Below are positions 1 through 50,224 of a stretch of DNA of 50,224 nt, in pieces. Location: positions 1-50,224 of the IMG/VR virus record IMGVR_UViG_3300038548_000420, one strand, 5' to 3'. Made by a program: the position numbers and the translations under genes. The DNA comes from a virus. How positions within the stretch are numbered: the stretch's first letter is position 1; each line of letters opens with the position of its first letter. The notes under the pieces were generated by a model, which ran no database searches, had not been told where the DNA came from, and was given only the letters and a program-made list of their open reading frames with translations.

Positions 1-475
1 CGGCTTCAGTGCCTTCGCCGGTCACATTCAAGATTCGCACGAGGGCCGTAGCCGCCTCGGCGCCGGCGATATCCGAGGCGGTGCCCAGCTTGGCGATCGT
101 CTCGGCGAACAAGGCGAGGTTTTTGACGCCCTTGACGCCCAACTGACCGGCGGCCTGGGCGATCGAGAGCAATTCCGTGCGGGCGAAGGGAAGGTCGCGG
201 CTGATCCCCGTGATTTCGCCCCGGAGCAAAGCGAGATCTCTTGTCGTGAGGTCGGCGGTCTTGCCCACTCCCAACAGGCCCTGCTCGATTCCCGAGAATG
301 CCTTGAGCGCGGCGACGCCGGTAAATCCGGCGAATGCGGCGGCGAGCGCCGCGGCGATCCGGCGCCCGACATTCCGGGCCACTCGCTCGGTTTGTTGCAG
401 TTCGGATTGGACGCGCTTTACACCAGTGACCCCTTTCGCTGGGTCAACGATGACTCGGATGTTGAAATCGGCCAT
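1..475 (-). CDS. Tail tape-measure protein, N-terminal part (cut by window edge)
   Basis: The minus frame opens with an ATG directly after the stop of the preceding chaperone frame and stays open to the left edge. The visible 158 residues begin MADFNIRVIVDPAKG and continue with a charged helical stretch (QSELQQTERVARNVGRR), an Ala-rich hydrophobic segment and then a TADLTTRDLALLRGE...ARTELLSIAQAAGQLGVKG region, the pattern of the conserved start of TP901/lambda-type tape-measure proteins. Tape-measure proteins set tail length and sit inside the tail tube. The position straight after a frameshifting chaperone pair is the classical siphovirus order and supports the call. The rest, expected to be long, lies outside the window. 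Confidence 0.85.
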   Translation of the reverse strand, partial: MADFNIRVIVDPAKGVTGVKRVQSELQQTERVARNVGRRIAAALAAAFAGFTGVAALKAFSGIEQGLLGVGKTADLTTRDLALLRGEITGISRDLPFARTELLSIAQAAGQLGVKGVKNLALFAETIAKLGTASDIAGAEAATALVRILNVTGEGTEA

Positions 476-802
476 CTAGCCGCGGTCTCCGAATTTCGCC
501 ATCTTGGGCTTGTTGCGCTCTCTCTCGGCCAAGTATGTTCGATCCAACGCGAGAATGACATCCTCGAGCACATTTGTCATCTCTGGGTCGAGCCCCATCC
601 GCTCGGCATATCTATCAACCGCCGTCCAAGGGATCGGGCCCACGCCGAATCCGGTCTCTCGGCAAGTCGTCAGCTTGTCGAAGGCCCGCAGGAGAAAAGC
701 GCCCGACTCGCAAAGCTCGGGTTCGTCTAGATACCAATCGGGGAGCGGCTGTCCCCGCGAGAGAGCGACCTCGACCGAGTACCCATCGCGGCCGAGCTTC
801 AT
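476..802 (-). CDS. Tail assembly chaperone, downstream (T-like) frame
   Basis: A frame of 108 codons following the first chaperone gene and ending one base before the tape-measure ATG. Its first ATG has no usable ribosome site (a GGGAG abuts it). The frame lies in the -1 register relative to the upstream gene and is open for eight codons upstream of its ATG, back to a canonical slippery heptamer at 826-832. I therefore read it as the extension of a fusion of about 310 residues, like lambda gpG-T, not as an independent protein. The product is acidic/helical with no metal motif. Role by family analogy: the extended form recruits the tail tube subunit while the G-like part coats the tape measure during assembly. 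Confidence 0.8.
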   Translation of the reverse strand: MKLGRDGYSVEVALSRGQPLPDWYLDEPELCESGAFLLRAFDKLTTCRETGFGVGPIPWTAVDRYAERMGLDPEMTNVLEDVILALDRTYLAERERNKPKMAKFGDRG

Positions 803-810
803 CTCCCAAA

Positions 811-1407
811 TCAGCCGCTCGGAGAGTTTCCCGAAAGGGCCTCGACATCAATCGCGTCCGTCTGCCGATAATTCTCCGGGTCTTTGGCATAGAACCGAAG
901 CGCGTCGAAATCTTCCTCGGATCGCGTCCAGATTGCCCGCATGAATTCGCGCACGTTGTCGGGATTGAATTCGACCGCGCCGGCCGCGTCCATCATCGGG
1001 CCATCCTGCGGGATCCCGGCCTTGAATTTCTTGGACCCCTTGAACGACACCAGAATGTCGTCTGGCCCACGATACTCGAGACCCCAGCCGGTGACGACAA
1101 ATTCGGGGTATAGTTCAAGATCCCGCTCCCGCGCGAGATCCATTACCTCCAACGCCAAGTTGACAGCCGCGTTGTCGTCGATTCCGCCTTTTGGCTTCCT
1201 CTTGCCCCTCTGCTTTGCGGTATTGATGCGCAACTGAGCGGCGTCGCGGACGAGCATTGCCCGGCGCCATGCGTCGTTTTCATTGCCCGCCGGGCGCATA
1301 TCGATGAACGGAATTCCGTTCCCGTTCATGCGAAGCGTGGGCATTCTAAAGCGCGAGATCGTATCGCCGGTGATCGCCTCAGCGGCGACGAAACCAAAGT
1401 CAGCCAT
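811..1407 (-). CDS. Tail assembly chaperone (G-like)
   Basis: 198 residues, starting MADFGFVAAEAITGDT, between the major tail protein and the tape measure. Position and the frameshift arrangement define it; the sequence itself is not one I can assign to a named family. It contains a basic central stretch (KQRGKRKPKGG) and an acidic C-terminal half ending in EALSGNSPSG. The slippery heptamer GGGAAAC covers codons 192-194, so most ribosomes would stop five codons later at 811-813 and a minority would shift into the next frame. It acts only during tail assembly and is usually absent from the mature virion. Confidence 0.75.
   Translation of the reverse strand: MADFGFVAAEAITGDTISRFRMPTLRMNGNGIPFIDMRPAGNENDAWRRAMLVRDAAQLRINTAKQRGKRKPKGGIDDNAAVNLALEVMDLARERDLELYPEFVVTGWGLEYRGPDDILVSFKGSKKFKAGIPQDGPMMDAAGAVEFNPDNVREFMRAIWTRSEEDFDALRFYAKDPENYRQTDAIDVEALSGNSPSG
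826..832 (-). promoter_or_regulatory. Programmed -1 ribosomal frameshift site
   Basis: On the minus strand the heptamer reads G GGA AAC in the frame of the upstream chaperone, the X XXY YYZ form required for tandem -1 slippage. Lambda G-T uses GGGAAAG at the same place. After slippage the reading continues CTC TCC GAG CGG CTG ATT TGG GAG ATG without a stop into the 476-802 frame. I see no strong stem-loop just downstream. Confidence 0.75.
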
Positions 1408-1527
1408 TCTTGTTCACTCCAAGCCGGGATGCGTCGGGAAAGCGTCCCCCAAGTCCCGACAACGAGGGGGACGCCCCGCCCGCGGAAGAAGGATAGAAAA
1501 CGCGGACGGGCTTATGCTGTCAGATCA

Positions 1528-3009
1528 TTAGGCGGCGGGCAAGACGGGGAACAGCGAGAAGCTGATAGGATACCCGAGGATCGGATCTTTGAACGCGCGA
1601 TTTTCGAGAGTGATCCGCACCGACTCATTCCGGGGGAAGGCTCTATCGCCGCCGCCGAGCTTCATGCTCGGGATATCGACCGCGACGGCGCCATCGGAAT
1701 TCCTGACAATGAAATCGAAGTTCGAAGTCAGGTTGCCGTTCATGGCGCTGATTACCGCCTCGTCGGTGAACAAAACCTCGGCATTCATCACGACTTGGAG
1801 GGTGCCGATGTTGATCGATTTTGCGCCCAGCGTCGCGATGCACTTGTCGGCCGCGGCTTGGTTGTTGAACTGGATATCGAGCGACTTAAAGCAGCTTCCG
1901 AACCCGAGGGTGTCGAAATTGTCGAACCGCAAACGAGCAACGTCGATCGAGCTCGAAAGCCCCTCGGTCATCGTCGGGCTGGCCGCGTCCGCCGCATTCG
2001 TTTCCCGGCTGGCGACGCCTACCGGATCGTCTGTATCGGTCCCGATCGCCGCGACGTTCATGGTGCATTTGTCCGCAAGCGGAACCGTGAACCCGATGGT
2101 GTTGATCAGGTTGCCGCGAGAATATTCGTAAGCCACCAGCCCGCCGGACAACAGATTTGGCGACTCGAGCTCGCCCGCGACGGTAATCTGATTGAAATCA
2201 GCCGAGTCAGTCGCAACCGGCCTCAGAAAGCGCCCGAACAGGATATCGATGTCGAGGCCGGCGCCGTTGTCGACGGAATAGGCTTGCGAGCGGTTTACGA
2301 GAGTGATCTCGTTGGTGGCGATTGCCGAAATTCGGGCGGGCCCAAAATTCTCGGCGAGCGCAAACCTGTTCGCGCCGGCGGTGCCGCCAATGTGGATGAT
2401 CTGCCCCACAGTCAGGTTGAGCGTCGTGAAATCGAGCAAGGTCGAGATCAGGTTTTGGCTCGCGTCGATCTCGAAATCCCCGGTTGCCCCGCGGACCCCC
2501 GCAACCTCGACCGTGGCGCCGGCGGGCGGCGTCGCCTCGATGGCGGTTCCGGCCGCGATGATCAAGACGGCCGTCGATCCAACACCGACGAGCTTTTCGC
2601 CGTTGTTGGCGGCGATCAGGAAACCGCGGGCAAAGATGATCGTATCCTCCGCCAGCGCGCCCCCGGAATCGACGTCATAGCCCGTGGCCGCGCCGGCGAG
2701 ATTGAGCGCCCGGCCGAAAGAGGGCGGGCCGACCAGATTGGCGAGGCAGAAGGGCTCGGCGCTTTCGAGGAAAGCGGACATGGTCCAATCGCTGTCCCAT
2801 TCGAGCGCCGAGTCAGCGTCGGTGAGGACGCCCGCTCGCTCCATCCGGTCCTTGCTGATCGGATCGCGCTGGACGAGCGTATTGCGCTTCCCGAAGCGGC
2901 CGATGTCGTTCGGCTCGATGTTTGTCCATTCCGGCTGAGCTGGCAGGACACCAGGGGTGAGCTCGCGCGCGAGCGCCATGTTGACGTTTGACGTTTGGAC
3001 TTCTGGCAT
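1528..3009 (-). CDS. Major tail protein (tail tube subunit)
   Basis: 493 residues; first gene of the tail part of the operon after the tail terminator. The N-terminal half contains TLVQRDPISKDRMERAGVLTDADS and DSDWTMSAFLESAEPF, a pattern of siphovirus tube proteins (phage_tail_tube-like), followed by Gly/Ala/Thr-rich beta segments. The C-terminus has the typical ISPSKxx-like strand replaced by SFSLFPVLPAA. The large size suggests an extra beta domain inserted in the middle. Subunits stack as hexameric rings around the tape measure. There is no sheath gene next to it, arguing for a non-contractile tail. Tube identity is inferred from order and composition; exact family not verified. Confidence 0.75.
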   Translation of the reverse strand: MPEVQTSNVNMALARELTPGVLPAQPEWTNIEPNDIGRFGKRNTLVQRDPISKDRMERAGVLTDADSALEWDSDWTMSAFLESAEPFCLANLVGPPSFGRALNLAGAATGYDVDSGGALAEDTIIFARGFLIAANNGEKLVGVGSTAVLIIAAGTAIEATPPAGATVEVAGVRGATGDFEIDASQNLISTLLDFTTLNLTVGQIIHIGGTAGANRFALAENFGPARISAIATNEITLVNRSQAYSVDNGAGLDIDILFGRFLRPVATDSADFNQITVAGELESPNLLSGGLVAYEYSRGNLINTIGFTVPLADKCTMNVAAIGTDTDDPVGVASRETNAADAASPTMTEGLSSSIDVARLRFDNFDTLGFGSCFKSLDIQFNNQAAADKCIATLGAKSINIGTLQVVMNAEVLFTDEAVISAMNGNLTSNFDFIVRNSDGAVAVDIPSMKLGGGDRAFPRNESVRITLENRAFKDPILGYPISFSLFPVLPAA

Positions 3010-3019
3010 TGTTACGGCC

Positions 3020-3487
3020 TCACTTTGTCGCCTGATAGAAGAACGGTATTTCTGCGATCATCATCCGCATTTTCCCGTCCTTACCCGCCTCTCTGAACTC
3101 TCCGCCCTCGAATTTGAGCCCGGAATGTTCCTTAGCCTCGAAAATCTCAACCGCCTTCGCCACCAGGGCATCGCCCCTCTTGGCGTTCTTAGAGATCCGA
3201 GTATAGACCTGAATCATCGCGAGCGCACCCCGCTCGAATTTTCGATTACCGACGCCGCCGATATTCACTTGCGGGCCCCGGTTGCCGGCCCGCGCGCCAG
3301 TGTGGATTACCGAGAAACGCGCCCATTCGTCAGTAGGCGGATCCACCGTTGCACCGCTGTCCGGATCCGCAAAGCCCTCGTCCTCGATTACGAATGCGGT
3401 CAGCTCGTCGCCAAGCTCGTCGACCCACCCGTCGATGAAAACCGAGGCGGCAATGCCGCGTGCGTCCTCGATCAATACCTCGGTCAT
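3020..3487 (-). CDS. Tail terminator / tail completion-like protein
   Basis: 155 residues, acidic N-terminal half (DELGDELTAFVIEDEGFADPDSG) and a C-terminal beta segment ending MIAEIPFFYQATK. It overlaps the stop of the neck protein by four bases and precedes the tube gene by ten, the usual place of the gpU-type terminator that caps the tube before head joining. The motif ARFSVIHTGARAGNR and the helical stretch RGDALVAKAVEIFEAKEHSG fit the alpha-beta fold of that family. Assignment is mainly positional. Confidence 0.55.
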   Translation of the reverse strand: MTEVLIEDARGIAASVFIDGWVDELGDELTAFVIEDEGFADPDSGATVDPPTDEWARFSVIHTGARAGNRGPQVNIGGVGNRKFERGALAMIQVYTRISKNAKRGDALVAKAVEIFEAKEHSGLKFEGGEFREAGKDGKMRMMIAEIPFFYQATK

Positions 3488-3879
3488 GCGGCGAGCCCCG
3501 CAAGATCTACCGTGAGCGCCTTGTTGATCCCGCGCTGGACGAAGCCGGCGGGGGCTTGCTGAGAGTGGCCGTCATTGAGCGCCCCAATGTAGGGCACGCC
3601 GTTGCCGATCTGGATGATACCCGGAAATCTGTAGCCGCTGATCACCGAAGACGTGGCGGCGGTCTGTGCCCCCTCGGCGCTGCCGGTAAGGCGATCCTTC
3701 GGCTGAGGCGCCGCCGGCACATCAGTGAGCCCTAGGCCCGGAATCCAGTTGGCGCGGGCCCAACCGGAATCAACGGGCGTCGTCTCGATCAGATTGGCGA
3801 TGATATCCAGAGTGATCTTGGTCATGAGGCGCTCGACGAAAAGCTCAAGCTCCTGCCCGATCTCGGCCGCGTCTGCCAT
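3484..3879 (-). CDS. HK97 gp10-like neck (head-tail joining) protein
   Basis: 131 residues. The segment LIETTPVDSGWARANWIPG followed by YIGALNDGHSQQAPAGFVQRGI is the diagnostic pattern of the HK97 gp10 / minor neck family: a short helix, a PVDTGxxRxxW turn and the LNxGxSxQAPxGFV strand. These proteins form the connector between portal complex and tail. The coding region overlaps the next gene by four bases (ATGA), so the two are translationally coupled. Confidence 0.8.
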   Translation of the reverse strand: MADAAEIGQELELFVERLMTKITLDIIANLIETTPVDSGWARANWIPGLGLTDVPAAPQPKDRLTGSAEGAQTAATSSVISGYRFPGIIQIGNGVPYIGALNDGHSQQAPAGFVQRGINKALTVDLAGLAA

Positions 3880-3938
3880 CTTTCGCCTCCATCTGGGCGA
3901 CGACCCTGCCTAAACCGCCGCCCCGTGCCCTGGCGAGT

Positions 3939-4655
3939 TCAGGCGTGCGCCCCCTCGCCCCCTGTGCTGGCCGCCTGGGCCGCGTCATGCTCGGTATGGG
4001 CGACGCCTCCCGAGTTGCCCTCAACGGGCTCAGCGACGCTCACATAAGCGATTTTGCCCGCTTTGGCGGCGATCTTGAGCCGACCATACGTTTCCTTATC
4101 GACGGTGAGCAAATTCGCGTCATGATCGAGCGCGCCTTCCACGTTGTCCACGATCCAGTAGCCGCCCACTTTCCCGCGATATTTCAGCCGGTGCACCGCC
4201 GGGTCGAAAGTAAAGTGAGGCCCCTCGGGCGCCTCGTCGGGCGCCGGGCCCGCGATGCTATCCGCCGCCTCAAGCGCTGGGGTTGGCCCGCCCGAAAGCT
4301 GGAATTCAGCCCAGATGAGCGTTTCCCTCGTGGCGCCTGGGAGGGAATTCCAAGCGATCGGCGAGAGCCCGGATCGCTCGAATGCGTCGCACACCAGCTC
4401 GCCGAGTGGAACGTCGCCGTCCTCCCATGCTATCAAGGCCGGGTGAAGATCCGAGCCCTCGATCAGCTCGTCGTCTGCCAACTCCCCCGCCGCCGGCATG
4501 GCCGCGCGAACGATATTGCCGATGGCGCGATCCGAAAGCTGGGTGATCTTTCCCAAGCTGACCCACGGGCCAAAGTTGGCGCCGGCTGCGTCGATGACGT
4601 CGCCGGCGATTACTGGTCCGATGCCGAGATTCAGGGCGCAATTTGCAACATACAT
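3939..4655 (-). CDS. Head-associated protein of unknown function
   Basis: 238 residues, between major capsid and gp10-like gene. The N-terminus (MYVANCALNLGIGPVIAGDVIDAAG) resembles the short anchoring segment of head-completion proteins. The middle includes acidic, Pro-rich stretches (AGPAPDEAPEGPHFTFDPAVH), then KYRGKVGGYWIVDNVEGALD and a disordered C-terminal tail rich in Ala, Gly and His. No catalytic motif is seen. Its place where HK97-type phages encode head-tail connector subunits suggests a structural role, but I do not recognise the family. Confidence 0.6.
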   Translation of the reverse strand: MYVANCALNLGIGPVIAGDVIDAAGANFGPWVSLGKITQLSDRAIGNIVRAAMPAAGELADDELIEGSDLHPALIAWEDGDVPLGELVCDAFERSGLSPIAWNSLPGATRETLIWAEFQLSGGPTPALEAADSIAGPAPDEAPEGPHFTFDPAVHRLKYRGKVGGYWIVDNVEGALDHDANLLTVDKETYGRLKIAAKAGKIAYVSVAEPVEGNSGGVAHTEHDAAQAASTGGEGAHA

Positions 4656-4723
4656 GGTGGCCTCTCTTGCCGGGGTGTCGGGGCGGCCGCCGAGTCGCCC
4701 CGGCGGCCGAATTTTCAGAGCGA

Positions 4724-5707
4724 TCAGCCGACAGTCGCGATAAAGAACTTACCGAGCTCGGGGGCGACCAGCTTCATGTCCCACGCCATCCGCATCTGGA
4801 AGAAATCGCTGTGCGCCCGGTTGTCGCGACCGCGCTCGATCACGCCGCCGATGGCATTGGTTGCGCCGGGGATCAAGCCGGTCCAAGCGAAGATCGAAAT
4901 CGCCGTCTGCGAATTGACGGTCGGGCTCGGATCGATATAGCCCATCCACATCGCCTTGGTGTCGACGATGAAAGAGAACACATCGGCCGCACCCTCGGCC
5001 GCCGAGTTGTAGATCGAACGCGGAATGACAATCCGGTCGACCTCGAACAGAGCCGCGAGCAATTCCGGGGTGGCGATTCCGCGCTGGGTGTACTTGATCA
5101 CGTCCTGAATCTGAGCGTGCGAGCGCAAGGTCGTGAAAACGTCCGCGCCCATGACGATCACATTCGGCCGCTTGGCCGTCAGAACCGTGATAGCGTCCTG
5201 CATCCTGGCGATGAGCCCGATCGGATCGGATCCGGTCACGTCGAATTGCAGAAACTCGTTCGCGCCCGGCGCGGCGGCAACGCCGGTCTGGTCGACGGTC
5301 CATACGCCGGCCTTGAAGAAATTCGTCGCCCACACACGATCCCGCTTGATCATGTGCTTCTCGGTCAGCATCCGAATGGACGCCTCCTCGAGCTGCAACG
5401 GCTCGTCGGCGTTGGAAGTCTGGCGATCGTCGAGCGTCGCCTCCAGGGCGAATTCCTCAGCCACGTAAGTAGCGGACGTGGTGGTGAATTCGACCTGAAC
5501 GGGCCTGCCGCCCAGCGGACGGGGTGCGGCCTCGTCGCGCCAGAAATCGCCGCGGTTGTAGATCAGATATTTGTCGGACGCCTTGAGCACGGGGACGACT
5601 GAGGCCGCCGCGCCCGAAACGAACGTCGATTCGTCTTGTGTGAATGCGAGCGAGAAGCCGGTCAGATAGCGATCGACGTGAAGCTCGCCTACGGTTGGCG
5701 TGGACAT
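4724..5707 (-). CDS. Major capsid protein
   Basis: 327 residues. N-terminal arm MSTPTVGELHVDRYLTGFSLAF, then the E-loop region with PRPLGGRPVQVEFTTTSATYVAEEFALEATLDDRQ, the spine helix DPIGLIARMQDAITVLTAKRPNVIVMGADVFTTLRSHAQI, the P-domain segment ELLAALFEVDRIVIPRSIYNSAAEG, and a C-terminal RGRDNRAHSDFFQMRMAWDMKLVAPELG. This is the HK97-fold capsid layout of the group that has DUF2190-type decoration proteins next to it. It follows the decoration gene and precedes the neck genes, as expected. Confidence 0.9.
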   Translation of the reverse strand: MSTPTVGELHVDRYLTGFSLAFTQDESTFVSGAAASVVPVLKASDKYLIYNRGDFWRDEAAPRPLGGRPVQVEFTTTSATYVAEEFALEATLDDRQTSNADEPLQLEEASIRMLTEKHMIKRDRVWATNFFKAGVWTVDQTGVAAAPGANEFLQFDVTGSDPIGLIARMQDAITVLTAKRPNVIVMGADVFTTLRSHAQIQDVIKYTQRGIATPELLAALFEVDRIVIPRSIYNSAAEGAADVFSFIVDTKAMWMGYIDPSPTVNSQTAISIFAWTGLIPGATNAIGGVIERGRDNRAHSDFFQMRMAWDMKLVAPELGKFFIATVG

Positions 5708-5774
5708 GATGCCTGTCTCCTGGTTGCCCTCTTAGTCATCTCTAAACCCGGCCGGGGCGAGCTTTCATCGATCG

Positions 5775-6140
5775 TTACAGGATGCCCGCAACAGCGAGCC
5801 TTACCGGGATGATTTCGAGATCAGCGGCGGCGCTTTCCATCGCATATCCGATGATGTTTTCGGTCACCGCGACGACCTTGAGCTTGCCGGCCGCGTCGGA
5901 CGCGACCGCGTCGCCGGCCGTGATGGCCACCCCGGCAACAACTTTCGAGATCCCGCTGATCATTGCCGTCGAGTGCAGGCCCGCGGCCTTGCCCTCTTGG
6001 ATCGATCCTTGAGCCTGCTCGCCGAGGCCGGCGAGATCAAAGAGGCCGTTCGCATCGATGATCACGAGAAAATATTCCTTGCCCGTAAGATCCACGGCGC
6101 CTTCGCGCGCGATGACTTGGCCGGGTTCCTGAGTCGCCAT
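5775..6140 (-). CDS. DUF2190-like capsid decoration protein
   Basis: 121 residues, almost all beta with small residues: GSIQEGKAAGLHSTAMISGISKVVAGVAITAGDAVASDAAGKLKVVAV. The motif VAGVAITAGDAVASDAAGK-KVVAV followed by IIGYAMESA is typical of DUF2190 / capsid-stabilising proteins, which trimerise on the shell exterior. It directly precedes the major capsid gene in the same operon, the standard place for this family. Confidence 0.8.
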   Translation of the reverse strand: MATQEPGQVIAREGAVDLTGKEYFLVIIDANGLFDLAGLGEQAQGSIQEGKAAGLHSTAMISGISKVVAGVAITAGDAVASDAAGKLKVVAVTENIIGYAMESAAADLEIIPVRLAVAGIL

Positions 6141-6212
6141 GAGACACGTCTCCTATTGTCGTGGTTGCTCTCTGGCCCTCGCGGGCTCGTCGTCGTTGTA
6201 GCGAGGCCGCTG

Positions 6213-7334
6213 TCAGGCCGCCTCGCTCGTTTGCTCTTGCTCGCGCATCGCCTTGAGCAAATCGGGGTGCTCGGTGCGGGCTTTCTGCATCGCCTGAACG
6301 TGCGTGCAATCGTCCCGCTTGCGGATCTCGGCGACCTTGGCGTCGAAGTCCCGGCCGGCCTTGGCCAGCTCGTTGCCCTCGCCCCCGCCGTGCCCGTTGC
6401 CCTCGCCCAGCATGGCGATGGCTTCGCTGGCGGATTTCAGGAGCTTTTGGGCGTCCTTGCGAATGGCCTCGTCCTCGATCCCGTCAGCGGCCTTGAGAAG
6501 GTGCCCGGCCGCAATGGCGTTCGGGAGGCCCCCGAGCTCGGCCGTGACCCGCTTCTCAATCAGGAGATCGGCGGTCTCCGTCCGCATCTTCGCGAGATCG
6601 TCAGCCTGTTCGTCGGCCGTTTTCGCCAGCGCCGCGAGAGCGCCCTGGTCCTTGCGATATTCGGTGCCACCGGCGGCCTTGTAGATGACCGGGTTCGCGT
6701 CCGACTCGGCGGTGGCGATCTTGGCCAGCATCGAGGCGCGCTTTTCCTTTTTGCCGGCGAGGAAGGTCTTACGGTCCTCGGGGTTCATCCCGTCGAAGCG
6801 CTTCTGGTCCGCGGCGCTGAGCGCGGCCTTGGCCACGAGCTCGTCGAGGTTCGCCTGAACCTTGGCCAGATCGTCCGCCGATTTCGCGGCGGCGGCGTCC
6901 GACTCGACCTTGGCAAGACGGATCGCCTCGGCGACCGCATCGTCCTGGGCTTTCTTGATTTCGGCGTCGGTCATCGTGTCGTCTCCTTGGCTTGCCCGCT
7001 TTCTGGCGAACGCTTCGATTTCGTGGGAGTGGCCATCAGACTCGCCGATGGTGATGTTGCCTTCGTCGTCCCTGATCCACGGATGGCTGTGCCCCGACTC
7101 AGCGCCCCGGCTGACCGAAAAGGAAGTGTCGCCGGCATGGATCGGTACGCCGTCGAAATTCTCGTCGGACAAGATATGAGAGTGACCCTTTACCGAGGTC
7201 AAAAGGGCTTGGCCCTTTTTCAGATCTCCGCTTGAATCGCGCTTCATGATCACCGCTCGCGCGCCAACCTGCGCCGGAAAATCGACGGCGCTGATTTCAC
7301 CGATGGTGATTTTGTCGAGGACTTTTCTTGTCAA
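6213..7334 (-). CDS. Scaffold-like capsid assembly protein with detached protease C-terminal motif
   Basis: 373 residues. The first 30 residues (LDKITIGEISAVDFPAQVGARAVIMKR) match the short segment that usually closes XkdF-type prohead proteases. Next comes a Gly/His/Asp segment (about 45-105: KGHSHILSDENF, ESGHSHPWIRDDEGN, DGHSHEIEAF), a second start-like TMTDAEIKKAQDDAVAEAIRLAKVE, and a long Lys/Ala/Glu helical region typical of scaffolds. The start codon is TTG with no clear ribosome site; a stop lies ten codons upstream. The protease gene itself is 2.4 kb upstream, separated by the endolysin and a plus-strand cassette. The protein probably acts inside the procapsid. Whether the His-rich segment binds metal is unknown. 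Confidence 0.7.
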   Translation of the reverse strand: MTRKVLDKITIGEISAVDFPAQVGARAVIMKRDSSGDLKKGQALLTSVKGHSHILSDENFDGVPIHAGDTSFSVSRGAESGHSHPWIRDDEGNITIGESDGHSHEIEAFARKRASQGDDTMTDAEIKKAQDDAVAEAIRLAKVESDAAAAKSADDLAKVQANLDELVAKAALSAADQKRFDGMNPEDRKTFLAGKKEKRASMLAKIATAESDANPVIYKAAGGTEYRKDQGALAALAKTADEQADDLAKMRTETADLLIEKRVTAELGGLPNAIAAGHLLKAADGIEDEAIRKDAQKLLKSASEAIAMLGEGNGHGGGEGNELAKAGRDFDAKVAEIRKRDDCTHVQAMQKARTEHPDLLKAMREQEQTSEAA

Positions 7335-7436
7335 GGTCAGGGCGATTTTCTGTAGAGGCGGGCATCACCGCCGGCGTTTTTGTCTCTCTGATCTCTGGCC
7401 ATAATCCTAACCCTTTGGAAATTTCTTGTCACCCCC

Positions 7437-7465
7437 TTCCATAACGGCCCGATTTGGGCCATGAT
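7437..7465 (+). promoter_or_regulatory. Candidate promoter with GGCCC-N5-GGGCC operator
   Basis: TTCCAT, a 17-nt spacer, CATGAT. The spacer contains the palindrome GGCCC-gattt-GGGCC (7446-7460). The same arrangement is found at 28909 and 38898, each in front of a plus-strand operon. Here it precedes the cassette starting at 7523. Confidence 0.6.
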
Positions 7466-7522
7466 TACCGGACCAGAAACAGCGTCGGAAAATCGATCCG
7501 ATCTCACAACCAAGAGGACCAA

Positions 7523-8065
7523 ATGACAAATCCACGGCTGGCACTGAAATCGATCAAAGTCGCGGCTTTCGCGTCCGAGGAGACGCATTGCTACGAGGGC
7601 ATCCTGTATCTCGACGGCAAGAAAGCCGCCCGGATGCGCAACGAGGGCCGCGGCGGGCCCGACCTGATAACCCCCGTCGACGGATGGGCGCGCCGCGAGA
7701 AAGAGCTGAGCGCGGAAATCCGCTCGAGCCTCGAGGGCGCCGGATATATCGCCGAGTGGGAGGCCAGCATGCGCGACGCGGGCTTGGTGAGCTACAGCGC
7801 CGCCGACGAAAGCGGCCTCGCCCTGATCGAGGGGTGGGCCTGCGAAGAGGTCAACAAGCACCTCAGCGGCAAGCAGATGCGCCGCGAATTGAATCGCTCG
7901 GTGCTGACCCTCGAGGGCGGCGAGATTTGGAATCTCAGATATGAGGGCAAGCGGAAGCCCGACGCCGCGCTGATCGAGCAAGCCCGCGCCAAGCGGCCGG
8001 CGGGAACGATTCTCAACGATTTACCTTTCGAGCAAGCGCTCGCTCTCTTCCGAGCGGCCGCATGA
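7523..8065 (+). CDS. Conserved phage/plasmid protein of unknown function
   Basis: 180 residues, MTNPRLALKSIKVAAFASEETHCYEGILYLDGKKAARMRNEGRGG... The start was chosen because AAGAGGACCAA lies just before it, matching the leader used by most genes here. The pattern FASEETxCYEGxLYLDGKKAAxxxNEGxGGPD recurs in small proteins of phages and plasmids of rhizobia-like bacteria as far as I recall; no activity is known to me. It is the first gene of an insertion running opposite to the capsid operon, with its own promoter, and overlaps the next gene by four bases. Confidence 0.75.
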   Translation: MTNPRLALKSIKVAAFASEETHCYEGILYLDGKKAARMRNEGRGGPDLITPVDGWARREKELSAEIRSSLEGAGYIAEWEASMRDAGLVSYSAADESGLALIEGWACEEVNKHLSGKQMRRELNRSVLTLEGGEIWNLRYEGKRKPDAALIEQARAKRPAGTILNDLPFEQALALFRAAA

Positions 8066-8433
8066 CGGGCGATCTGGGCGAGGCCCCGGCCCCCGTCTTT
8101 TGCAAGATCGCCGAGGGGATTCAGACCAATCGGCAGACCTTTGAGCTGCTCAATCGGCACAGCGGGGACGGAATCTATCTCAAGCCCGACAGTCTTTGGG
8201 CTTGGGAATGGTGGGAAATCGAGCCTGCGTCGTTCGACTATTTCCTCGATGTTTTGCCCCCGCTGGCCATGCCGCGCGGCGGATTCGTTATGTGCGAATT
8301 CACCAGCGGAAACATCACGAGCGCGTTTTTCAAAATCGGGGGGCGATTCTTTCATTGCTGCCTTGATTGGAGCCGGCCTGACGCTTTCGAACAGGCCCGC
8401 ACGGCCATTGCTACGGCCGAGGGCATACGCTGA
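8062..8433 (+). CDS. DUF1419-like protein
   Basis: 123 residues. The core TFELLNRHSGDG...WAWEWWEIEPASFDYFLDVLPPL...GGFVMCEFTSGNITSAFFKIGGRFFHCCLDWS is the arrangement of DUF1419 proteins, known mainly from rhizobial plasmids and phages. Function unknown. It overlaps the previous stop (ATGA) and so is coupled to it. The presence of a plasmid-type protein in an inverted cassette within head genes suggests an accessory (moron-like) unit. Confidence 0.7.
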   Translation: MTGDLGEAPAPVFCKIAEGIQTNRQTFELLNRHSGDGIYLKPDSLWAWEWWEIEPASFDYFLDVLPPLAMPRGGFVMCEFTSGNITSAFFKIGGRFFHCCLDWSRPDAFEQARTAIATAEGIR

Positions 8434-8499
8434 CGCATCGGCTTGGGGCTCCGCATGGGGCCCCGAGCTCGACCCCTTACAGGAAAGAGAGGCACTACA

Positions 8500-9084
8500 A
8501 TGGAACGGAAGAACATCGAGGAAATGATCACCCATCTGGATGCGGCTTTGCACGCCCTTTCATCGGCCGCGGCCCCGCCAAAGGGTTCTAAGGAAATGAG
8601 CAAGCGGCTCGCTATCAAGGCGAGGATTGAGGGGCTCAAGGTAATCCTGACAGCATGCGACGATGGGCTCATGATCGAGGCTCGGCTCGCCGCCGCCGGG
8701 TTCGAAAGCCGGCGCCCCGCGAAAGATTCGCCAATTGCAAGCGGGCGCCGAGAGGTTTTCCGGCTCGCGGACGGGGCACGCATTGGGCTTTTTACCGCAA
8801 GTGAATCGCTCGCCCTGATCCATGAGGGCGATCCGATCAAGCCCGGCGACATTGCCCGGATGCCGGCCGAGAAAGGCGGCAAGTTCGGATATTTCCTCGT
8901 CGACGTGACCGAGAGGGTCAACGGAGTCATCAGCGGCAACATAAGGCAAGTCGCCGCCTATGGTGGGGACTCTGGCGAGGAAATGTGCGGGATCGTCGAC
9001 CAATGCGCGCGGGTCCATTCGGACGAAATTGATCTCTGGGTGCTCGGGCGCAGGCGCGGGAACGTGGTGCAATTCCCTCATTGA
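8500..9084 (+). CDS. Hypothetical protein, last gene of the inverted cassette
   Basis: 194 residues. Start chosen at the ATG after GAAAGAGAGGCACTACA. N-terminal 75 residues are helical (MITHLDAALHALSSAAAPPKGSKEMSKRLAIKARIEGLKVIL); residues about 95-190 look like a beta-rich domain (REVFRLADGARIGLFTASESLALIHEGDPIKPGDIARMP, FGYFLVDVTERV). I do not recognise a family. It is followed by a convincing intrinsic terminator, so the cassette ends here. Confidence 0.7.
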   Translation: MERKNIEEMITHLDAALHALSSAAAPPKGSKEMSKRLAIKARIEGLKVILTACDDGLMIEARLAAAGFESRRPAKDSPIASGRREVFRLADGARIGLFTASESLALIHEGDPIKPGDIARMPAEKGGKFGYFLVDVTERVNGVISGNIRQVAAYGGDSGEEMCGIVDQCARVHSDEIDLWVLGRRRGNVVQFPH

Positions 9085-9176
9085 TTTCTGGCGGCGCCGG
9101 GTGCACAATGGCCGGCCTACGCTCTTGTTTCCGCAAGTATGCTAGACCCTAACGCTCCACACACAGGCACAGGGGG

Positions 9177-9205
9177 GGCCGCGCTCGCAAGGGCGCGGCC
9201 TTTCG
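9177..9205 (+). terminator. Intrinsic terminator closing the inverted cassette
   Basis: Perfect 8-bp stem GGCCGCGC / GCGCGGCC with an 8-nt loop, followed by TTTCGCT. A second inverted repeat, GGACGCACG / CGTGCGTCC (9222-9256, 17-nt loop containing T7), lies between it and the convergent endolysin stop. The remaining bases of 9085-9286 hold no gene that I can support. Confidence 0.65.
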
Positions 9206-9286
9206 CTATGCCAGCGATCCGGGACGCACGCCGCTTTTTTTGGGGGCCGTGCGTCCTTGACTTTCACAAGAGCGCCGCTCGGCTGA

Positions 9287-9748
9287 TTATCCGATCCCTA
9301 TGCTCGGCCCATAGTGCCGGTCGCGCCAGACTTTGCATTCCGCGTCCCGCCTATTGATCAGACCGTCGACAACCCTACCGCCGGCCCGATTCCAGCGGCG
9401 AAGCTGGGCGGGGACATCGTCAGGCTTGCCGGCATTCAATCGCCTTAGCAATGTGCTCCGTCGAAAGGCGCCGCCGCCGACATTGAATGTGAAACTGACA
9501 AGAGTATCGAATTGATGTTGAACGAGAGAAACATCCACGTATCGGTTGACGCTGTTCTCAGTGTGCCGGATATCGTCGGCCAGCAATTTCATCGCCTGAT
9601 CGTGGGTAATCCCCGCCGAAAAATCCTCCCCGTCGACTATGAGATGGCCGATGCCGATAGTCGGGTATCCAGCCACATCGTCATAGATTTCCAGCCTTTC
9701 GCCTTCCCATTCGGCGACGAATTCCAAACCCCTATTGCTCGTGATCAT
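9287..9748 (-). CDS. Endolysin, T4-lysozyme-type (GH24) muramidase
   Basis: 153 residues. The catalytic triad of the family is present with the right spacing: Glu15 (AEWEGERL), Asp24 (YDDVAG) and Thr30 (YPTIGIGH). The helical C-terminal lobe has DTLVSFTFNVGGGAFRRSTLLRRLN and RRWNRAGGRVVDGLINRRDAE, both typical. It cleaves the MurNAc-GlcNAc bond of peptidoglycan. There is no N-terminal signal or SAR segment, so export through a holin is expected; candidate membrane partners lie just upstream in the operon. It overlaps the protease stop by four bases, an unusual place for a lysis gene. Confidence 0.93.
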   Translation of the reverse strand: MITSNRGLEFVAEWEGERLEIYDDVAGYPTIGIGHLIVDGEDFSAGITHDQAMKLLADDIRHTENSVNRYVDVSLVQHQFDTLVSFTFNVGGGAFRRSTLLRRLNAGKPDDVPAQLRRWNRAGGRVVDGLINRRDAECKVWRDRHYGPSIGIG

Positions 9749-10155
9749 GCCGCTTGATCCTCTACATCGTGGCTTTCATCGACCTTGCCGCCGATCGAGA
9801 AACCGGTATAGGTGCCGTCGCGGAATTTCTCGAGGATTTCCTCGGACGAGGGCTTGTATCCGACAATGAAGCCGGTCTTTTTGGTAGTGATCCCGAGGGC
9901 CTTGGCGATCTCGGTGGTCAGCGGCATGCCGAATACGATCTCGCCTTGTTTATCGCCGGTGTGCATCTCTTTCGCGGTCCGCGCGTTCTCCATGAAATCG
10001 AGCGTCGCCTTGAGCATGACGCTCTCGGGAATGTGGTCGCCCTGGGTGTCGAAATGATCCTCGCCGCCCTCTTTCGAGATTATCGCCCAGCCGATCACCA
10101 GCCCGAGGCTCTCGTCGACCTTGCAAATCCTGCCGCCCGTGATTTGGTTGCTCAT
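9745..10155 (-). CDS. XkdF-type prohead serine protease (Peptidase_S78_2)
   Basis: 136 residues. Pattern GRICKVDESLGLVIGWAIISK...DTQGDHIPESVMLKATLDFMENARTAKEMHTGDKQGEIVFGMPLTTEIAKALG...GFIVGYKPSSEEILEKFRDGTYTGFSIGGK. The likely catalytic residues are His65 (EMHTG) and Ser120 (GFSIGG). Such enzymes mature the procapsid by cutting scaffold and capsid arms. It is short: the EISAVDFPAQ motif that normally follows is found at the start of the gene at 7334, on the far side of the endolysin and the inverted cassette. Confidence 0.85.
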   Translation of the reverse strand: MSNQITGGRICKVDESLGLVIGWAIISKEGGEDHFDTQGDHIPESVMLKATLDFMENARTAKEMHTGDKQGEIVFGMPLTTEIAKALGITTKKTGFIVGYKPSSEEILEKFRDGTYTGFSIGGKVDESHDVEDQAA

Positions 10156-10565
10156 TGCCCTTTGATCCCTCGCAAATCGGCTTCCAGCCCCTCGGTCTGT
10201 CTTTCGAGATTCCGAACTTGCGCCCGGAGAGGGGCGGGGTCAAGCAAGCTCTCGTCGCAATCCGGGTTCTTGGCGCATGCCGCCCGCGCCGCGTCCATTT
10301 GCTGAATCAAGATCCTCATCTCGCCCTTGCGCCTTTCGACGCTTTCGAGTGTCGATTGAGTCGCGAGCTGGGCTACTCTCATGATCTCGGCGCGCAACTC
10401 CGAGAATTCTTTGTCGTCATTCCGAGCGTGAGCCTCTATCTTGGCCAGCGTCGGGTTCGCGAATTTGGGGAGCTCAACCTCAAAAAGCGCGAGGGCGGCG
10501 CCAATGGCCACGACGCCCACGGCCGCCGCTGTGATTTGCTTCCATTTTGTCACCCAGAACGACAT
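10152..10565 (-). CDS. Membrane-anchored coiled-coil protein, possible i-spanin
   Basis: 137 residues. One N-terminal membrane segment (ITAAAVGVVAIGAALALFEV, residues 10-29) after a short basic head (MSFWVTKWKQ), then a long charged helix (KIEAHARNDDKEFSELRAEIMRVAQ, ESVERRKGEMRILIQQMDAARA) with a Cys pair (AACAKNPDC) and a final coiled coil. This N-in/C-out layout next to an endolysin is that of inner-membrane spanins, but no partner o-spanin lipoprotein is evident, so the role is inferred. Confidence 0.5.
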   Translation of the reverse strand: MSFWVTKWKQITAAAVGVVAIGAALALFEVELPKFANPTLAKIEAHARNDDKEFSELRAEIMRVAQLATQSTLESVERRKGEMRILIQQMDAARAACAKNPDCDESLLDPAPLRAQVRNLERQTEGLEADLRGIKGQ

Positions 10566-10576
10566 TTCTCGCCCCC

Positions 10577-10735
10577 CTATTGCCCGTACTCGCGATAGGC
10601 TTTCACCATATCCATTACGTTGTCGGCCCGTAGCAAGGCCGAATCTCTCATTGCGCCCTCGGGGAATTTTTCGGCGCAAGCGAGTAGCTGGTCGACATAT
10701 TCTTTGATCCACCTCTCCGGTATCGCCCCTGGCAT
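10577..10735 (-). CDS. Small helical protein of the lysis block
   Basis: 52 residues, MPGAIPERWIKEYVDQLLACAEKFPEGAMRDSALLRADNVMDMVKAYREYGQ. The start follows GGTGAGGACAGAGAT, a good variant of the leader seen elsewhere. No membrane segment. It sits between two membrane proteins in the lysis block. I do not recognise it. Confidence 0.6.
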   Translation of the reverse strand: MPGAIPERWIKEYVDQLLACAEKFPEGAMRDSALLRADNVMDMVKAYREYGQ

Positions 10736-10745
10736 ATCTCTGTCC

Positions 10746-11072
10746 TCACCTTGGCCTGCCCGCGTTGGAAAGCTTTGCGTCGATCCGCCGCAACGCGCTG
10801 TCGATCGCATCAAAACGACGCTCAACGGCGCTATGATTTTCCTCATGTGCCGCCGCCCTTCTGATAAGCTGGTTGACCTCGGTTTGCATCGCCCTTCGGC
10901 CGACTGTGTTTTCCGATACATCGCCTCGCGTGTGGGCGGCGTCTCGCGAAAATACTCCGATGGCAAAGCCGCCGGCGCCTATCGTGACCATGAGCCCGAC
11001 GACCATTGTCAGCCGGAATGTCAGCCGGGAAACATTCCCGTTTGGTTGTGCGCCGACATGGGTTTCAGCCAT
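10746..11072 (-). CDS. Single-span membrane protein, holin-like candidate
   Basis: 108 residues. After a polar 17-residue head there is one membrane segment (LTFRLTMVVGLMVTIGAGGFAIGVF, about 18-42), then a helical, heptad-like cytoplasmic or periplasmic tail (VNQLIRRAAAHEENHSAVERRFDAIDSALRRIDAKL). Together with the 10152-10565 protein and the endolysin it would make a lysis module. The tail resembles XhlA-like and spanin-like proteins; which membrane role it has cannot be decided from sequence. Confidence 0.5.
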   Translation of the reverse strand: MAETHVGAQPNGNVSRLTFRLTMVVGLMVTIGAGGFAIGVFSRDAAHTRGDVSENTVGRRAMQTEVNQLIRRAAAHEENHSAVERRFDAIDSALRRIDAKLSNAGRPR

Positions 11073-11119
11073 CTATGGGGCCTTTGCGTCATGTCGGGTC
11101 TGGATCTCTTAGCTTAGGT

Positions 11120-12073
11120 TTATACACCAGAAACTCGAGTTGTCACAGCGCACCGGCACCGGATTGTTTCAGCGGCGGGCGCCGTAGGGTCGCCCGGGAA
11201 CATCAGGGCAAAGCCGGCGCCGCTGGTGAATGCCTCGCCGAAACCGCGTTTTTGCTCATTCATGAACCTGTGGCTTTTGCGCTCGCGCTCATCCAGTTGC
11301 GTGAACCATTGCTGAGTGAGCCTATCCGGGTCGATCTTGCCGGCCTCGACCGCTTGCTGGATCATCTCGTGCCGGCCGGCATTGGCGGCTCTCAGCGACT
11401 CGGTGCGCGCGATGGTCTCGGATCGCTCCTTGACGAAACGCTCGCGATAGCGGCGGGTCATGCGGTCGATCTGTTCACTTGTCAGCGGATCTCCGTCAAT
11501 TGCCCGGCGGATCGAGCCGTCAAAGCGATGGTCCCTCAGCTCGCGGTTCAGAGCCTCGGAACTGCCTTCCCGGAGCAAGCGCTCGAAATTCTTCACCGCC
11601 GCGTCCTGAGTCTCCGTGAGCCCGAGGACGGATCGGAACCCCCGAGCCTGGGCGATCGGGTTGAGGCCGGCCTCGGTGCCTTCAACGAGTGCTCTCCGAA
11701 CAGCTCTGGTTAGCTTTCTGGTGATCTCGCCCTGAAGTCTGAGCTTCTCTTGCCTCAGAAAGCGGACGGCGCGAACATTCGTGATGTCAAAATCGACATT
11801 GATCTGCACGCCCTCTTTGAAAAAGACCGCCATCCGATCCGCTGAAAGTTGGAACAAATTCGACGTGGTATTCGAGAGCCGAGCCCCCATATCGGCGCCG
11901 GCGCGAGTCACTGCGTCTTGGACCCGGCCGGCCTCGATTAAATCGGCAATGTCTGTGAGCGATTGCTCGTCCCTGATCGTCGCAACGATATCGATAAACG
12001 CGCGCTGAATTTGGCGCCCCCCAGACGCGACGAGGGCTTCCAGGCGCGCGGCTGGGTCTATGGCGGTAGCCAT
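11120..12073 (-). CDS. Mu F-like head morphogenesis (minor capsid) protein
   Basis: 317 residues from the ATG one base after the preceding stop; a longer frame exists upstream but overlaps that gene. The C-terminal part has the diagnostic elements in order: RSETIARTESLRAANAGRHE, WFTQLDERERKSHRFMNEQ, a FMFPGDPTAP-like turn and ETIRCRCAVTT (the NCRC motif). The N-terminal two thirds is helical. These proteins bind the portal and are packaged in the head; some are injected with DNA. Confidence 0.88.
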   Translation of the reverse strand: MATAIDPAARLEALVASGGRQIQRAFIDIVATIRDEQSLTDIADLIEAGRVQDAVTRAGADMGARLSNTTSNLFQLSADRMAVFFKEGVQINVDFDITNVRAVRFLRQEKLRLQGEITRKLTRAVRRALVEGTEAGLNPIAQARGFRSVLGLTETQDAAVKNFERLLREGSSEALNRELRDHRFDGSIRRAIDGDPLTSEQIDRMTRRYRERFVKERSETIARTESLRAANAGRHEMIQQAVEAGKIDPDRLTQQWFTQLDERERKSHRFMNEQKRGFGEAFTSGAGFALMFPGDPTAPAAETIRCRCAVTTRVSGV

Positions 12074-12074
12074 T

Positions 12075-12464
12075 TCAGGGCATGACCTCGCATTCGTAGG
12101 TTGCCCCCGCCGGATCTCGCTCGACGCCCTCGGCCATGATCGTGTAAGTCTTGCCCTCTGTGGGGCTGACAATCTTGTCGCCGGGCATGGGCTCCTCGTT
12201 CGCGGGAAGAGAGGCGCCGAAAATCACGAAAACCCCTTTCGTCCTCTCAACCGCGTCCTCGCCGGCCTTGCGCTTCCGCAAGTCCAGGAAGCCCCGAGCC
12301 GGGATATTCACCGGCACGAGCTCGCGGCCGGCGGTCGGGTCCATAGGATCCCGCGCCTTGGCCCGCTCCTTGGTCAGCGTGCAAGGGAACGATCCCCCGG
12401 CGTCCTCGAATGCCTCGTCGAGAATGCCGGCCAGATCGATTTCAAAGATGTCAGGGCGGGTCAT
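12075..12464 (-). CDS. Head-tail connector-type hypothetical protein
   Basis: 129 residues. MTRPDIFEIDLAGILDEAFEDAGGSFPCTLTKERAKARDPMDPTAG, then a beta-rich segment with ARGFLDLRKRKAGEDAVERTKGVFVIFGASLP and a closing GDKIVSPTEGKTYTIMAEGVERDPAGATYECEV. The TYTIMA...PAGATYECEV ending is like that of small neck subunits in Mu-F-containing phages. It overlaps the upstream gene by four bases. Structural role inferred from position. Confidence 0.6.
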   Translation of the reverse strand: MTRPDIFEIDLAGILDEAFEDAGGSFPCTLTKERAKARDPMDPTAGRELVPVNIPARGFLDLRKRKAGEDAVERTKGVFVIFGASLPANEEPMPGDKIVSPTEGKTYTIMAEGVERDPAGATYECEVMP

Positions 12465-12943
12465 GCGAAGCCCTCGTGCCCGCGCTCATCGTCGGTCAGC
12501 GTCTCGCATGATCCGCCGAAGGACTCGCCGGTGATCTTGGTCACAGCAAGAAAGGGCGCAATCAAGGCCGAGACATCCTCCGTGAATTGCGCGCCGTCCT
12601 GGCCGCGGAAGAACTCGACGCGCGCCGATCCGGCGCCCGCCACCTTGATGTTGCTTCCGGTCCCGCTGCCCGTTGCGACGGCCGGCTTGGCGGCAATCTG
12701 AGCGGCGAGGATGATCGAGGCGTCGATCACGTCTGGCTCTGTGAGGGGCAAGACATCGCCGTTGATCCAGGTCTCGCGATCAAGCCGGCGGGTCGAGCTG
12801 ATCAGCGCTCGGCCCTTTGCGTCCTCGGTGAGGGCCGCCCAAGGCGCGGCATATTGCGCCGAGGCGTTCAGATAGAGATCGGCGGTTGCTTGGTTGGCAA
12901 AGTTGCCGCCGTAGGTTTCCGATCCGACTGTGACGTCGACCAT
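12461..12943 (-). CDS. DnaT-like/head-completion adaptor protein
   Basis: 160 residues. The N-terminus TVGSETYGGNFANQATADLYLNAS...WAALTEDAKGRALISSTRRLDRETW is the pattern of phage proteins often labelled DnaT-like ssDNA-binding domain, which in this genomic place are portal-adjacent adaptor (head-completion) proteins. The helical core includes DVIDASIILAAQIAAKP. It begins one base after the portal stop. I favour the structural reading over DNA binding because of location. Confidence 0.65.
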   Translation of the reverse strand: MVDVTVGSETYGGNFANQATADLYLNASAQYAAPWAALTEDAKGRALISSTRRLDRETWINGDVLPLTEPDVIDASIILAAQIAAKPAVATGSGTGSNIKVAGAGSARVEFFRGQDGAQFTEDVSALIAPFLAVTKITGESFGGSCETLTDDERGHEGFA

Positions 12944-12944
12944 A

Positions 12945-14336
12945 TCAGGTTTCCCCTTCCTCGCCCTCGCCCTCGCCCTGGCCCTCGCCTGGGATGAGGG
13001 TCAAGTCCTCGTCATCAGGCTCCCGCTCCTCGAATGGGAGCCCCCAGCGGCCGTAGATATCGCGGACAACCGGATCATTCGGCAACAGCGTGGCCCCGGC
13101 GGTTGCGAGATCCCGGAGCCCGGCGGTCATTTCCTGAATCGTCTCGAAACTCGGCGTCGCCGGCTCGGGGTTGGGCATCATATCGTCGTCGAGTCCGTTG
13201 AGCCGCCAGAGCGGGCCAAGCAAATCGTTCCGGTAGGTATCGGCGACCTCGTGCAGAACAGAATCGACGATGAGATAGAGCTGAGTCGATTTCTCGCGGG
13301 ACAAGGCCATCGATCCCGAGCCCTCGCCCAACAAGAGGCCCTCGCACCCCATGATCCGCGCGATCTCCCGGTTCGTCCGCAAGATCGCGACGTTGATCGG
13401 CACTAACCCCTGGTGACTTGTTTCGAGGACATCGATCCCCCACTGATGCGTTTGCGACGGCGCCTGCGTCTCGTCCTGGCCCTCATAGACCCTCGAGTCC
13501 AGAATGAGCGATTTGGTCGCCGTGCGGACGGGATTCTTGAGAAATGTTCTCAGCACCTCAAGCTGAGCCGCGCTCTCGGCTTTGGTGATCGACCCCTCTT
13601 CGACTGCCTTTTGGAGTTCGGCCAGCGGGGCTCGGCCCATCGGGATCCCGCCGAGATCGGTCTCGAATCCCATCGTCTCGAGCTTTTCGAGCACGGTCAA
13701 ACGCTCGCCGCCTGGGAACATATGCCGAAAGATCCCGAGGCCCTCTGGCGAATCGTTGAGCGAGTCGTCGACCAGATAGACGAGGCGATTGCGGGGCATG
13801 AACAGCTCACGGCCATCATGCGGCGAAAGTTGCCAAACCCCGTCGACCTCGCCCGAGTCTTGGACCAGCCAACGATTGATCGTGCGCTGAGCCCGCGGGG
13901 AAATGTCCTTAAACGTGATTGCGGTCTTGTCGTTGTTGAGGCGGGCCGTCCATTCCTGAATCGAGAAACCATAAAACACGTAGGCGGCCGATCGGCGGAC
14001 GATCCGGCGCCACGATGTCGCTGGATCCTCGGTCAGCCATTCCTCGGCGAGCTCGGCGTGCATCTTGGCGTCGGGCGTGTCGTCGACCGGATTCCATGTC
14101 CATTCCGAGCCGCCAATTAGGTTGAGAAAGAGCCTCACGCATGCGCCGACGATTGCCGTGTTGGCGAGGAGCTCTGAATAGGTCTCGTATTTCTTGAGCC
14201 CTATGAGCTTGGGGTTTCTTTCGCGCGTCTGGATATATCCGCCGAAAGTTGTGGTGCCCGAGACGCCGAGGGCCATTCGATTTGAGCCTCGGACGGTTGG
14301 GGCGATGGGCCGCCCACGAACATCGAGAAGCGCCAT
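12945..14336 (-). CDS. Portal protein (Mu gp29/DUF935-like)
   Basis: 463 residues. The N-terminal stem region includes KKYETYSELLANTAIVGACVRLFLNLIGGSEWTWNP; then the wing with RRIVRRSAAYVFYGFSIQEWTA and the ISPRAQRTINRWLVQDSGEVDGVWQ strand; then the clip/stem helices LVPINVAILRTNREIARIMGCEGLLLGEGSGSMALSREKSTQLY. This is the DUF935 arrangement. The C-terminus is a strongly acidic, Gly/Glu-rich tail. The portal dodecamer is the DNA entry channel. It lies directly after the terminase. Confidence 0.88.
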   Translation of the reverse strand: MALLDVRGRPIAPTVRGSNRMALGVSGTTTFGGYIQTRERNPKLIGLKKYETYSELLANTAIVGACVRLFLNLIGGSEWTWNPVDDTPDAKMHAELAEEWLTEDPATSWRRIVRRSAAYVFYGFSIQEWTARLNNDKTAITFKDISPRAQRTINRWLVQDSGEVDGVWQLSPHDGRELFMPRNRLVYLVDDSLNDSPEGLGIFRHMFPGGERLTVLEKLETMGFETDLGGIPMGRAPLAELQKAVEEGSITKAESAAQLEVLRTFLKNPVRTATKSLILDSRVYEGQDETQAPSQTHQWGIDVLETSHQGLVPINVAILRTNREIARIMGCEGLLLGEGSGSMALSREKSTQLYLIVDSVLHEVADTYRNDLLGPLWRLNGLDDDMMPNPEPATPSFETIQEMTAGLRDLATAGATLLPNDPVVRDIYGRWGLPFEEREPDDEDLTLIPGEGQGEGEGEEGET

Positions 14337-14348
14337 TTTTTTGCTTCC

Positions 14349-15902
14349 TCAGCCGACGCTCGGGCCAGCGCCTACCACAGATCTCTTCCGCCCGACCAGC
14401 TCATGATACGCGCCCGAGGCGGCATCTACCAGATCGTCGATCTGATCGCCGTGGGCTTCCGAGATGCTCTCGTCAAACGCGCAAAGCTCGTCGATGAGGA
14501 TACTGTTCCACTCCCCCGCACGCAAGAACACGGTTCCGCTCTCCAATCCGGCCGCCAGCGGGCGCGCCCGAATATGCTTCGCGCGGCTCTCAATATGGAA
14601 GCCGTGGTCGAATTTTGCGTACTGGATCGCGAAATGTCGGGCCAGAATCTTGCCGGCGGCGCCCGGCTCGCGCGGAAAGACGACGCGGCACCGGCCTTTG
14701 AAGATCGCGTCGTCTTGCTCGGTCACCCTCTTCATCTCGCGCTCAGCCTTGCCCGGCCCTTTCTGAAAATGAACCGCGTCGAGGATCCAGACGTTACGAT
14801 CCGCGTCTATCCCCATGAGGACGCCGGCGGTGAAATCGCCCTCGCCCTCGCTGGCGGCGAGATCCCAGCGGCGGCAGACCTTGATCATGCGGGGGATCTC
14901 GTTGGGGTTGACGACGCTGAACCATTCGCGGCTGAAGAACCCCGCGTCGCTCGCCCTGGGCACTTGCTGGTAGAGGCTATTCCAAGTTCTTTTGACGAGC
15001 TTGAATCGGTCCCAATGGCCGGGCTTGAACCAAGAGCTCCAGAGCCCCTCGCCCAGCTTGCGGCCGAGCGGGTCATCGGGGCGGTCGCATTCGGCGGGCA
15101 CTCGCACGACATTCCATTCGCGGCCGTCGCGGCAAGAGATCATCCCGCTTTCGCCGTCCCAATCGATCGGCAAAATCCCGCCGGCGAGATCGTCCTCGGC
15201 CCACCGCGTCATGATCAGGCAAATTGCGCCGCCCGGAACGAGCCGCGGCTCTAGCGTGTCCTCGAATTCCTCTCGAGTCCTGATCTTGATCGCCTTGGAA
15301 TCGGCGTCCTGGCGGTTTTTCACCGGGTCGTCGATCACGAGAAACTCGCATCGGCTCCCGCCGAGCCCCGATAGAATGCCGCCGCCGAGGTATTCGGACC
15401 CGTTGCTCAAGTGCCATTCCAGGGCGGCCCGCGTGTCCTCGGCCATGAGGGCGCCGAAGATCTTCCCGTAGGGCGCACAGCGAATGATCGAGCGAGCGCG
15501 GCGCCCGAGCTTCCGGCTCAAGTCCGAGCCATAGCTTGCGGCGATCACGCGGAAGCCTGGGTGCTTTCCCATGAAAAACGGCGGGGCGACGACACTGGCG
15601 TAAGTGCTTTTCGCGGATCCGGGGGGCAACATCAGCATCACCCGGCCGTTATCCTTATAAACCGCGCCCTCGACGGCGCTCATGATCAGCCGGTGATGCT
15701 CGGCGATCGCGGTCTCGATCGGGTGGAATTGCCATTCGTCGTCGGCGTCAGAGAATGGTTTTCCCGGTATATCCACACTCATGCTGAATTCGGCGAGAGA
15801 TTTTCGGGCCCGCAATCGGCGGGCCATCATTATGGCGGCGCGTTGTTGCGGATTTTCAATGCCCCGCGTTGACTGCCGCACCAGGGCGAATGGTTGCGGC
15901 AT
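14349..15902 (-). CDS. Terminase large subunit
   Basis: 517 residues. ATPase domain: Walker A PPGSAKST (93-100), Walker B FLVIDD (187-192), coupling motif LIMTRWAEDD (229-238). Nuclease domain: RRWDLAASEGEGDFTAG with the RNase H-fold Asp at 346-347, and a closing acidic DQIDDLVDAASGAYHEL. It translocates DNA into the procapsid and cuts it. The start MPQPFALVRQ is four bases from the preceding gene. A small-terminase-like HTH protein is encoded 12 kb away at 28018-28425. Confidence 0.93.
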   Translation of the reverse strand: MPQPFALVRQSTRGIENPQQRAAIMMARRLRARKSLAEFSMSVDIPGKPFSDADDEWQFHPIETAIAEHHRLIMSAVEGAVYKDNGRVMLMLPPGSAKSTYASVVAPPFFMGKHPGFRVIAASYGSDLSRKLGRRARSIIRCAPYGKIFGALMAEDTRAALEWHLSNGSEYLGGGILSGLGGSRCEFLVIDDPVKNRQDADSKAIKIRTREEFEDTLEPRLVPGGAICLIMTRWAEDDLAGGILPIDWDGESGMISCRDGREWNVVRVPAECDRPDDPLGRKLGEGLWSSWFKPGHWDRFKLVKRTWNSLYQQVPRASDAGFFSREWFSVVNPNEIPRMIKVCRRWDLAASEGEGDFTAGVLMGIDADRNVWILDAVHFQKGPGKAEREMKRVTEQDDAIFKGRCRVVFPREPGAAGKILARHFAIQYAKFDHGFHIESRAKHIRARPLAAGLESGTVFLRAGEWNSILIDELCAFDESISEAHGDQIDDLVDAASGAYHELVGRKRSVVGAGPSVG

Positions 15903-15905
15903 GAC

Positions 15906-16199
15906 TCAAGCTGAGTCAGGCGGATCGATCCCGCGCCGGGCCAGCTCTCGCCGGGCCAGCTCGCGCCGGGCCATCCTCGCCAGAATTTTCTTCTTCAACG
16001 TGGGCCTGACGACCGCCATCGCCTCTTCGATAAACCCGCGCGCCCGCCTCAGCGGCCCGCCACGCACTATGTGCGAGATTGCCGTGACCTTTTTGGGGTC
16101 GGCGCGGCATTCGTCAGTATCATCGTCCAGGGCGTCTTCGCGGCTTATCCCGCATCTGAGGCACCAATCGTCGGCGCCGAAATCATGGTCGATACTCAT
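15906..16199 (-). CDS. Small hypothetical protein, first gene of the late operon
   Basis: 97 residues from the ATG preceded by GAGAGGATCAGAG. The N-terminus has a CLRC pair (ADDWCLRCGISREDALDDDTDEC), suggesting a single metal or disulfide site, and the C-terminal part is very basic with a repeated ARRELARRELARRG. The gene opens the operon before the large terminase, where the small terminase is often found, but it lacks an HTH that I can see. Confidence 0.65.
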   Translation of the reverse strand: MSIDHDFGADDWCLRCGISREDALDDDTDECRADPKKVTAISHIVRGGPLRRARGFIEEAMAVVRPTLKKKILARMARRELARRELARRGIDPPDSA

Positions 16200-16226
16200 C
16201 TCTGATCCTCTCTCGGCCGGGCGGTC

Positions 16227-16255
16227 ATATTGCGGCATCGGATCGCGCTTTGAAA
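16227..16255 (-). promoter_or_regulatory. Candidate late promoter for the head-tail operon
   Basis: On the minus strand TTTCAA, 17 nt, CAATAT; transcription would start about 20 nt before the ATG at 16199. The two hexamers are identical to those of the promoter at 38898, but the spacer lacks the GGCCC palindrome. Confidence 0.55.
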
Positions 16256-16332
16256 GCCCGGCTCGGATCGGGATTGTCGAGCGCCGTTCTCGATGATACC
16301 CTCAGCGGCGTGGCTATAGAGAGGAAATCGCG

Positions 16333-16500
16333 ATGAGCGAGCACCAGCGGGCGAAAGCCCAGAGCGTCGGGACGCTCAAAATTCGAGTCAAGCGAGCCGG
16401 AAGCGAGGAATGGGAAGATCACGGAACCCATCCAGTCTACCGCGAAGACCCGCCGAGCCCGGATCAGGCCGCCCCGGATGCGAAACCCGAGGAGACCTAA
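16333..16500 (+). CDS. Small hypothetical protein opening the tail-fibre operon
   Basis: 55 residues, MSEHQRAKAQSVGTLKIRVKRAG... ending DAKPEET; preceded by GAGAGGAAATCGCG. Hydrophilic, basic first half and acidic Pro-rich end. A weak promoter-like pair, TTGTCG-17-TACCCT, lies at 16274-16302. The stop is three bases before the next ATG. Not recognised. Confidence 0.6.
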   Translation: MSEHQRAKAQSVGTLKIRVKRAGSEEWEDHGTHPVYREDPPSPDQAAPDAKPEET

Positions 16501-16503
16501 GGC

Positions 16504-16866
16504 ATGGCAACCGTTTTTGTGACCGTGGGCGCCGAGTCGATCACTGACATCATCGACGGCACCACGACCGTTCCGGCGAACTATTTCGCGGCCCAAGGCA
16601 CGGGCGCCGGCACCGCCGTCATCGGCGATACCTCGCTTTTCGTCGAGGCGAGCGAGACGCGAGTCCAGACCACCAATTCCCAGCCGGCGGCGTCGACCAA
16701 TCGCTTTGTCGCAACGATCGTTGCGGATGGCACCAAGACGATCACGAATGCGGGGCTGTTCACTCTGATCACCGGCGGCATTCTCTGGATCAAGGGCGAT
16801 TTCACGGGCATCCCCGTGAACGCGAGCGACAGCATCGAGTACACTTTCGAGCTCGCTCACTCCTGA
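16504..16866 (+). CDS. Phage protein of the tail-fibre operon, beta-rich
   Basis: 120 residues. The pattern YFAAQGTGAGTAVIGDTSLFVEASETRVQTTNSQ...NRFVATIVADGTKTITNAGLF is a recognisable small phage protein family (WGTGTGAA--DTALxxE--ExRVxGT) that accompanies tail-fibre genes in many phages. It is almost all beta. Its function is unknown to me; a fibre-attachment or virion surface role is plausible from context. Confidence 0.7.
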   Translation: MATVFVTVGAESITDIIDGTTTVPANYFAAQGTGAGTAVIGDTSLFVEASETRVQTTNSQPAASTNRFVATIVADGTKTITNAGLFTLITGGILWIKGDFTGIPVNASDSIEYTFELAHS

Positions 16867-16950
16867 TAAGTTCCGCGCCGGCGTTCGCTTAGGGTGCCGG
16901 CGCGGCGCCCGCGAATTCAAATGTTCGCGGGGATCGGTGGGGGCTCGGAT

Positions 16951-17298
16951 ATGATCCGCGAAGACAGATCTACCACGCTCGACATGGAGCTCGATTTCGG
17001 TAGCGGCCTTGTCGTCACCGTTCCCTATTCTGGTTTTCAGGGCGCGCAGCCCGGCGATCCTGGTAATCAGTTGGTCCTCGACGCTATTCGCGATTTTATC
17101 TACGGGGAAATCGAGGACACGATCAGGCTGAACCAACTCCCGCAAGGCGATCCAGATAAAACAACTGATCCGGCAACGGAAGCTATGTTCTGGCGAGGAT
17201 CGGGCGGGCAAGCTGAGCTCGTATCCCGCCCCCTGATTGTTGCCGTAGCCTGGGATGGTGAGCGGTATCAGTACAGTTTCAGTGTGCCGCGCTCATGA
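16951..17298 (+). CDS. Hypothetical protein before the giant fibre gene
   Basis: 115 residues from ATG 16951, which has a GGTGGGGGC nine bases upstream; ATG 16921 and GTG 16894 are in-frame alternatives. Acidic, with TTLDMELDFGSGLVVTVPYSGFQGAQPGDPG and RPLIVAVAWDGERYQYSFSVPRS. It overlaps the fibre start by four bases, so it is probably co-translated. Not recognised; perhaps a fibre adaptor. Confidence 0.6.
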   Translation: MIREDRSTTLDMELDFGSGLVVTVPYSGFQGAQPGDPGNQLVLDAIRDFIYGEIEDTIRLNQLPQGDPDKTTDPATEAMFWRGSGGQAELVSRPLIVAVAWDGERYQYSFSVPRS

Positions 17299-20200
17299 CC
17301 TTTGATATTGGAAATGGTGTCCATGCCGAATGGCAAACGCTGGATCTTTTCACCGGCGTTCAAAACGCGGCGCAAGTATCGGTAGTCACAACACCGCTGA
17401 CGGGATTGCCAGACTCATGGTCCAGGGTTGTAAAGTTTGAGGGTAACGGCGCTGAGGGGGCGGTCGCTTATCCATTATTTGCGGAACGCACCAATGTAGC
17501 TTTGCCCACAGCAAATCATCTTATTTGGAGCGGATATTTACGCTGGACTGATGTTACGCCTGCGACGGCAGGTTTAATTTTAATAATTGGACTAAGTGAT
17601 GAAACGCCTTTCAACCTGGGCGCTTTGCAAATTCTGTTAGAAACAAATGGTGACCTTACGGTCACGGATGACGACAATAATACAATCGCGACCATTACTC
17701 CAGCAACGCACGGTCTGACAAACGATACATGGCACCTTTTTGAGATAAGGTATCTGCCAAGCGCCACCGTTGGTGAAGTGCAAATCTGGATAGACAAGAC
17801 TGAAGTTCTGGCAAATCAAACAAGTCAAGTGCTTGCCTCTTATGACGATATGAAAGTTGTTATTTTACAAGGCCCTACCGACACAGGGCAGGATATGTTT
17901 TTTGCCGGCGCGCATTCGCGGATCAATAGCACTGTTGTCGGCGACGTGCTGAACGATGATTTCGAGTGGGTAGGGCCATTCCAAACAGATACCGCGCATG
18001 ATGCTACCAGTGACTCCGGGGTTGGGGTAGGTAATGTCACTGGCGACACTCTAAATACTGGCACTTGGGGCATGATTAGTGAGACGCCAATAGATGCTGG
18101 TGCTGATCATAGGGCATTATACAGCGATGGCCCTCAAACTGGCGGTGTCAATCTTGATGCCGGTAGTAGGCAAGGCCCGGACGGCGATAGTCGCATTGAC
18201 GGCGATGCTGAAATTATTGGGATGCAGTTTGGCTTCTTTGGTCGTCGTGGCAATGGCCCCGCAACTGTTCATACGATTGTAGCGGGAAACAAGACCGACC
18301 AGTACGACGCCGCTGAGAGGTTTGAGCCCGCCCTGACAACCAGTACCTTAATGTATTTCCTCGTCACTGAGGATGCCGGGGCTGTTCCTCTTTCTACTCA
18401 AGACGGTTTGCTTGGTTTCGAAACGGACGGTAGCAGAGTTATTGAAAGCACTGAAATCGGCATGTTCATTTTGCATGTACCGAGCTCGGGCCCGCCGCCG
18501 GTATCCATTCTCGCGACATCGACCCACGCCGCTACGCTCAGCCTAGTCGTCAACAAGAATCTGGCGGTCGCCCACGCGGCGGCGGCCTCGCTTTCGAGGC
18601 TGCTAGATCTCGCGAAAACTATCGCGGCGAGCCATTCCGCGGCCGCGCTCTTGGCGACCAAGACCTCGAGGTTCTTGACGCTGACCGCGAGCCATTCCGC
18701 GGCCGCGACGCTCACGCAACCAGCGACTTTCCGGCGCACGCTGGCGGCCACGCATACCGCCGCCGCGACGCTGACCCAGCCGGCCGCCTTCCGGCGCACC
18801 CTGGCCGCGGCCCATGCCGCCGGCGCCACTCTTTCCGATATCACCGCGCGCTTCCGCACGATCGCCGCCAGTCATGCCGCGGCCGCAACGCTGACGAAGC
18901 GGCAATTCGAGACCCTCGCCGCCTCAGCCACCCACGCGGCGAGCCTGACAACCTCTCTCATTTTCAGCCGGACGCTCGCCGCCTCGCATTCGGCCGCCGC
19001 GTCCTTGACGCTAATCCCTGGCAAGACCCTGGCGGTCGGGCACTCGGCGGCCCCGAGCCTGACGCGAATCGTGAATCGATTCAGGACTCTCGCCGCCGCC
19101 CATGCCGCCGCCGCCACGCTCACCCAGCCCGCGACTTTCCTACGCACGCTCGCGGCGACGCATTCGGCCGCCGCCTCTCTCGGCGTGATCGAGATGCAAG
19201 TCGAGGGCTTGCCCGTTCCCCATATCTCTACACCGAGCCTGACTACAATCACGAGCCGCTTGCTCTCGATCCTGGCGGCGACGACCTCGGTTGCGACGCT
19301 GACCCAGCCCGCCACATTCCGGCGAACGCTCGCGGCCTCAGCGGCGCACGCGCCGGCGCTCAGTAGTCAGCTCACGATCAACCGGACGCTGGCGGCGGCG
19401 CACACGGCGGCGGCGAGCCTGACAATCGAGCCACGGAAGAATCTCGCCGTCTCGCATACCGCGAGCGCGTCGCTTACGCTCGAAAAATCACTATTCCGCT
19501 CGCTCTTGGCGACGACCACGCATGCACCGACGCTGACCAAGAAATCGTTCGTGACTCTAGCGGCGAGCCATTCCGCGGCGGCGAGCGTGACGAAGCGCCA
19601 ATTCCGCACGCTGGCGGCGGCTCATGTCGCCTCGGCTTCGGTGGTCATGCGGCAATTCCGCACGCTGGCGGCGGCGCATGCGGCGGCGGCCACGCTCACC
19701 CAGCCCGCGACTTTCCTACGCACGCTCGCGGCGGCTCACGTCGCGGCGCCCGCGCTGACCCCGCTGAGAACGAAGACGCTGGCGGCGAGCCATACCTCGG
19801 CGGCTACCCTCTCGCTCTTGCTCGACCTGAAGTTGACGCTCGCCGCCTCGCACACGGCGACGCCAACGATCATGACGGTGAGCGGCGAATCTGTCGCGAT
19901 CATGGCGGCCCATGTCGCGGCCGCGAGCTTGACGACTCAAGTCAGTCGCTTCCGATCGATCCTCGCCTCTCATTCCGCGGCCGCCTCTCTGTCGCCGATT
20001 GCGTCGCGCTTGATCTCGATCCAGGCCGTGCATTCGGCGAGCGCGAGCCTGACCAAAAAGATCGGTGAAACCCTCACCGCCGCTCATTCGGCGAGCGCGA
20101 GCCTCACTACCCTCCTGACGATCCCGCAGGCGCTCACAGCGGGCCACACAGCGGCCGCGACGCTAACGAGGCTCTCCCAGCTCAAGCGATCCCTGATAGC

Positions 20201-20993
20201 GGCTCACACAGCGGCCCCGACGCTCACCACGCTCGCCCAGCGCGTCCGCACACTGACAGCGGCCCACGCCGCCGCGGCGAACCTCGCGACGATCACCGCG
20301 CGCAAGCTGACGCTTTCGGCCGGGCATTCCGCCGCGGCTGTTTTGAATACCTCAACAGCATTCCACAAGACGCTCGCCGCCTCGCATGCCGCCGCGGCCA
20401 CGCTTTCGCCGGCGCTGACGGTTCACCGAACGCTGGCGGCCACGCATTCGGCGGCGGCGACGCTCGGCACGGATCGAACGGCTCGCGAGACCGTCTCAGC
20501 CACTCACTCGGCCGCCGCCTCTATCGTGATCGTGGTCAGCCGCAAGCGCTCGATCCTCGCCATCGCCTCGCATGCCCCGGCCCTCGCCAAGAAATCGGCC
20601 GTGACTCTGGCGGCGTCGGCCGTCCATTCGGCAAATTTGATCGCGCTCGCCGGAACCCTTCTCCAGGCCAACTCGGTCCACGCCCCGACCTTGACGAAGA
20701 AGCTGAGCTTGGGGCGCACGGCTCTTTCGGTCGCGGCAAGTCATGCCCCCACGCTGACGGTTATAGCGAGCCGCGAGATCTCGATCGCCGTGGCGGCCAC
20801 CCATTCGGCGAGCCTCTCGACGGCGCTCACGATAAAGAGCACACTGCTCGCGTCGGTTTCGCACGCCCCGTTCCTCTCGCCGGCATATCGACCGACCGGG
20901 AACGTCACCGATTTGCTGGGCGGGCGCGAGCTGATCACAGATCTTGAGGGCGGCAGAGAGCTCGTCACGGAACTGATCGGGAGCGTCAAATGA
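17295..20993 (+). CDS. Giant repetitive tail-fibre / receptor-binding protein
   Basis: 1232 residues. Residues about 1-405 look like a concanavalin/laminin-G-like module followed by a beta region: HLIWSGYLRWTDVTPATAGLILIIGLSDETPFNLGALQI, TWHLFEIRYLPSATVGEVQIWIDKTEVL, DDFEWVGPFQTDTAHDATSD. From about 405 to 1195 the protein is a run of roughly 20-residue repeats with consensus TLAASHSAAATLTxxxxxxR. The end carries a small repeat, LLGGRELITDLEGGRELVTEL. DNA of the N-terminal module is clearly lower in GC than the repeat region, indicating different origins. Long repetitive shafts plus a sugar-binding-type head fit a host-recognition fibre; which end faces the host is not decided. It overlaps genes on both sides by four bases. 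Confidence 0.8.
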   Translation: MTFDIGNGVHAEWQTLDLFTGVQNAAQVSVVTTPLTGLPDSWSRVVKFEGNGAEGAVAYPLFAERTNVALPTANHLIWSGYLRWTDVTPATAGLILIIGLSDETPFNLGALQILLETNGDLTVTDDDNNTIATITPATHGLTNDTWHLFEIRYLPSATVGEVQIWIDKTEVLANQTSQVLASYDDMKVVILQGPTDTGQDMFFAGAHSRINSTVVGDVLNDDFEWVGPFQTDTAHDATSDSGVGVGNVTGDTLNTGTWGMISETPIDAGADHRALYSDGPQTGGVNLDAGSRQGPDGDSRIDGDAEIIGMQFGFFGRRGNGPATVHTIVAGNKTDQYDAAERFEPALTTSTLMYFLVTEDAGAVPLSTQDGLLGFETDGSRVIESTEIGMFILHVPSSGPPPVSILATSTHAATLSLVVNKNLAVAHAAAASLSRLLDLAKTIAASHSAAALLATKTSRFLTLTASHSAAATLTQPATFRRTLAATHTAAATLTQPAAFRRTLAAAHAAGATLSDITARFRTIAASHAAAATLTKRQFETLAASATHAASLTTSLIFSRTLAASHSAAASLTLIPGKTLAVGHSAAPSLTRIVNRFRTLAAAHAAAATLTQPATFLRTLAATHSAAASLGVIEMQVEGLPVPHISTPSLTTITSRLLSILAATTSVATLTQPATFRRTLAASAAHAPALSSQLTINRTLAAAHTAAASLTIEPRKNLAVSHTASASLTLEKSLFRSLLATTTHAPTLTKKSFVTLAASHSAAASVTKRQFRTLAAAHVASASVVMRQFRTLAAAHAAAATLTQPATFLRTLAAAHVAAPALTPLRTKTLAASHTSAATLSLLLDLKLTLAASHTATPTIMTVSGESVAIMAAHVAAASLTTQVSRFRSILASHSAAASLSPIASRLISIQAVHSASASLTKKIGETLTAAHSASASLTTLLTIPQALTAGHTAAATLTRLSQLKRSLIAAHTAAPTLTTLAQRVRTLTAAHAAAANLATITARKLTLSAGHSAAAVLNTSTAFHKTLAASHAAAATLSPALTVHRTLAATHSAAATLGTDRTARETVSATHSAAASIVIVVSRKRSILAIASHAPALAKKSAVTLAASAVHSANLIALAGTLLQANSVHAPTLTKKLSLGRTALSVAASHAPTLTVIASREISIAVAATHSASLSTALTIKSTLLASVSHAPFLSPAYRPTGNVTDLLGGRELITDLEGGRELVTELIGSVK
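18500..20880 (+). repeat. About 40 tandem ~60-bp coding repeats in the fibre gene
   Basis: The repeat unit encodes TLAA-[ST/A]-H-x-AAA-x-L-T plus 5-7 variable residues. Unit length varies slightly by in-frame changes. Some stretches are identical at the DNA level: the segment coding ATLTQPATFLRTLAA is the same around 19111-19152 and 19690-19731, which points to recent duplication or conversion within the gene. Many units carry CATTC/CATGC-GGC-GGC runs, which create long spurious frames on the other strand. Confidence 0.85.
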
Positions 20994-21352
20994 CCAAATA
21001 CAACCAAGATTTCCGGATGAAATCGGGCGACGTTCGGACCCTCCGATATACTTGCAAGGACGATGATGATGTATCGGCGCTGGACTTTACGCTCGGGAGC
21101 CTGAAATTCGGCATGACGCCGTTGAAAAAGTTCGATGGCTTGCCGACCTCGATCTCGAAATCAAGCGGCTCCGGTATCAGCATAGAGGGAGCGCCGACCC
21201 TCGGGATTGTGCTCGTCGCGCTCGACGCCGCCGACAGCGACGCGCTCAAAGGCGACTTTGTCGCTGAGCTGGAATATGTGGACGGGACCGGGCGGCTTTC
21301 GACGCTGGCGACCGGAATCGCAAAGGTCGTCGCCGATATCAGATTCCCCTGA
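20990..21352 (+). CDS. BppU-like / fibre-associated beta protein
   Basis: 120 residues: MTKYNQDFRMKSGDVRTLRYTCKDDDDVSALDFTLGSLKFGMTPLKKF...GIVLVALDAADSDALKGDFVAELEYVDGTGRLSTLATGIAKVVADI. The pattern (polar start, then strand pairs describing a value/limit and ending in a GxVxVxxDI strand) is that of the N-terminal domain of baseplate upper proteins and related fibre accessory proteins. It is last in the operon and overlaps the fibre stop by four bases. Its stop meets a convergent gene with no terminator visible. Confidence 0.6.
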   Translation: MTKYNQDFRMKSGDVRTLRYTCKDDDDVSALDFTLGSLKFGMTPLKKFDGLPTSISKSSGSGISIEGAPTLGIVLVALDAADSDALKGDFVAELEYVDGTGRLSTLATGIAKVVADIRFP

Positions 21353-21538
21353 TCATGCCTCCTTTCGGCGACCGATGTTCAGCCGCAAAATAATTTGTTC
21401 GCCGGGGTATGCCTTTTCGGTCGGCTCTAGAAACTCAAGCCTGTGGCTTTTCCCGTCGACGTCCTCGGCCGTGATCGCGATCAACCGGCCCATGCACGGG
21501 GCGTCTAAATCGATTGTTTGCGTTTCCGTTGTTGTCAT
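21353..21538 (-). CDS. Small hypothetical protein
   Basis: 61 residues from the ATG after GGAGGATAAGCCA; it overlaps the upstream gene by four bases. MTTTETQTIDLDAPCMGRLIAITAEDVDGKSH... ending in a basic LRLNIGRRKEA. Beta-type composition, no motif. Last gene of the minus-strand block of small genes. Confidence 0.65.
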   Translation of the reverse strand: MTTTETQTIDLDAPCMGRLIAITAEDVDGKSHRLEFLEPTEKAYPGEQIILRLNIGRRKEA

Positions 21539-21780
21539 TGGCTTATCCTCCCGGCCTCGTTGACGATTGCGCTGAAAAATCTGTCCCCTTCCCCGGTCGG
21601 CCTGACAGTCATGTGGTCGAATCCCATCTTCACGCCGAGTCTTTTCCAAGCAGCGTTAGCGTTTTCCTGTTGGCTGGGTGGCTCGCCACATTGAAGCATG
21701 ATCATCGGAACCGGCTTCATGCGAGACATCAATTCCGCTAGATCGTCAGGGGTCATTTCAAAGTCTACTCGGTTTGGCAT
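21535..21780 (-). CDS. Small hypothetical protein
   Basis: 81 residues, MPNRVDFEMTPDDLAELMSRMKPVPMIMLQCGEPPSQQENANAAWKRLG... preceded by AGAGAGGATCAGAG, one of the clearest copies of the phage leader. Contains an N-terminal amphipathic helix with TPDDLAELMSRM. The gene lies just downstream of the tRNA, which suggests that the tRNA is processed from a common transcript. Not recognised. Confidence 0.65.
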   Translation of the reverse strand: MPNRVDFEMTPDDLAELMSRMKPVPMIMLQCGEPPSQQENANAAWKRLGVKMGFDHMTVRPTGEGDRFFSAIVNEAGRISQ

Positions 21781-21807
21781 CTCTGATCCTCTCTCTGGTT
21801 TCGCTTG

Positions 21808-21880
21808 TTGGCCCGGCGGGAATTGAACCCGCGACCTTCCGCTTATAAGGCGGATGCTCTAACCGCTGAGCTACGAGCCA
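21808..21880 (-). tRNA. tRNA-Ile, anticodon UAU
   Basis: 73-nt cloverleaf on the minus strand. Acceptor TGGCTCG/CGGGCCA (one G-U), D-stem GCTC/GAGC, anticodon stem TCCGC/GCGGA with loop CTTATAA (anticodon TAT), T-stem GCGGG/CCCGC with loop TTCAATT, discriminator A; CCA is not encoded. It should read AUA, a codon that is rare in this GC-rich DNA. Confidence 0.93.
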
Positions 21881-21916
21881 TCATTCGCATTTTTCGACCG
21901 CAAAATATTCCCCAAA

Positions 21917-22312
21917 TTATTCCCGATCCCGATGCGCAAGGTGGCCCAGATAAATCGAGGCGACCCTGTGGCTGGTCGCAAGATCGGCTTTATAGAGGGT
22001 CCAGAGCCACCAGCAAACGAACAGGATCGAGTGCTGCGCCGGCGCGCGCGGGAACCCATGCGTCTCCCAAAAGCGCCAATTCGCTTTCTCTTGCTCAAGA
22101 TGAAGCCGAGGGCATAGCGGGACGACATAGGGGATCGATGGCTTGCGCCCCATGCCTGGGAGCTCTTTCGCAAACCAATCGTCGGCGCCCCTTATGTGCG
22201 CAACCTGCACGCTCGGATCGCCCGAAATTATGCACGGGAGACTGGCGATCCACCCAAAGTAATGACCCTCAGCCGGCGAATGCCGCGGCGGGATTGAGTT
22301 CGTGAGTTTCAA
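21917..22312 (-). CDS. HNH-type nuclease-like protein (Ref/DUF968-like)
   Basis: 131 residues. The order is: LPCIISGDPSVQVAHIRGADDW...GMGRKPSIPYVVPLCPRLHLEQEKANWRFWETHGF. This is the Ref/NinG-like HNH layout, in which Cys/His near the first strand, a G-x-G-R-K-P turn and a PLCxxxHxxxH segment make the metal site. Here the second half reads PLCPRLHLEQE, so the final His is replaced by Glu; whether it is active is uncertain. The second half (ILFVCWWLWTLYKADL) is unusually hydrophobic. Possible roles are recombination or DNA processing. Confidence 0.6.
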   Translation of the reverse strand: MKLTNSIPPRHSPAEGHYFGWIASLPCIISGDPSVQVAHIRGADDWFAKELPGMGRKPSIPYVVPLCPRLHLEQEKANWRFWETHGFPRAPAQHSILFVCWWLWTLYKADLATSHRVASIYLGHLAHRDRE

Positions 22313-22686
22313 TCTGATTCCCCCTCTGTTTCGCGGCCCGGATAACGACAGACCTCGTCGCCGAGCGGATACTCGCTCGTCTCAGTGTAGACCCGCCCGC
22401 TCTCGCCGGTGTGGACCCGCCCGCCATGCGCCGGCGCCTTGCATGGGATCAGGGCCAAGCGCGGATCGTCAGGGCGCCCAGCGGCCGTCACAATCGCGCT
22501 GTAGCCGCATGTGCAAGAGATCAGCCAATGGCCGACTCCACGGGCGGGATATTTCAGGTCGACGCGGCAATGTGGTAGGAACGGATCTTTCCTGAGATCA
22601 CCGACGACACCATGAGGAAATCGCGGATCGGGCGGGCATTGCGGCTCGCGCCCCGCGTCGATCCATTCGAGCGTGCGGGTGTTCAT
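22309..22686 (-). CDS. Hypothetical protein with a CTCGY metal-type motif
   Basis: 125 residues. HWLISCTCGYSAIVTAAGRPDDPR resembles half of a zinc ribbon; other Cys are at ECPP/PHC and IPC positions. Numerous Arg/Pro/Gly. It overlaps both neighbours by four bases, showing tight coupling. I cannot name it. Confidence 0.6.
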   Translation of the reverse strand: MNTRTLEWIDAGREPQCPPDPRFPHGVVGDLRKDPFLPHCRVDLKYPARGVGHWLISCTCGYSAIVTAAGRPDDPRLALIPCKAPAHGGRVHTGESGRVYTETSEYPLGDEVCRYPGRETEGESD

Positions 22687-22994
22687 GCGCCCCCCAATTT
22701 CACGGCGCTCTGGACGAACGCGATGCCTTCCTCGTGGTCCATGACGGGTTCGACGATTTCGCCGGCCATCATGCTGTGGGTTTCGACTAAGACTTGATCT
22801 GGCATGCCCTCACGAACGAACCGACAAACGATCTCATATGTCCCGGTCACCGGCACGACGAACTCGCTCATACCGCGCATAGCGGGCCCCGTCCAAAGTT
22901 GCTTTCCCAAGGGCAAGGCGGGCGCCAGAGCGGGGGCCAGAGCCGCGCCGGCAAGCGAGCCGATGACGGCCCGCCGGGATACCTTGGCGCTCAT
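22683..22994 (-). CDS. Small exported-type protein with twin-arginine signal
   Basis: 103 residues starting MSAKVSRRAVIGSLAGAALAPALAPALPLG. SRRAVIG followed by a 17-residue Ala/Leu core and a Pro/Ala end is a twin-arginine (Tat) signal pattern. The mature part is short and beta-like (MSEFVVPVTGTYEIVCRFVREGMPDQVLVETHS). The adjacent gene has a very similar N-terminus, so the two probably arose by duplication. Function unknown; periplasmic or envelope placement is inferred. Confidence 0.7.
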   Translation of the reverse strand: MSAKVSRRAVIGSLAGAALAPALAPALPLGKQLWTGPAMRGMSEFVVPVTGTYEIVCRFVREGMPDQVLVETHSMMAGEIVEPVMDHEEGIAFVQSAVKLGGA

Positions 22995-23212
22995 GAGGCG
23001 ACCTCTCTGGTGATCTCCGCGCCCGGCCAGCTCAGCGTGGTGGTGATCGGCTCAAAGATCGGCATTTGAGAGCCGAAATTTGAGAGTTGGATCCCCTCGA
23101 AAAACATGTAGGCCGGCCCACCGCCTGTGAAGATTCTCGCCGGCAAGACCGGGGCGAACGCCACGGCCGCGACCGAACCGAGGAACGAGCGGCGCGAGAT
23201 CTTGCTTGTCAT
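22991..23212 (-). CDS. Second small protein with a twin-arginine signal
   Basis: 73 residues starting MTSKISRRSFLGSVAAVAFAPVLPARIF. SRRSFLG is the textbook Tat motif S-R-R-x-F-L-K/G. The remainder is about 45 residues (GGGPAYMFFEGIQLSNFGSQMPIFEPITTTLSWPG). Start chosen at the ATG that overlaps the neighbouring stop; the frame extends further upstream but into that gene. Parallel in form to the 22683-22994 product. Confidence 0.7.
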   Translation of the reverse strand: MTSKISRRSFLGSVAAVAFAPVLPARIFTGGGPAYMFFEGIQLSNFGSQMPIFEPITTTLSWPGAEITREVAS

Positions 23213-23490
23213 GGCGGCAACTCCTTTCGGACTGAGGCGACCACGGCTTCGCATTCATCTCTCATGAGATCAAGCCTCGCGGCGGTTTCGTCGAATGCGT
23301 GATGCCTCAGAACCCCGGCGACGGCCGGAAGCGAGGCGATGACCGGCAAGAGCGCCTCGATCAGTTTCTCTCTCGCCTCGATAGTGACCACCTCCCCGCG
23401 AAGCCAAGCGCCCTGAATCACGCCCGCCGAGTAAGCGGTATCGCCGCTCGCGATCGCGGCCTCGATCCGCACTCTCGTTTGATCGGCCAT
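23209..23490 (-). CDS. Small helical hypothetical protein
   Basis: 93 residues, MADQTRVRIEAAIASGDTAYSAGVIQGAWLRGEVVTIEAREKLIEALLPVIASLPAVAGVLRHHAF... Largely helical with no membrane span. The ATG shares one base with the preceding stop. Followed by the Tat-signal pair with a four-base overlap. Not recognised. Confidence 0.6.
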   Translation of the reverse strand: MADQTRVRIEAAIASGDTAYSAGVIQGAWLRGEVVTIEAREKLIEALLPVIASLPAVAGVLRHHAFDETAARLDLMRDECEAVVASVRKELPP

Positions 23491-23903
23491 CAGCCGTCCT
23501 CCAATCCGAAAAGCAAGTCCCGGCCGTGCGGCGGGACATGGCCCGCCTCTCGCCACCGCGGAAATGGGAGTTCAGCGCCGCGGTGCCACCAGCGGCGCCG
23601 AAGCCCTTGGAAGCCCGGAATTGCGTCGAGGATTGTGACCGCCACGGCCCCGCCCTCTCTGATGATCTGGCCGCCGCGCGCGCCCAATCCCATTTGAATG
23701 TTGACGCGGGTCACGGGCGCATATCCGCGTAGCCGGCCGTGGGCGACGATATAAAATCGATCGCCCGGTTTTATCTCTTGGATCAGCCTGTGGCCGGTAT
23801 TCCAAGCCCATTGCACGCCAGTATCCTCGGTCCCCGCCGGGTCGCCCTCGGCGATCCATTCCAGCCAAAAAGACTTCGGGCATGTGCCCACAAGATCAAC
23901 CAT
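23490..23903 (-). CDS. EVE/ASCH-like PUA-fold protein (tentative)
   Basis: 137 residues. The opening MVDLVGTCPKSFWLEWIAEGDPAG, then W-rich TGVQWAWNTGHRLIQEIKPGDRFYIVAHGRLRGYAPVTRV is the shape of EVE/ASCH (PUA-like) domains: a start strand, a K-P-G-D-R turn and a G-R-I/L-x-G-x strand. Members bind modified bases or RNA; in a phage with several DNA-modification genes a reader role is conceivable but unproven. C-terminal RRRWWHRGAELPFPRWREAGH is also typical of this rhizobial-type group. Confidence 0.5.
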   Translation of the reverse strand: MVDLVGTCPKSFWLEWIAEGDPAGTEDTGVQWAWNTGHRLIQEIKPGDRFYIVAHGRLRGYAPVTRVNIQMGLGARGGQIIREGGAVAVTILDAIPGFQGLRRRWWHRGAELPFPRWREAGHVPPHGRDLLFGLEDG

Positions 23904-24177
23904 CTTTCAGATCCTCGGCGAGAGCGCTCAAGACCGCGGGGAGCGCGGCATAGCGCTTGACGACGCCGCCGATCTCCTCGCCCGTAATCGCGCGGAACAT
24001 GAGCCCGCCGGTCTCGATACTCTGAAATCCGGCTGCGCATAGAAACTCACGCTCGACGCTCCATTTCAGAAGATAGGGCGTCCAATCCGCGTCGAACCCG
24101 ACAAAGAAACCGGGCTCGCCCTCGGGCGGCAATCCCTCGTGAATGTCGAAAGTGTAGTTCGTGAAGTGGGTCGGCAT
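23896..24177 (-). CDS. Small hypothetical protein
   Basis: 93 residues, MPTHFTNYTFDIHEGLPPEGEPGFFVGFDADWTPYLLKWSVEREFLCAAGFQSIETGGLMF... with a helical end (KRYAALPAVLSALAEDL). It follows the candidate AUA-start gene by one base. No motif recognised. Confidence 0.6.
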   Translation of the reverse strand: MPTHFTNYTFDIHEGLPPEGEPGFFVGFDADWTPYLLKWSVEREFLCAAGFQSIETGGLMFRAITGEEIGGVVKRYAALPAVLSALAEDLKDG

Positions 24178-24178
24178 C

Positions 24179-24331
24179 TCATATCCCCTCGAATCTGATG
24201 ACCAGACCGTCCTTGTATCGAACGGTCAGGCCGGTTGCGTCGAAATGCCATTCTGCGGACCAGTGCTTTTCGACGATGCGCTTTGCGAGCTTTCGCTCGC
24301 GGCGGGTCGGTTCCTCTGGCGGTTCAGCTAT
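24179..24331 (-). CDS. Candidate 50-residue gene with an AUA start codon
   Basis: The interval between two well-defined genes is filled by an open frame coding AEPPEEPTRRERKLAKRIVE...WSAEWHFDATGLTVRYKDGLVIRFEGI. A stop lies ten codons upstream of the GCT codon that follows the proposed start, and no ATG, GTG, TTG or CTG occurs between, so ATA is the best placed start: GAGGGGG sits seven bases before it, and it overlaps the preceding stop as ATAG, like the ATGA overlaps elsewhere in this block. Codon use and composition match its neighbours. A sequencing error (ATG read as ATA) would also explain it. Confidence 0.5.
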   Translation of the reverse strand: MAEPPEEPTRRERKLAKRIVEKHWSAEWHFDATGLTVRYKDGLVIRFEGI

Positions 24332-24822
24332 GTTTGTTCCCCCTCTTCTGGCGGGTATTTAGTGAGCTCGCTCTGCGGGACAAAGTATGCCGGCCGCTTG
24401 CGCGCGGGGTCTTTCTTTCCCGCGGGGTCTTTCCAGAACCGACGCTGCTTTCCCTCCGAGCCTAGAATTGTGCCGCGAATTTCATAGGATCCGTTCCGGC
24501 CGGTCAGGAGAAAGAATGTCGCGGTGTCAGGATCCTTGTCAGTATCGTGGAGGATCAGATCGTGCCAGTCCTCGGATCGGGTGCGACACTCGATCTTGCC
24601 AACGTCGCCCGGTGATAGGTCGCCGATCTTGCCGTCCCAAAACAGCCCCAAGTGCCTCGCCAGCGCATATTCCCCGAGACAGCCCTCGATGTGATATTGC
24701 CAGTCTTTTTTGCCGTCAGAGCCGTAGGCGTCAGCCCGCCCATTTTTCAGGGCCGAGACTTGGCGCATCACGCCCACGAGGGCCGCGATCATCATTTGAG
24801 AGTGCGTCAGATAGACTTTCAA
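24328..24822 (-). CDS. Phage protein with a possible PD-(D/E)XK-type core
   Basis: 164 residues from a TTG start (GGGGAGAGCTGAG just upstream, immediately after the preceding stop); ATGs further upstream overlap that gene. The core reads IEGCLGEYALARHLGLFWDGKIGDLSPGDVGKIECRTRSEDWHDLILHDTDKDPDTATFFLLTGRNGSYEIRGTI. The G-x-x-GE-x-ALA helix, the G-D-V turn and the IECRT strand are in the order of a restriction-endonuclease-like fold, but Lys is replaced by Arg/Thr. The C-terminal AYFVPQSELTKYP is typical of the same phage protein family. Function unknown. Confidence 0.6.
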   Translation of the reverse strand: MKVYLTHSQMMIAALVGVMRQVSALKNGRADAYGSDGKKDWQYHIEGCLGEYALARHLGLFWDGKIGDLSPGDVGKIECRTRSEDWHDLILHDTDKDPDTATFFLLTGRNGSYEIRGTILGSEGKQRRFWKDPAGKKDPARKRPAYFVPQSELTKYPPEEGEQT

Positions 24823-24823
24823 C

Positions 24824-24991
24824 TCAGCTCTCCCCTTTTGGGGTGAACGCATAGCCGAGCAAGAACCAGACGCCCGAGAAAACGGGCCGCCATGTCCCCT
24901 CGCTGGTCTGCACCTCGATCCATGTTGTGACGCCGTTTCTGATCGTCGCCAGATCGCCAAAGCGGCGATGTGCTTCTGTGACGCTGATCAT
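24824..24991 (-). CDS. Small hypothetical protein
   Basis: 55 residues from the ATG overlapping the preceding stop (ATGA), MISVTEAHRRFGDLATIRNGVTTWIEVQTSEGTWRPVFSGVWFLLGYAFTPKGES. Beta-type, with a Trp-rich C-terminal half. GGGAG lies eight bases upstream of the chosen start. Not recognised. Confidence 0.6.
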   Translation of the reverse strand: MISVTEAHRRFGDLATIRNGVTTWIEVQTSEGTWRPVFSGVWFLLGYAFTPKGES

Positions 24992-25263
24992 TTTCCTCGC
25001 TCCCAATTCGACCGCCTCAGCGCGATCAGGTCGCGCATGCGCTGGGCGCCCTCGGTGCCCCGCGCGCCCTCGTCCGCGATCCTCTTGTGCACGGCGTCTG
25101 CAGTGCGCCGGCCGGGCCCGATCCTGTGGCCAGCGGAGAGCGGCGCGTCTTGCTGACCCAGCTCAAACCGCAAAACGCGCGCCATCGCCGATGTTACGCC
25201 GGCGAGGCCCGACAAGCTGAGATTCATCGCCGCCAGCGAAAGCCCCTTATTCGGCCGCTCCAT
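24988..25263 (-). CDS. Small hypothetical protein
   Basis: 91 residues from an ATG preceded by GGGGAGGGC; it overlaps the end of the DUF1353 gene by 17 bases. MERPNKGLSLAAMNLSLSGLAGVTSAMARVLRF... The first half may form an amphipathic or membrane-associated helix, and the second half is strongly basic with RRTADAVHKRIADEGARGTEGAQRMRDLIALRR. Not recognised. Confidence 0.55.
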   Translation of the reverse strand: MERPNKGLSLAAMNLSLSGLAGVTSAMARVLRFELGQQDAPLSAGHRIGPGRRTADAVHKRIADEGARGTEGAQRMRDLIALRRSNWERGK

Positions 25264-25846
25264 CGCGCGGGCCCTCCCCAGCTCTTGAAACCTTGACGAA
25301 CAGCCCGAGCCCATCCTCGCCGTCATCGCGACCGCGGTAGACCGACCACGAGGCGAGCGGCGCCTTTAGAGCGGCCCGGATCAGCTTGCGTTGGAACCAT
25401 TTCACCTTGGCCGCCCTTAGACCCGCGAACATCACCGCATTGGCAAAACGCCAGTCCTGGCGGCGGGGCCGGCCTCCCTCGAGAAGCTGCCAAGCGACAT
25501 AAAGATAGTCGTGGACGATCGCCGCCTCGAGATGCGGCCCGACTCGCCCGACGATGTTCCTGACAAGGCGCGGCACGCTGGTCAGATCGGTCAGCATGCC
25601 CGCGGGCACCGTCACCGATTTGCGCGCCCCGTCGACCATGAAATCGACCGTATAGGGCTCGATCGTGATGTAGGAAGCCTCACGGGTTTTGCGGTGTTGC
25701 AAGACTGTGGGCTCGCGCCCAAGCACGAGGCGCGATCGGTATCGTAGGTCGGAGATCCAGGCCCACGAGGCCGGGTACGGGCTCTCGATCGCCGGGCGAT
25801 ACCCGGCGACCATTTCCAGCGAAACTCCGTTATTCTGGCGTTCCAT
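25247..25846 (-). CDS. DUF1353 family phage protein
   Basis: 199 residues. The section VTVPAGMLTDLTSVPRLVRNIVGRVGPHLEAAIVHDYLYV...RQDWRFANAVMFAGLRAAKVKWFQRKLIRAALK is the DUF1353 signature (a D-L/F-T-S-x-P turn, A-A-I-V-H-D-Y-L-Y and a helical end). The family is common in tailed phages, of unknown function, often near lysis or tail genes. Here it is in the early-type small-gene block. Start: ATG with GGAGGG upstream. It overlaps its neighbours. Confidence 0.8.
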   Translation of the reverse strand: MERQNNGVSLEMVAGYRPAIESPYPASWAWISDLRYRSRLVLGREPTVLQHRKTREASYITIEPYTVDFMVDGARKSVTVPAGMLTDLTSVPRLVRNIVGRVGPHLEAAIVHDYLYVAWQLLEGGRPRRQDWRFANAVMFAGLRAAKVKWFQRKLIRAALKAPLASWSVYRGRDDGEDGLGLFVKVSRAGEGPRDGAAE

Positions 25847-26282
25847 TTTTCGATCCCTCCAATTCGACGACGCTGAGATCCGGCCCCATCTGGTCTTCCG
25901 GGGGCCAGAAACGGTTTTGAAATGCAGAATGCACGGCCTCCATCCCCGCGTAGTATTCCGGGGATCTCGACGGATCATTCGAGCCGGCCAAAAGCGCCCC
26001 AATGAACTCGCCGGCCTCGATGAGGGCCTCCGTGCGCTCGCCGAGCAAGCTCTCGTCCGTGCATTCGATTGTGACAAATTCTGGCATCAGATCGACGACC
26101 GCGCTCCGGGTTGCCTCGGTGATGATTGTGCAGGCGGTCGGTTTGCCGGCCTCGATGAGGATCTCGATACTCTTCGGCAATAGATCGTCCATGATATCCC
26201 GGCCGTCCGGTAGGATGATCTTGTTATCCTCGCTGTAGCCCTGGGGCCCCAACTCGATCCTGATTCCGTGGTCATCCGACAT
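25830..26282 (-). CDS. Hypothetical acidic protein
   Basis: 150 residues, MSDDHGIRIELGPQGYSEDNKIILPDGRDIMDDLLPKSIEILIEAGKPTACTIITEATRSAVVDLMPEFVTIECTDE... Alternating strands and helices, acidic, no Cys motif. It overlaps the following gene by 17 bases and the preceding one by 11. The opening motif GIRIELGPQGYS-N-I-LPDGRDI suggests a small ligand-binding-like beta domain, but I do not recognise a family. Confidence 0.6.
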   Translation of the reverse strand: MSDDHGIRIELGPQGYSEDNKIILPDGRDIMDDLLPKSIEILIEAGKPTACTIITEATRSAVVDLMPEFVTIECTDESLLGERTEALIEAGEFIGALLAGSNDPSRSPEYYAGMEAVHSAFQNRFWPPEDQMGPDLSVVELEGSKNGTPE

Positions 26283-26580
26283 TTTTCGCTATCTCCTTTC
26301 GCTCGATTTCCTCGATTTCGTCGATCAGCTTGATCGCCGCCTTTAGCGCCTCTCGCGCCCGGTGCCCCCCGAGGGCCAGCGCTTTCGTGAACTGATCGGG
26401 CATGACGCCAGCATGGCACCCGTAGGGCCCGAAATGAAGGGCACCCAGGGCGACGAGCGCAAAGTGCTTTGCGGCCTCGATCTGCGGGAATTCGCCCCTG
26501 AATCTGCGGGCCGCATACTTGAGATCCACGTCGCGGGCCTCGACGCCGTCTGGAAGCTCGGCCCGATACTCGACGCTCAT
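26272..26580 (-). CDS. Small helical hypothetical protein
   Basis: 102 residues; MSVEYRAELPDGVEARDVDLKYAARRFRGEF, then hydrophobic KHFALVALGALHFGPYG and a charged C-terminal helix (ALKAAIKLIDEIEEIERKEIAKNVG). The ending resembles a coiled-coil dimerisation helix. It overlaps the upstream stop by four bases. Not recognised. Confidence 0.6.
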   Translation of the reverse strand: MSVEYRAELPDGVEARDVDLKYAARRFRGEFPQIEAAKHFALVALGALHFGPYGCHAGVMPDQFTKALALGGHRAREALKAAIKLIDEIEEIERKEIAKNVG

Positions 26581-26909
26581 GGCTTGGCCTCCCGCCTACG
26601 AAATCCGCGCGGCGTCCCGAAGTCAAAGCCCCGCTTCGCGGCCCACATGAACCGCCCGCCTTTTTCTTGGAGATTTTCTCGAGTGACAAACCCCGTTTCC
26701 GCGAGCGATTGAGCGGCAAGGGCCGCGATCCCGGCGATGGCCTCGTGAGCAACTCGCTCGAGGTGGAGCGAGCTCATTTTCGCGGCCAATCCCAAGAGCT
26801 CGGAACAGCGTTCCTTCATGACGAGCCTTAGCTCCGCGGTCTCTTTCGAGATAACCGCCTCTTGCCCTCGAGGGTCCAAGAGCGATTTGATCAGATCGTC
26901 ATTTGCCAT
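26577..26909 (-). CDS. Small helical hypothetical protein
   Basis: 110 residues, MANDDLIKSLLDPRGQEAVISKETAELRLVMKERCSELLGLAAKMSS... Almost entirely helical, ending in RFMWAAKRGFDFGTPRGFRRREAKP, a basic tail that could contact nucleic acid. It overlaps the preceding gene by 11 bases and the following one by four. Not recognised. Confidence 0.6.
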   Translation of the reverse strand: MANDDLIKSLLDPRGQEAVISKETAELRLVMKERCSELLGLAAKMSSLHLERVAHEAIAGIAALAAQSLAETGFVTRENLQEKGGRFMWAAKRGFDFGTPRGFRRREAKP

Positions 26910-27120
26910 CTGACGGAACCTCCATGACTGGTTTCGTGGCAAAGCGCGGGGCGAACGTCGAGACTGATTTAACGATCACCGGCACCCAGCCGCCGCCGGG
27001 ATCGCGGCTCTGGACGCGGATTGTCTGGCCCGGCATTATTTGCTCGTCCCCATCATAATGATAGGTCCAAGTCCGCCTGTCGGTTTCGCGGAATCTCACT
27101 GCGATATAGAGCCGGCTCAT
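26899..27120 (-). CDS. Small beta-barrel-like protein
   Basis: 73 residues, MSRLYIAVRFRETDRRTWTYHYDGDEQIMPGQTIRVQSRDPGGGWVPVIVKSV... The order TYHYDG-----PGQTIRV-----GGGWVPVIVK recalls the N-terminal 3'-end-binding barrel of PriA, where a Y-x-x-P/G-D/Q-x-V-x-V pattern is followed by a GxVV/GIV strand. It is a general beta-barrel look and I do not claim homology. Confidence 0.6.
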   Translation of the reverse strand: MSRLYIAVRFRETDRRTWTYHYDGDEQIMPGQTIRVQSRDPGGGWVPVIVKSVSTFAPRFATKPVMEVPSDGK

Positions 27121-27371
27121 TTCCGTTTCCTTTCGATATCAAGCCGCCGGGCGAGACAAAGCTTGTCGATCTGGCGGACGTCATAAAGCCTGACGGGGAT
27201 TTCCGGCGGCGGTGTTAACGCACGCCAGCCATCGCGGGCCTCGGCGCAAATCTTGTAGGCGTCCTCGCGCGAATAGACGCCGGCGAGAGAAACGTCGAGG
27301 GTGTAGCCTCGCCGCGCATATCGCCACCATGCGCCCTGATCATTCGACCAGATCAACCAATCGTCTGCCAT
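27117..27371 (-). CDS. Small hypothetical protein
   Basis: 84 residues, MADDWLIWSNDQGAWWRYARRGYTLDVSLAGVYSREDAYKICAEARDGWRALTPPPEIPVRLYD... ending in a basic RRLDIERKRK. The segment DWLIWSNDQGAWWRxxxxGYTxxxxxAGxYSxExAxxIC is a common small phage protein pattern of unknown function. Its ATG shares a base with the preceding stop. Confidence 0.7.
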   Translation of the reverse strand: MADDWLIWSNDQGAWWRYARRGYTLDVSLAGVYSREDAYKICAEARDGWRALTPPPEIPVRLYDVRQIDKLCLARRLDIERKRK

Positions 27372-27718
27372 CAGCCCTCCTCTCCCGGCGGGCCAAAATA
27401 GACGGCGAGCGGTTGATATATATCCGGGCGCATATTCAGAAGGTCGCTTTGCTCGCCCTGCGCCAGAATCCAGATGAAACCGCGGATCTGGTCGGGGAAT
27501 TCGCCGACAATCAACGGCAAGGGCTCGAATATGATCCGGGGGCCGACGCGAGCGATTGCGTGAGCCGACGCCGGCAGGGCCAAGGGCTCCAGGCTCGGCT
27601 TCATGGGGATGAGGCACATTCCGAGGGGCCGGCAATTTTCGTCGACGACCAACCGGGCGAGGGCGTGGGTGATCTCGGGCTCGGCATTGCCGGCGCGGAT
27701 ATCCTCTACCAAGGTCAT
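27371..27718 (-). CDS. Hypothetical protein
   Basis: 115 residues from the ATG overlapping the preceding stop (ATGA). MTLVEDIRAGNAEPEITHALARLVVDENCRPLGMCLIPMKPSLEPLALPASAHAIARVGPRIIFEPLPLIVGEF... A short helical start followed by a Pro/Leu-rich beta part. No motif. The upstream frame is longer but runs into the neighbouring gene. Confidence 0.6.
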   Translation of the reverse strand: MTLVEDIRAGNAEPEITHALARLVVDENCRPLGMCLIPMKPSLEPLALPASAHAIARVGPRIIFEPLPLIVGEFPDQIRGFIWILAQGEQSDLLNMRPDIYQPLAVYFGPPGEEG

Positions 27719-27945
27719 TGACCGAGAGACCTGAGTGGGCCCTCCCATGCCGAGTCGGGGCTCCGATCGCACAGCAACGGCCGAGCCTTTGCAAGCGCGC
27801 GCGGCACGGGCACGGTATAGCTGCCGTCGCTTTCGAGTATGGTCAGGCTGAGGAGGGGGAAGCGCCGCCCGGCATTGCTGAGCCGTTTGAACGTCTGAAA
27901 GCGGACCCGCGATAGGGGCCCGAGAGCTGGGGATTTAGAGGGCAT
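27715..27945 (-). CDS. Small basic hypothetical protein
   Basis: 76 residues with many Arg/Pro/Ser (MPSKSPALGPLSRVRFQTFKRLSNAGRRFPLLSLTILESDGSYTVPVPRALAKARPLL). Preceded by CGAGGATCAAG, a leader variant, and by a good promoter at 27981-28009, so it is the first gene of the block that runs to 21353. Confidence 0.6.
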   Translation of the reverse strand: MPSKSPALGPLSRVRFQTFKRLSNAGRRFPLLSLTILESDGSYTVPVPRALAKARPLLCDRSPDSAWEGPLRSLGQ

Positions 27946-27980
27946 CTTGATCCTCGATTCAAAAGGTTTCAGGGACGCCC

Positions 27981-28009
27981 ATAATCGCGCGGCGAAATCA
28001 TTTCGGCAA
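27981..28009 (-). promoter_or_regulatory. Promoter with GAAAT-N-ATTTC palindrome in the spacer
   Basis: On the minus strand TTGCCG, 17 nt, GATTAT, about 30 nt before the ATG at 27945. The perfect 13-base palindrome CGAAATCATTTCG (27993-28005) lies in the spacer and would block polymerase if bound. A sister palindrome, TGAAATCATTTCA, is at 38825-38837. Confidence 0.6.
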
Positions 28010-28017
28010 GCCTCTTT

Positions 28018-28425
28018 TTAATGCACCTTTTCGCCGCGGGCGATTGCGTAGAGCTCGGCGTCGTCCATGCGCGCCAGCGCCGCGTCCGACATATCCCCTG
28101 GCGCCGGCGCGCCGGCCTCGCTTCCCGCGCTGACTTGCGGCGCCGCCCATTTGCGCCGAACCGACAACCAGAAAATCGCGGCGCGGATTTGCGCTTGGTG
28201 GGTGCCCTTTTTCCCGCTGGCGTATTTCAGAAGATTGCCGGCGACCGCCATATCGGCAACCGTCGAGCCCGAATCGATCTCGGCGCCGTAATATTTTCGG
28301 AGGGTCTTTGGATCGCACCCGATCCGTAGCGCAATTTCCTCTTGCGGAAAACCGCACCCGATCATCGCGAAGACTTCGGCTCGGCGCTTTTTGGAGGGGT
28401 AGTGTCTTTTGCGTGGCATGGTCAT
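28018..28425 (-). CDS. HTH protein, candidate terminase small subunit
   Basis: 135 residues; ATG at 28425 or 28419. KRRAEVFAMIGCGFPQEEIALRIGCDPKTLRKYYGAEIDSG is a clear helix-turn-helix of the type in small proteins of alphaproteobacterial phages annotated as small-terminase-like (G-x-P-Q-E-x-I-A-x-x-I-G-x-x-x-K-T-L-R-K-x-Y). The next part (ADMAVAGNLLKYASGKKGTHQAQIRAAIFWLSVRRKW) matches the same family. It might recognise the packaging site or act as a regulator. It is separated from the large subunit by 12 kb. Confidence 0.65.
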   Translation of the reverse strand: MTMPRKRHYPSKKRRAEVFAMIGCGFPQEEIALRIGCDPKTLRKYYGAEIDSGSTVADMAVAGNLLKYASGKKGTHQAQIRAAIFWLSVRRKWAAPQVSAGSEAGAPAPGDMSDAALARMDDAELYAIARGEKVH

Positions 28426-28498
28426 CTCTATAGGGCGGGAATTTCAGCTCTATCATGCACGAGAGAGCGGCGACAATCTCTCTCTTAAAAGGCGGGGG

Positions 28499-28527
28499 TT
28501 CCCTTATAAAATGCGAGGGTTTATACT
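28499..28527 (+). promoter_or_regulatory. Possible promoter for a small plus-strand gene
   Basis: TTCCCT, 17 nt, TATACT in an AT-richer stretch. It would serve the 46-residue frame at 28663 that ends at a terminator. The rest of 28426-28662 holds no supportable gene. Confidence 0.3.
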
Positions 28528-28662
28528 GCGGGCGATTCCAATTGTGCGAATCTTGCCCGATAGATATCCAAAAAGGCGAGGCTTGCCAGAGATCGAGCGC
28601 AGACGGACGAACGAGCAAGGGGGGTTATTCCCGAAAGTGGCGATGGTGAAAGGGAGATGCAA

Positions 28663-28803
28663 ATGTGGAATCTCATACCTGGGCTCCGCGCTATGGGGGC
28701 CGATCAGGCCCGCTTCTGGGCGGAGGGCTACGGCGGCTGGGCGCTTAATGTTTTCGCGCGCGCATTCCCCCACCTTGATCCCCGCGGGCCCGTGATCGAT
28801 TAA
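28663..28803 (+). CDS. Small Trp-rich protein (46 residues)
   Basis: MWNLIPGLRAMGADQARFWAEGYGGWALNVFARAFPHLDP... preceded by AAAGGGAGATGCAA. The frame stops at TAA 28801-28803, and 64 bases later a strong intrinsic terminator follows, so it looks like a short separate transcription unit before the main plus-strand operon. No family recognised. Confidence 0.45.
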   Translation: MWNLIPGLRAMGADQARFWAEGYGGWALNVFARAFPHLDPRGPVID

Positions 28804-28866
28804 ATTAAGCCATCGCCACGCCGCCGCCTTACTGCAAGTGGATCTCACTCCAGGCGGCGCAACTCA

Positions 28867-28895
28867 GCCGGGCCTTCGCGGGCCCGGCCTTTTTG
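28867..28895 (+). terminator. Intrinsic terminator
   Basis: Stem GCCGGGCC / GGCCCGGC (8 bp, perfect), loop TTCGCG, followed by CTTTTTG. It isolates the operon promoter at 28909 from upstream transcription. Confidence 0.8.
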
Positions 28896-28908
28896 TCCCC
28901 GTAGGGGC

Positions 28909-28937
28909 TTCCACAACGGCCCTATAAGGGCCATATT
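28909..28937 (+). promoter_or_regulatory. Candidate promoter with GGCCC-N5-GGGCC operator
   Basis: TTCCAC, 17 nt, CATATT. The spacer holds GGCCC-tataa-GGGCC (28918-28932). First gene starts at 28974. Sequence around it (CTTCCACAACGGCCC...GGGCCATATTA) is nearly the same as at 7437. Confidence 0.65.
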
Positions 28938-28973
28938 AGAGCGAGGCGCAACCAGTCGAGAGGACCAGAGCAA

Positions 28974-29168
28974 ATGACCACCCCGACCAAAATCATCTTC
29001 CGCGACAATGGCATGATCACCGACGAGCTTTCCGCCCCGACCGCCCGCGAGGCATTCGAGAAGATCAAGCGGCTCACAGGCTGGACCGTTCCCGGCCCAT
29101 CTCGCCAGAGAATGATAGACGGCGAGCCTATGGAAATCGGCGATTGCGAGACCGTCGAGATTTCCTGA
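28974..29168 (+). CDS. Small hypothetical protein, first of the 28.9-33.3 kb operon
   Basis: 64 residues, MTTPTKIIFRDNGMITDELSAPTAREAFEKIKRLTGWTVPGPSR... with leader GAGAGGACCAGAGCAA. Beta-alpha composition, acidic end (GDCETVEIS). The next two genes carry an almost identical leader. Not recognised. Confidence 0.65.
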   Translation: MTTPTKIIFRDNGMITDELSAPTAREAFEKIKRLTGWTVPGPSRQRMIDGEPMEIGDCETVEIS

Positions 29169-29195
29169 AACCCACCAGAGAGAGGACCAGAGCAA

Positions 29196-29465
29196 ATGAC
29201 CAGCTACCACTACAGAGGCGAGCCCGAGGCCAATTATCGCGCTTTCATCGCCAGCATCGACACCAGCGTCTGCGGCCGCGACGAATATGGCGACCTCCGC
29301 TGGCATATTGAATGCAGCGCCGAAGGCAATGCCGGCGACATGCTCACGGGCCAGACCTTCGATACCGACTACGACTATGAAGACGCGCTTTACACCGCGG
29401 CCCTCGCCACCGCCCGCGATTGCGCCGACGACTGGCGCTCAATGTATCCGCAACTTGCTAATTGA
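29196..29465 (+). CDS. Small hypothetical protein
   Basis: 89 residues, MTSYHYRGEPEANYRAFIASIDTSVCGRDEYGDLRWHIECSAEGNAGDMLTGQTF... Rich in Asp, Tyr and Trp, strongly acidic, in the style of small phage anti-host or DNA-mimic-like proteins, though nothing proves that. Leader AGAGAGGACCAGAGCAA is identical to that of the preceding gene over 16 bases. Confidence 0.65.
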   Translation: MTSYHYRGEPEANYRAFIASIDTSVCGRDEYGDLRWHIECSAEGNAGDMLTGQTFDTDYDYEDALYTAALATARDCADDWRSMYPQLAN

Positions 29466-29492
29466 CCGCCCCACCAGAGAGAGGACCAGCCA

Positions 29493-29732
29493 ATGACCGC
29501 CCACAATTCCAGCGATATCCTCGAGGTTCGCACTTGCAACGGAACCGCCCTGCGCATGAGCTTTCACTCTGACGACGCCGAGACCGTTCAGCTATTCGCG
29601 GACGGGAAATTCAATCGCAATGTTGAGCTGCTTGAGGCATCGCAAGCCGCCCACAATTGGCTCGCGGATGTGGCGAGCGGCGAGTTCGCTCTGATCTGGA
29701 AAAGCGACGAGGCTCTTAGGTCGATCCTCTGA
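29493..29732 (+). CDS. Small hypothetical protein
   Basis: 79 residues, MTAHNSSDILEVRTCNGTALRMSFHSDDAETVQLFADGKFNRNVELLEASQAAHNWL... Leader AGAGAGGACCAGCCA. The N-terminal strands and a C-terminal helix give a compact small domain. Not recognised. Confidence 0.65.
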   Translation: MTAHNSSDILEVRTCNGTALRMSFHSDDAETVQLFADGKFNRNVELLEASQAAHNWLADVASGEFALIWKSDEALRSIL

Positions 29733-29768
29733 GCTTGAAACCTGAACCAACCGAATGAGGATCAGCCA

Positions 29769-29945
29769 ATGACCGTCACCATGAAAACTTACATCGCATC
29801 GATTGACCTTGAGCACATGGGCCAGATCGAGGGCCTGAGCGTCAGGGCGAGAAACAAGACCGAGGCCCGCCAGATCACGAAACGATTTCAGGCGACCCAC
29901 GCCGACTTGCGGGGCAAGCCGATTCTCTGGATCGAGGAAGGCTGA
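29769..29945 (+). CDS. Small hypothetical protein (58 residues)
   Basis: MTVTMKTYIASIDLEHMGQIEGLSVRARNKTEARQITKRFQATHADLRGKPILWIEEG. Leader ATGAGGATCAGCCA. Strand-helix-strand pattern. The gene is followed by a long GC-rich hairpin (29957-29991). Not recognised. Confidence 0.6.
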   Translation: MTVTMKTYIASIDLEHMGQIEGLSVRARNKTEARQITKRFQATHADLRGKPILWIEEG

Positions 29946-29956
29946 GCGGCGAGGCT

Positions 29957-29991
29957 CTTGGTGCCCGCCCCCGCGCGGGGCGGCATCCAAG
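29957..29991 (+). terminator. GC-rich hairpin, possible attenuator or processing site
   Basis: CTTGG-TGCC-GCCCC pairs with GGGGC-GGCA-CCAAG around a 4-nt loop, with two single-base bulges. No U-run follows, so full termination is doubtful. Similar GGGGC-containing hairpins close 30340 and 32688. Confidence 0.45.
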
Positions 29992-30021
29992 ACCCCCGAA
30001 ACCAACCAGAGAGGACCAGAC

Positions 30022-30156
30022 ATGAACCCGCTAGAGCTCGAATTCGCCGCCGACTTTCTCATCTATTTCCTGAAGCACAGCGGCGTGGCGGTTATCGTCG
30101 CAACGCCCGCGATCTTTTTCCTGATTTTCTGCCCGCCTAGCAAGTGGAGGAACTGA
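30022..30156 (+). CDS. Small membrane protein (44 residues)
   Basis: MNPLELEFAADFLIYFLKHSG followed by one membrane span (VAVIVATPAIFFLIFC) and PPSKWRN. Leader AGAGAGGACCAGAC. The stop is one base before the next ATG. A single-span peptide of unknown role; inner membrane location is inferred. Confidence 0.6.
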   Translation: MNPLELEFAADFLIYFLKHSGVAVIVATPAIFFLIFCPPSKWRN

Positions 30157-30157
30157 A

Positions 30158-30340
30158 ATGAGCCGCAACGAAATGATGATCGAAGCCAAAGGCGACTTAG
30201 AGTTCCATCGCAGCGCTAAGATCCTGGAAAAATTCGCCGCCGAACATGGCCTTATCGAACAGGAAGCGTTTTGGGCCAAGTCCGCGAAGTTTTGGATGGA
30301 GTCGGTTGATCGATGGTTATCGTTAGCCGCGGCGGCCTGA
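30158..30340 (+). CDS. Small helical hypothetical protein
   Basis: 60 residues, MSRNEMMIEAKGDLEFHRSAKILEKFAAEHGLIEQEAFWAKSAKFWMESVDRWLSLAAAA. GTGGAGGAACTGA upstream is a conventional Shine-Dalgarno site, unlike the leader used by its neighbours. All-helical. Not recognised. Confidence 0.6.
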   Translation: MSRNEMMIEAKGDLEFHRSAKILEKFAAEHGLIEQEAFWAKSAKFWMESVDRWLSLAAAA

Positions 30341-30349
30341 CACTGTGAC

Positions 30350-30373
30350 GGCGGCCCCAGCGATGGGGCCGCC
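30350..30373 (+). terminator. Perfect GC hairpin after 30340
   Basis: GGCGGCCCC / GGGGCCGCC, 9 bp with loop AGCGAT. No U-run; probable attenuator or transcript-stability element between two genes of the operon. Confidence 0.45.
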
Positions 30374-30414
30374 TGCACTATGCCAGCACTGAAACCCTGA
30401 GAGGATCAAGAACC

Positions 30415-30789
30415 ATGACCGGCCACATCAATCCGCTGACCACCCTGGACGGGCGCTCGATCGACGCGCGCCACGTCAACGCCCTTTTCGGATTTCCCGG
30501 CGGCAAGAAGGTGCCCGCACTTTTCACCGGCGTCTCATTCTACCAAGGGCACTCGATCACATGCTTGCCGTCTCAGCCCGACCGGAAGCACCGCATGATG
30601 ACCCTCTGCCCGGTTTGCGGCAAATGGCTGACGGTCGGCTGCTTGCGCCAGCACATGAAGCGCATGCACGGCCCTCGGGTCAGGCCCGCCGCCGAGATTG
30701 CCTATTGGGAGGACTTGCGGGCCAAGGCGAACGCCGCGAGACTCTTTTGTGAACGGCGCGCGCGCGCCTATGAGGGGGCGGCATCATGA
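30415..30789 (+). CDS. C2H2-type zinc-finger protein
   Basis: 124 residues. LCPVCGKWLTVGCLRQHMKRMHGPR gives C-x2-C-x11-H-x4-H, a classical single C2H2 finger, with basic flanks (about residues 60-85). Alphaproteobacteria have Ros/MucR-type single-finger regulators, but the helix here does not follow the Ros sequence closely. The N-terminal half (LDGRSIDARHVNALFGFPGGKKVPALFTGVSFYQGHSI) is of unknown fold. Leader GAGAGGATCAAGAACC. A DNA- or RNA-binding role is inferred. Confidence 0.65.
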   Translation: MTGHINPLTTLDGRSIDARHVNALFGFPGGKKVPALFTGVSFYQGHSITCLPSQPDRKHRMMTLCPVCGKWLTVGCLRQHMKRMHGPRVRPAAEIAYWEDLRAKANAARLFCERRARAYEGAAS

Positions 30790-31235
30790 GCGCCCTCGAT
30801 CTCAGCCTCGAGGATCTCGGCAACATTGACCGGGCTCTGGCGCTTGCGGCCTCGGGCTACGACGATTGCGCCAAGACTTGCATCAAGCTGAGGCTCGCCG
30901 AGGACGCCAAGCGCTCGGCACGCGACGCCGCCGAATGCCGCGACCTTGCCGACAGGATCGGGCGGCATCTTGCCGGGCTCGCCTCCGATCCCGGCCTGAA
31001 TCCTTATCCGTGCATGCTCATGGATACGGGCCCCTTCAGCCACGAGCGCACGGCCCCGTCGCCGACCGGCGGCACCGTCGAGCTATGGGCCGAATGCAAC
31101 GGCGACCGCATGGCGGCTCGCTACATGAGCGCGGACGGCGATATGATCCGCATCGTCATATACCCGACAGCGGACGCCGCCGTTGCCGATCCCTCTATCT
31201 CATGGGGACTACCAGCGAAGGATCAAAAATCATGA
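30786..31235 (+). CDS. Hypothetical protein
   Basis: 149 residues. Helical N-terminal half with CIKLRLAEDAKRSARDAAECRDLADRIGRHLAGL and a beta second half (GGTVELWAECNGDRMAARYMSADGDMIRIVIYPTAD). Overlaps the zinc-finger gene by four bases and the next gene by four. Not recognised. Confidence 0.65.
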   Translation: MSALDLSLEDLGNIDRALALAASGYDDCAKTCIKLRLAEDAKRSARDAAECRDLADRIGRHLAGLASDPGLNPYPCMLMDTGPFSHERTAPSPTGGTVELWAECNGDRMAARYMSADGDMIRIVIYPTADAAVADPSISWGLPAKDQKS

Positions 31236-31681
31236 CCGTATGGAATAGCGTGGCGCCGAGGCGCGCCGAGAACGCGACGAACGCCTTGCGGCTTCTCACC
31301 AAGACCGCGACGCACCATTACCAGCCGCCCTATGTCGAGGCCGGGGAAATGCTCGATGAAATCGCGGCGTGCTACGACGCCCTGATAGCCGCCTATGCGG
31401 CGAGGGGCATTCGGCCCACGCTCGGGAAGGACGCCCCCACGGCCCCGGCCGAGGCCGGCACACAGCCCGCTCAGCCGCCGGCATGCCCGGCCGCAAACCG
31501 GAATGGCGAGCCGGTCGTCGGCGACCCGGATTTCGCCGAGGCACTGCACATAATCAGCGGAATGACCTACGCGCGCGTCCCGGCGCTTGCGGCGGCGATC
31601 GCCCCCCCGCTCGTCCCCGTGCTCGCCCAAAACCTGCTTGGCCGAATGAGCGACGCCTACGCGGCCGTGAGGGCAAACTGA
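31232..31681 (+). CDS. Hypothetical protein
   Basis: 149 residues from the ATG overlapping the preceding stop (AAGGATCAAAAATC upstream). MTVWNSVAPRRAENATNALRLLTKTATHHYQPPYVEAGEMLDEIAACYDALIAAY... followed by an Ala/Pro-rich linker (TAPAEAGTQPAQPPACPAAN) and a helical C-terminal domain. Two-domain, linker-joined helical layout. Not recognised. Confidence 0.65.
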   Translation: MTVWNSVAPRRAENATNALRLLTKTATHHYQPPYVEAGEMLDEIAACYDALIAAYAARGIRPTLGKDAPTAPAEAGTQPAQPPACPAANRNGEPVVGDPDFAEALHIISGMTYARVPALAAAIAPPLVPVLAQNLLGRMSDAYAAVRAN

Positions 31682-31884
31682 TGGCCGCGCTTTATCTCAA
31701 TATTCAATCGGGCAACGCCGCCTTTTCGCACGGGCACGCCCCGCTCGAGATGGTGAGAATTTTGCGCGATCTGGCCGACCGGATCGAAACCCTTGGTAGC
31801 CTCGATCTGAACTTGCCCTTGAGCGACATCAACGGCAACAAGGTAGGGCTCTGCTACGCGAGCGAGGGAGCTGACGATGACTGA
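31681..31884 (+). CDS. Small hypothetical protein
   Basis: 67 residues; the ATG shares a base with the preceding TGA. MAALYLNIQSGNAAFSHGHAPLEMVRILRDLADRIETLGSLDLNLPLSDINGNKVGLCYASEG... This strand, EMxRILRDLADRI helix and DxNGNKVG strand form a very common small phage protein pattern (DINGNxVG). Function unknown. Confidence 0.7.
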   Translation: MAALYLNIQSGNAAFSHGHAPLEMVRILRDLADRIETLGSLDLNLPLSDINGNKVGLCYASEGADDD

Positions 31885-32104
31885 TCTGACCATGACCCCG
31901 CTATTCGAGGCTGAGGCGGATCGCACGGCTTGGATAGAGCGCCACGCGGCATATTTCACGGCCATCCGGGGGGTGGGGCGCTCGCGCTCGCGCCGGGAAT
32001 ACCCGAGCAAGGTTCAGGCCCTTGCCGCTCAGCCCGGCGACGGGCGCACCATGATCTACGCGGTGGCCCCAGATGGGGCATCCGAGCACATCTGCAACAT
32101 CTGA
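31877..32104 (+). CDS. Small hypothetical protein
   Basis: 75 residues, MTDLTMTPLFEAEADRTAWIERHAAYFTAIRGVGRSRSRREYPSKVQALAAQPGDGRTMIYAVAPDG... A basic middle (RSRSRREYPS) and a closing strand TMIYAVAPDGASEHICNI; small phage proteins with this ending are frequent. Overlaps the preceding gene by eight bases. Not recognised further. Confidence 0.65.
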   Translation: MTDLTMTPLFEAEADRTAWIERHAAYFTAIRGVGRSRSRREYPSKVQALAAQPGDGRTMIYAVAPDGASEHICNI

Positions 32105-32115
32105 GAGGGACCGTC

Positions 32116-32310
32116 ATGGATTTCGCGGGGATAGGCCACAACCGACAGCCGTTAGGGAAAAGATGCCCGGATTGCTACTGCCACACCTGCGCTCGCGAGA
32201 TTCACCATCTCGGAATTATGTCGCACCGGGCGGCGCATCGGCGGCGCAAAGAGTACTGCGAAATCACGTTCTCGACCGGCGAAACGTGCAGCTATAATTT
32301 TGACACCTAG
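32116..32310 (+). CDS. Small Cys/His-rich metal-binding protein
   Basis: 64 residues, MDFAGIGHNRQPLGKRCPDCYCHTCAREIHHLGIMSHRAAHRRRKEYCEITFSTGE... CPDCYCHTC plus the following HH and H-x-x-x-H positions can hold at least one zinc. The opening GIGHNRQP is a short motif seen at the start of several alphaproteobacterial phage proteins; a variant (GIGDNRPP) opens the gene at 47604. Leader GAGAGGGACCGTC. Confidence 0.6.
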   Translation: MDFAGIGHNRQPLGKRCPDCYCHTCAREIHHLGIMSHRAAHRRRKEYCEITFSTGETCSYNFDT

Positions 32311-32343
32311 AGGCTCTGACCACAACATCTGAGAGGATCAGCC

Positions 32344-32688
32344 ATGAACACCGAAGCAGAAACCATTCTCGCCCAGCTTGGCGGGCGGGCCTTCGTCCTC
32401 ATGACGGGGGCTCGCGATATCGTGGGCGGCGATCGCTGCCTGACATTCCGATTGCCGCGCGGCTTCGCCAAGAGCGGGATTGATCGCGTCGAGATCGTGC
32501 TCGGCGTGGACGACACATACATGATCCATTTTCAGCGCTGGGATCGTCGCCGCCTCAAGCCCGTTTTGATTGCCGTAAAACCGGGAGTCTATTGCGACCA
32601 GCTCGCCGCGATCTTCCGCGAGGTGACCGGCCTCGAGACCCGCATGCCTAAGATCACCCGCTTGCCGAGCGTCGTCCGCCCGCAATGA
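32344..32688 (+). CDS. Hypothetical protein
   Basis: 114 residues, MNTEAETILAQLGGRAFVLMTGARDIVGGDRCLTFRLPRGFAKSGIDRVEIVLGVDDTYMIHFQRW... The sequence TILAQLGGxxFxxMTGA--------LxFRLP------IxxVxIxLxxxDTYxxxF is a widespread phage protein family of unknown function. Leader GAGAGGATCAGCC. Followed by a hairpin at 32698-32721. Confidence 0.75.
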   Translation: MNTEAETILAQLGGRAFVLMTGARDIVGGDRCLTFRLPRGFAKSGIDRVEIVLGVDDTYMIHFQRWDRRRLKPVLIAVKPGVYCDQLAAIFREVTGLETRMPKITRLPSVVRPQ

Positions 32689-32697
32689 TGCCCCGAT

Positions 32698-32721
32698 ATG
32701 TCGCCCCTCCTGGGGCGGCAT
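32698..32721 (+). terminator. GC-rich hairpin after 32688
   Basis: ATG-T-CGCCCC pairs with GGGGCG-G-CAT (10 bp with one G-U) around TCCT; followed by TTCC only. Probable weak terminator or attenuator before the DUF3489-like gene. Confidence 0.45.
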
Positions 32722-32763
32722 TTCCGGGCACCAACGCCCGATCACAGAGAGAGGACCAAGACC

Positions 32764-33303
32764 ATGAAACTGAACGACAACCAACTCATGATCCTTAGCG
32801 CCGCCGGCGTGACCAAATCCGGCGCCTTACTGGCCGAGATCGCCGGCAAGGTCGCGATCGCGAATCCGAAACGCGCTTGCGAGGCCCTCGTCAAGCGCGG
32901 CCTCATGAAACCGATCGAGCTCAAGCTGACGAACCAGATCGGCAAGGGCGCCGGCTACGCGCTGACCGACGCCGGCGAGAACGAGATCGGGATCGAGGAC
33001 GCGCGGCCTCAGACCACCGAGAAATTCCTCGAGGGGTGCCGAGATCGGCTCGCGGAGGAGCTCGAGCCGCCCGCCGCCGGCACTGACAAGCCCGCGAAGC
33101 CGGCCGCGCCGCGCGAGGGGACGAGAGCGCGAGGGATATTCGACATACTCAAGCGCAAGGGCGGGGCCACGAATGCCGAATGCCGGGCGACTGATTTGGG
33201 CGACGTATCCCTCAAGCATCATGCGACCCGCTTTGCCGATCGCTACGGGCTCACGGTCAATCGCGTCAAGGAGGGCCGGGGCGAGCGCGTCTCGCTCACC
33301 TAG
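32764..33303 (+). CDS. DUF3489-like winged-helix protein
   Basis: 179 residues from the ATG after AGAGAGGACCAAGACC. N-terminal DNQLMILSAAGVTKSGALLAEIAGK...ACEALVKRGLMK...YALTDAG is a winged helix typical of the DUF3489 group. A Pro/Ala/Lys linker follows, then TRARGIFDILKRKGGATNAECRATDLGDVSLKHHATRFADRYGLTVNRVKEGRGERVSL, a second helix-turn-helix like the usual DUF3489 end. Members are common in alphaproteobacteria and are probable DNA-binding proteins. Last gene of the operon, followed by a strong hairpin. Confidence 0.7.
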   Translation: MKLNDNQLMILSAAGVTKSGALLAEIAGKVAIANPKRACEALVKRGLMKPIELKLTNQIGKGAGYALTDAGENEIGIEDARPQTTEKFLEGCRDRLAEELEPPAAGTDKPAKPAAPREGTRARGIFDILKRKGGATNAECRATDLGDVSLKHHATRFADRYGLTVNRVKEGRGERVSLT

Positions 33304-33322
33304 AGGCTCGTAGAGCGTCTCT

Positions 33323-33352
33323 GAGGGGGCCCGCCGGCGCGCGGGCCCCCTC
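33323..33352. terminator. Bidirectional hairpin between convergent operons
   Basis: A perfect 12-bp stem GAGGGGGCCCGC / GCGGGCCCCCTC with a 6-nt loop lies between the plus-strand stop at 33303 and the minus-strand stop at 33357. No long U-run on either side, but its place between converging ends makes a terminator likely. Confidence 0.6.
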
Positions 33353-33356
33353 TATG

Positions 33357-33971
33357 TCAGGCATTTAATGAAAGCCGCCGAGCGCGCGCACACGCGAGCG
33401 GATCAATGTCGACGCCAATGGCCTTCCTTCCCACAGACGCGGCGAGAGCCGGGATCGTCCCCCGCCCGCAAAAGGGGTCGACGATCGGCAAGTCAACATC
33501 GCAAAATCCTACCGCGAAGCTAGCGGGGATCATTCCGAACCCGTTGGGATAGATCACGCGGCCTCTCAACATCAGATCGGCGCTCGCCTTGCCGGGGCGG
33601 GCCCCGCAACTGAAGGCGATCAGATGCGAGAAACCGGGCCTGTGGATATCGACTTGGCCGGGGCGTCGACGCATGACGATTTTATGCCACAGGCAATAAG
33701 CGCCCGCGGCGAGGCCGGCGGCGAAAAGAAGCTCTACCTTTGAATTCAGCCGGCCTCGATGCTTGCGGTCGGTCTGATAGAAGATCACCGGGGCATTCTT
33801 GGGGGCCGCCATCATGCAAAGCCGCGCGGCCTCGATGAACCAGCGCCGCCATTCCACCATTTCTACCCCCAGCTCGTTCGCGTCGGGTAGCGACGTGATG
33901 ATCGCCCCGCAATCAGGGTGAGCGGGCAACCAATCGAGGGAATCGGCGCAGATGATTTCGGGATTACCCAT
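33357..33971 (-). CDS. SAM-dependent methyltransferase-like protein, SLPD variant
   Basis: 204 residues. It is ordered like the DNA amino-methyltransferases that have motif IV first: N-terminal DSLDWL...GAIITSLPDANELG (motif IV place, residues 25-34, where TSPPY is expected) and C-terminal IVDPFCGRGTIPALAASVGRKAIGVDIDP (SAM-binding motif I, about 163-191). The middle IFYQTDRKHRGRLNSK...LLWHKIV-like stretch and RPGFSHLIAFS agree with a conserved bacterial family of unknown substrate. The changed motif IV suggests that the target may not be an adenine/cytosine amino group. Overlaps the hydroxylase-like gene by eight bases. Confidence 0.7.
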   Translation of the reverse strand: MGNPEIICADSLDWLPAHPDCGAIITSLPDANELGVEMVEWRRWFIEAARLCMMAAPKNAPVIFYQTDRKHRGRLNSKVELLFAAGLAAGAYCLWHKIVMRRRPGQVDIHRPGFSHLIAFSCGARPGKASADLMLRGRVIYPNGFGMIPASFAVGFCDVDLPIVDPFCGRGTIPALAASVGRKAIGVDIDPLACARARRLSLNA

Positions 33972-35148
33972 GCGCCGCCTCGATCATCGCCCTCAGCTCG
34001 GGGCTCGAGAAAGTATCGACGACAAGATGAACGCGCTCGATCGCGGCCGGGTTCGTCACCGCATGGGGCTTCCTCGTATCAAGATAACAGATCGCCCGCT
34101 CCGGGAAATGGATTATGCGTTCGTCGCCCTCAAGATCCCAACAATGGAACTGACAAACCGGATCCGAGACCAGCGGGATATGGATTCGGCACAATTGCCC
34201 GTCCCTCGTGCCCGCCATCGGATCGGTTATGTCGGCATGCCGCGTCAGCTCGCCCTTTTTTGGCGCGAGCCGCATGAACCGGATCCGTTCCTTCTGGCCC
34301 GGAATTCGCTTCTCCGCCGCCAAGGCCGCCGGGAATTTCTCGGCGATGGCGGTCGGCCCGCATTCCGCGGTGAGCTTGCCCGCATTCTCGGCCTTCCATT
34401 TTTTTGACATCTCGCCGGGCTTGATGATGAAAGACGGGTCGCCGGCGTCGAATCCGTGGAGGGCGAATGCCGTCCAGGTCTTGCCCTTGTTATACCCCGA
34501 GTAATGCTGCGCCCAGAGCGCCGCGGCCTCAGCCTCGGCCATGATCGCCCGCTGATCCACGGCCTTGAGGAAATCGGGGGCGATGATAACGGCGCCGGCC
34601 TCGTCGGCCGCGCTCAGCTCAGCGGCCGGGCACCGACCATCCCAGCCGCCGCGCCTCAACTTGAGCCACATTCCCTTGATATCCGAGCTCGCCGAAACCT
34701 TGGTGATTACCTTGGTAAATCCCCCGGCGGTGACGAGGTCGTAAATGCTCTTGGACTCGACGTGGCCCTCGATCCAGACCGCCGCCGGCTCCGCTCGCTC
34801 TATCAGGCCGTGAAGGATCTTGGCCATCCCCTCGGGCTCGCCGGCGATCGCCTTGACGACCAGATCGCCGGGCCTGATCGTCGCGACGCGCCCGCAAAAG
34901 TCCTCGTGCTTGCTCGGCCGCTTGAGTTTCTTGGCGATGGCGACGGCCCTGATATCCGGCCCCCCGCCTTTCGTCCAAACCAGCGAGTTCGTCGAGAGCG
35001 CCTCAGCCGCCGCCTGTTCCTTTGGCAACCCGAAAGCGCCGTGCGTGTGCTGTTTCATGTCAGCCTTGAACACGCCGGCGATCTCTCGCAAAAACGTCAG
35101 GTCATAGCCTTTCGCCCAAGCCGGGGCTTCGTCGGTCGATTTTTTCAT
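33964..35148 (-). CDS. Fusion: GNAT-like N-terminal region + aspartyl/asparaginyl hydroxylase-like domain
   Basis: 394 residues. C-terminal 110 residues: RHADITD, then LCRIHIPLVSDPVCQFHCWD, then KPHAVTNPAAIERVHLVVD. His304, Asp306 and His362 form the HxD...H iron triad and Arg372 the 2-oxoglutarate contact of the aspartyl/asparaginyl beta-hydroxylase family. Residues about 80-180 (DFCGRVATIRPGDLVVKAIAG...VWIEGHVESKSIYDLVTAGGFTKVITKVSASSDIKGMWLKL) look like an acetyltransferase-type fold, which is my inference from pattern only. It sits between two methyltransferase genes and is co-transcribed with them. Its substrate may be modified DNA or a protein. GGAGGATCCCCAAC precedes the start. Confidence 0.65.
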   Translation of the reverse strand: MKKSTDEAPAWAKGYDLTFLREIAGVFKADMKQHTHGAFGLPKEQAAAEALSTNSLVWTKGGGPDIRAVAIAKKLKRPSKHEDFCGRVATIRPGDLVVKAIAGEPEGMAKILHGLIERAEPAAVWIEGHVESKSIYDLVTAGGFTKVITKVSASSDIKGMWLKLRRGGWDGRCPAAELSAADEAGAVIIAPDFLKAVDQRAIMAEAEAAALWAQHYSGYNKGKTWTAFALHGFDAGDPSFIIKPGEMSKKWKAENAGKLTAECGPTAIAEKFPAALAAEKRIPGQKERIRFMRLAPKKGELTRHADITDPMAGTRDGQLCRIHIPLVSDPVCQFHCWDLEGDERIIHFPERAICYLDTRKPHAVTNPAAIERVHLVVDTFSSPELRAMIEAAHG

Positions 35149-35169
35149 GTTGGGGATCCTCCTCGATCG

Positions 35170-36015
35170 CTACATTTCGCCGCCAAATCCGCCGGCTGAT
35201 TGGCCCGGCTGATCGGCGGCATCGGTATCGTCGTCCTCGCCGCGCTCGAATTCGACGGCGCCGATCGCCTCGGTGGCCTTGACCGGATCGCCCTTGCAAA
35301 AGACGAGCACATTCTGGTGCGTCTTGCCCAGCTTTCGGCTTCTCTCGAATTGCGCCGCCGCCCGGATTGGAAGGGATCCAACCGCAGTGACGAGAATCGC
35401 CTCGTTGTATTTGCCGAGGCCGGCCGCGCGGAATGCGAGAACTGTATCCTCGGGCAAGCCATAATAGAAACCATCCGGCCCCCTGGCGTCGCCGACGACA
35501 AAGACCGCAAATCGATCATTCTTCAAGAGCTCGCAAGTCGCCTCGATGATCTGAAAATAAGCGGCCCGGAATTTCTTGTAAGGCATGTTGGAAATGTCGG
35601 CCGGATCGTCCGAATAAATCTCGAGATTCGCATACGGCGGGCACGAGAAAATCATGTCAGCGCGCAAGCGCCCGACAATCTTTTTGATCCCCCGGCTGTC
35701 GCCCTGTTTCCAGATCGGCGCCGGGCCTGTTGCTAGGTGCGCCTGGGCGACGTTCGCCTTGATTTGCTCGCCCCTCAGATCGACGCCGAAATAGCGCCGG
35801 CCGAGGCGGCTCGCGACGATCCCGCGGACAGATCCGCCGGCGAACGGGTCCAAGATCATTCCGCCCGGCGGCGAGAACCAAAGCGTGGCCAGTTCGCAAA
35901 GCACGGGGTCGAAGATCGAGGTTCCCGAATGCCCCGAGGACAAGCCGCTCGAGATATCCCCCCCGGCGATCTTGCCCTCGACCCATTCCTGAGTCCCGTA
36001 ACTGAGTCCGGTCAT
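35170..36015 (-). CDS. DNA amino-methyltransferase (N4/N6 type)
   Basis: 281 residues. SAM-binding motif I ILDPFAGGSVRG (54-65) with the preceding FSPPGG; catalytic motif IV FSCPPYANLEIYSDDP (123-138), i.e. CPPY in the place of DPPY/SPPY; GVDL (77-80) for motif II. The rest (KLGKTHQNVLVFCKGDP) is the typical end of phage-encoded enzymes paired with ParB-like proteins. It methylates an exocyclic amino group in DNA. It is followed upstream by the ParB-like gene in the same operon; no cognate restriction enzyme is adjacent, so an orphan protective enzyme is likely. Confidence 0.82.
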   Translation of the reverse strand: MTGLSYGTQEWVEGKIAGGDISSGLSSGHSGTSIFDPVLCELATLWFSPPGGMILDPFAGGSVRGIVASRLGRRYFGVDLRGEQIKANVAQAHLATGPAPIWKQGDSRGIKKIVGRLRADMIFSCPPYANLEIYSDDPADISNMPYKKFRAAYFQIIEATCELLKNDRFAVFVVGDARGPDGFYYGLPEDTVLAFRAAGLGKYNEAILVTAVGSLPIRAAAQFERSRKLGKTHQNVLVFCKGDPVKATEAIGAVEFERGEDDDTDAADQPGQSAGGFGGEM

Positions 36016-36089
36016 TTGAATTGCCCTTTTCTGGGTTTCACTTTTCCCTCGCCGTCCAACAGGTCTTGCGCGAACGCGCGCGCCTGACC

Positions 36090-37079
36090 CTAGCGGGGGT
36101 TCTTTTTCTTCGGCGCCGGCTTGCCCTCGCCGGTGCCTCTGATTTTGTTTCGATGCTCATAAGTATTGGGATTAAAAGTTTTTCCCTTGGGTTTCCCGGC
36201 CGCTGGCGGCTTGTCGGGGTTCCAGTGCTTCTCGCGGAATTCCTTCGTGCTGATCTTGCCGTGCTCAGCCTCGTAATCTCGTTTCTTTTTATAGAATGCG
36301 GCGTCGCGTCTGGCGGGCCCGCCGGCGCCCCACCCCTTGCCGGCGACGATCATCTTGTCGGCCTCGGCGTCCGTCTTGGCGCCGGGAATGGGGCGCCCTG
36401 TGCTGGTGGCGCGAACGATTTTCCCGGTCTTTGGATCTACCGCCGGCTGGCGAGATCCGCCGGGCTTGGCCCCGCGGCCGAGCTCGCTCAACATGCCAAG
36501 CGATAGCCACGCCCGCTTGCGATCTTGCCAAAGCCCGTCGCGGGCCATGAATACCGTGAACGGAACGAACCCGAATCGCTCGGCCAGAGTTTCCCGGTCG
36601 CCCTCGCCATCGTCGCCGTCCCCGAGTGATGTCCCGCCGAGCAACTCGGCCAGCTCGTCGCCGCCAAATCCGGTAAGGTCAAGATCGAAGCCCTCGCTGT
36701 CGAGCCACGCCAATTCCTCGACCAGCATGTCGATGTTCCATTCGGAATTTTCGGTGAGCTTGTTGTCGGTGATCACATAGGCGCGGATTTTCTTTTCTGA
36801 CCAACCGCGCGCCCAGATGCAGGGCATGAGATCGGATTTCAGCTCCCCCCGTTCCAGCATGCGGGCGGCGGCGAGCCATCGGCCATGCCCCGCCCGGATC
36901 ATGCGGGACTCGTCGATCAGGATGGGCATGGTCCAGCCAAACTCGAGGATCGAGGCCGCTATCTGGTCGACTTGGTCAGGCGAATGAACCCTCGGGTTGC
37001 GAGGGTTCGGTACGATCTGATCGTGAGCGATCCACTCAAGTTCCGAGATCGGCCAAGCCGGTGCCTTTGGTTTTGCCAT
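36090..37079 (-). CDS. ParB/sulfiredoxin-fold protein associated with DNA methylation
   Basis: 329 residues. N-terminal ParB-like domain: DQIVPNPRNPRVHSPDQVDQIAASILEFGWTMPILIDESRMIRAGHGRWLAAARM, then KKIRAYVITDNKLTENSEWNIDMLVEELAWLDSEGFDLDLTGFGGDELAELL, the linker normally joining ParB-like domains to DNA methylases in phages. Here the methylase is a separate gene just downstream. The C-terminal part is basic with AFYKKKRDYEAEHGKISTKEFREKHWNPDK and a disordered end, unlike the usual fusion. The GHGRWLAA motif matches GHxRxxAA of the NTP-binding ParB fold. Confidence 0.8.
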   Translation of the reverse strand: MAKPKAPAWPISELEWIAHDQIVPNPRNPRVHSPDQVDQIAASILEFGWTMPILIDESRMIRAGHGRWLAAARMLERGELKSDLMPCIWARGWSEKKIRAYVITDNKLTENSEWNIDMLVEELAWLDSEGFDLDLTGFGGDELAELLGGTSLGDGDDGEGDRETLAERFGFVPFTVFMARDGLWQDRKRAWLSLGMLSELGRGAKPGGSRQPAVDPKTGKIVRATSTGRPIPGAKTDAEADKMIVAGKGWGAGGPARRDAAFYKKKRDYEAEHGKISTKEFREKHWNPDKPPAAGKPKGKTFNPNTYEHRNKIRGTGEGKPAPKKKNPR

Positions 37080-37297
37080 CAAATTCCCCCCTCATCCGCA
37101 GCGAGCTCGCGCAAGCGCCTTTTTCCGTTTTCGGTCAGCTTGAATATTGCCATACAGCATCCGCAGCGCGCGCCCTCTTGGCGGGCGAGACCGACCGATA
37201 CGAGCGCCGATGCGTGTCGTATCATGATCGCCGCACCATTCTCGGCCGCTTGCGATACCCGCCTCAGAGCGAAAAGCGTGAGGCCCGGATCACTCAT
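37079..37297 (-). CDS. Small winged-helix-like protein
   Basis: 72 residues, MSDPGLTLFALRRVSQAAENGAAIMIRHASALVSVGLARQEGARCGCCMAIFKLTENGKRRLRELA. The final TENGKRRLRE is a typical wing-helix ending of MarR/HTH-type small phage proteins. GCC-CGCC supplies three close Cys. Overlaps the HNH stop by four bases and the ParB-like start by one. Confidence 0.6.
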   Translation of the reverse strand: MSDPGLTLFALRRVSQAAENGAAIMIRHASALVSVGLARQEGARCGCCMAIFKLTENGKRRLRELAADEGGI

Positions 37298-37773
37298 CGA
37301 TTGGCCATGCCGTTAGCTTTGGCTTGTTCATTGTGCCCCCAGCTTTTCCCTCTGATGATTCTATAGATGTGCCAATTAGAAACCCCGTAGATCCTGGCAA
37401 GACTTTTCACCGACGCCGTCTTAGAGGCGGCTCGAATGAATTGTACCTGGCTGAGAGTCAGCTTGGCGCGACCATTCATTTCGCCTATATGACGAGCTGA
37501 CCTTCCCTTCGCCACGCGATCAGCGATGTTTTCAAGGTGCGTTCCTAAAAACAGATGCGCCGGATTTACGCATGGCGGATTGTCGCAACTATGAAGAACG
37601 CAAATCCCCTTGGGAATAGTGCCCTTGTTGATCTCCCAAGATTTGCGATGGGCGAGCCCCTCGCCAAACCTGCCGTAACCAGTTAAATTAACACATGCGG
37701 TCCACGTCCAACATTCGTCGGGGCCGCGTTTATCAACCTTTGCCCAAAAGCGATTTTCTATCGAGGCTGACAA
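37294..37773 (-). CDS. HNH homing endonuclease
   Basis: 159 residues from TTG (GGAGG seven bases upstream), overlapping the DUF1643 stop. ENRFWAKVDKRGPDECWTWTACVNLTGYGRF, then AHRKSWEINKGTIPKGICVLHSCDNPPCVNPAHLFLGTHLENIADRVAKGR is the HNH_3 pattern (CVLHxCDNPxCxNPxHLxxGT). The C-terminal LTLSQVQFIRAASKTASVKSLARIYGVSNWHIYRIIRGKSW is a DNA-binding HTH. The gene is lower in GC than its neighbours and breaks a chain of overlapping genes, as expected for a free-standing mobile endonuclease. Confidence 0.88.
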   Translation of the reverse strand: MSASIENRFWAKVDKRGPDECWTWTACVNLTGYGRFGEGLAHRKSWEINKGTIPKGICVLHSCDNPPCVNPAHLFLGTHLENIADRVAKGRSARHIGEMNGRAKLTLSQVQFIRAASKTASVKSLARIYGVSNWHIYRIIRGKSWGHNEQAKANGMANR

Positions 37774-38267
37774 TCGAAATCCTCCATTGCGTCGGTCAGC
37801 GGTATGAGCTTTTGCTCGTAAGGCACATAGAGCGGGTGCCCCGGCTGGCGTCTCTGAGTCAGGCCCAAGCACATCGGGGGCCTTCCGGTTCGGCGGATCA
37901 TCGAGAGGATCGCGTGTATGCGCGAGCCCTCGGTCGCATTTCCCCAAGCGCAAACGATGGGCCCGGTGCACTCCGCCATCGATACCAAGATCGAGTTGTT
38001 GGCGTCGGGATCGTATGGCCACCCAGCGGCCTTGACCGCCTTCGGGTCGGTCGCGCGAAATGAAAAGAGGTTCTCGACGATGAAGCCGCCGCCGCCGCCG
38101 CGCTCTGTGAAACCGATCAGCCGGCGGATTGTAGGGTCGTCGGCTCTCTCGTCCGCGGTGCTGGGATTGTGCATAATCCAGAGCCAGAGCGGGCGATCCT
38201 CGCGCCAGCGACGGAACAAGCGCACGCGAAACCGGCCGTCTTCCGAGATGATCGCCGACGATTCCAC
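37758..38267 (-). CDS. DUF1643 family protein
   Basis: 169 residues. LWLWIMHNPSTADERADDPTIRRLIGFTERGGGGGFIVENLFSFRATDPKAVKAA...GWPYDPDANNSILVSMAECTGPIVCAWGN is the full DUF1643 signature (NPSTADexxDDPTIRR, NLFxxRATxP, AWG). The family is widespread in bacteria and phages; its role is unknown, although it often lies next to restriction-modification genes, as here. Starts four bases after the 38272 gene. Confidence 0.9.
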   Translation of the reverse strand: MESSAIISEDGRFRVRLFRRWREDRPLWLWIMHNPSTADERADDPTIRRLIGFTERGGGGGFIVENLFSFRATDPKAVKAAGWPYDPDANNSILVSMAECTGPIVCAWGNATEGSRIHAILSMIRRTGRPPMCLGLTQRRQPGHPLYVPYEQKLIPLTDAMEDFDCQPR

Positions 38268-38271
38268 GGGG

Positions 38272-38493
38272 TCAGAGCTTGGCCAAGGCGAGCTTGCCGG
38301 CGATGGTCAGGCGATAAACCCCTTTCGCTCGGCCGACGCCCTGGGCCGTCTGCACCTTGCGGATCAGGCCCCGGTCGATCAGATGCTCGGCGGCGCCGAC
38401 CGCCAAGGTGGCGCCGGTCGCCTCGACGAAATCCTCGGCCTTGCCGACCGTCCTCAAATTCGCCTTCATTTTCTTGGTGAGATCCTCGCGCAT
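38272..38493 (-). CDS. Small winged-helix-like protein
   Basis: 73 residues from ATG with CGGAGAGGACAAATCA upstream. MREDLTKKMKANLRTVGKAEDFVEATGATLAVGAAEHLIDRGLIRKVQTAQGVGRAKGVYRLTIAGKLALAKL. Helices followed by LTIAGKLAL is a minimal wHTH. It opens the modification operon, just after the tRNA. Regulatory function is inferred. Confidence 0.6.
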   Translation of the reverse strand: MREDLTKKMKANLRTVGKAEDFVEATGATLAVGAAEHLIDRGLIRKVQTAQGVGRAKGVYRLTIAGKLALAKL

Positions 38494-38595
38494 TGATTTG
38501 TCCTCTCCGGTCGGGGCCGCCCTCGCCCGTAATGTCTCAACGGAACCGGGCGGCCCCTCAGGTGCGGGCCCACCGAGCCCCTTCGCGGTATCGGG

Positions 38596-38669
38596 TTGCG
38601 GGGGCGGGATTTGAACCCGCGACCTCGTGGTTATGAGCCACACGCGCTACCAAACTGCGCTACCCCGAC
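38596..38669 (-). tRNA. tRNA with CAU anticodon (Met or Ile2)
   Basis: 74-nt cloverleaf on the minus strand: D-stem GCGC/GCGC, anticodon stem TGTGG/CCACG with loop CTCATAA, T-stem GCGGG/CCCGC with loop TTCAAAT, discriminator A, then CCC and not CCA. The acceptor GTCGGGG/CCCCGCA has its first two pairs unmatched (G-A and T-C). Mismatch at 1-72 is an initiator trait, but the anticodon stem lacks the three G-C pairs of tRNA-fMet. Whether it carries Met or, after lysidine modification, Ile is open. Confidence 0.85.
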
Positions 38670-38690
38670 TTAGGCGTTATCCTCGGGTCT

Positions 38691-38719
38691 CGCCGCCGGT
38701 GTGAACACCACCGGCGGCG
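38691..38719. other. Perfect 11-bp hairpin next to the tRNA
   Basis: CGCCGCCGGTG / CACCGGCGGCG with a 7-nt loop, 22 bases upstream of the tRNA 5' end. It could be a processing or termination signal. Bases 38670-38897 otherwise contain only the palindrome at 38825. Confidence 0.5.
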
Positions 38720-38824
38720 GGCCCTCGGCTCTCTTAAGCCCCGGTATCTCAACCGGGCGGTGAGCAATCCGGCCACGCGTTTCCCAGGATGGAGCGCGGC
38801 GGGCGTGGCACCAGTCCGCTCGGG

Positions 38825-38837
38825 TGAAATCATTTCA
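38825..38837. promoter_or_regulatory. Palindrome TGAAATCATTTCA, probable operator
   Basis: Perfect 13-base palindrome with the same core, GAAAT-C-ATTTC, as in the promoter at 27981. It lies between the tRNA/modification operon (minus) and the plus-strand operon at 38955. On the minus strand a weak TTTCTG-17-CGGACT overlaps it in the same geometry. Confidence 0.5.
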
Positions 38838-38897
38838 GAAAGCGCCGGGAATTCAAGCCCTGAAATTGACCAGCTCTGATCTTTTTTCGCCGCCCTC

Positions 38898-38926
38898 TTT
38901 CAAAGCGGCCCGGAATGGGCCAATAT
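38898..38926 (+). promoter_or_regulatory. Candidate promoter with GGCCC-N5-GGGCC operator
   Basis: TTTCAA, 17 nt, CAATAT. The spacer contains GGCCC-ggaat-GGGCC (38907-38921). First gene starts at 38955 behind AGAGAGGACTCAACC. Confidence 0.6.
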
Positions 38927-38954
38927 GGCCACTCAAGCAAGAGAGGACTCAACC

Positions 38955-39164
38955 ATGCCAGAAACCTACAAAGAAAAGATGAATGTCCGTGGCCGCGAGA
39001 GAGAGGTTACGGTGGTGAAATGTGATTGCGGGGACAAAGTCTGGTGCCCTGAATTCACGCAAACTTGCTCTTGCGGGGCTGACTACAACATGAGCGGGCA
39101 AAGGCTCGCCCCGCGCGATCAATGGGGGGAGGAAACTGGTGAGCACTGGTCAGATTGTTATTAG
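38955..39164 (+). CDS. Small Cys-rich protein (zinc-ribbon-like)
   Basis: 69 residues. VVKCDCGDKVWCPEFTQTCSCGADYNMSGQRLAPRDQWGEETGEHW. The CDCG...C...TCSCGADYN arrangement is a common small phage zinc-ribbon with a conserved C-terminal NxxGxxLAPRxxWGEETGE. Probably a metal-stabilised structural or nucleic-acid-contact peptide; role unknown. First gene of the operon. Confidence 0.7.
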   Translation: MPETYKEKMNVRGREREVTVVKCDCGDKVWCPEFTQTCSCGADYNMSGQRLAPRDQWGEETGEHWSDCY

Positions 39165-39384
39165 GGCCGAGCGCGGTCGCCGGGGGCATGCGATCGAGGG
39201 TGAGCTCATCTGTTACTTCACAGATCCGGCTCTTCATCTGGCTTTTTCAGAGGGAAACGCCGCGTTCGCCGAATGGTGCCTCGAGGTCTTTCAAGAGCGG
39301 ATCGACGAGGAAGGTTGCGGGGCTGTCATGTGGGCACTGAGGGATGACGGCATGATAGGGGATGACGGCATATGGTCCCCCTGA
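39139..39384 (+). CDS. Small hypothetical protein (GTG start)
   Basis: 81 residues, (M)STGQIVIRAERGRRGHAIEGELICYFTDPALHLAFSEGNAAFAEWCLEVFQERIDEEG... GGGGGAGGAAACT upstream supports the GTG. It overlaps the preceding gene by 26 bases. Not recognised. Confidence 0.6.
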   Translation: MSTGQIVIRAERGRRGHAIEGELICYFTDPALHLAFSEGNAAFAEWCLEVFQERIDEEGCGAVMWALRDDGMIGDDGIWSP

Positions 39385-39608
39385 GAGTATCGAATGCGAC
39401 GCGGCTCCTGGCCGAGACTCAAGACGAATATTTTGCGCTCGCGATCGTGGATGAAAAGGACGCGAACGGGTTCAATATGATGACCTCGGTATGGGAGCCC
39501 AGCCCGGCCGAGCTGAAACAACTGAACGAGGGCGGGGCCGTCCGCCTCACGATCCTGGGCGAGATTCACCCACCCGTTATGATGGCCACGCAAGCGGCCC
39601 CGGAATGA
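39372..39608 (+). CDS. Small hypothetical protein
   Basis: 78 residues, MVPLRVSNATRLLAETQDEYFALAIVDEKDANGFNMMTSVWEPSPAELKQLNEGGAVRLTILGEIHPPVMM. The pattern (NATRxLAxxQDEYxxLxIxD) with a closing GxxxxLxxLGxxHPPxxV is a frequent small protein of phages from rhizobia-like hosts; function unknown. Overlaps the previous gene by 13 bases. Confidence 0.7.
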   Translation: MVPLRVSNATRLLAETQDEYFALAIVDEKDANGFNMMTSVWEPSPAELKQLNEGGAVRLTILGEIHPPVMMATQAAPE

Positions 39609-39617
39609 GGATCTGAA

Positions 39618-39800
39618 ATGCAACGCGGGAATTCAGGACTCGGGACGAGCAAGCACCGCAAATCGGGGCACACGGGGAAATCGCCGAGGTTTCGGCACGG
39701 CATGAAACGCGATGCCGAGGGCGAGGCGATCAAGCGGAAATCCCGACCCCTGAAATATAAGTCCGTTGCCGATGCCCTCAAGGCGAGGAATGGAATCTGA
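39618..39800 (+). CDS. Small very basic protein
   Basis: 60 residues, rich in Lys, Arg, Gly and Ser (GTSKHRKSGHTGKSPRFRHGMKRDAEGEAIKRKSRPLKYKS). Likely to contact nucleic acid. ATGAGGATCTGAA precedes the start. Its TGA overlaps the next ATG. Confidence 0.55.
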   Translation: MQRGNSGLGTSKHRKSGHTGKSPRFRHGMKRDAEGEAIKRKSRPLKYKSVADALKARNGI

Positions 39801-40237
39801 TGCCTATACTCGAATTCGAGCCGAGCGACGAGCTCTTGGCAATTTGTGAACATGCTTTCCGGGCGGAGGAAGAACGCGAGGGCTTTCGCGATACCGGGCA
39901 AGGCGCGGGGCTGCTACTTTGCGCCGATTGCGTTCGCGGCGTCTATCTCATGAGCAACGCGTCACCCATGCTGATCGCCGAGACGGGCCACGAGATGATC
40001 GCGTGCGCGGTAGGCGCCAATCCCGAGTGCGACTCCGATTGGGGCAAAATCCTGGCCGAGATTACGAGCGGTTCCGCCGACGAGGATCTACTGCCGCCCT
40101 GGCCCGTCGATTGGGCCCGGATCATCCGCCACCAAATTCGCCAGAAAACCGGGCGAATTCGGATACTATCGACCTACGACGAGCTCGAGATGCTCTATGA
40201 AACCGCAGTCGGGGGGATCCCCCATAAGAGAAAGTGA
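39800..40237 (+). CDS. Hypothetical protein
   Basis: 145 residues. MPILEFEPSDELLAICEHAFRAEEEREGFRDTGQGAGLLLCADCVRGVYLM... then GHEMIACAVGANPECDSDWGKILAEITSG. The CADC pair and a C-terminal basic KTGRIRILSTYDELEMLYETA helix are noted. Overlaps the next gene by four bases. Not recognised. Confidence 0.6.
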   Translation: MPILEFEPSDELLAICEHAFRAEEEREGFRDTGQGAGLLLCADCVRGVYLMSNASPMLIAETGHEMIACAVGANPECDSDWGKILAEITSGSADEDLLPPWPVDWARIIRHQIRQKTGRIRILSTYDELEMLYETAVGGIPHKRK

Positions 40238-40668
40238 GCGACATGAAAACCACGATCGACGACGCCATCAGGATCGCCCGGCGCTGGGCGACGCAGGGCA
40301 CGAGCCCGAGCCCCGCACAGATCTCGGGTGTTTTTCTTGATCTGGCAAGAATGGACGACCCCGACGAGGATCAGCCGCCCGTCGAGGATTGGGGATTTGA
40401 GAGCGACGGCGACGGCCAGCCCCGGCATCGGAAAGACCAGTATATTGTGGGCTCCGATGGGCTCGAAAGGATCGCCGACTTTCATGGGCCCGACGCGCAC
40501 AAGAACGCCCGAGCGGCCTCATGCGTCCCGAGGATGATTGCGGCGCTGAGGGGGGCCGAGGGGGCTCTAAAGATTTCCTTGGATAAGGGCGCCGGCGAGG
40601 AAATAGATGAGGCCCTGGTGGCCGTCTCTGCGGCGCTCAAGGCCGCCCGCTATCGGAAAAGCGGATGA
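40234..40668 (+). CDS. Hypothetical protein
   Basis: 144 residues from GTG (or from ATG at 40243). MKTTIDDAIRIARRWATQGTSPSPAQISGVFLDLARMDDPDEDQ..., an acidic linker, then QYIVGSDGLERIADFHGPDAHKNARAASCVPRMIAALRGAEGAL. The two helical ends suggest a small two-domain protein. Overlaps the next gene by four bases. Not recognised. Confidence 0.6.
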   Translation: MSDMKTTIDDAIRIARRWATQGTSPSPAQISGVFLDLARMDDPDEDQPPVEDWGFESDGDGQPRHRKDQYIVGSDGLERIADFHGPDAHKNARAASCVPRMIAALRGAEGALKISLDKGAGEEIDEALVAVSAALKAARYRKSG

Positions 40669-40898
40669 CGCCGACCCGCATCCAGTTCATTCGCGAGAGA
40701 TTGGGGCTCACGCCGTCCGAGTTCGGGCGAATGTTGCTCGGCGCGGACGCCCTGCGCCCCGATAAGTTCGTCGCCCGTCTCGAGAAACCCAAGCGCGCGG
40801 ATGCGGTCGGGCCGACGCGGCCGGTCGTCGTCTTGATCAGATGGCTCGACGCCGGCGGCCAACCGCCGGATTGGGACAAGATCATGGGAGGGCGGTGA
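40665..40898 (+). CDS. Small HTH protein upstream of the Mom-like gene
   Basis: 77 residues. TRIQFIRERLGLTPSEFGRMLLGADALRPDKFVARLEKPKRADAVGPTRPVVVLIRWLDAG follows the XRE-like order of a helix, a TxxEFGRML turn and a following recognition stretch, with a 7-residue expansion in the loop. Its stop is two bases before the Mom-like gene. By analogy to phage Mu, where Com controls mom translation, this protein could control the modification gene; it lacks Com's zinc cysteines. Confidence 0.6.
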   Translation: MTPTRIQFIRERLGLTPSEFGRMLLGADALRPDKFVARLEKPKRADAVGPTRPVVVLIRWLDAGGQPPDWDKIMGGR

Positions 40899-40900
40899 AG

Positions 40901-41488
40901 ATGCAAATGGAGAGAGTTGAGAGGCCCATGTTTTTCAGTGGTATTGGGTCTACTGAGATCAAGGCGCGCAACTTGAAATTCTCGACGTGTAAGAAAAGCC
41001 ACGCTGTTGCGCTTACTCGACTGTGGCATTCACGGCTCCCGAACACTCAGGATGGGCCGTGGATGTATGCATTTTCGGGCGAGATCGACGATATAACCTA
41101 TGTCGTCGCACTGTGGAATAACCCGTCAGCCCGTGGACTTCCTGACGATTGGATTGAGCTTCGCCGGTTAGCTTGTGCGCCAGATGCGCCACGCAATACA
41201 CCGAGCGCGTTTCTCGGCTACATGGCGCGTTGGTTTCGCAAAAACCGTCCAGATATTGACCGGCTGATTTCCTATCAGGATGCAGCCGTCCACCACGGGA
41301 CGATATACAAAGCAGCTAACTGGCATATCGGGGCGGTCGCTAAGGCGCGCTGCCGTGATAGGTCAAAAAATCGTGTGGGAACAGCGCGATCCTACAGGAA
41401 AAACATAAACGGTCCCGCTTCGGATGCGAGCGAAAAAATCCGCTGGGAGATGCCGTTAAACACGAAACATACGGAGCCTAGTTCGTGA
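40901..41488 (+). CDS. Mom-like DNA-modification protein
   Basis: 195 residues. KKSHAVALTRLWHSRLP (31-47), MYAFSGEIDDITYVVALWNNPSARGLPDDWIELRRLACAPDAPRNTPSAFLGYMARWFRKNRPDIDRLISYQDAAVHHGTIYKAANW (55-141). The elements ELRRLAxxPDAPxNTxSxxLGxMAR and SYQDxxxHxGTIYKAAxW define the Mom / XF1762-type group of GNAT-like phage proteins. Mu Mom converts adenines to a carbamoylmethyl form that resists host restriction. The gene is lower in GC than its neighbours, indicating recent gain. Last in its operon; no terminator is evident. Confidence 0.8.
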   Translation: MQMERVERPMFFSGIGSTEIKARNLKFSTCKKSHAVALTRLWHSRLPNTQDGPWMYAFSGEIDDITYVVALWNNPSARGLPDDWIELRRLACAPDAPRNTPSAFLGYMARWFRKNRPDIDRLISYQDAAVHHGTIYKAANWHIGAVAKARCRDRSKNRVGTARSYRKNINGPASDASEKIRWEMPLNTKHTEPSS

Positions 41489-41494
41489 AATAGA

Positions 41495-41728
41495 TCATCG
41501 CTCCCCCGTAGCCTCGCGATGCTTGGCCATGCAAGGCGCGCACCGGTAAGGCTCGCGCACATATCGATCGAGGACCACGAGCCAAAAATCGCGGTCCTCG
41601 ATCCCCGACCCCTTCCCCCAACCGCACCGCCGGCAATAGACCCAGCCGAGAGAGGGCTCGCCGATCTTGAGTTTGACCAGCATTCCGTGATCGGCCGCCC
41701 TTGAGACAAGATCATTGTGGTCTGTCAT
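41495..41728 (-). CDS. Small Cys4 (zinc-ribbon-like) protein
   Basis: 77 residues. VYCRRCGWGKG and YRCAPCMAKHREA give two C-x2-C pairs 32 residues apart, as in a zinc ribbon. In between is EDRDFWLVVLDRYVREP. It overlaps the upstream gene by 17 bases and stops six bases from the convergent Mom-like gene. DNA/RNA contact is possible; role unknown. Confidence 0.6.
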   Translation of the reverse strand: MTDHNDLVSRAADHGMLVKLKIGEPSLGWVYCRRCGWGKGSGIEDRDFWLVVLDRYVREPYRCAPCMAKHREATGER

Positions 41729-42032
41729 CGAGAAATCGAAGCTCGGTGGTTTTCACCTGATGATCTGTCAGTGCCGCGACCAGCTCGAAATAAGCGGTGC
41801 GGTTGCCGGCCCGATCGGGGACGATCGCGCGCACGGATCGATACCTGTGCGGGATCCTGGCGGCGAGTCCGAGGCTGATCATCTTGCGCTGCCGGCGGTG
41901 GGCTTGGCTCTTTACGATCCCCCAAGCCTCAGCCATTTCATCTAGCGAGGGCCCATACCCGCGCTCGCGCGCATAGGCGGCGATCCACGAGGCGCACTTG
42001 ATATGGACGCCGATATCCGTCCGGCCGCTCAT
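41712..42032 (-). CDS. LexA-like winged-helix protein
   Basis: 106 residues from the ATG overlapping the methyltransferase stop. ASWIAAYARERGYGPSLDEMAEAWGIVKSQAHRRQRKMISLGLAARIPHRYRSVRAI follows the LexA N-terminal domain order (I-x-x-Y-x-x-x-x-G-x-x-P-S-x-x-E-I/M-A, S-x-x-x-x-H-x-x-x-L/I). No peptidase domain follows. A small regulator is likely. Confidence 0.65.
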   Translation of the reverse strand: MSGRTDIGVHIKCASWIAAYARERGYGPSLDEMAEAWGIVKSQAHRRQRKMISLGLAARIPHRYRSVRAIVPDRAGNRTAYFELVAALTDHQVKTTELRFLDDRPQ

Positions 42033-42757
42033 TGACCGTCCCTCGCGTCGCTGGCGTCGAATTTCCCCGTCTCGTCGCCCCAAGCATAGACCCCGGTGCC
42101 GTCCGGTAGCGTCGCCGTCGACCGGGAAAAGAGCTCGCACCATCTGGTCGCGCCGGGATAGATCGGCGCGAAATGCGGCCAGAATTCCGCCGGCTTTCGG
42201 CTGTGCTGGGACTCCTCGCCCTTCAGCTTGTTCCGAGCGACCCCGTCGAATACCGATCGCACCGTCCGCGCCCTGGGCACCTTGCCGCGGCGGCCGACGA
42301 GGACAACCTCGTGGCAACAGCGCACCCGATATCCGGTGGCCATCTTGAGCTTGCCGCTCGGCCAGACCTTGCGCCAGACGACTTGAGAGACGTAGGGAAA
42401 GCCCCACGCCCGCATGACATCGATCTGAGCGGGCATCATCGGGGCCGTGGCCCACATCAGCAACAGGGCGCCGCGAGGATCGCCCAGCTCGCCCACTGGC
42501 AAGGCGGCAATCTCGTCAATCTTCATAGTCTGATAGTGCGAGCCGGCGGATTTTTTTGTGACCCCCTTGCGCGACCATGCTCTGAATTGCCACGGCGGAT
42601 CCGCGACGATCACTTGGTAACCCCGGCGATCGAGCGGAGAGAAAAGCCATTTATCCTCGGGAAAGAGCGGACCCGGCAACGGAATGAAGTCCAGGCCGGC
42701 GACGGCGCGCAGATTCAGGCGGGGCCCCTCTTGGGGCGATGAATTCAGATGCAGCAT
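42029..42757 (-). CDS. MT-A70 family DNA adenine N6-methyltransferase
   Basis: 242 residues. Catalytic DPPW at 53-56 (VIVADPPWQFRAWS), then KSAGSHYQTMKIDEIAALPVGELGDPRGALLLMWATAPMMPAQIDVMRAWGF and VVWRK, and the closing SRKPAEFWPHFAPIYPGATRWCELFSRS: the full MT-A70 order found in phage and bacterial adenine methylases. Leader CCAGAGGATCCAAG. It is one of three methyltransferase-type genes in the window and probably protects phage DNA or marks it for replication control. Confidence 0.92.
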   Translation of the reverse strand: MLHLNSSPQEGPRLNLRAVAGLDFIPLPGPLFPEDKWLFSPLDRRGYQVIVADPPWQFRAWSRKGVTKKSAGSHYQTMKIDEIAALPVGELGDPRGALLLMWATAPMMPAQIDVMRAWGFPYVSQVVWRKVWPSGKLKMATGYRVRCCHEVVLVGRRGKVPRARTVRSVFDGVARNKLKGEESQHSRKPAEFWPHFAPIYPGATRWCELFSRSTATLPDGTGVYAWGDETGKFDASDARDGQ

Positions 42758-42788
42758 CTTGGATCCTCTGGTGGCGGGCGGGATTGCC

Positions 42789-44039
42789 CTAGTGCGTTAT
42801 GAAGACGATCGGGAAATCCGCGCCCGTCCAGCACAGGCCACAGGATCCGCAATGCGTCCGCTTTTCCGGGGCGACGTAGCTATCCCTCATTTCCGGGCAG
42901 ACAATGCCGCCGGCGATCTTCCGCATCTGGGTCGGAAAATCAATTTGGAAGGATCCATGCGGCCCATGCGAGTCGCTATGCCGCATCTCGAATCGCGGCG
43001 AGAACCGAGATCTCAGCGCGGCGATATCTCCCCCGATCGGCGTCTCGGCGGGCCATGCGGTGAAGCCAAAGACATTGAGTGGGGGAAAATCGCGGAGCAT
43101 GCGGGCCCAACATTTCAGGTAATCCCAAGAATAGAAATCGCCGCCTATGTGGATCCTAATCAGGAAGCCCGTGGGGTTCGCCTCGGCGAGCTCGAAAACC
43201 TCGCTCAAAAGCGCGGCCTCAAGATCGTCCCCCGGCGCGATCCGCTGCGACATCGGCATATTGTTGAGATAGCAATCGGCGCGGTTCTGGCATGCCGGGC
43301 ACGTCGAGCGCTCTGGAAGGGTCAGGGTGAGGATTGGCGCGCCCTTGAGGCGCCCAACCAAGACGCTGGCGCCGATCTTGCGATTGTGCGCGCCGCTTTT
43401 CAGAACGCGCCCGGCCGCCGCTGGCGTCTTGATCATGCCGGGGAACAGCGTGCGTTCTTCCAGCATCGCCGGATGATCGGCCGGCAAGATCGTCCCGGCG
43501 CGGCCGGTCGCCGGGGTTGTCCTGGTGTAGCGCCGGCCATTCGTCCGTGTGACGCGATCGGGATCCACGGGCGATCGAGCGAGGCTCAGATCTGGGTTAG
43601 CGGCGAGGACCGCTCCAATATCTTTCGTGATCGTGACCTCGCCCTCGGCGCGCGCATCGAATATTTCGCGGCGGCTCAAGCCCTCTCTAATCATGGCCTC
43701 GATTGTTTTCCGGCGCGGTCCCGGATCTCGCCCCCGGTTGCTCGCGCGGGATACCTTGAGATCTGGATTGTTGACCCTCAGCCGGGCCAGATCGGTGGTG
43801 AACAAGCCCGCGGCGATGCCCAGCGCGGCGACGATTTCGGGCTTGCTCTTTCCCTCTCGGATCATAGCGAGCATCGACGCGCGGCGCGCCGTCACAGCCG
43901 GGTCAGGTTTGCGGCCGGCAAAGCGGCTTTTCGAGGCTGGTTTGATGTCGGCCGGGGGCAGACCTCTAACCGCGGCGCCGAGCTGGTCGAGCTTGGCGTC
44001 GATCTTCCTTCTGTCCTCGGCGCTGATCTGATCGCGCAT
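42789..44039 (-). CDS. Two-HTH N-terminus fused to a GP88-type Cys protein
   Basis: 416 residues. Residues about 50-80 (RRASMLAMIREGKSKPEIVAALGIAAGLFTTDLARL) and 108-140 (RRKTIEAMIREGLSRREIFDARAEGEVTITKDIGAVL) are two similar resolvase-type HTH units. Residues about 200-416 are of the GP88 family: STCPACQNRADCYLN, then FLIRIHIGGDFYSWDYLKCWARMLRDFPPLNVFGFTAWP, and IVCPEMRDSYVAPEKRTHCGSCGLCW. The Cys pattern suggests an iron-sulfur or zinc site. The function of GP88 is not known. The fusion to DNA-binding units would direct it to DNA. The gene joins its neighbours with 1-base gaps. Confidence 0.72.
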   Translation of the reverse strand: MRDQISAEDRRKIDAKLDQLGAAVRGLPPADIKPASKSRFAGRKPDPAVTARRASMLAMIREGKSKPEIVAALGIAAGLFTTDLARLRVNNPDLKVSRASNRGRDPGPRRKTIEAMIREGLSRREIFDARAEGEVTITKDIGAVLAANPDLSLARSPVDPDRVTRTNGRRYTRTTPATGRAGTILPADHPAMLEERTLFPGMIKTPAAAGRVLKSGAHNRKIGASVLVGRLKGAPILTLTLPERSTCPACQNRADCYLNNMPMSQRIAPGDDLEAALLSEVFELAEANPTGFLIRIHIGGDFYSWDYLKCWARMLRDFPPLNVFGFTAWPAETPIGGDIAALRSRFSPRFEMRHSDSHGPHGSFQIDFPTQMRKIAGGIVCPEMRDSYVAPEKRTHCGSCGLCWTGADFPIVFITH

Positions 44040-44040
44040 T

Positions 44041-44868
44041 TCAGATCCCCTTTCTTTCTGGCTTCTTCTTGTTCATAGCTTGCACGATTATCGGCCAAAA
44101 ATATTGTGGGGTTGCTGGGATGGCCTTTTGGTCTCGCCGGGCCCACGCCAAAAGTCCAGAAATGATGGCGTGGCTCGTTGCCCCCGCCTCTATCCATTCG
44201 GTGACGGCGCTGGAAAAAAAGGCGAAGCTGGAAAGCCCGATTATATGGGGTCCGATGATCAGTTCGCACCGCTCGACGAGAGTTATTAGATCGAGATCCT
44301 CGCCGGGCCTGGGGATAAGTGCGGCGGCGGCTGTAGCAGCAAGCTTAGGTTCTTGGCTTGGTAGTATCCGGGGATGATCCCCGGTTGATGCCCGGCCCAA
44401 TGATTTCAGTGGCTTACCCGAAATCTGGCCGGGAATCTTTTCCGGGTTTATTGCGGGAAACTTTCCCGCCGAGATTCCCGTTAACTCACTGGAATCATTG
44501 GGCCGAGTATGCACCGCGGATTTTGAGCCGGTTTTTCGCCAATGTTGGGCGAGGCAAAAAGCCTCAACTATCCCCGCTTCTATCAAGAGGCGTTTTTGAA
44601 AAATCCAGCCATCGCGCCTTATCCAGAACCGCTCAAGGCGCGGGCCCATCTTGCGCCGCCAGCTTGAGAGCGACATTCGGCAGATTGTCGCGAGCCCGTT
44701 CTCGTTGTCGGGCACGCCGCATTCGCGGTTGGACCACATTTTCAGAAGGATCAAAACATAGGCGCCGATCTCGCGCGAATCGAGGTCGAGGCAATCCCGC
44801 AGGAATGCGTCAACCCAAATCGGGCAAGGGCGCTTGGCGCGCGCGGCTTTTGGATCGTAGAGGGGCAT
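44041..44868 (-). CDS. DUF1376 replication-type protein
   Basis: 275 residues. CPIWVDAFLRDCLDLDSREIGAYVLILLKMWSNRECGVPDNENGLATICRMSLSSWRR is the DUF1376 (YdaU-like) domain common in phage replication proteins, where it binds origin DNA or helicase partners. The C-terminal part (LITLVERCELIIGPHI..., SAVTEWIEAGATSHAIISGLLAWARR) is helical and like a helicase-loader end. The central linker is Ser/Pro/Gly-rich with lower GC. Together with the RecT operon opposite, it indicates the replication region. Confidence 0.8.
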   Translation of the reverse strand: MPLYDPKAARAKRPCPIWVDAFLRDCLDLDSREIGAYVLILLKMWSNRECGVPDNENGLATICRMSLSSWRRKMGPRLERFWIRRDGWIFQKRLLIEAGIVEAFCLAQHWRKTGSKSAVHTRPNDSSELTGISAGKFPAINPEKIPGQISGKPLKSLGRASTGDHPRILPSQEPKLAATAAAALIPRPGEDLDLITLVERCELIIGPHIIGLSSFAFFSSAVTEWIEAGATSHAIISGLLAWARRDQKAIPATPQYFWPIIVQAMNKKKPERKGI

Positions 44869-44890
44869 CGCCGCTCCGGTCAGAGCGGGG

Positions 44891-45319
44891 TCAGGCTGCT
44901 TTCGGAACGCCGCCCGGCGTGATCGTCATGCGTGTGCCGTCTTTCTCGAATGCGGCAATCACCCCGGCGGCGGTCTCCTTCTTGGTCGGGTCGACCGGCT
45001 TCCCGAGGCCCTCGGCCGCCGCCTTGACGGCGGCATGCTGCCCGAGCGGCGTCGTCGCCAGCATGCCAAGGGCCGAGAGATAGAGATCGAGCAAAGCCTC
45101 TTGTTCAGATCGCTCGTCAGAGCTCAGCTTTCGCAAGCGGACGCATCGCCGCATGGTCCCCGTATCGAAGCCTTGCGATTTGGCCTCGCCGTAAACGTCC
45201 TTGATCGCCTCCGTGGCCTCGGCCTTGTCTTCTTCAAGTCGCTCGATTCGCTCGATCAGGGATTTTAGTGGCCCGGCCGCAAGAGATGTTGTGTTGGTGG
45301 TTTCTGTCGCCTGTTGCAT
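44891..45319 (-). CDS. GapR-like (DUF2312) nucleoid protein with C-terminal extension
   Basis: 142 residues. LKSLIERIERLEEDKAEATEAIKDVYGEAKSQGFDTGTMRRCVRLRKLSSDERSEQEALLDLYLSALGM is DUF2312, whose cellular form GapR is an alphaproteobacterial protein that encircles overtwisted DNA ahead of replication forks and RNA polymerase. The remaining 55 residues (QHAAVKAAAEGLGKPVDPTKKETAAGVIAAFEKDGTRMTITPGGVP) are not part of the cellular protein. It opens the replication-type operon behind a good promoter. Confidence 0.88.
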   Translation of the reverse strand: MQQATETTNTTSLAAGPLKSLIERIERLEEDKAEATEAIKDVYGEAKSQGFDTGTMRRCVRLRKLSSDERSEQEALLDLYLSALGMLATTPLGQHAAVKAAAEGLGKPVDPTKKETAAGVIAAFEKDGTRMTITPGGVPKAA

Positions 45320-45353
45320 TGAGGATCCTCATGGTTGGTTTTCCGATGCGTGA

Positions 45354-45382
45354 TCATAATCATTTGAGCGCCCCGGTCGCAA
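45354..45382 (-). promoter_or_regulatory. Promoter of the GapR-DUF1376-MT-A70 operon
   Basis: On the minus strand TTGCGA, 17 nt, TTATGA; start about 28 bases before the ATG at 45319. The spacer end CAAATGATTA resembles one half of the GAAAT-N-ATTTC palindrome seen at 27993 and 38825. Confidence 0.6.
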
Positions 45383-45395
45383 ATGGAAAAATGAA

Positions 45396-45421
45396 GCCGC
45401 CGCCCCAACCAGGGCGGCGGC
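45396..45421 (-). terminator. Perfect GC hairpin upstream of the 45354 promoter
   Basis: GCCGCCGCCC / GGGCGGCGGC (10 bp, 6-nt loop). Read on the minus strand it is followed by TTCATTTTTCC, an intrinsic-terminator form, so it would stop antisense transcripts from the array before they reach the operon promoter. 45422-45629 shows no gene. Confidence 0.5.
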
Positions 45422-45629
45422 GGATGCGAGTGCCGATACTTTGCGATCTTTTCAACCGGCCCACCGAGCCCGCCCCTCAAAATCGCTGTCGGTAGAAGAC
45501 TGTTTTCGGCGCTTTTGCTGGCGCGGCCAAACCGGGAGCCAGATGGCCGCCGGCAATCGCGATCCAGCGGCAGAGGATCGAGGGACGATTCAGCTATTCA
45601 TAGGATTTATTGACAATCAAGATCGGGCA

Positions 45630-45658
45630 TTGCCAGAGCGGGGGATCTCGCCTAATCT
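45630..45658 (+). promoter_or_regulatory. Candidate promoter for the 45.7-50 kb operon
   Basis: TTGCCA, 17 nt, TAATCT, about 32 bases before the ATG at 45690. A TTGACA at 45610-45615 has no -10 partner. Divergent from the 45354 promoter. Confidence 0.4.
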
Positions 45659-45689
45659 GATACGAATCCCAACTTTTCGGATAGGGACG

Positions 45690-45929
45690 ATGCCCGACGA
45701 CGATCCCCAAGCGCGCGAATCAGCGCCCACTCCTTTCGAGCTGGTCACCAGCCGAATCCATGAACGAGAGCCGCCGGCGCCCGATCCGCCGGCGCCAGAC
45801 GGATTTGAGTGGGTTACGGCTGACGAGTTTGTGCGGCGGATCGGATTTCGCCTCCGGGGCGATCGCCAGCAAGCCTACGAGGACTTCGTGTTCATGCTGA
45901 CGGTGCCGGCAGAATTCGAGAGGGGCTGA
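45690..45929 (+). CDS. Hypothetical protein before the repeat array
   Basis: 79 residues from ATG with AGGGACG upstream; a longer frame exists but runs through the promoter. MPDDDPQARESAPTPFELVTSRIHEREPPAPDPPAPDGFEWVTADEFVRRIGFRLRGDRQQAYEDFVFMLTVPAEFERG. A disordered Pro/Asp/Glu head precedes a small helical domain. Its stop codon lies inside the first repeat unit of the array. Not recognised. Confidence 0.6.
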   Translation: MPDDDPQARESAPTPFELVTSRIHEREPPAPDPPAPDGFEWVTADEFVRRIGFRLRGDRQQAYEDFVFMLTVPAEFERG

Positions 45930-46296
45930 GCCATGAAGAGAGAGAGCGCCATACGACATGAGCGAGCCAAACTCCTCGAGAGAACCAGCGAAATCGAGCG
46001 AGCCATAAAGTGGACAGAACCAGGATGGCGAGCGAGCCATCAAGCAAGAGAGAACCAACCTCCGAGAGCGAGCCAGAAGGTGGGAGAGACCCACGAGCGA
46101 GCCACGCAACGCGAGAGAACCAAGTCCCATGAGCGAGCCAGCCGCAGACGAGAGGGCCATAACGGGTGTGCGAGCCAACTGCTCTGACTGGACCATAGCC
46201 CACGAGCGAGCCGATGAAAGTGAGAGGACCATCATGTTCGAGCGAGCCAAGATATTGGACAGGGCCATTCTACAAGAGCGAATCCAGTGTGGGCCA
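45924..46296 (+). repeat. Decamer array, block 1 (about 22 units)
   Basis: A 10-base core, alternately near GAGCGAGCCA and GAGAGAACCA, each followed by 7-9 variable bases. Core ends (the A of CCA) fall at 45933, 45951, 45969, 45987, 46005, 46022, 46039, 46057, 46075, 46093, 46104, 46122, 46140, 46159, 46177, 46195, 46213, 46231, 46249, 46267, 46286, 46296. Fifteen of the 21 steps are exactly 18; the others are 17, 17, 11, 19, 19 and 10. The indels would break any reading frame, so a coding role is unlikely here. The B form equals the gene leader. Confidence 0.95.
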
Positions 46297-46523
46297 TGAT
46301 CACCTTCCTCACCTTCGCATGCGGCGTCGCCCTCGGTTTCCTGGGCGCCTACGCGCACATGATCTGGCGGCGGCGCAAACCGATTTTGGAGCTGCTCAAG
46401 AAAGCCGACGCTCTGGAATCAGCGCGTCAGACTTTGCGGAACATTCTGCGAGTTCCCAAGATCGAGCACGCTCACAAATTGGCGAGCCGCACGCTGAACG
46501 AAATCGAGAGCCAGCGGTCATGA
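46296..46523 (+). CDS. Small membrane protein inside the repeat array
   Basis: 75 residues from ATG 46296 (GTG 46287 is an alternative). MITFLTFACGVALGFLGAYAHMIWRRR is one membrane span with a basic stop, then a helical cytoplasmic tail (PILELLKKADALESARQTLRNILRVPKIEHAHKLASRTLNEIESQRS). The start lies at the end of the last unit of block 1 (TGTGGGCCATG), and the C-terminal codons already include the first unit of block 2. Not recognised; single-span peptides of this kind occur as phage accessory or lysis-control proteins. Confidence 0.65.
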   Translation: MITFLTFACGVALGFLGAYAHMIWRRRKPILELLKKADALESARQTLRNILRVPKIEHAHKLASRTLNEIESQRS

Positions 46524-46783
46524 GAGAACCATAACGCTAGAGCGAGCCGATGCGATCGAGCGGACCATGATGCACGAGCGAGCCATGAGGTTGGAGGGAA
46601 CCGTTCTACAGGAGCGAGCCGTTAGTCATGAGAGAACCAAGACGACAGAGCGAGCCGATGCGATCGAGAGCACCACAGTCGAGGAGCGAGCCATTACATC
46701 AGAGCGGACCAATGCACCAGAGCGAGCCATGTCGAAAGCGAGAACCATGAATGCCGAGCGAGCCAACAACCGAGAGAGGACCA
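46504..46783 (+). repeat. Decamer array, block 2 (16 units, exact 18-bp period)
   Basis: Core ends at 46513 and then every 18 bases without exception to 46783 (16 cores, 15 intervals). From 46531 on, B-type (GAGAGAACCA, GAGCGGACCA, GAGGGAACCG) and A-type (GAGCGAGCCA/G) alternate strictly, giving a 36-base super-period. The final core, GAGAGGACCA, is the leader of the gene that starts at 46788. The plus frame from 46567 is open and would code a hexapeptide repeat (ERAxxxERTxxx) that stops in an ATGA overlap with that gene. Confidence 0.95.
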
Positions 46784-46787
46784 TTAT

Positions 46788-47162
46788 ATGAGAGCGGCGG
46801 CGACATCAGAGCGGGAATTTAACCGCCATCTCGGCCGGCGCATTCGCGATCGCCGCGTGGCGAATGGCGCCTCGCTCGATATCATGGCGCGATGGCTGAT
46901 GATCTCACCACAACAATGCGCGAAATATGAGCTCGGATCGTCGCGGATCCACCCCCACAAACTGTTGATCTTGGCCATCCAATTTGGCGTCCCGATCAGC
47001 GACTTTTTCCTCGGGCTCCCTGGCGCCGAAAACCTCGGCGGCGATCCCGTCGCCCAGCTTAGGGAGTGCCGGGCATTCATTGCAAGGTGGGGGCTTGAAC
47101 ACCATGACCCGCGCGCTAAAGATGCGGCTCAAAAGATTCTTAGCGGGAACCCAGCTCGATGA
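46788..47162 (+). CDS. XRE-family HTH regulator next to the array
   Basis: 124 residues. EREFNRHLGRRIRDRRVANGASLDIMARWLMISPQQCAKYELGSSRIHPHKLLILAIQFGVPISDFFLGL is a complete Cro/C1-type HTH (five helices; recognition helix around SPQQCAKYELG). The C-terminal VAQLRECRAFIARWGLEHHDPRAKDAAQKIL is helical and could mediate dimerisation. It is a natural candidate to bind the repeat array that ends five bases before its start. Overlaps the next gene by four bases. Confidence 0.85.
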   Translation: MRAAATSEREFNRHLGRRIRDRRVANGASLDIMARWLMISPQQCAKYELGSSRIHPHKLLILAIQFGVPISDFFLGLPGAENLGGDPVAQLRECRAFIARWGLEHHDPRAKDAAQKILSGNPAR

Positions 47163-47635
47163 GCATACACGGCCGAGACGGGCTGACAGCCCTCCTTGAT
47201 CGCCTCCGCGAGAGGCGGGACGCCATGTTCGCGCGCCCGCCCATGCCCGAGCAATTCGGCGAAATGGCCGAGTGGCATGATTTCGCCCGCGGCGGTCGCC
47301 CCGCCTTTTCATTCGAACCGGACGAGCCCCGAACTGGTTTGTTCCGAAAACGGCTAGTGCGCCTGGGCCCCTATGTGCCCGTGGCAATCTATCGTCATCA
47401 ATCTGAGCTCTGGGCTTGGCTGGATGACGAAAACTGGAAGATCGACGGAGATCCCTACTTTTTTGCGTCGGCTACCAGCGAGCGCCGGTTTCTCGATTCC
47501 CATGAGCTTCGAATAGAGGTTCTCTCGAGGGGGATCACCCGGCATTGGCGCCTCCAGACAAAGGCGGCGCTCGACATGGCATCTATGATCGGAGGATCTG
47601 AAAATGAACCAACCAGAACTGGAAGAGGCCGCTGA
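47159..47635 (+). CDS. Hypothetical protein
   Basis: 158 residues. MSIHGRDGLTALLDRLRERRDAMFARPPMPEQFGEMAEWHDFARGGRPAFSFEPDE... then a beta segment YVPVAIYRHQSELWAWLDDENWKIDGDPYFFASATSERRFL. Overlaps the previous gene by four bases and the next by 32, so it is part of the recombination operon. I do not recognise a family. Confidence 0.65.
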   Translation: MSIHGRDGLTALLDRLRERRDAMFARPPMPEQFGEMAEWHDFARGGRPAFSFEPDEPRTGLFRKRLVRLGPYVPVAIYRHQSELWAWLDDENWKIDGDPYFFASATSERRFLDSHELRIEVLSRGITRHWRLQTKAALDMASMIGGSENEPTRTGRGR

Positions 47636-48371
47636 GGACGAGCGAGGGATCGGCGACAACCGGCCCCCGCTATGGGATGTGGCCAAGCTCGCCAAGCTCA
47701 CCGAGCGATCCGAGAAGCTCACCGACGATATCGAGGCGTGGGTCAAGCGCGAGATCAAGGACGACGAGACCGCCGAGGAATTGCGTGACGTTCTCGGCAT
47801 GGTCGTCGCGCTCAAGAAAGACGCCGAGGCTCAGCGCTCGGCGGATAAGAAGCAACACCTTGAGGCCGGCAAGGCCGTCGACACCGCCTATCACAGAATC
47901 GGCAACAGACTTGATCGCCTGACCGGCCCGCCAAAAGGCAAGCTCGACAAATGGCTCGAGATCAAGGAGGCGGAACGCTTGGCGGACGAGGCGGCGGCGC
48001 GCAAGCTGGCCGAGGAGGCCCGCATTGAATCCGCCCGGCTTGAGGCCCTGGCGCAACAGACGGGATCGATCAGGGCCGAGGAGGCGGCCGAGGACGCCGC
48101 CATTATCGCCAAGAAGGCCGACAAGGCCGCAACCCGAATCGAGAAAACTGTCGTCCGCGTCGGATCGGCCAGCGGCGGCACGCGCGCCGCGTCCGCCAGA
48201 AAGCGCCCGACCGCCATTCTCTACGACATCAATCAGGCGTTTCTCCACTACCGCTTTCACCGGGACGTTGCCGAGCTTCTGACGAGGCTTGCAAACGCGG
48301 AATTGAGGGCGAAAGATGGGCCCGCCAAAGTCCCCGGCTTCAACACCAAGATGGTGCGAACCATCGTTTAG
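47604..48371 (+). CDS. Coiled-coil protein upstream of recT
   Basis: 255 residues. DERGIGDNRPPLWDVAKLAKLTERSEKLTDDIEAWVKREIKDDETAEELRDVLGMVVALKKDAEAQRSADKKQHLEAGKAVDTAYHRIGNRLDRLTGPPKGKLDKWLEIKEAERLADEAAARK, then a long Ala/Glu/Lys coiled coil and a globular end (AILYDINQAFLHYRFHRDVAELLTRLANAELRAKDG). The protein type regularly precedes RecT or exonuclease genes in alphaproteobacterial phages. A role in recombination (complex partner) is inferred. Start: ATG after GGAGGATCTGAAA. Confidence 0.75.
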   Translation: MNQPELEEAAEDERGIGDNRPPLWDVAKLAKLTERSEKLTDDIEAWVKREIKDDETAEELRDVLGMVVALKKDAEAQRSADKKQHLEAGKAVDTAYHRIGNRLDRLTGPPKGKLDKWLEIKEAERLADEAAARKLAEEARIESARLEALAQQTGSIRAEEAAEDAAIIAKKADKAATRIEKTVVRVGSASGGTRAASARKRPTAILYDINQAFLHYRFHRDVAELLTRLANAELRAKDGPAKVPGFNTKMVRTIV

Positions 48372-48388
48372 AGAGAGGATCTCAAGCA

Positions 48389-49777
48389 ATGCCGAACGAA
48401 CTCACGAAAATCCCGCTCACGGAAGTCCAGACAGTCCGCGATATGCTCAAGACGGAGGGCGCTTATCACCAGATCGCCACCGTCGCCGCCTCTATGGTCG
48501 ACGCCGGGCGAATGGTCCGCGGAATCACCTTGGCGTTTCAGCACAGCCCGCTGATCGCCTCGGCAACCCCGCTGAGTTTCCTCGGGGCCCTGATGACCTC
48601 AGCCTCGCTCGGGCTCTATCCGAACACGGTCCTGGGGGACGCCTATTTGGTCCCGTTCAGGAATGGCAAGCTCAGTAAGGCGCTCAAGCGCGACGTTTAC
48701 GACATCACCCTGATTGTCGGATACCGCGGGCTGGTCAAGCTCGCTCGCCGGTCTGGCGGCTTGCTGGCGATCCATGCGGATATTGCCACGAGGAAAGAAT
48801 ATGCGGACGGGAATTTCACGTTCGAATACGGATCGAACGCCCACCTGATGCACCGGGCGATCGATTCCGAGGATGAGCCGTTGTGGGCCTATTGCTACGC
48901 CAAGCTACAGGACGGCGAGGCGTTCATCGTCTGGCCATACACCAAGGTCTTGTCGCACCGGGATAGATTTTCGCAAGCCTATCGGCGGGCAAAGGCGGCG
49001 GCCAAAAAACCGAACATGGCTTGGATGCTGGAAACGACCCCTTGGGTCATGCACGAACAGGCAATGGCTCGCAAGACGATGGTGCGGCGGCTTTGCCCCA
49101 TGCTCGATCTGACCGTCGAGGGCGAGGCGGCGCTCGCAATCGACGAGAACAACCGGCTCGCTTTCTCAAGATACGCGCTCGAGCAAAACCTCAGTCAAGG
49201 CGATCTCCCCGAGCCGCTCACCGACGAAGAAACCGACGACCAGGACGAGGGCGGGGCGCCGGACGCTGAGATCATCGAGGACGAGGGCAAGGGCGCCGGC
49301 GACGATAAGGGCGCCAAGGCCGAGCCCGATCCGGCGCGCAAGCCCGCCACGACCCGCGGAAAATCAGCCGGGCCAAAGTCGGCCGGGAAGGGAAAGGGCA
49401 AGCCGGTGGGGGATCTCGCCGGCAAGAAGCCCGCGAAAGGCTCAGATACGCCCGCTGAGCCCAATCCCGCGGCCGGGCAGGGATCGCCCGCGAAATCCGC
49501 CCCTCGCGCCTCACGCGCGCGCGCCAAGCCCGCAGAAGGCGAAAACGGCGACCTGTTCCAAAGCGGGAACGGTCCGAGCGAGGAGGATATGTTTTCGGAC
49601 CTTGCCGAGAAGATCAGGGCCGAGCTCGCCGGCGCGAAGGACGCGAACGGGATTGCGGCGGTGCTCGGGCTCTATGACCCACAGCTTAGGGATATGTCCG
49701 AAAAATTCCCCGAGATCTATCTGACTGTAGACGAGGCGGCCGATGCCCGGCTCGCCAGCTTTGGAGGGAACATCTGA
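48389..49777 (+). CDS. recT: RecT-family single-strand annealing protein with long basic/acidic tail
   Basis: 462 residues. Residues about 1-265 are RecT: LTEVQTVRDMLKTEGAYHQIATVAASMVDAGRMVRGITLAFQHSPLIASATPLSFLGALMTSASLGLYPNTVLGDAYLVPFRNGK...DITLIVGYRGLVKLARRSGGLLAIHADI...PWVMHEQAMARKTMVRRLCPMLD. It anneals complementary strands in phage recombination. Residues about 275-400 are an unusual linker: acidic, then Lys/Ala/Pro/Gly-rich like a histone H1 tail. A helical C-terminal domain follows (EEDMFSDLAEKIRAELAGAKDANGIAAVLGLYDPQLRDMS). Leader AGAGAGGATCTCAAGCA. The next gene overlaps by one base. Confidence 0.92.
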   Translation: MPNELTKIPLTEVQTVRDMLKTEGAYHQIATVAASMVDAGRMVRGITLAFQHSPLIASATPLSFLGALMTSASLGLYPNTVLGDAYLVPFRNGKLSKALKRDVYDITLIVGYRGLVKLARRSGGLLAIHADIATRKEYADGNFTFEYGSNAHLMHRAIDSEDEPLWAYCYAKLQDGEAFIVWPYTKVLSHRDRFSQAYRRAKAAAKKPNMAWMLETTPWVMHEQAMARKTMVRRLCPMLDLTVEGEAALAIDENNRLAFSRYALEQNLSQGDLPEPLTDEETDDQDEGGAPDAEIIEDEGKGAGDDKGAKAEPDPARKPATTRGKSAGPKSAGKGKGKPVGDLAGKKPAKGSDTPAEPNPAAGQGSPAKSAPRASRARAKPAEGENGDLFQSGNGPSEEDMFSDLAEKIRAELAGAKDANGIAAVLGLYDPQLRDMSEKFPEIYLTVDEAADARLASFGGNI

Positions 49778-50224
49778 TGGCGGAAGAACAGGATACCGGC
49801 CTCGAGCTCGACGCCGCTCAAGTCAACGCCCTTTTGCAAGCGCGGGCGACCGGGAGGGTCGGCGCCATTCTCTCGGACGCTGGCGTGCCCGCCAAGACAG
49901 GCGGCCGCGTTCTGGCAATGCTGAGAGCGTTCGGCGCGGAGGGCTTCCTAATCGAAAGGCCCGTGGTGGACGAGGAGACTCGCCAAATCGTTTACTTTGA
50001 ACTGGCGCCGAGGGCGAAACTCGATTTTCTCGATCTGGCCGCAATCAAAATCCTGCGGGCATTCGCGGAGGAGCGCCGGCAAATCGAAACCGCGCTCGAC
50101 GCGCTCAGAAACGCGAACGAATCTGTCACCGGCGAGCTGAGAGAATTGGAAGCCCTTTTGACCAAGCTCCACTCAGAACTAAACTCGATCGCCACTGGCG
50201 TGGCGGTCATTGCCGTTCGCGCGA
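49777..50224 (+). CDS. Hypothetical protein after recT (cut by window edge)
   Basis: 149 visible residues: MAEEQDTGLELDAAQVNALLQARATGRVGAILSDAGVPAKTGGRVLAMLRAFGAEGFLIERPVVDEETRQIVYFELAPRAKLDF, then a long helix (LRNANESVTGELRELEALLTKLHSELNSIATGVAVIAVRA). The first part looks like a small winged helix, the second like a coiled coil. The ATG shares the A of the recT stop. Not recognised. Confidence 0.65.
   Translation, partial: MAEEQDTGLELDAAQVNALLQARATGRVGAILSDAGVPAKTGGRVLAMLRAFGAEGFLIERPVVDEETRQIVYFELAPRAKLDFLDLAAIKILRAFAEERRQIETALDALRNANESVTGELRELEALLTKLHSELNSIATGVAVIAVRA

Follow-up and report, generated by a model that had tools for sequence, protein, structure and literature searches.

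Repeat locus and neighboring genes

The window analyzed here is the whole 50,224-nucleotide stretch of IMG/VR virus record IMGVR_UViG_3300038548_000420 (positions 1 to 50,224), which comes from a tailed phage and carries two blocks of short alternating repeats on the + strand, one on either side of a small membrane-protein gene (Table 1). The stop codon of the gene upstream marks the start of block 1, the far end of block 2 extends into the gene for an HTH regulator, and no rho-independent terminator was found on the + strand 3′ of either block. A GapR-like DNA-binding protein gene (44891-45319, - strand; Pfam GapR_DNA-bd, 2.7e-29) is divergent from the array operon, a ParB-like gene (36090-37082) matches ParB/methyltransferase PHROGs, and two 60-bp tandem repeats (18678-18826 and 20136-20267) lie inside a 1232-aa open reading frame with no PHROG match. 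Terminal repeats are absent from the contig, which is cut within a tape-measure gene on the left and within the gene located after recT on the right. Searches with the HTH, RecT, and GP88 proteins found no relatives of the window phage, a terminase search returned only distant relatives (best 42%), and blastn of the array region against cultured phages gave no match.

Table 1. Positions of the two repeat blocks and the adjoining genes in the window
Feature	Position	Strand	Details
Upstream ORF	45441..45929	+	162 aa, start uncertain, no confident family
TIGR array block 1	45924..46285	+	10 edge-spacerA-loop-spacerB units; from sequence
Block 1 unit starts	45924, 45960, 45996, 46030, 46066, 46095, 46131, 46168, 46204, 46240	+	
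Block 1 unit lengths, in order			36, 36, 34, 36, 29, 36, 37, 36, 36, 36 bp
5′-truncated edge opening block 1	45928..45933	+	GAGCCA, over the TGA stop of the upstream gene
3′-truncated edge closing block 1	46276..46281	+	GAGCGA
Small membrane-protein gene	46293..46523	+	76 aa, between the blocks; weak LapA_dom match below cut-off
TIGR array block 2	46504..46801	+	8 units, each exactly 36 bp
Block 2 unit starts	46504, 46540, 46576, 46612, 46648, 46684, 46720, 46756	+	
5′-truncated edge opening block 2	46508..46513	+	GAGCCA, within the last codons of the membrane-protein gene
Last loop repeat	46774..46783	+	GAGAGGACCA, 14 nt 5′ of the HTH gene ATG
HTH regulator gene	46788..47162	+	HTH_3/Xre-like, directly after block 2
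3′-truncated edge closing block 2	46792..46796	+	GAGCG, inside the start of the HTH gene

Within 45924-46783 (860 bp), 27 ten-mers lie at most one mismatch from either of two core sequences, against an average of 0.7 and at most 4 in dinucleotide shuffles of the same interval (n = 300), and the other 49 kb of the window, both strands included, has 11 one-mismatch matches and no exact match; the alternating decamer array reported in the initial annotation is therefore real. It is built from an edge repeat of 10 nt, GAGCGAGCC[A/G], and a GAGAGAACCA-like loop repeat of 10 nt, separated by mutually unrelated spacers of 8 nt. Edge and loop both start with GAG, all internal repeats end in CC[A/G], and 15 of the 16 internal edges read exactly as the edge consensus. 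Counting the truncated copies at the ends, block 1 has 11 edge and 10 loop positions and block 2 has 9 and 8, and the alternation, previously described as strict only in part, holds without exception in both blocks when degenerate copies are included in the alignment.

The resulting 18 units (10 + 8) bear out the proposed true period of 36 bp: 15 are exactly that long, both spacers are 8 nt in 15 of the 18, and the others, of 34, 29, and 37 bp, are all in block 1, the 29-bp unit (46066-46094) having one spacer short by 7 nt. The 18-bp spacing of cores holds throughout block 2 (16 of 16 intervals), while in block 1 the earlier count was corrected to 16 of 20, with irregular intervals of 17, 17, 11, and 19 bp. 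The array bounds were also revised, to a start at 45924 (45928 for the truncated edge), a block 2 start at 46504, and a last truncated edge extending to 46796.

The sequence of the last loop repeat, GAGAGGACCA, also occurs ∼13-16 nt 5′ of the ATG of five small + strand genes (28958, 29180, 29479, 30009, and 32749), and these genes probably share it as a strong ribosome-binding sequence, one similar to the loop repeat. Because it precedes these several other phage genes, the copy at the end of block 2 may double as a ribosome-binding site.

Identification as a TIGR array

TIGR-Tas is a phage guide system related to snoRNAs that was described in 2025 (Faure et al., PMC12045711). In TIGR arrays, edge and loop repeats of 8-12 nt alternate, with short spacers and 36-nt RNAs, a 5′-truncated edge repeat lies at the start and a 3′-truncated one at the end, box C is CCA, the loop repeat is A-rich, and a rho-independent terminator after the array is typical, not defining (PMC12045711). 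The window has two distinct alternating 10-nt repeats, spacers in the ∼8-12 nt range within units that fit a ∼36-nt RNA, truncated edges at the ends of both blocks, boxes C and D common to edge and loop, and an A-rich loop repeat as in the published arrays. Its box D is GA(G), unlike the UG of TasR arrays, and edge and loop agree with each other.

The array of Salicola phage CGphi29 (SpTIGR, TasH; NC_020844), whose tigRNAs were sequenced by Faure et al. and which is experimentally processed (PMC12045711), is nearly identical in its repeats. The CGphi29 edge is AAGCGAGCCA against GAGCGAGCCA in the window and its loop is AAGACAACCA against GAGAGAACCA, differences of one and two bases, respectively; both arrays have 8-nt spacers and a 36-bp unit, and the CGphi29 repeats (AAG...CCA) agree in box D between edge and loop, as they do in the window. 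The two loci differ in that CGphi29 has tas just upstream of its array and a terminator after it, whereas the window has no tas in view and neither block is followed by a terminator, and in that two blocks flanking a membrane-protein gene are the window's arrangement. TIGR-TasA loci, including TasA-TasParB, likewise have 10-nt repeats (PMC12045711), and TasA is the family adjoining arrays with the window's own edge repeat, the window itself being without a detected tasA.

Other known repeat classes fit less well. The region has no Rfam match even at an E-value of 1, and literature matches to the exact core string looked, judged by title and among the matches listed, like chance or primer matches. 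CRISPR arrays also combine constant repeats with variable spacers, but theirs is a single repeat of 25-36 nt with spacers of similar size, against alternating 10-nt repeats and 8-nt split spacers here, which rules out a CRISPR array. The initial annotation was right to set the CRISPR layout aside, very probably right for iteron and stoperator layouts too, and wrong in finding no known layout, since a TIGR array matches exactly. The identification as a TIGR array is firm, and the best explanation of the whole, very probably the correct one, is a TIGR dual-repeat guide-RNA array of the SpTIGR-like, 8-nt-spacer kind in a tailed phage.

Related arrays in other contigs

Patterns built from the window cores matched 94 viral stretches in IMG/VR, with ∼1 expected by a rough estimate, and an edge-to-edge pattern matched at least 119 viral stretches together with 49 metagenome-assembled genome (MAG) or genome stretches, among which several single-match bacterial hits are probably due to chance. 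More than 100 viral and MAG contigs besides the window have its edge repeat. In 863 edge-to-edge units of 36 bp, information is confined to the two repeats and the 8-nt spacers are essentially random, in agreement with the earlier proposal that cores are selected and spacers free. The accompanying proposal of selection on spacing also stands, with the spacing belonging by homology to an RNA guide, so that the argument from helical turns is not needed.

Since one frame is open through block 2 and 18 bp correspond to six codons, the repeats might be thought to encode hexapeptides (ERAxxxERTxxx). A coding reading is rejected as extremely improbable on three grounds: block 1 changes frame several times, arrays in other phages have 37-bp units with loop repeats longer by one base, and the edge repeat is fixed at third codon positions, with the spacers free.

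Some variation occurs within the family. In the clade of L053 (1249-1680) and L164 (2246-2820, both in array orientation), the loop ends in ACA (GATAGAAACA) and the edge in CCA, so that box C differs between the two repeats. An array with the window's edge repeat also lies in the genome of a cultured bacterium, on a scaffold of Acidobacteriaceae bacterium KBS 96 (L144, 7811-7983), and an IMG/VR record that carries tasA (L059) may be a prophage of this bacterium.

The Tas partner protein

One dominant protein family of ∼273 aa adjoins the arrays, occurring at 89 loci at a median of 33 bp from the array, on the array strand in 83 cases and on the opposite strand in none. This family is regarded as TasA-like on sequence grounds, because it matches the solved TasR (9mty; 2e-13) and TasH (3e-10) in phmmer searches as well as Pfam Transposase_20. 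A profile of the family matched 140 of the 241 fetched pieces, and arrays lay on the strand of the TasA-like gene in 133 of the 134 compared, with 96 within 300 bp.

These associations bear on the possibility that the downstream HTH protein or a partition protein binds the repeats as DNA sites (operator, centromere, or origin iterons), a reading favored by direct repeats at fixed spacing, the HTH gene after block 2, and ParB-like genes near arrays at some loci. The near-uniform strand agreement with tasA is instead what is expected for RNA, and alternating repeats with truncated edges are shared with a system that is processed into RNA. The HTH protein, proposed initially as the reader of the array, has a homolog at one of the 241 loci (L188), on the strand opposite its array, and arrays elsewhere are accompanied by the Nop-domain TasA-like protein instead; GC skew, suggested as a check for a replication origin, has no sharp turn at the array. 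Replication iterons and stoperators consist of a single type of site, bound by an initiator or repressor whose gene lies nearby. On this evidence the iteron or operator reading is regarded as highly improbable, and the HTH gene is considered to lie outside the TIGR system. A family of ParB-like proteins (∼228 aa), encoded on the same strand near arrays at L205, L159, and seven other loci, resembles the TasParB association of Faure et al. (PMC12045711).

A complete TIGR-Tas system comprises a tas (Nop-domain) gene in addition to the array, whose RNA is cut into 36-nt tigRNAs for tandem-spacer DNA targeting. The repeats of the window are linked to Tas in relatives, in the 140 pieces noted above, and no tas gene was found in the 50-kb contig with the TasA profile (best E-value 5), with that profile widened by three cultured-phage Tas proteins, or with the Nop and Transposase_20 Pfam models. 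As the contig is cut at both ends, this absence cannot be extended to the whole phage, and for the same reasons the window is classed with TIGR arrays instead of TIGR-Tas loci.

A decaying remnant that has lost tasA and has no present function would account for the missing gene, for the unit that lacks 7 nt and the two others of 34 and 37 bp, and for the membrane-protein gene, which occupies a place where tasA can lie, between two arrays, at several related loci. Such decay is unlikely, given that the share of exact 36-bp units is near the family rate (934 of ∼1105 edge pairs at 35-38 bp), that all but one of the internal edges keep the consensus, and that other contigs retain intact arrays tens of kilobases from tasA.

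Arrays distant from tasA

Contig sequence was obtained for 18 other records, which were picked for some array away from tas and therefore give no frequency. Many of them bear multiple arrays, in both orientations. Eight arrays are spread over the 11-82 kb interval of one 116-kb contig whose tasA lies at 30-31 kb, and in a 104-kb contig the arrays are located at 83 and 98.6 kb and tasA at 23 kb; in the array-first survey, the distance from array to tasA reached ∼75 kb. Three records with terminal repeats, which are likely complete (G016, G021, and G023), all have tasA, and five others (16-89 kb), in which it was undetected, have no terminal repeats and may be fragments. In the 89-kb record G011, a short array of four edges lies at 21048-21165 and a tas-like gene was undetected.

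These records show that distance between an array and tas is nothing unusual, in line with the window array. The window contig, with no matching Tas effector gene in view, suggests that a phage can carry guide arrays at a distance from their protein partner or in its absence. The window array may thus be distal or orphan, acting in trans.

Spacer turnover and targets

Between phages with TasA proteins 70-96% identical, nearly all spacers are replaced and the repeats stay fixed. Spacer pairs were shared in 66 of 75 units at 100% TasA identity, in 3 of 21 at 90-96%, in 1 of 44 at 80-90%, and in none of 126 at 70-80%. The comparison of related phages called for in the initial annotation therefore came out in its favor, with repeats that stay, spacers that change, and no whole-unit sharing by recent slippage. 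L160 and L177 (TasA 92% identical) share three complete units, of which two appear in the reverse order, a pattern that would fit movement of units as cassettes. In the window, the spacer ATGCGATC is present twice, 108 bp apart, which indicates that local duplication also occurs.

Candidate targets were sought as spacer A followed by the reverse complement of spacer B with a gap of 0-2 nt, a geometry derived in the present analysis from published 3′ overhangs and one of four that were tried. Self-matches in 19 contigs numbered 0 exact (0.1 expected) and 77 with two or fewer mismatches (79.8 expected), which gives no self-targeting above chance. In all fetched sequence (1943 units), the predicted geometry gave 17 exact paired matches, at least one of them in another array, against 8.4 ± 2.1 in 12 shuffles, and 416 one-mismatch matches against 401. 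The small exact-match excess was not accepted as evidence of targets, as it has no counterpart at one mismatch, another geometry gave a similarly small excess, and four geometries had been tried. No targets of the window units were found in the sequences searched.

By analogy with the studied systems, we infer how the array may work in its phage. The + strand of the array would probably be transcribed together with the neighboring genes, a Nop-domain Tas protein would bind both repeat types, which have GAG...CCA ends in common, and a host RNase would cleave within the edge repeats. Each ∼36-nt RNA product would then carry two 8-nt guides, each predicted to base-pair with a different strand of an adjacent ∼16-bp DNA target. 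The Tas effector would most likely be encoded on the unsequenced rest of the same phage genome, or alternatively be supplied by another element in trans.

A broader proposal, offered tentatively as a possibility short of an even chance, is that TIGR arrays can be free-standing. Phages would keep them at a distance from tas, in either orientation and within other operons, or would have no tas of their own, and would use a Tas supplied in trans by the rest of the genome, a host prophage, or a co-infecting phage, with gain, loss, and reordering of whole units, as cassettes, outpacing the evolution of the effector.

Implications

The window holds a TIGR array of known type in an unusual setting, with tas absent from the recovered sequence. 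TIGR arrays were originally found by looking within 5 kb of tas genes (PMC12045711), and an array-first search starting from the window finds arrays that a tas-first search misses, reveals phage genomes with multiple arrays, and yields relatives close enough for spacer turnover to be followed. The targets of spacers and the ways in which arrays change were named as open questions by the discoverers of the system (PMC12045711), and the array-first results bear on both. With an array that has the same edge repeat in the cultured Acidobacteriaceae bacterium KBS 96, a laboratory test is within reach.
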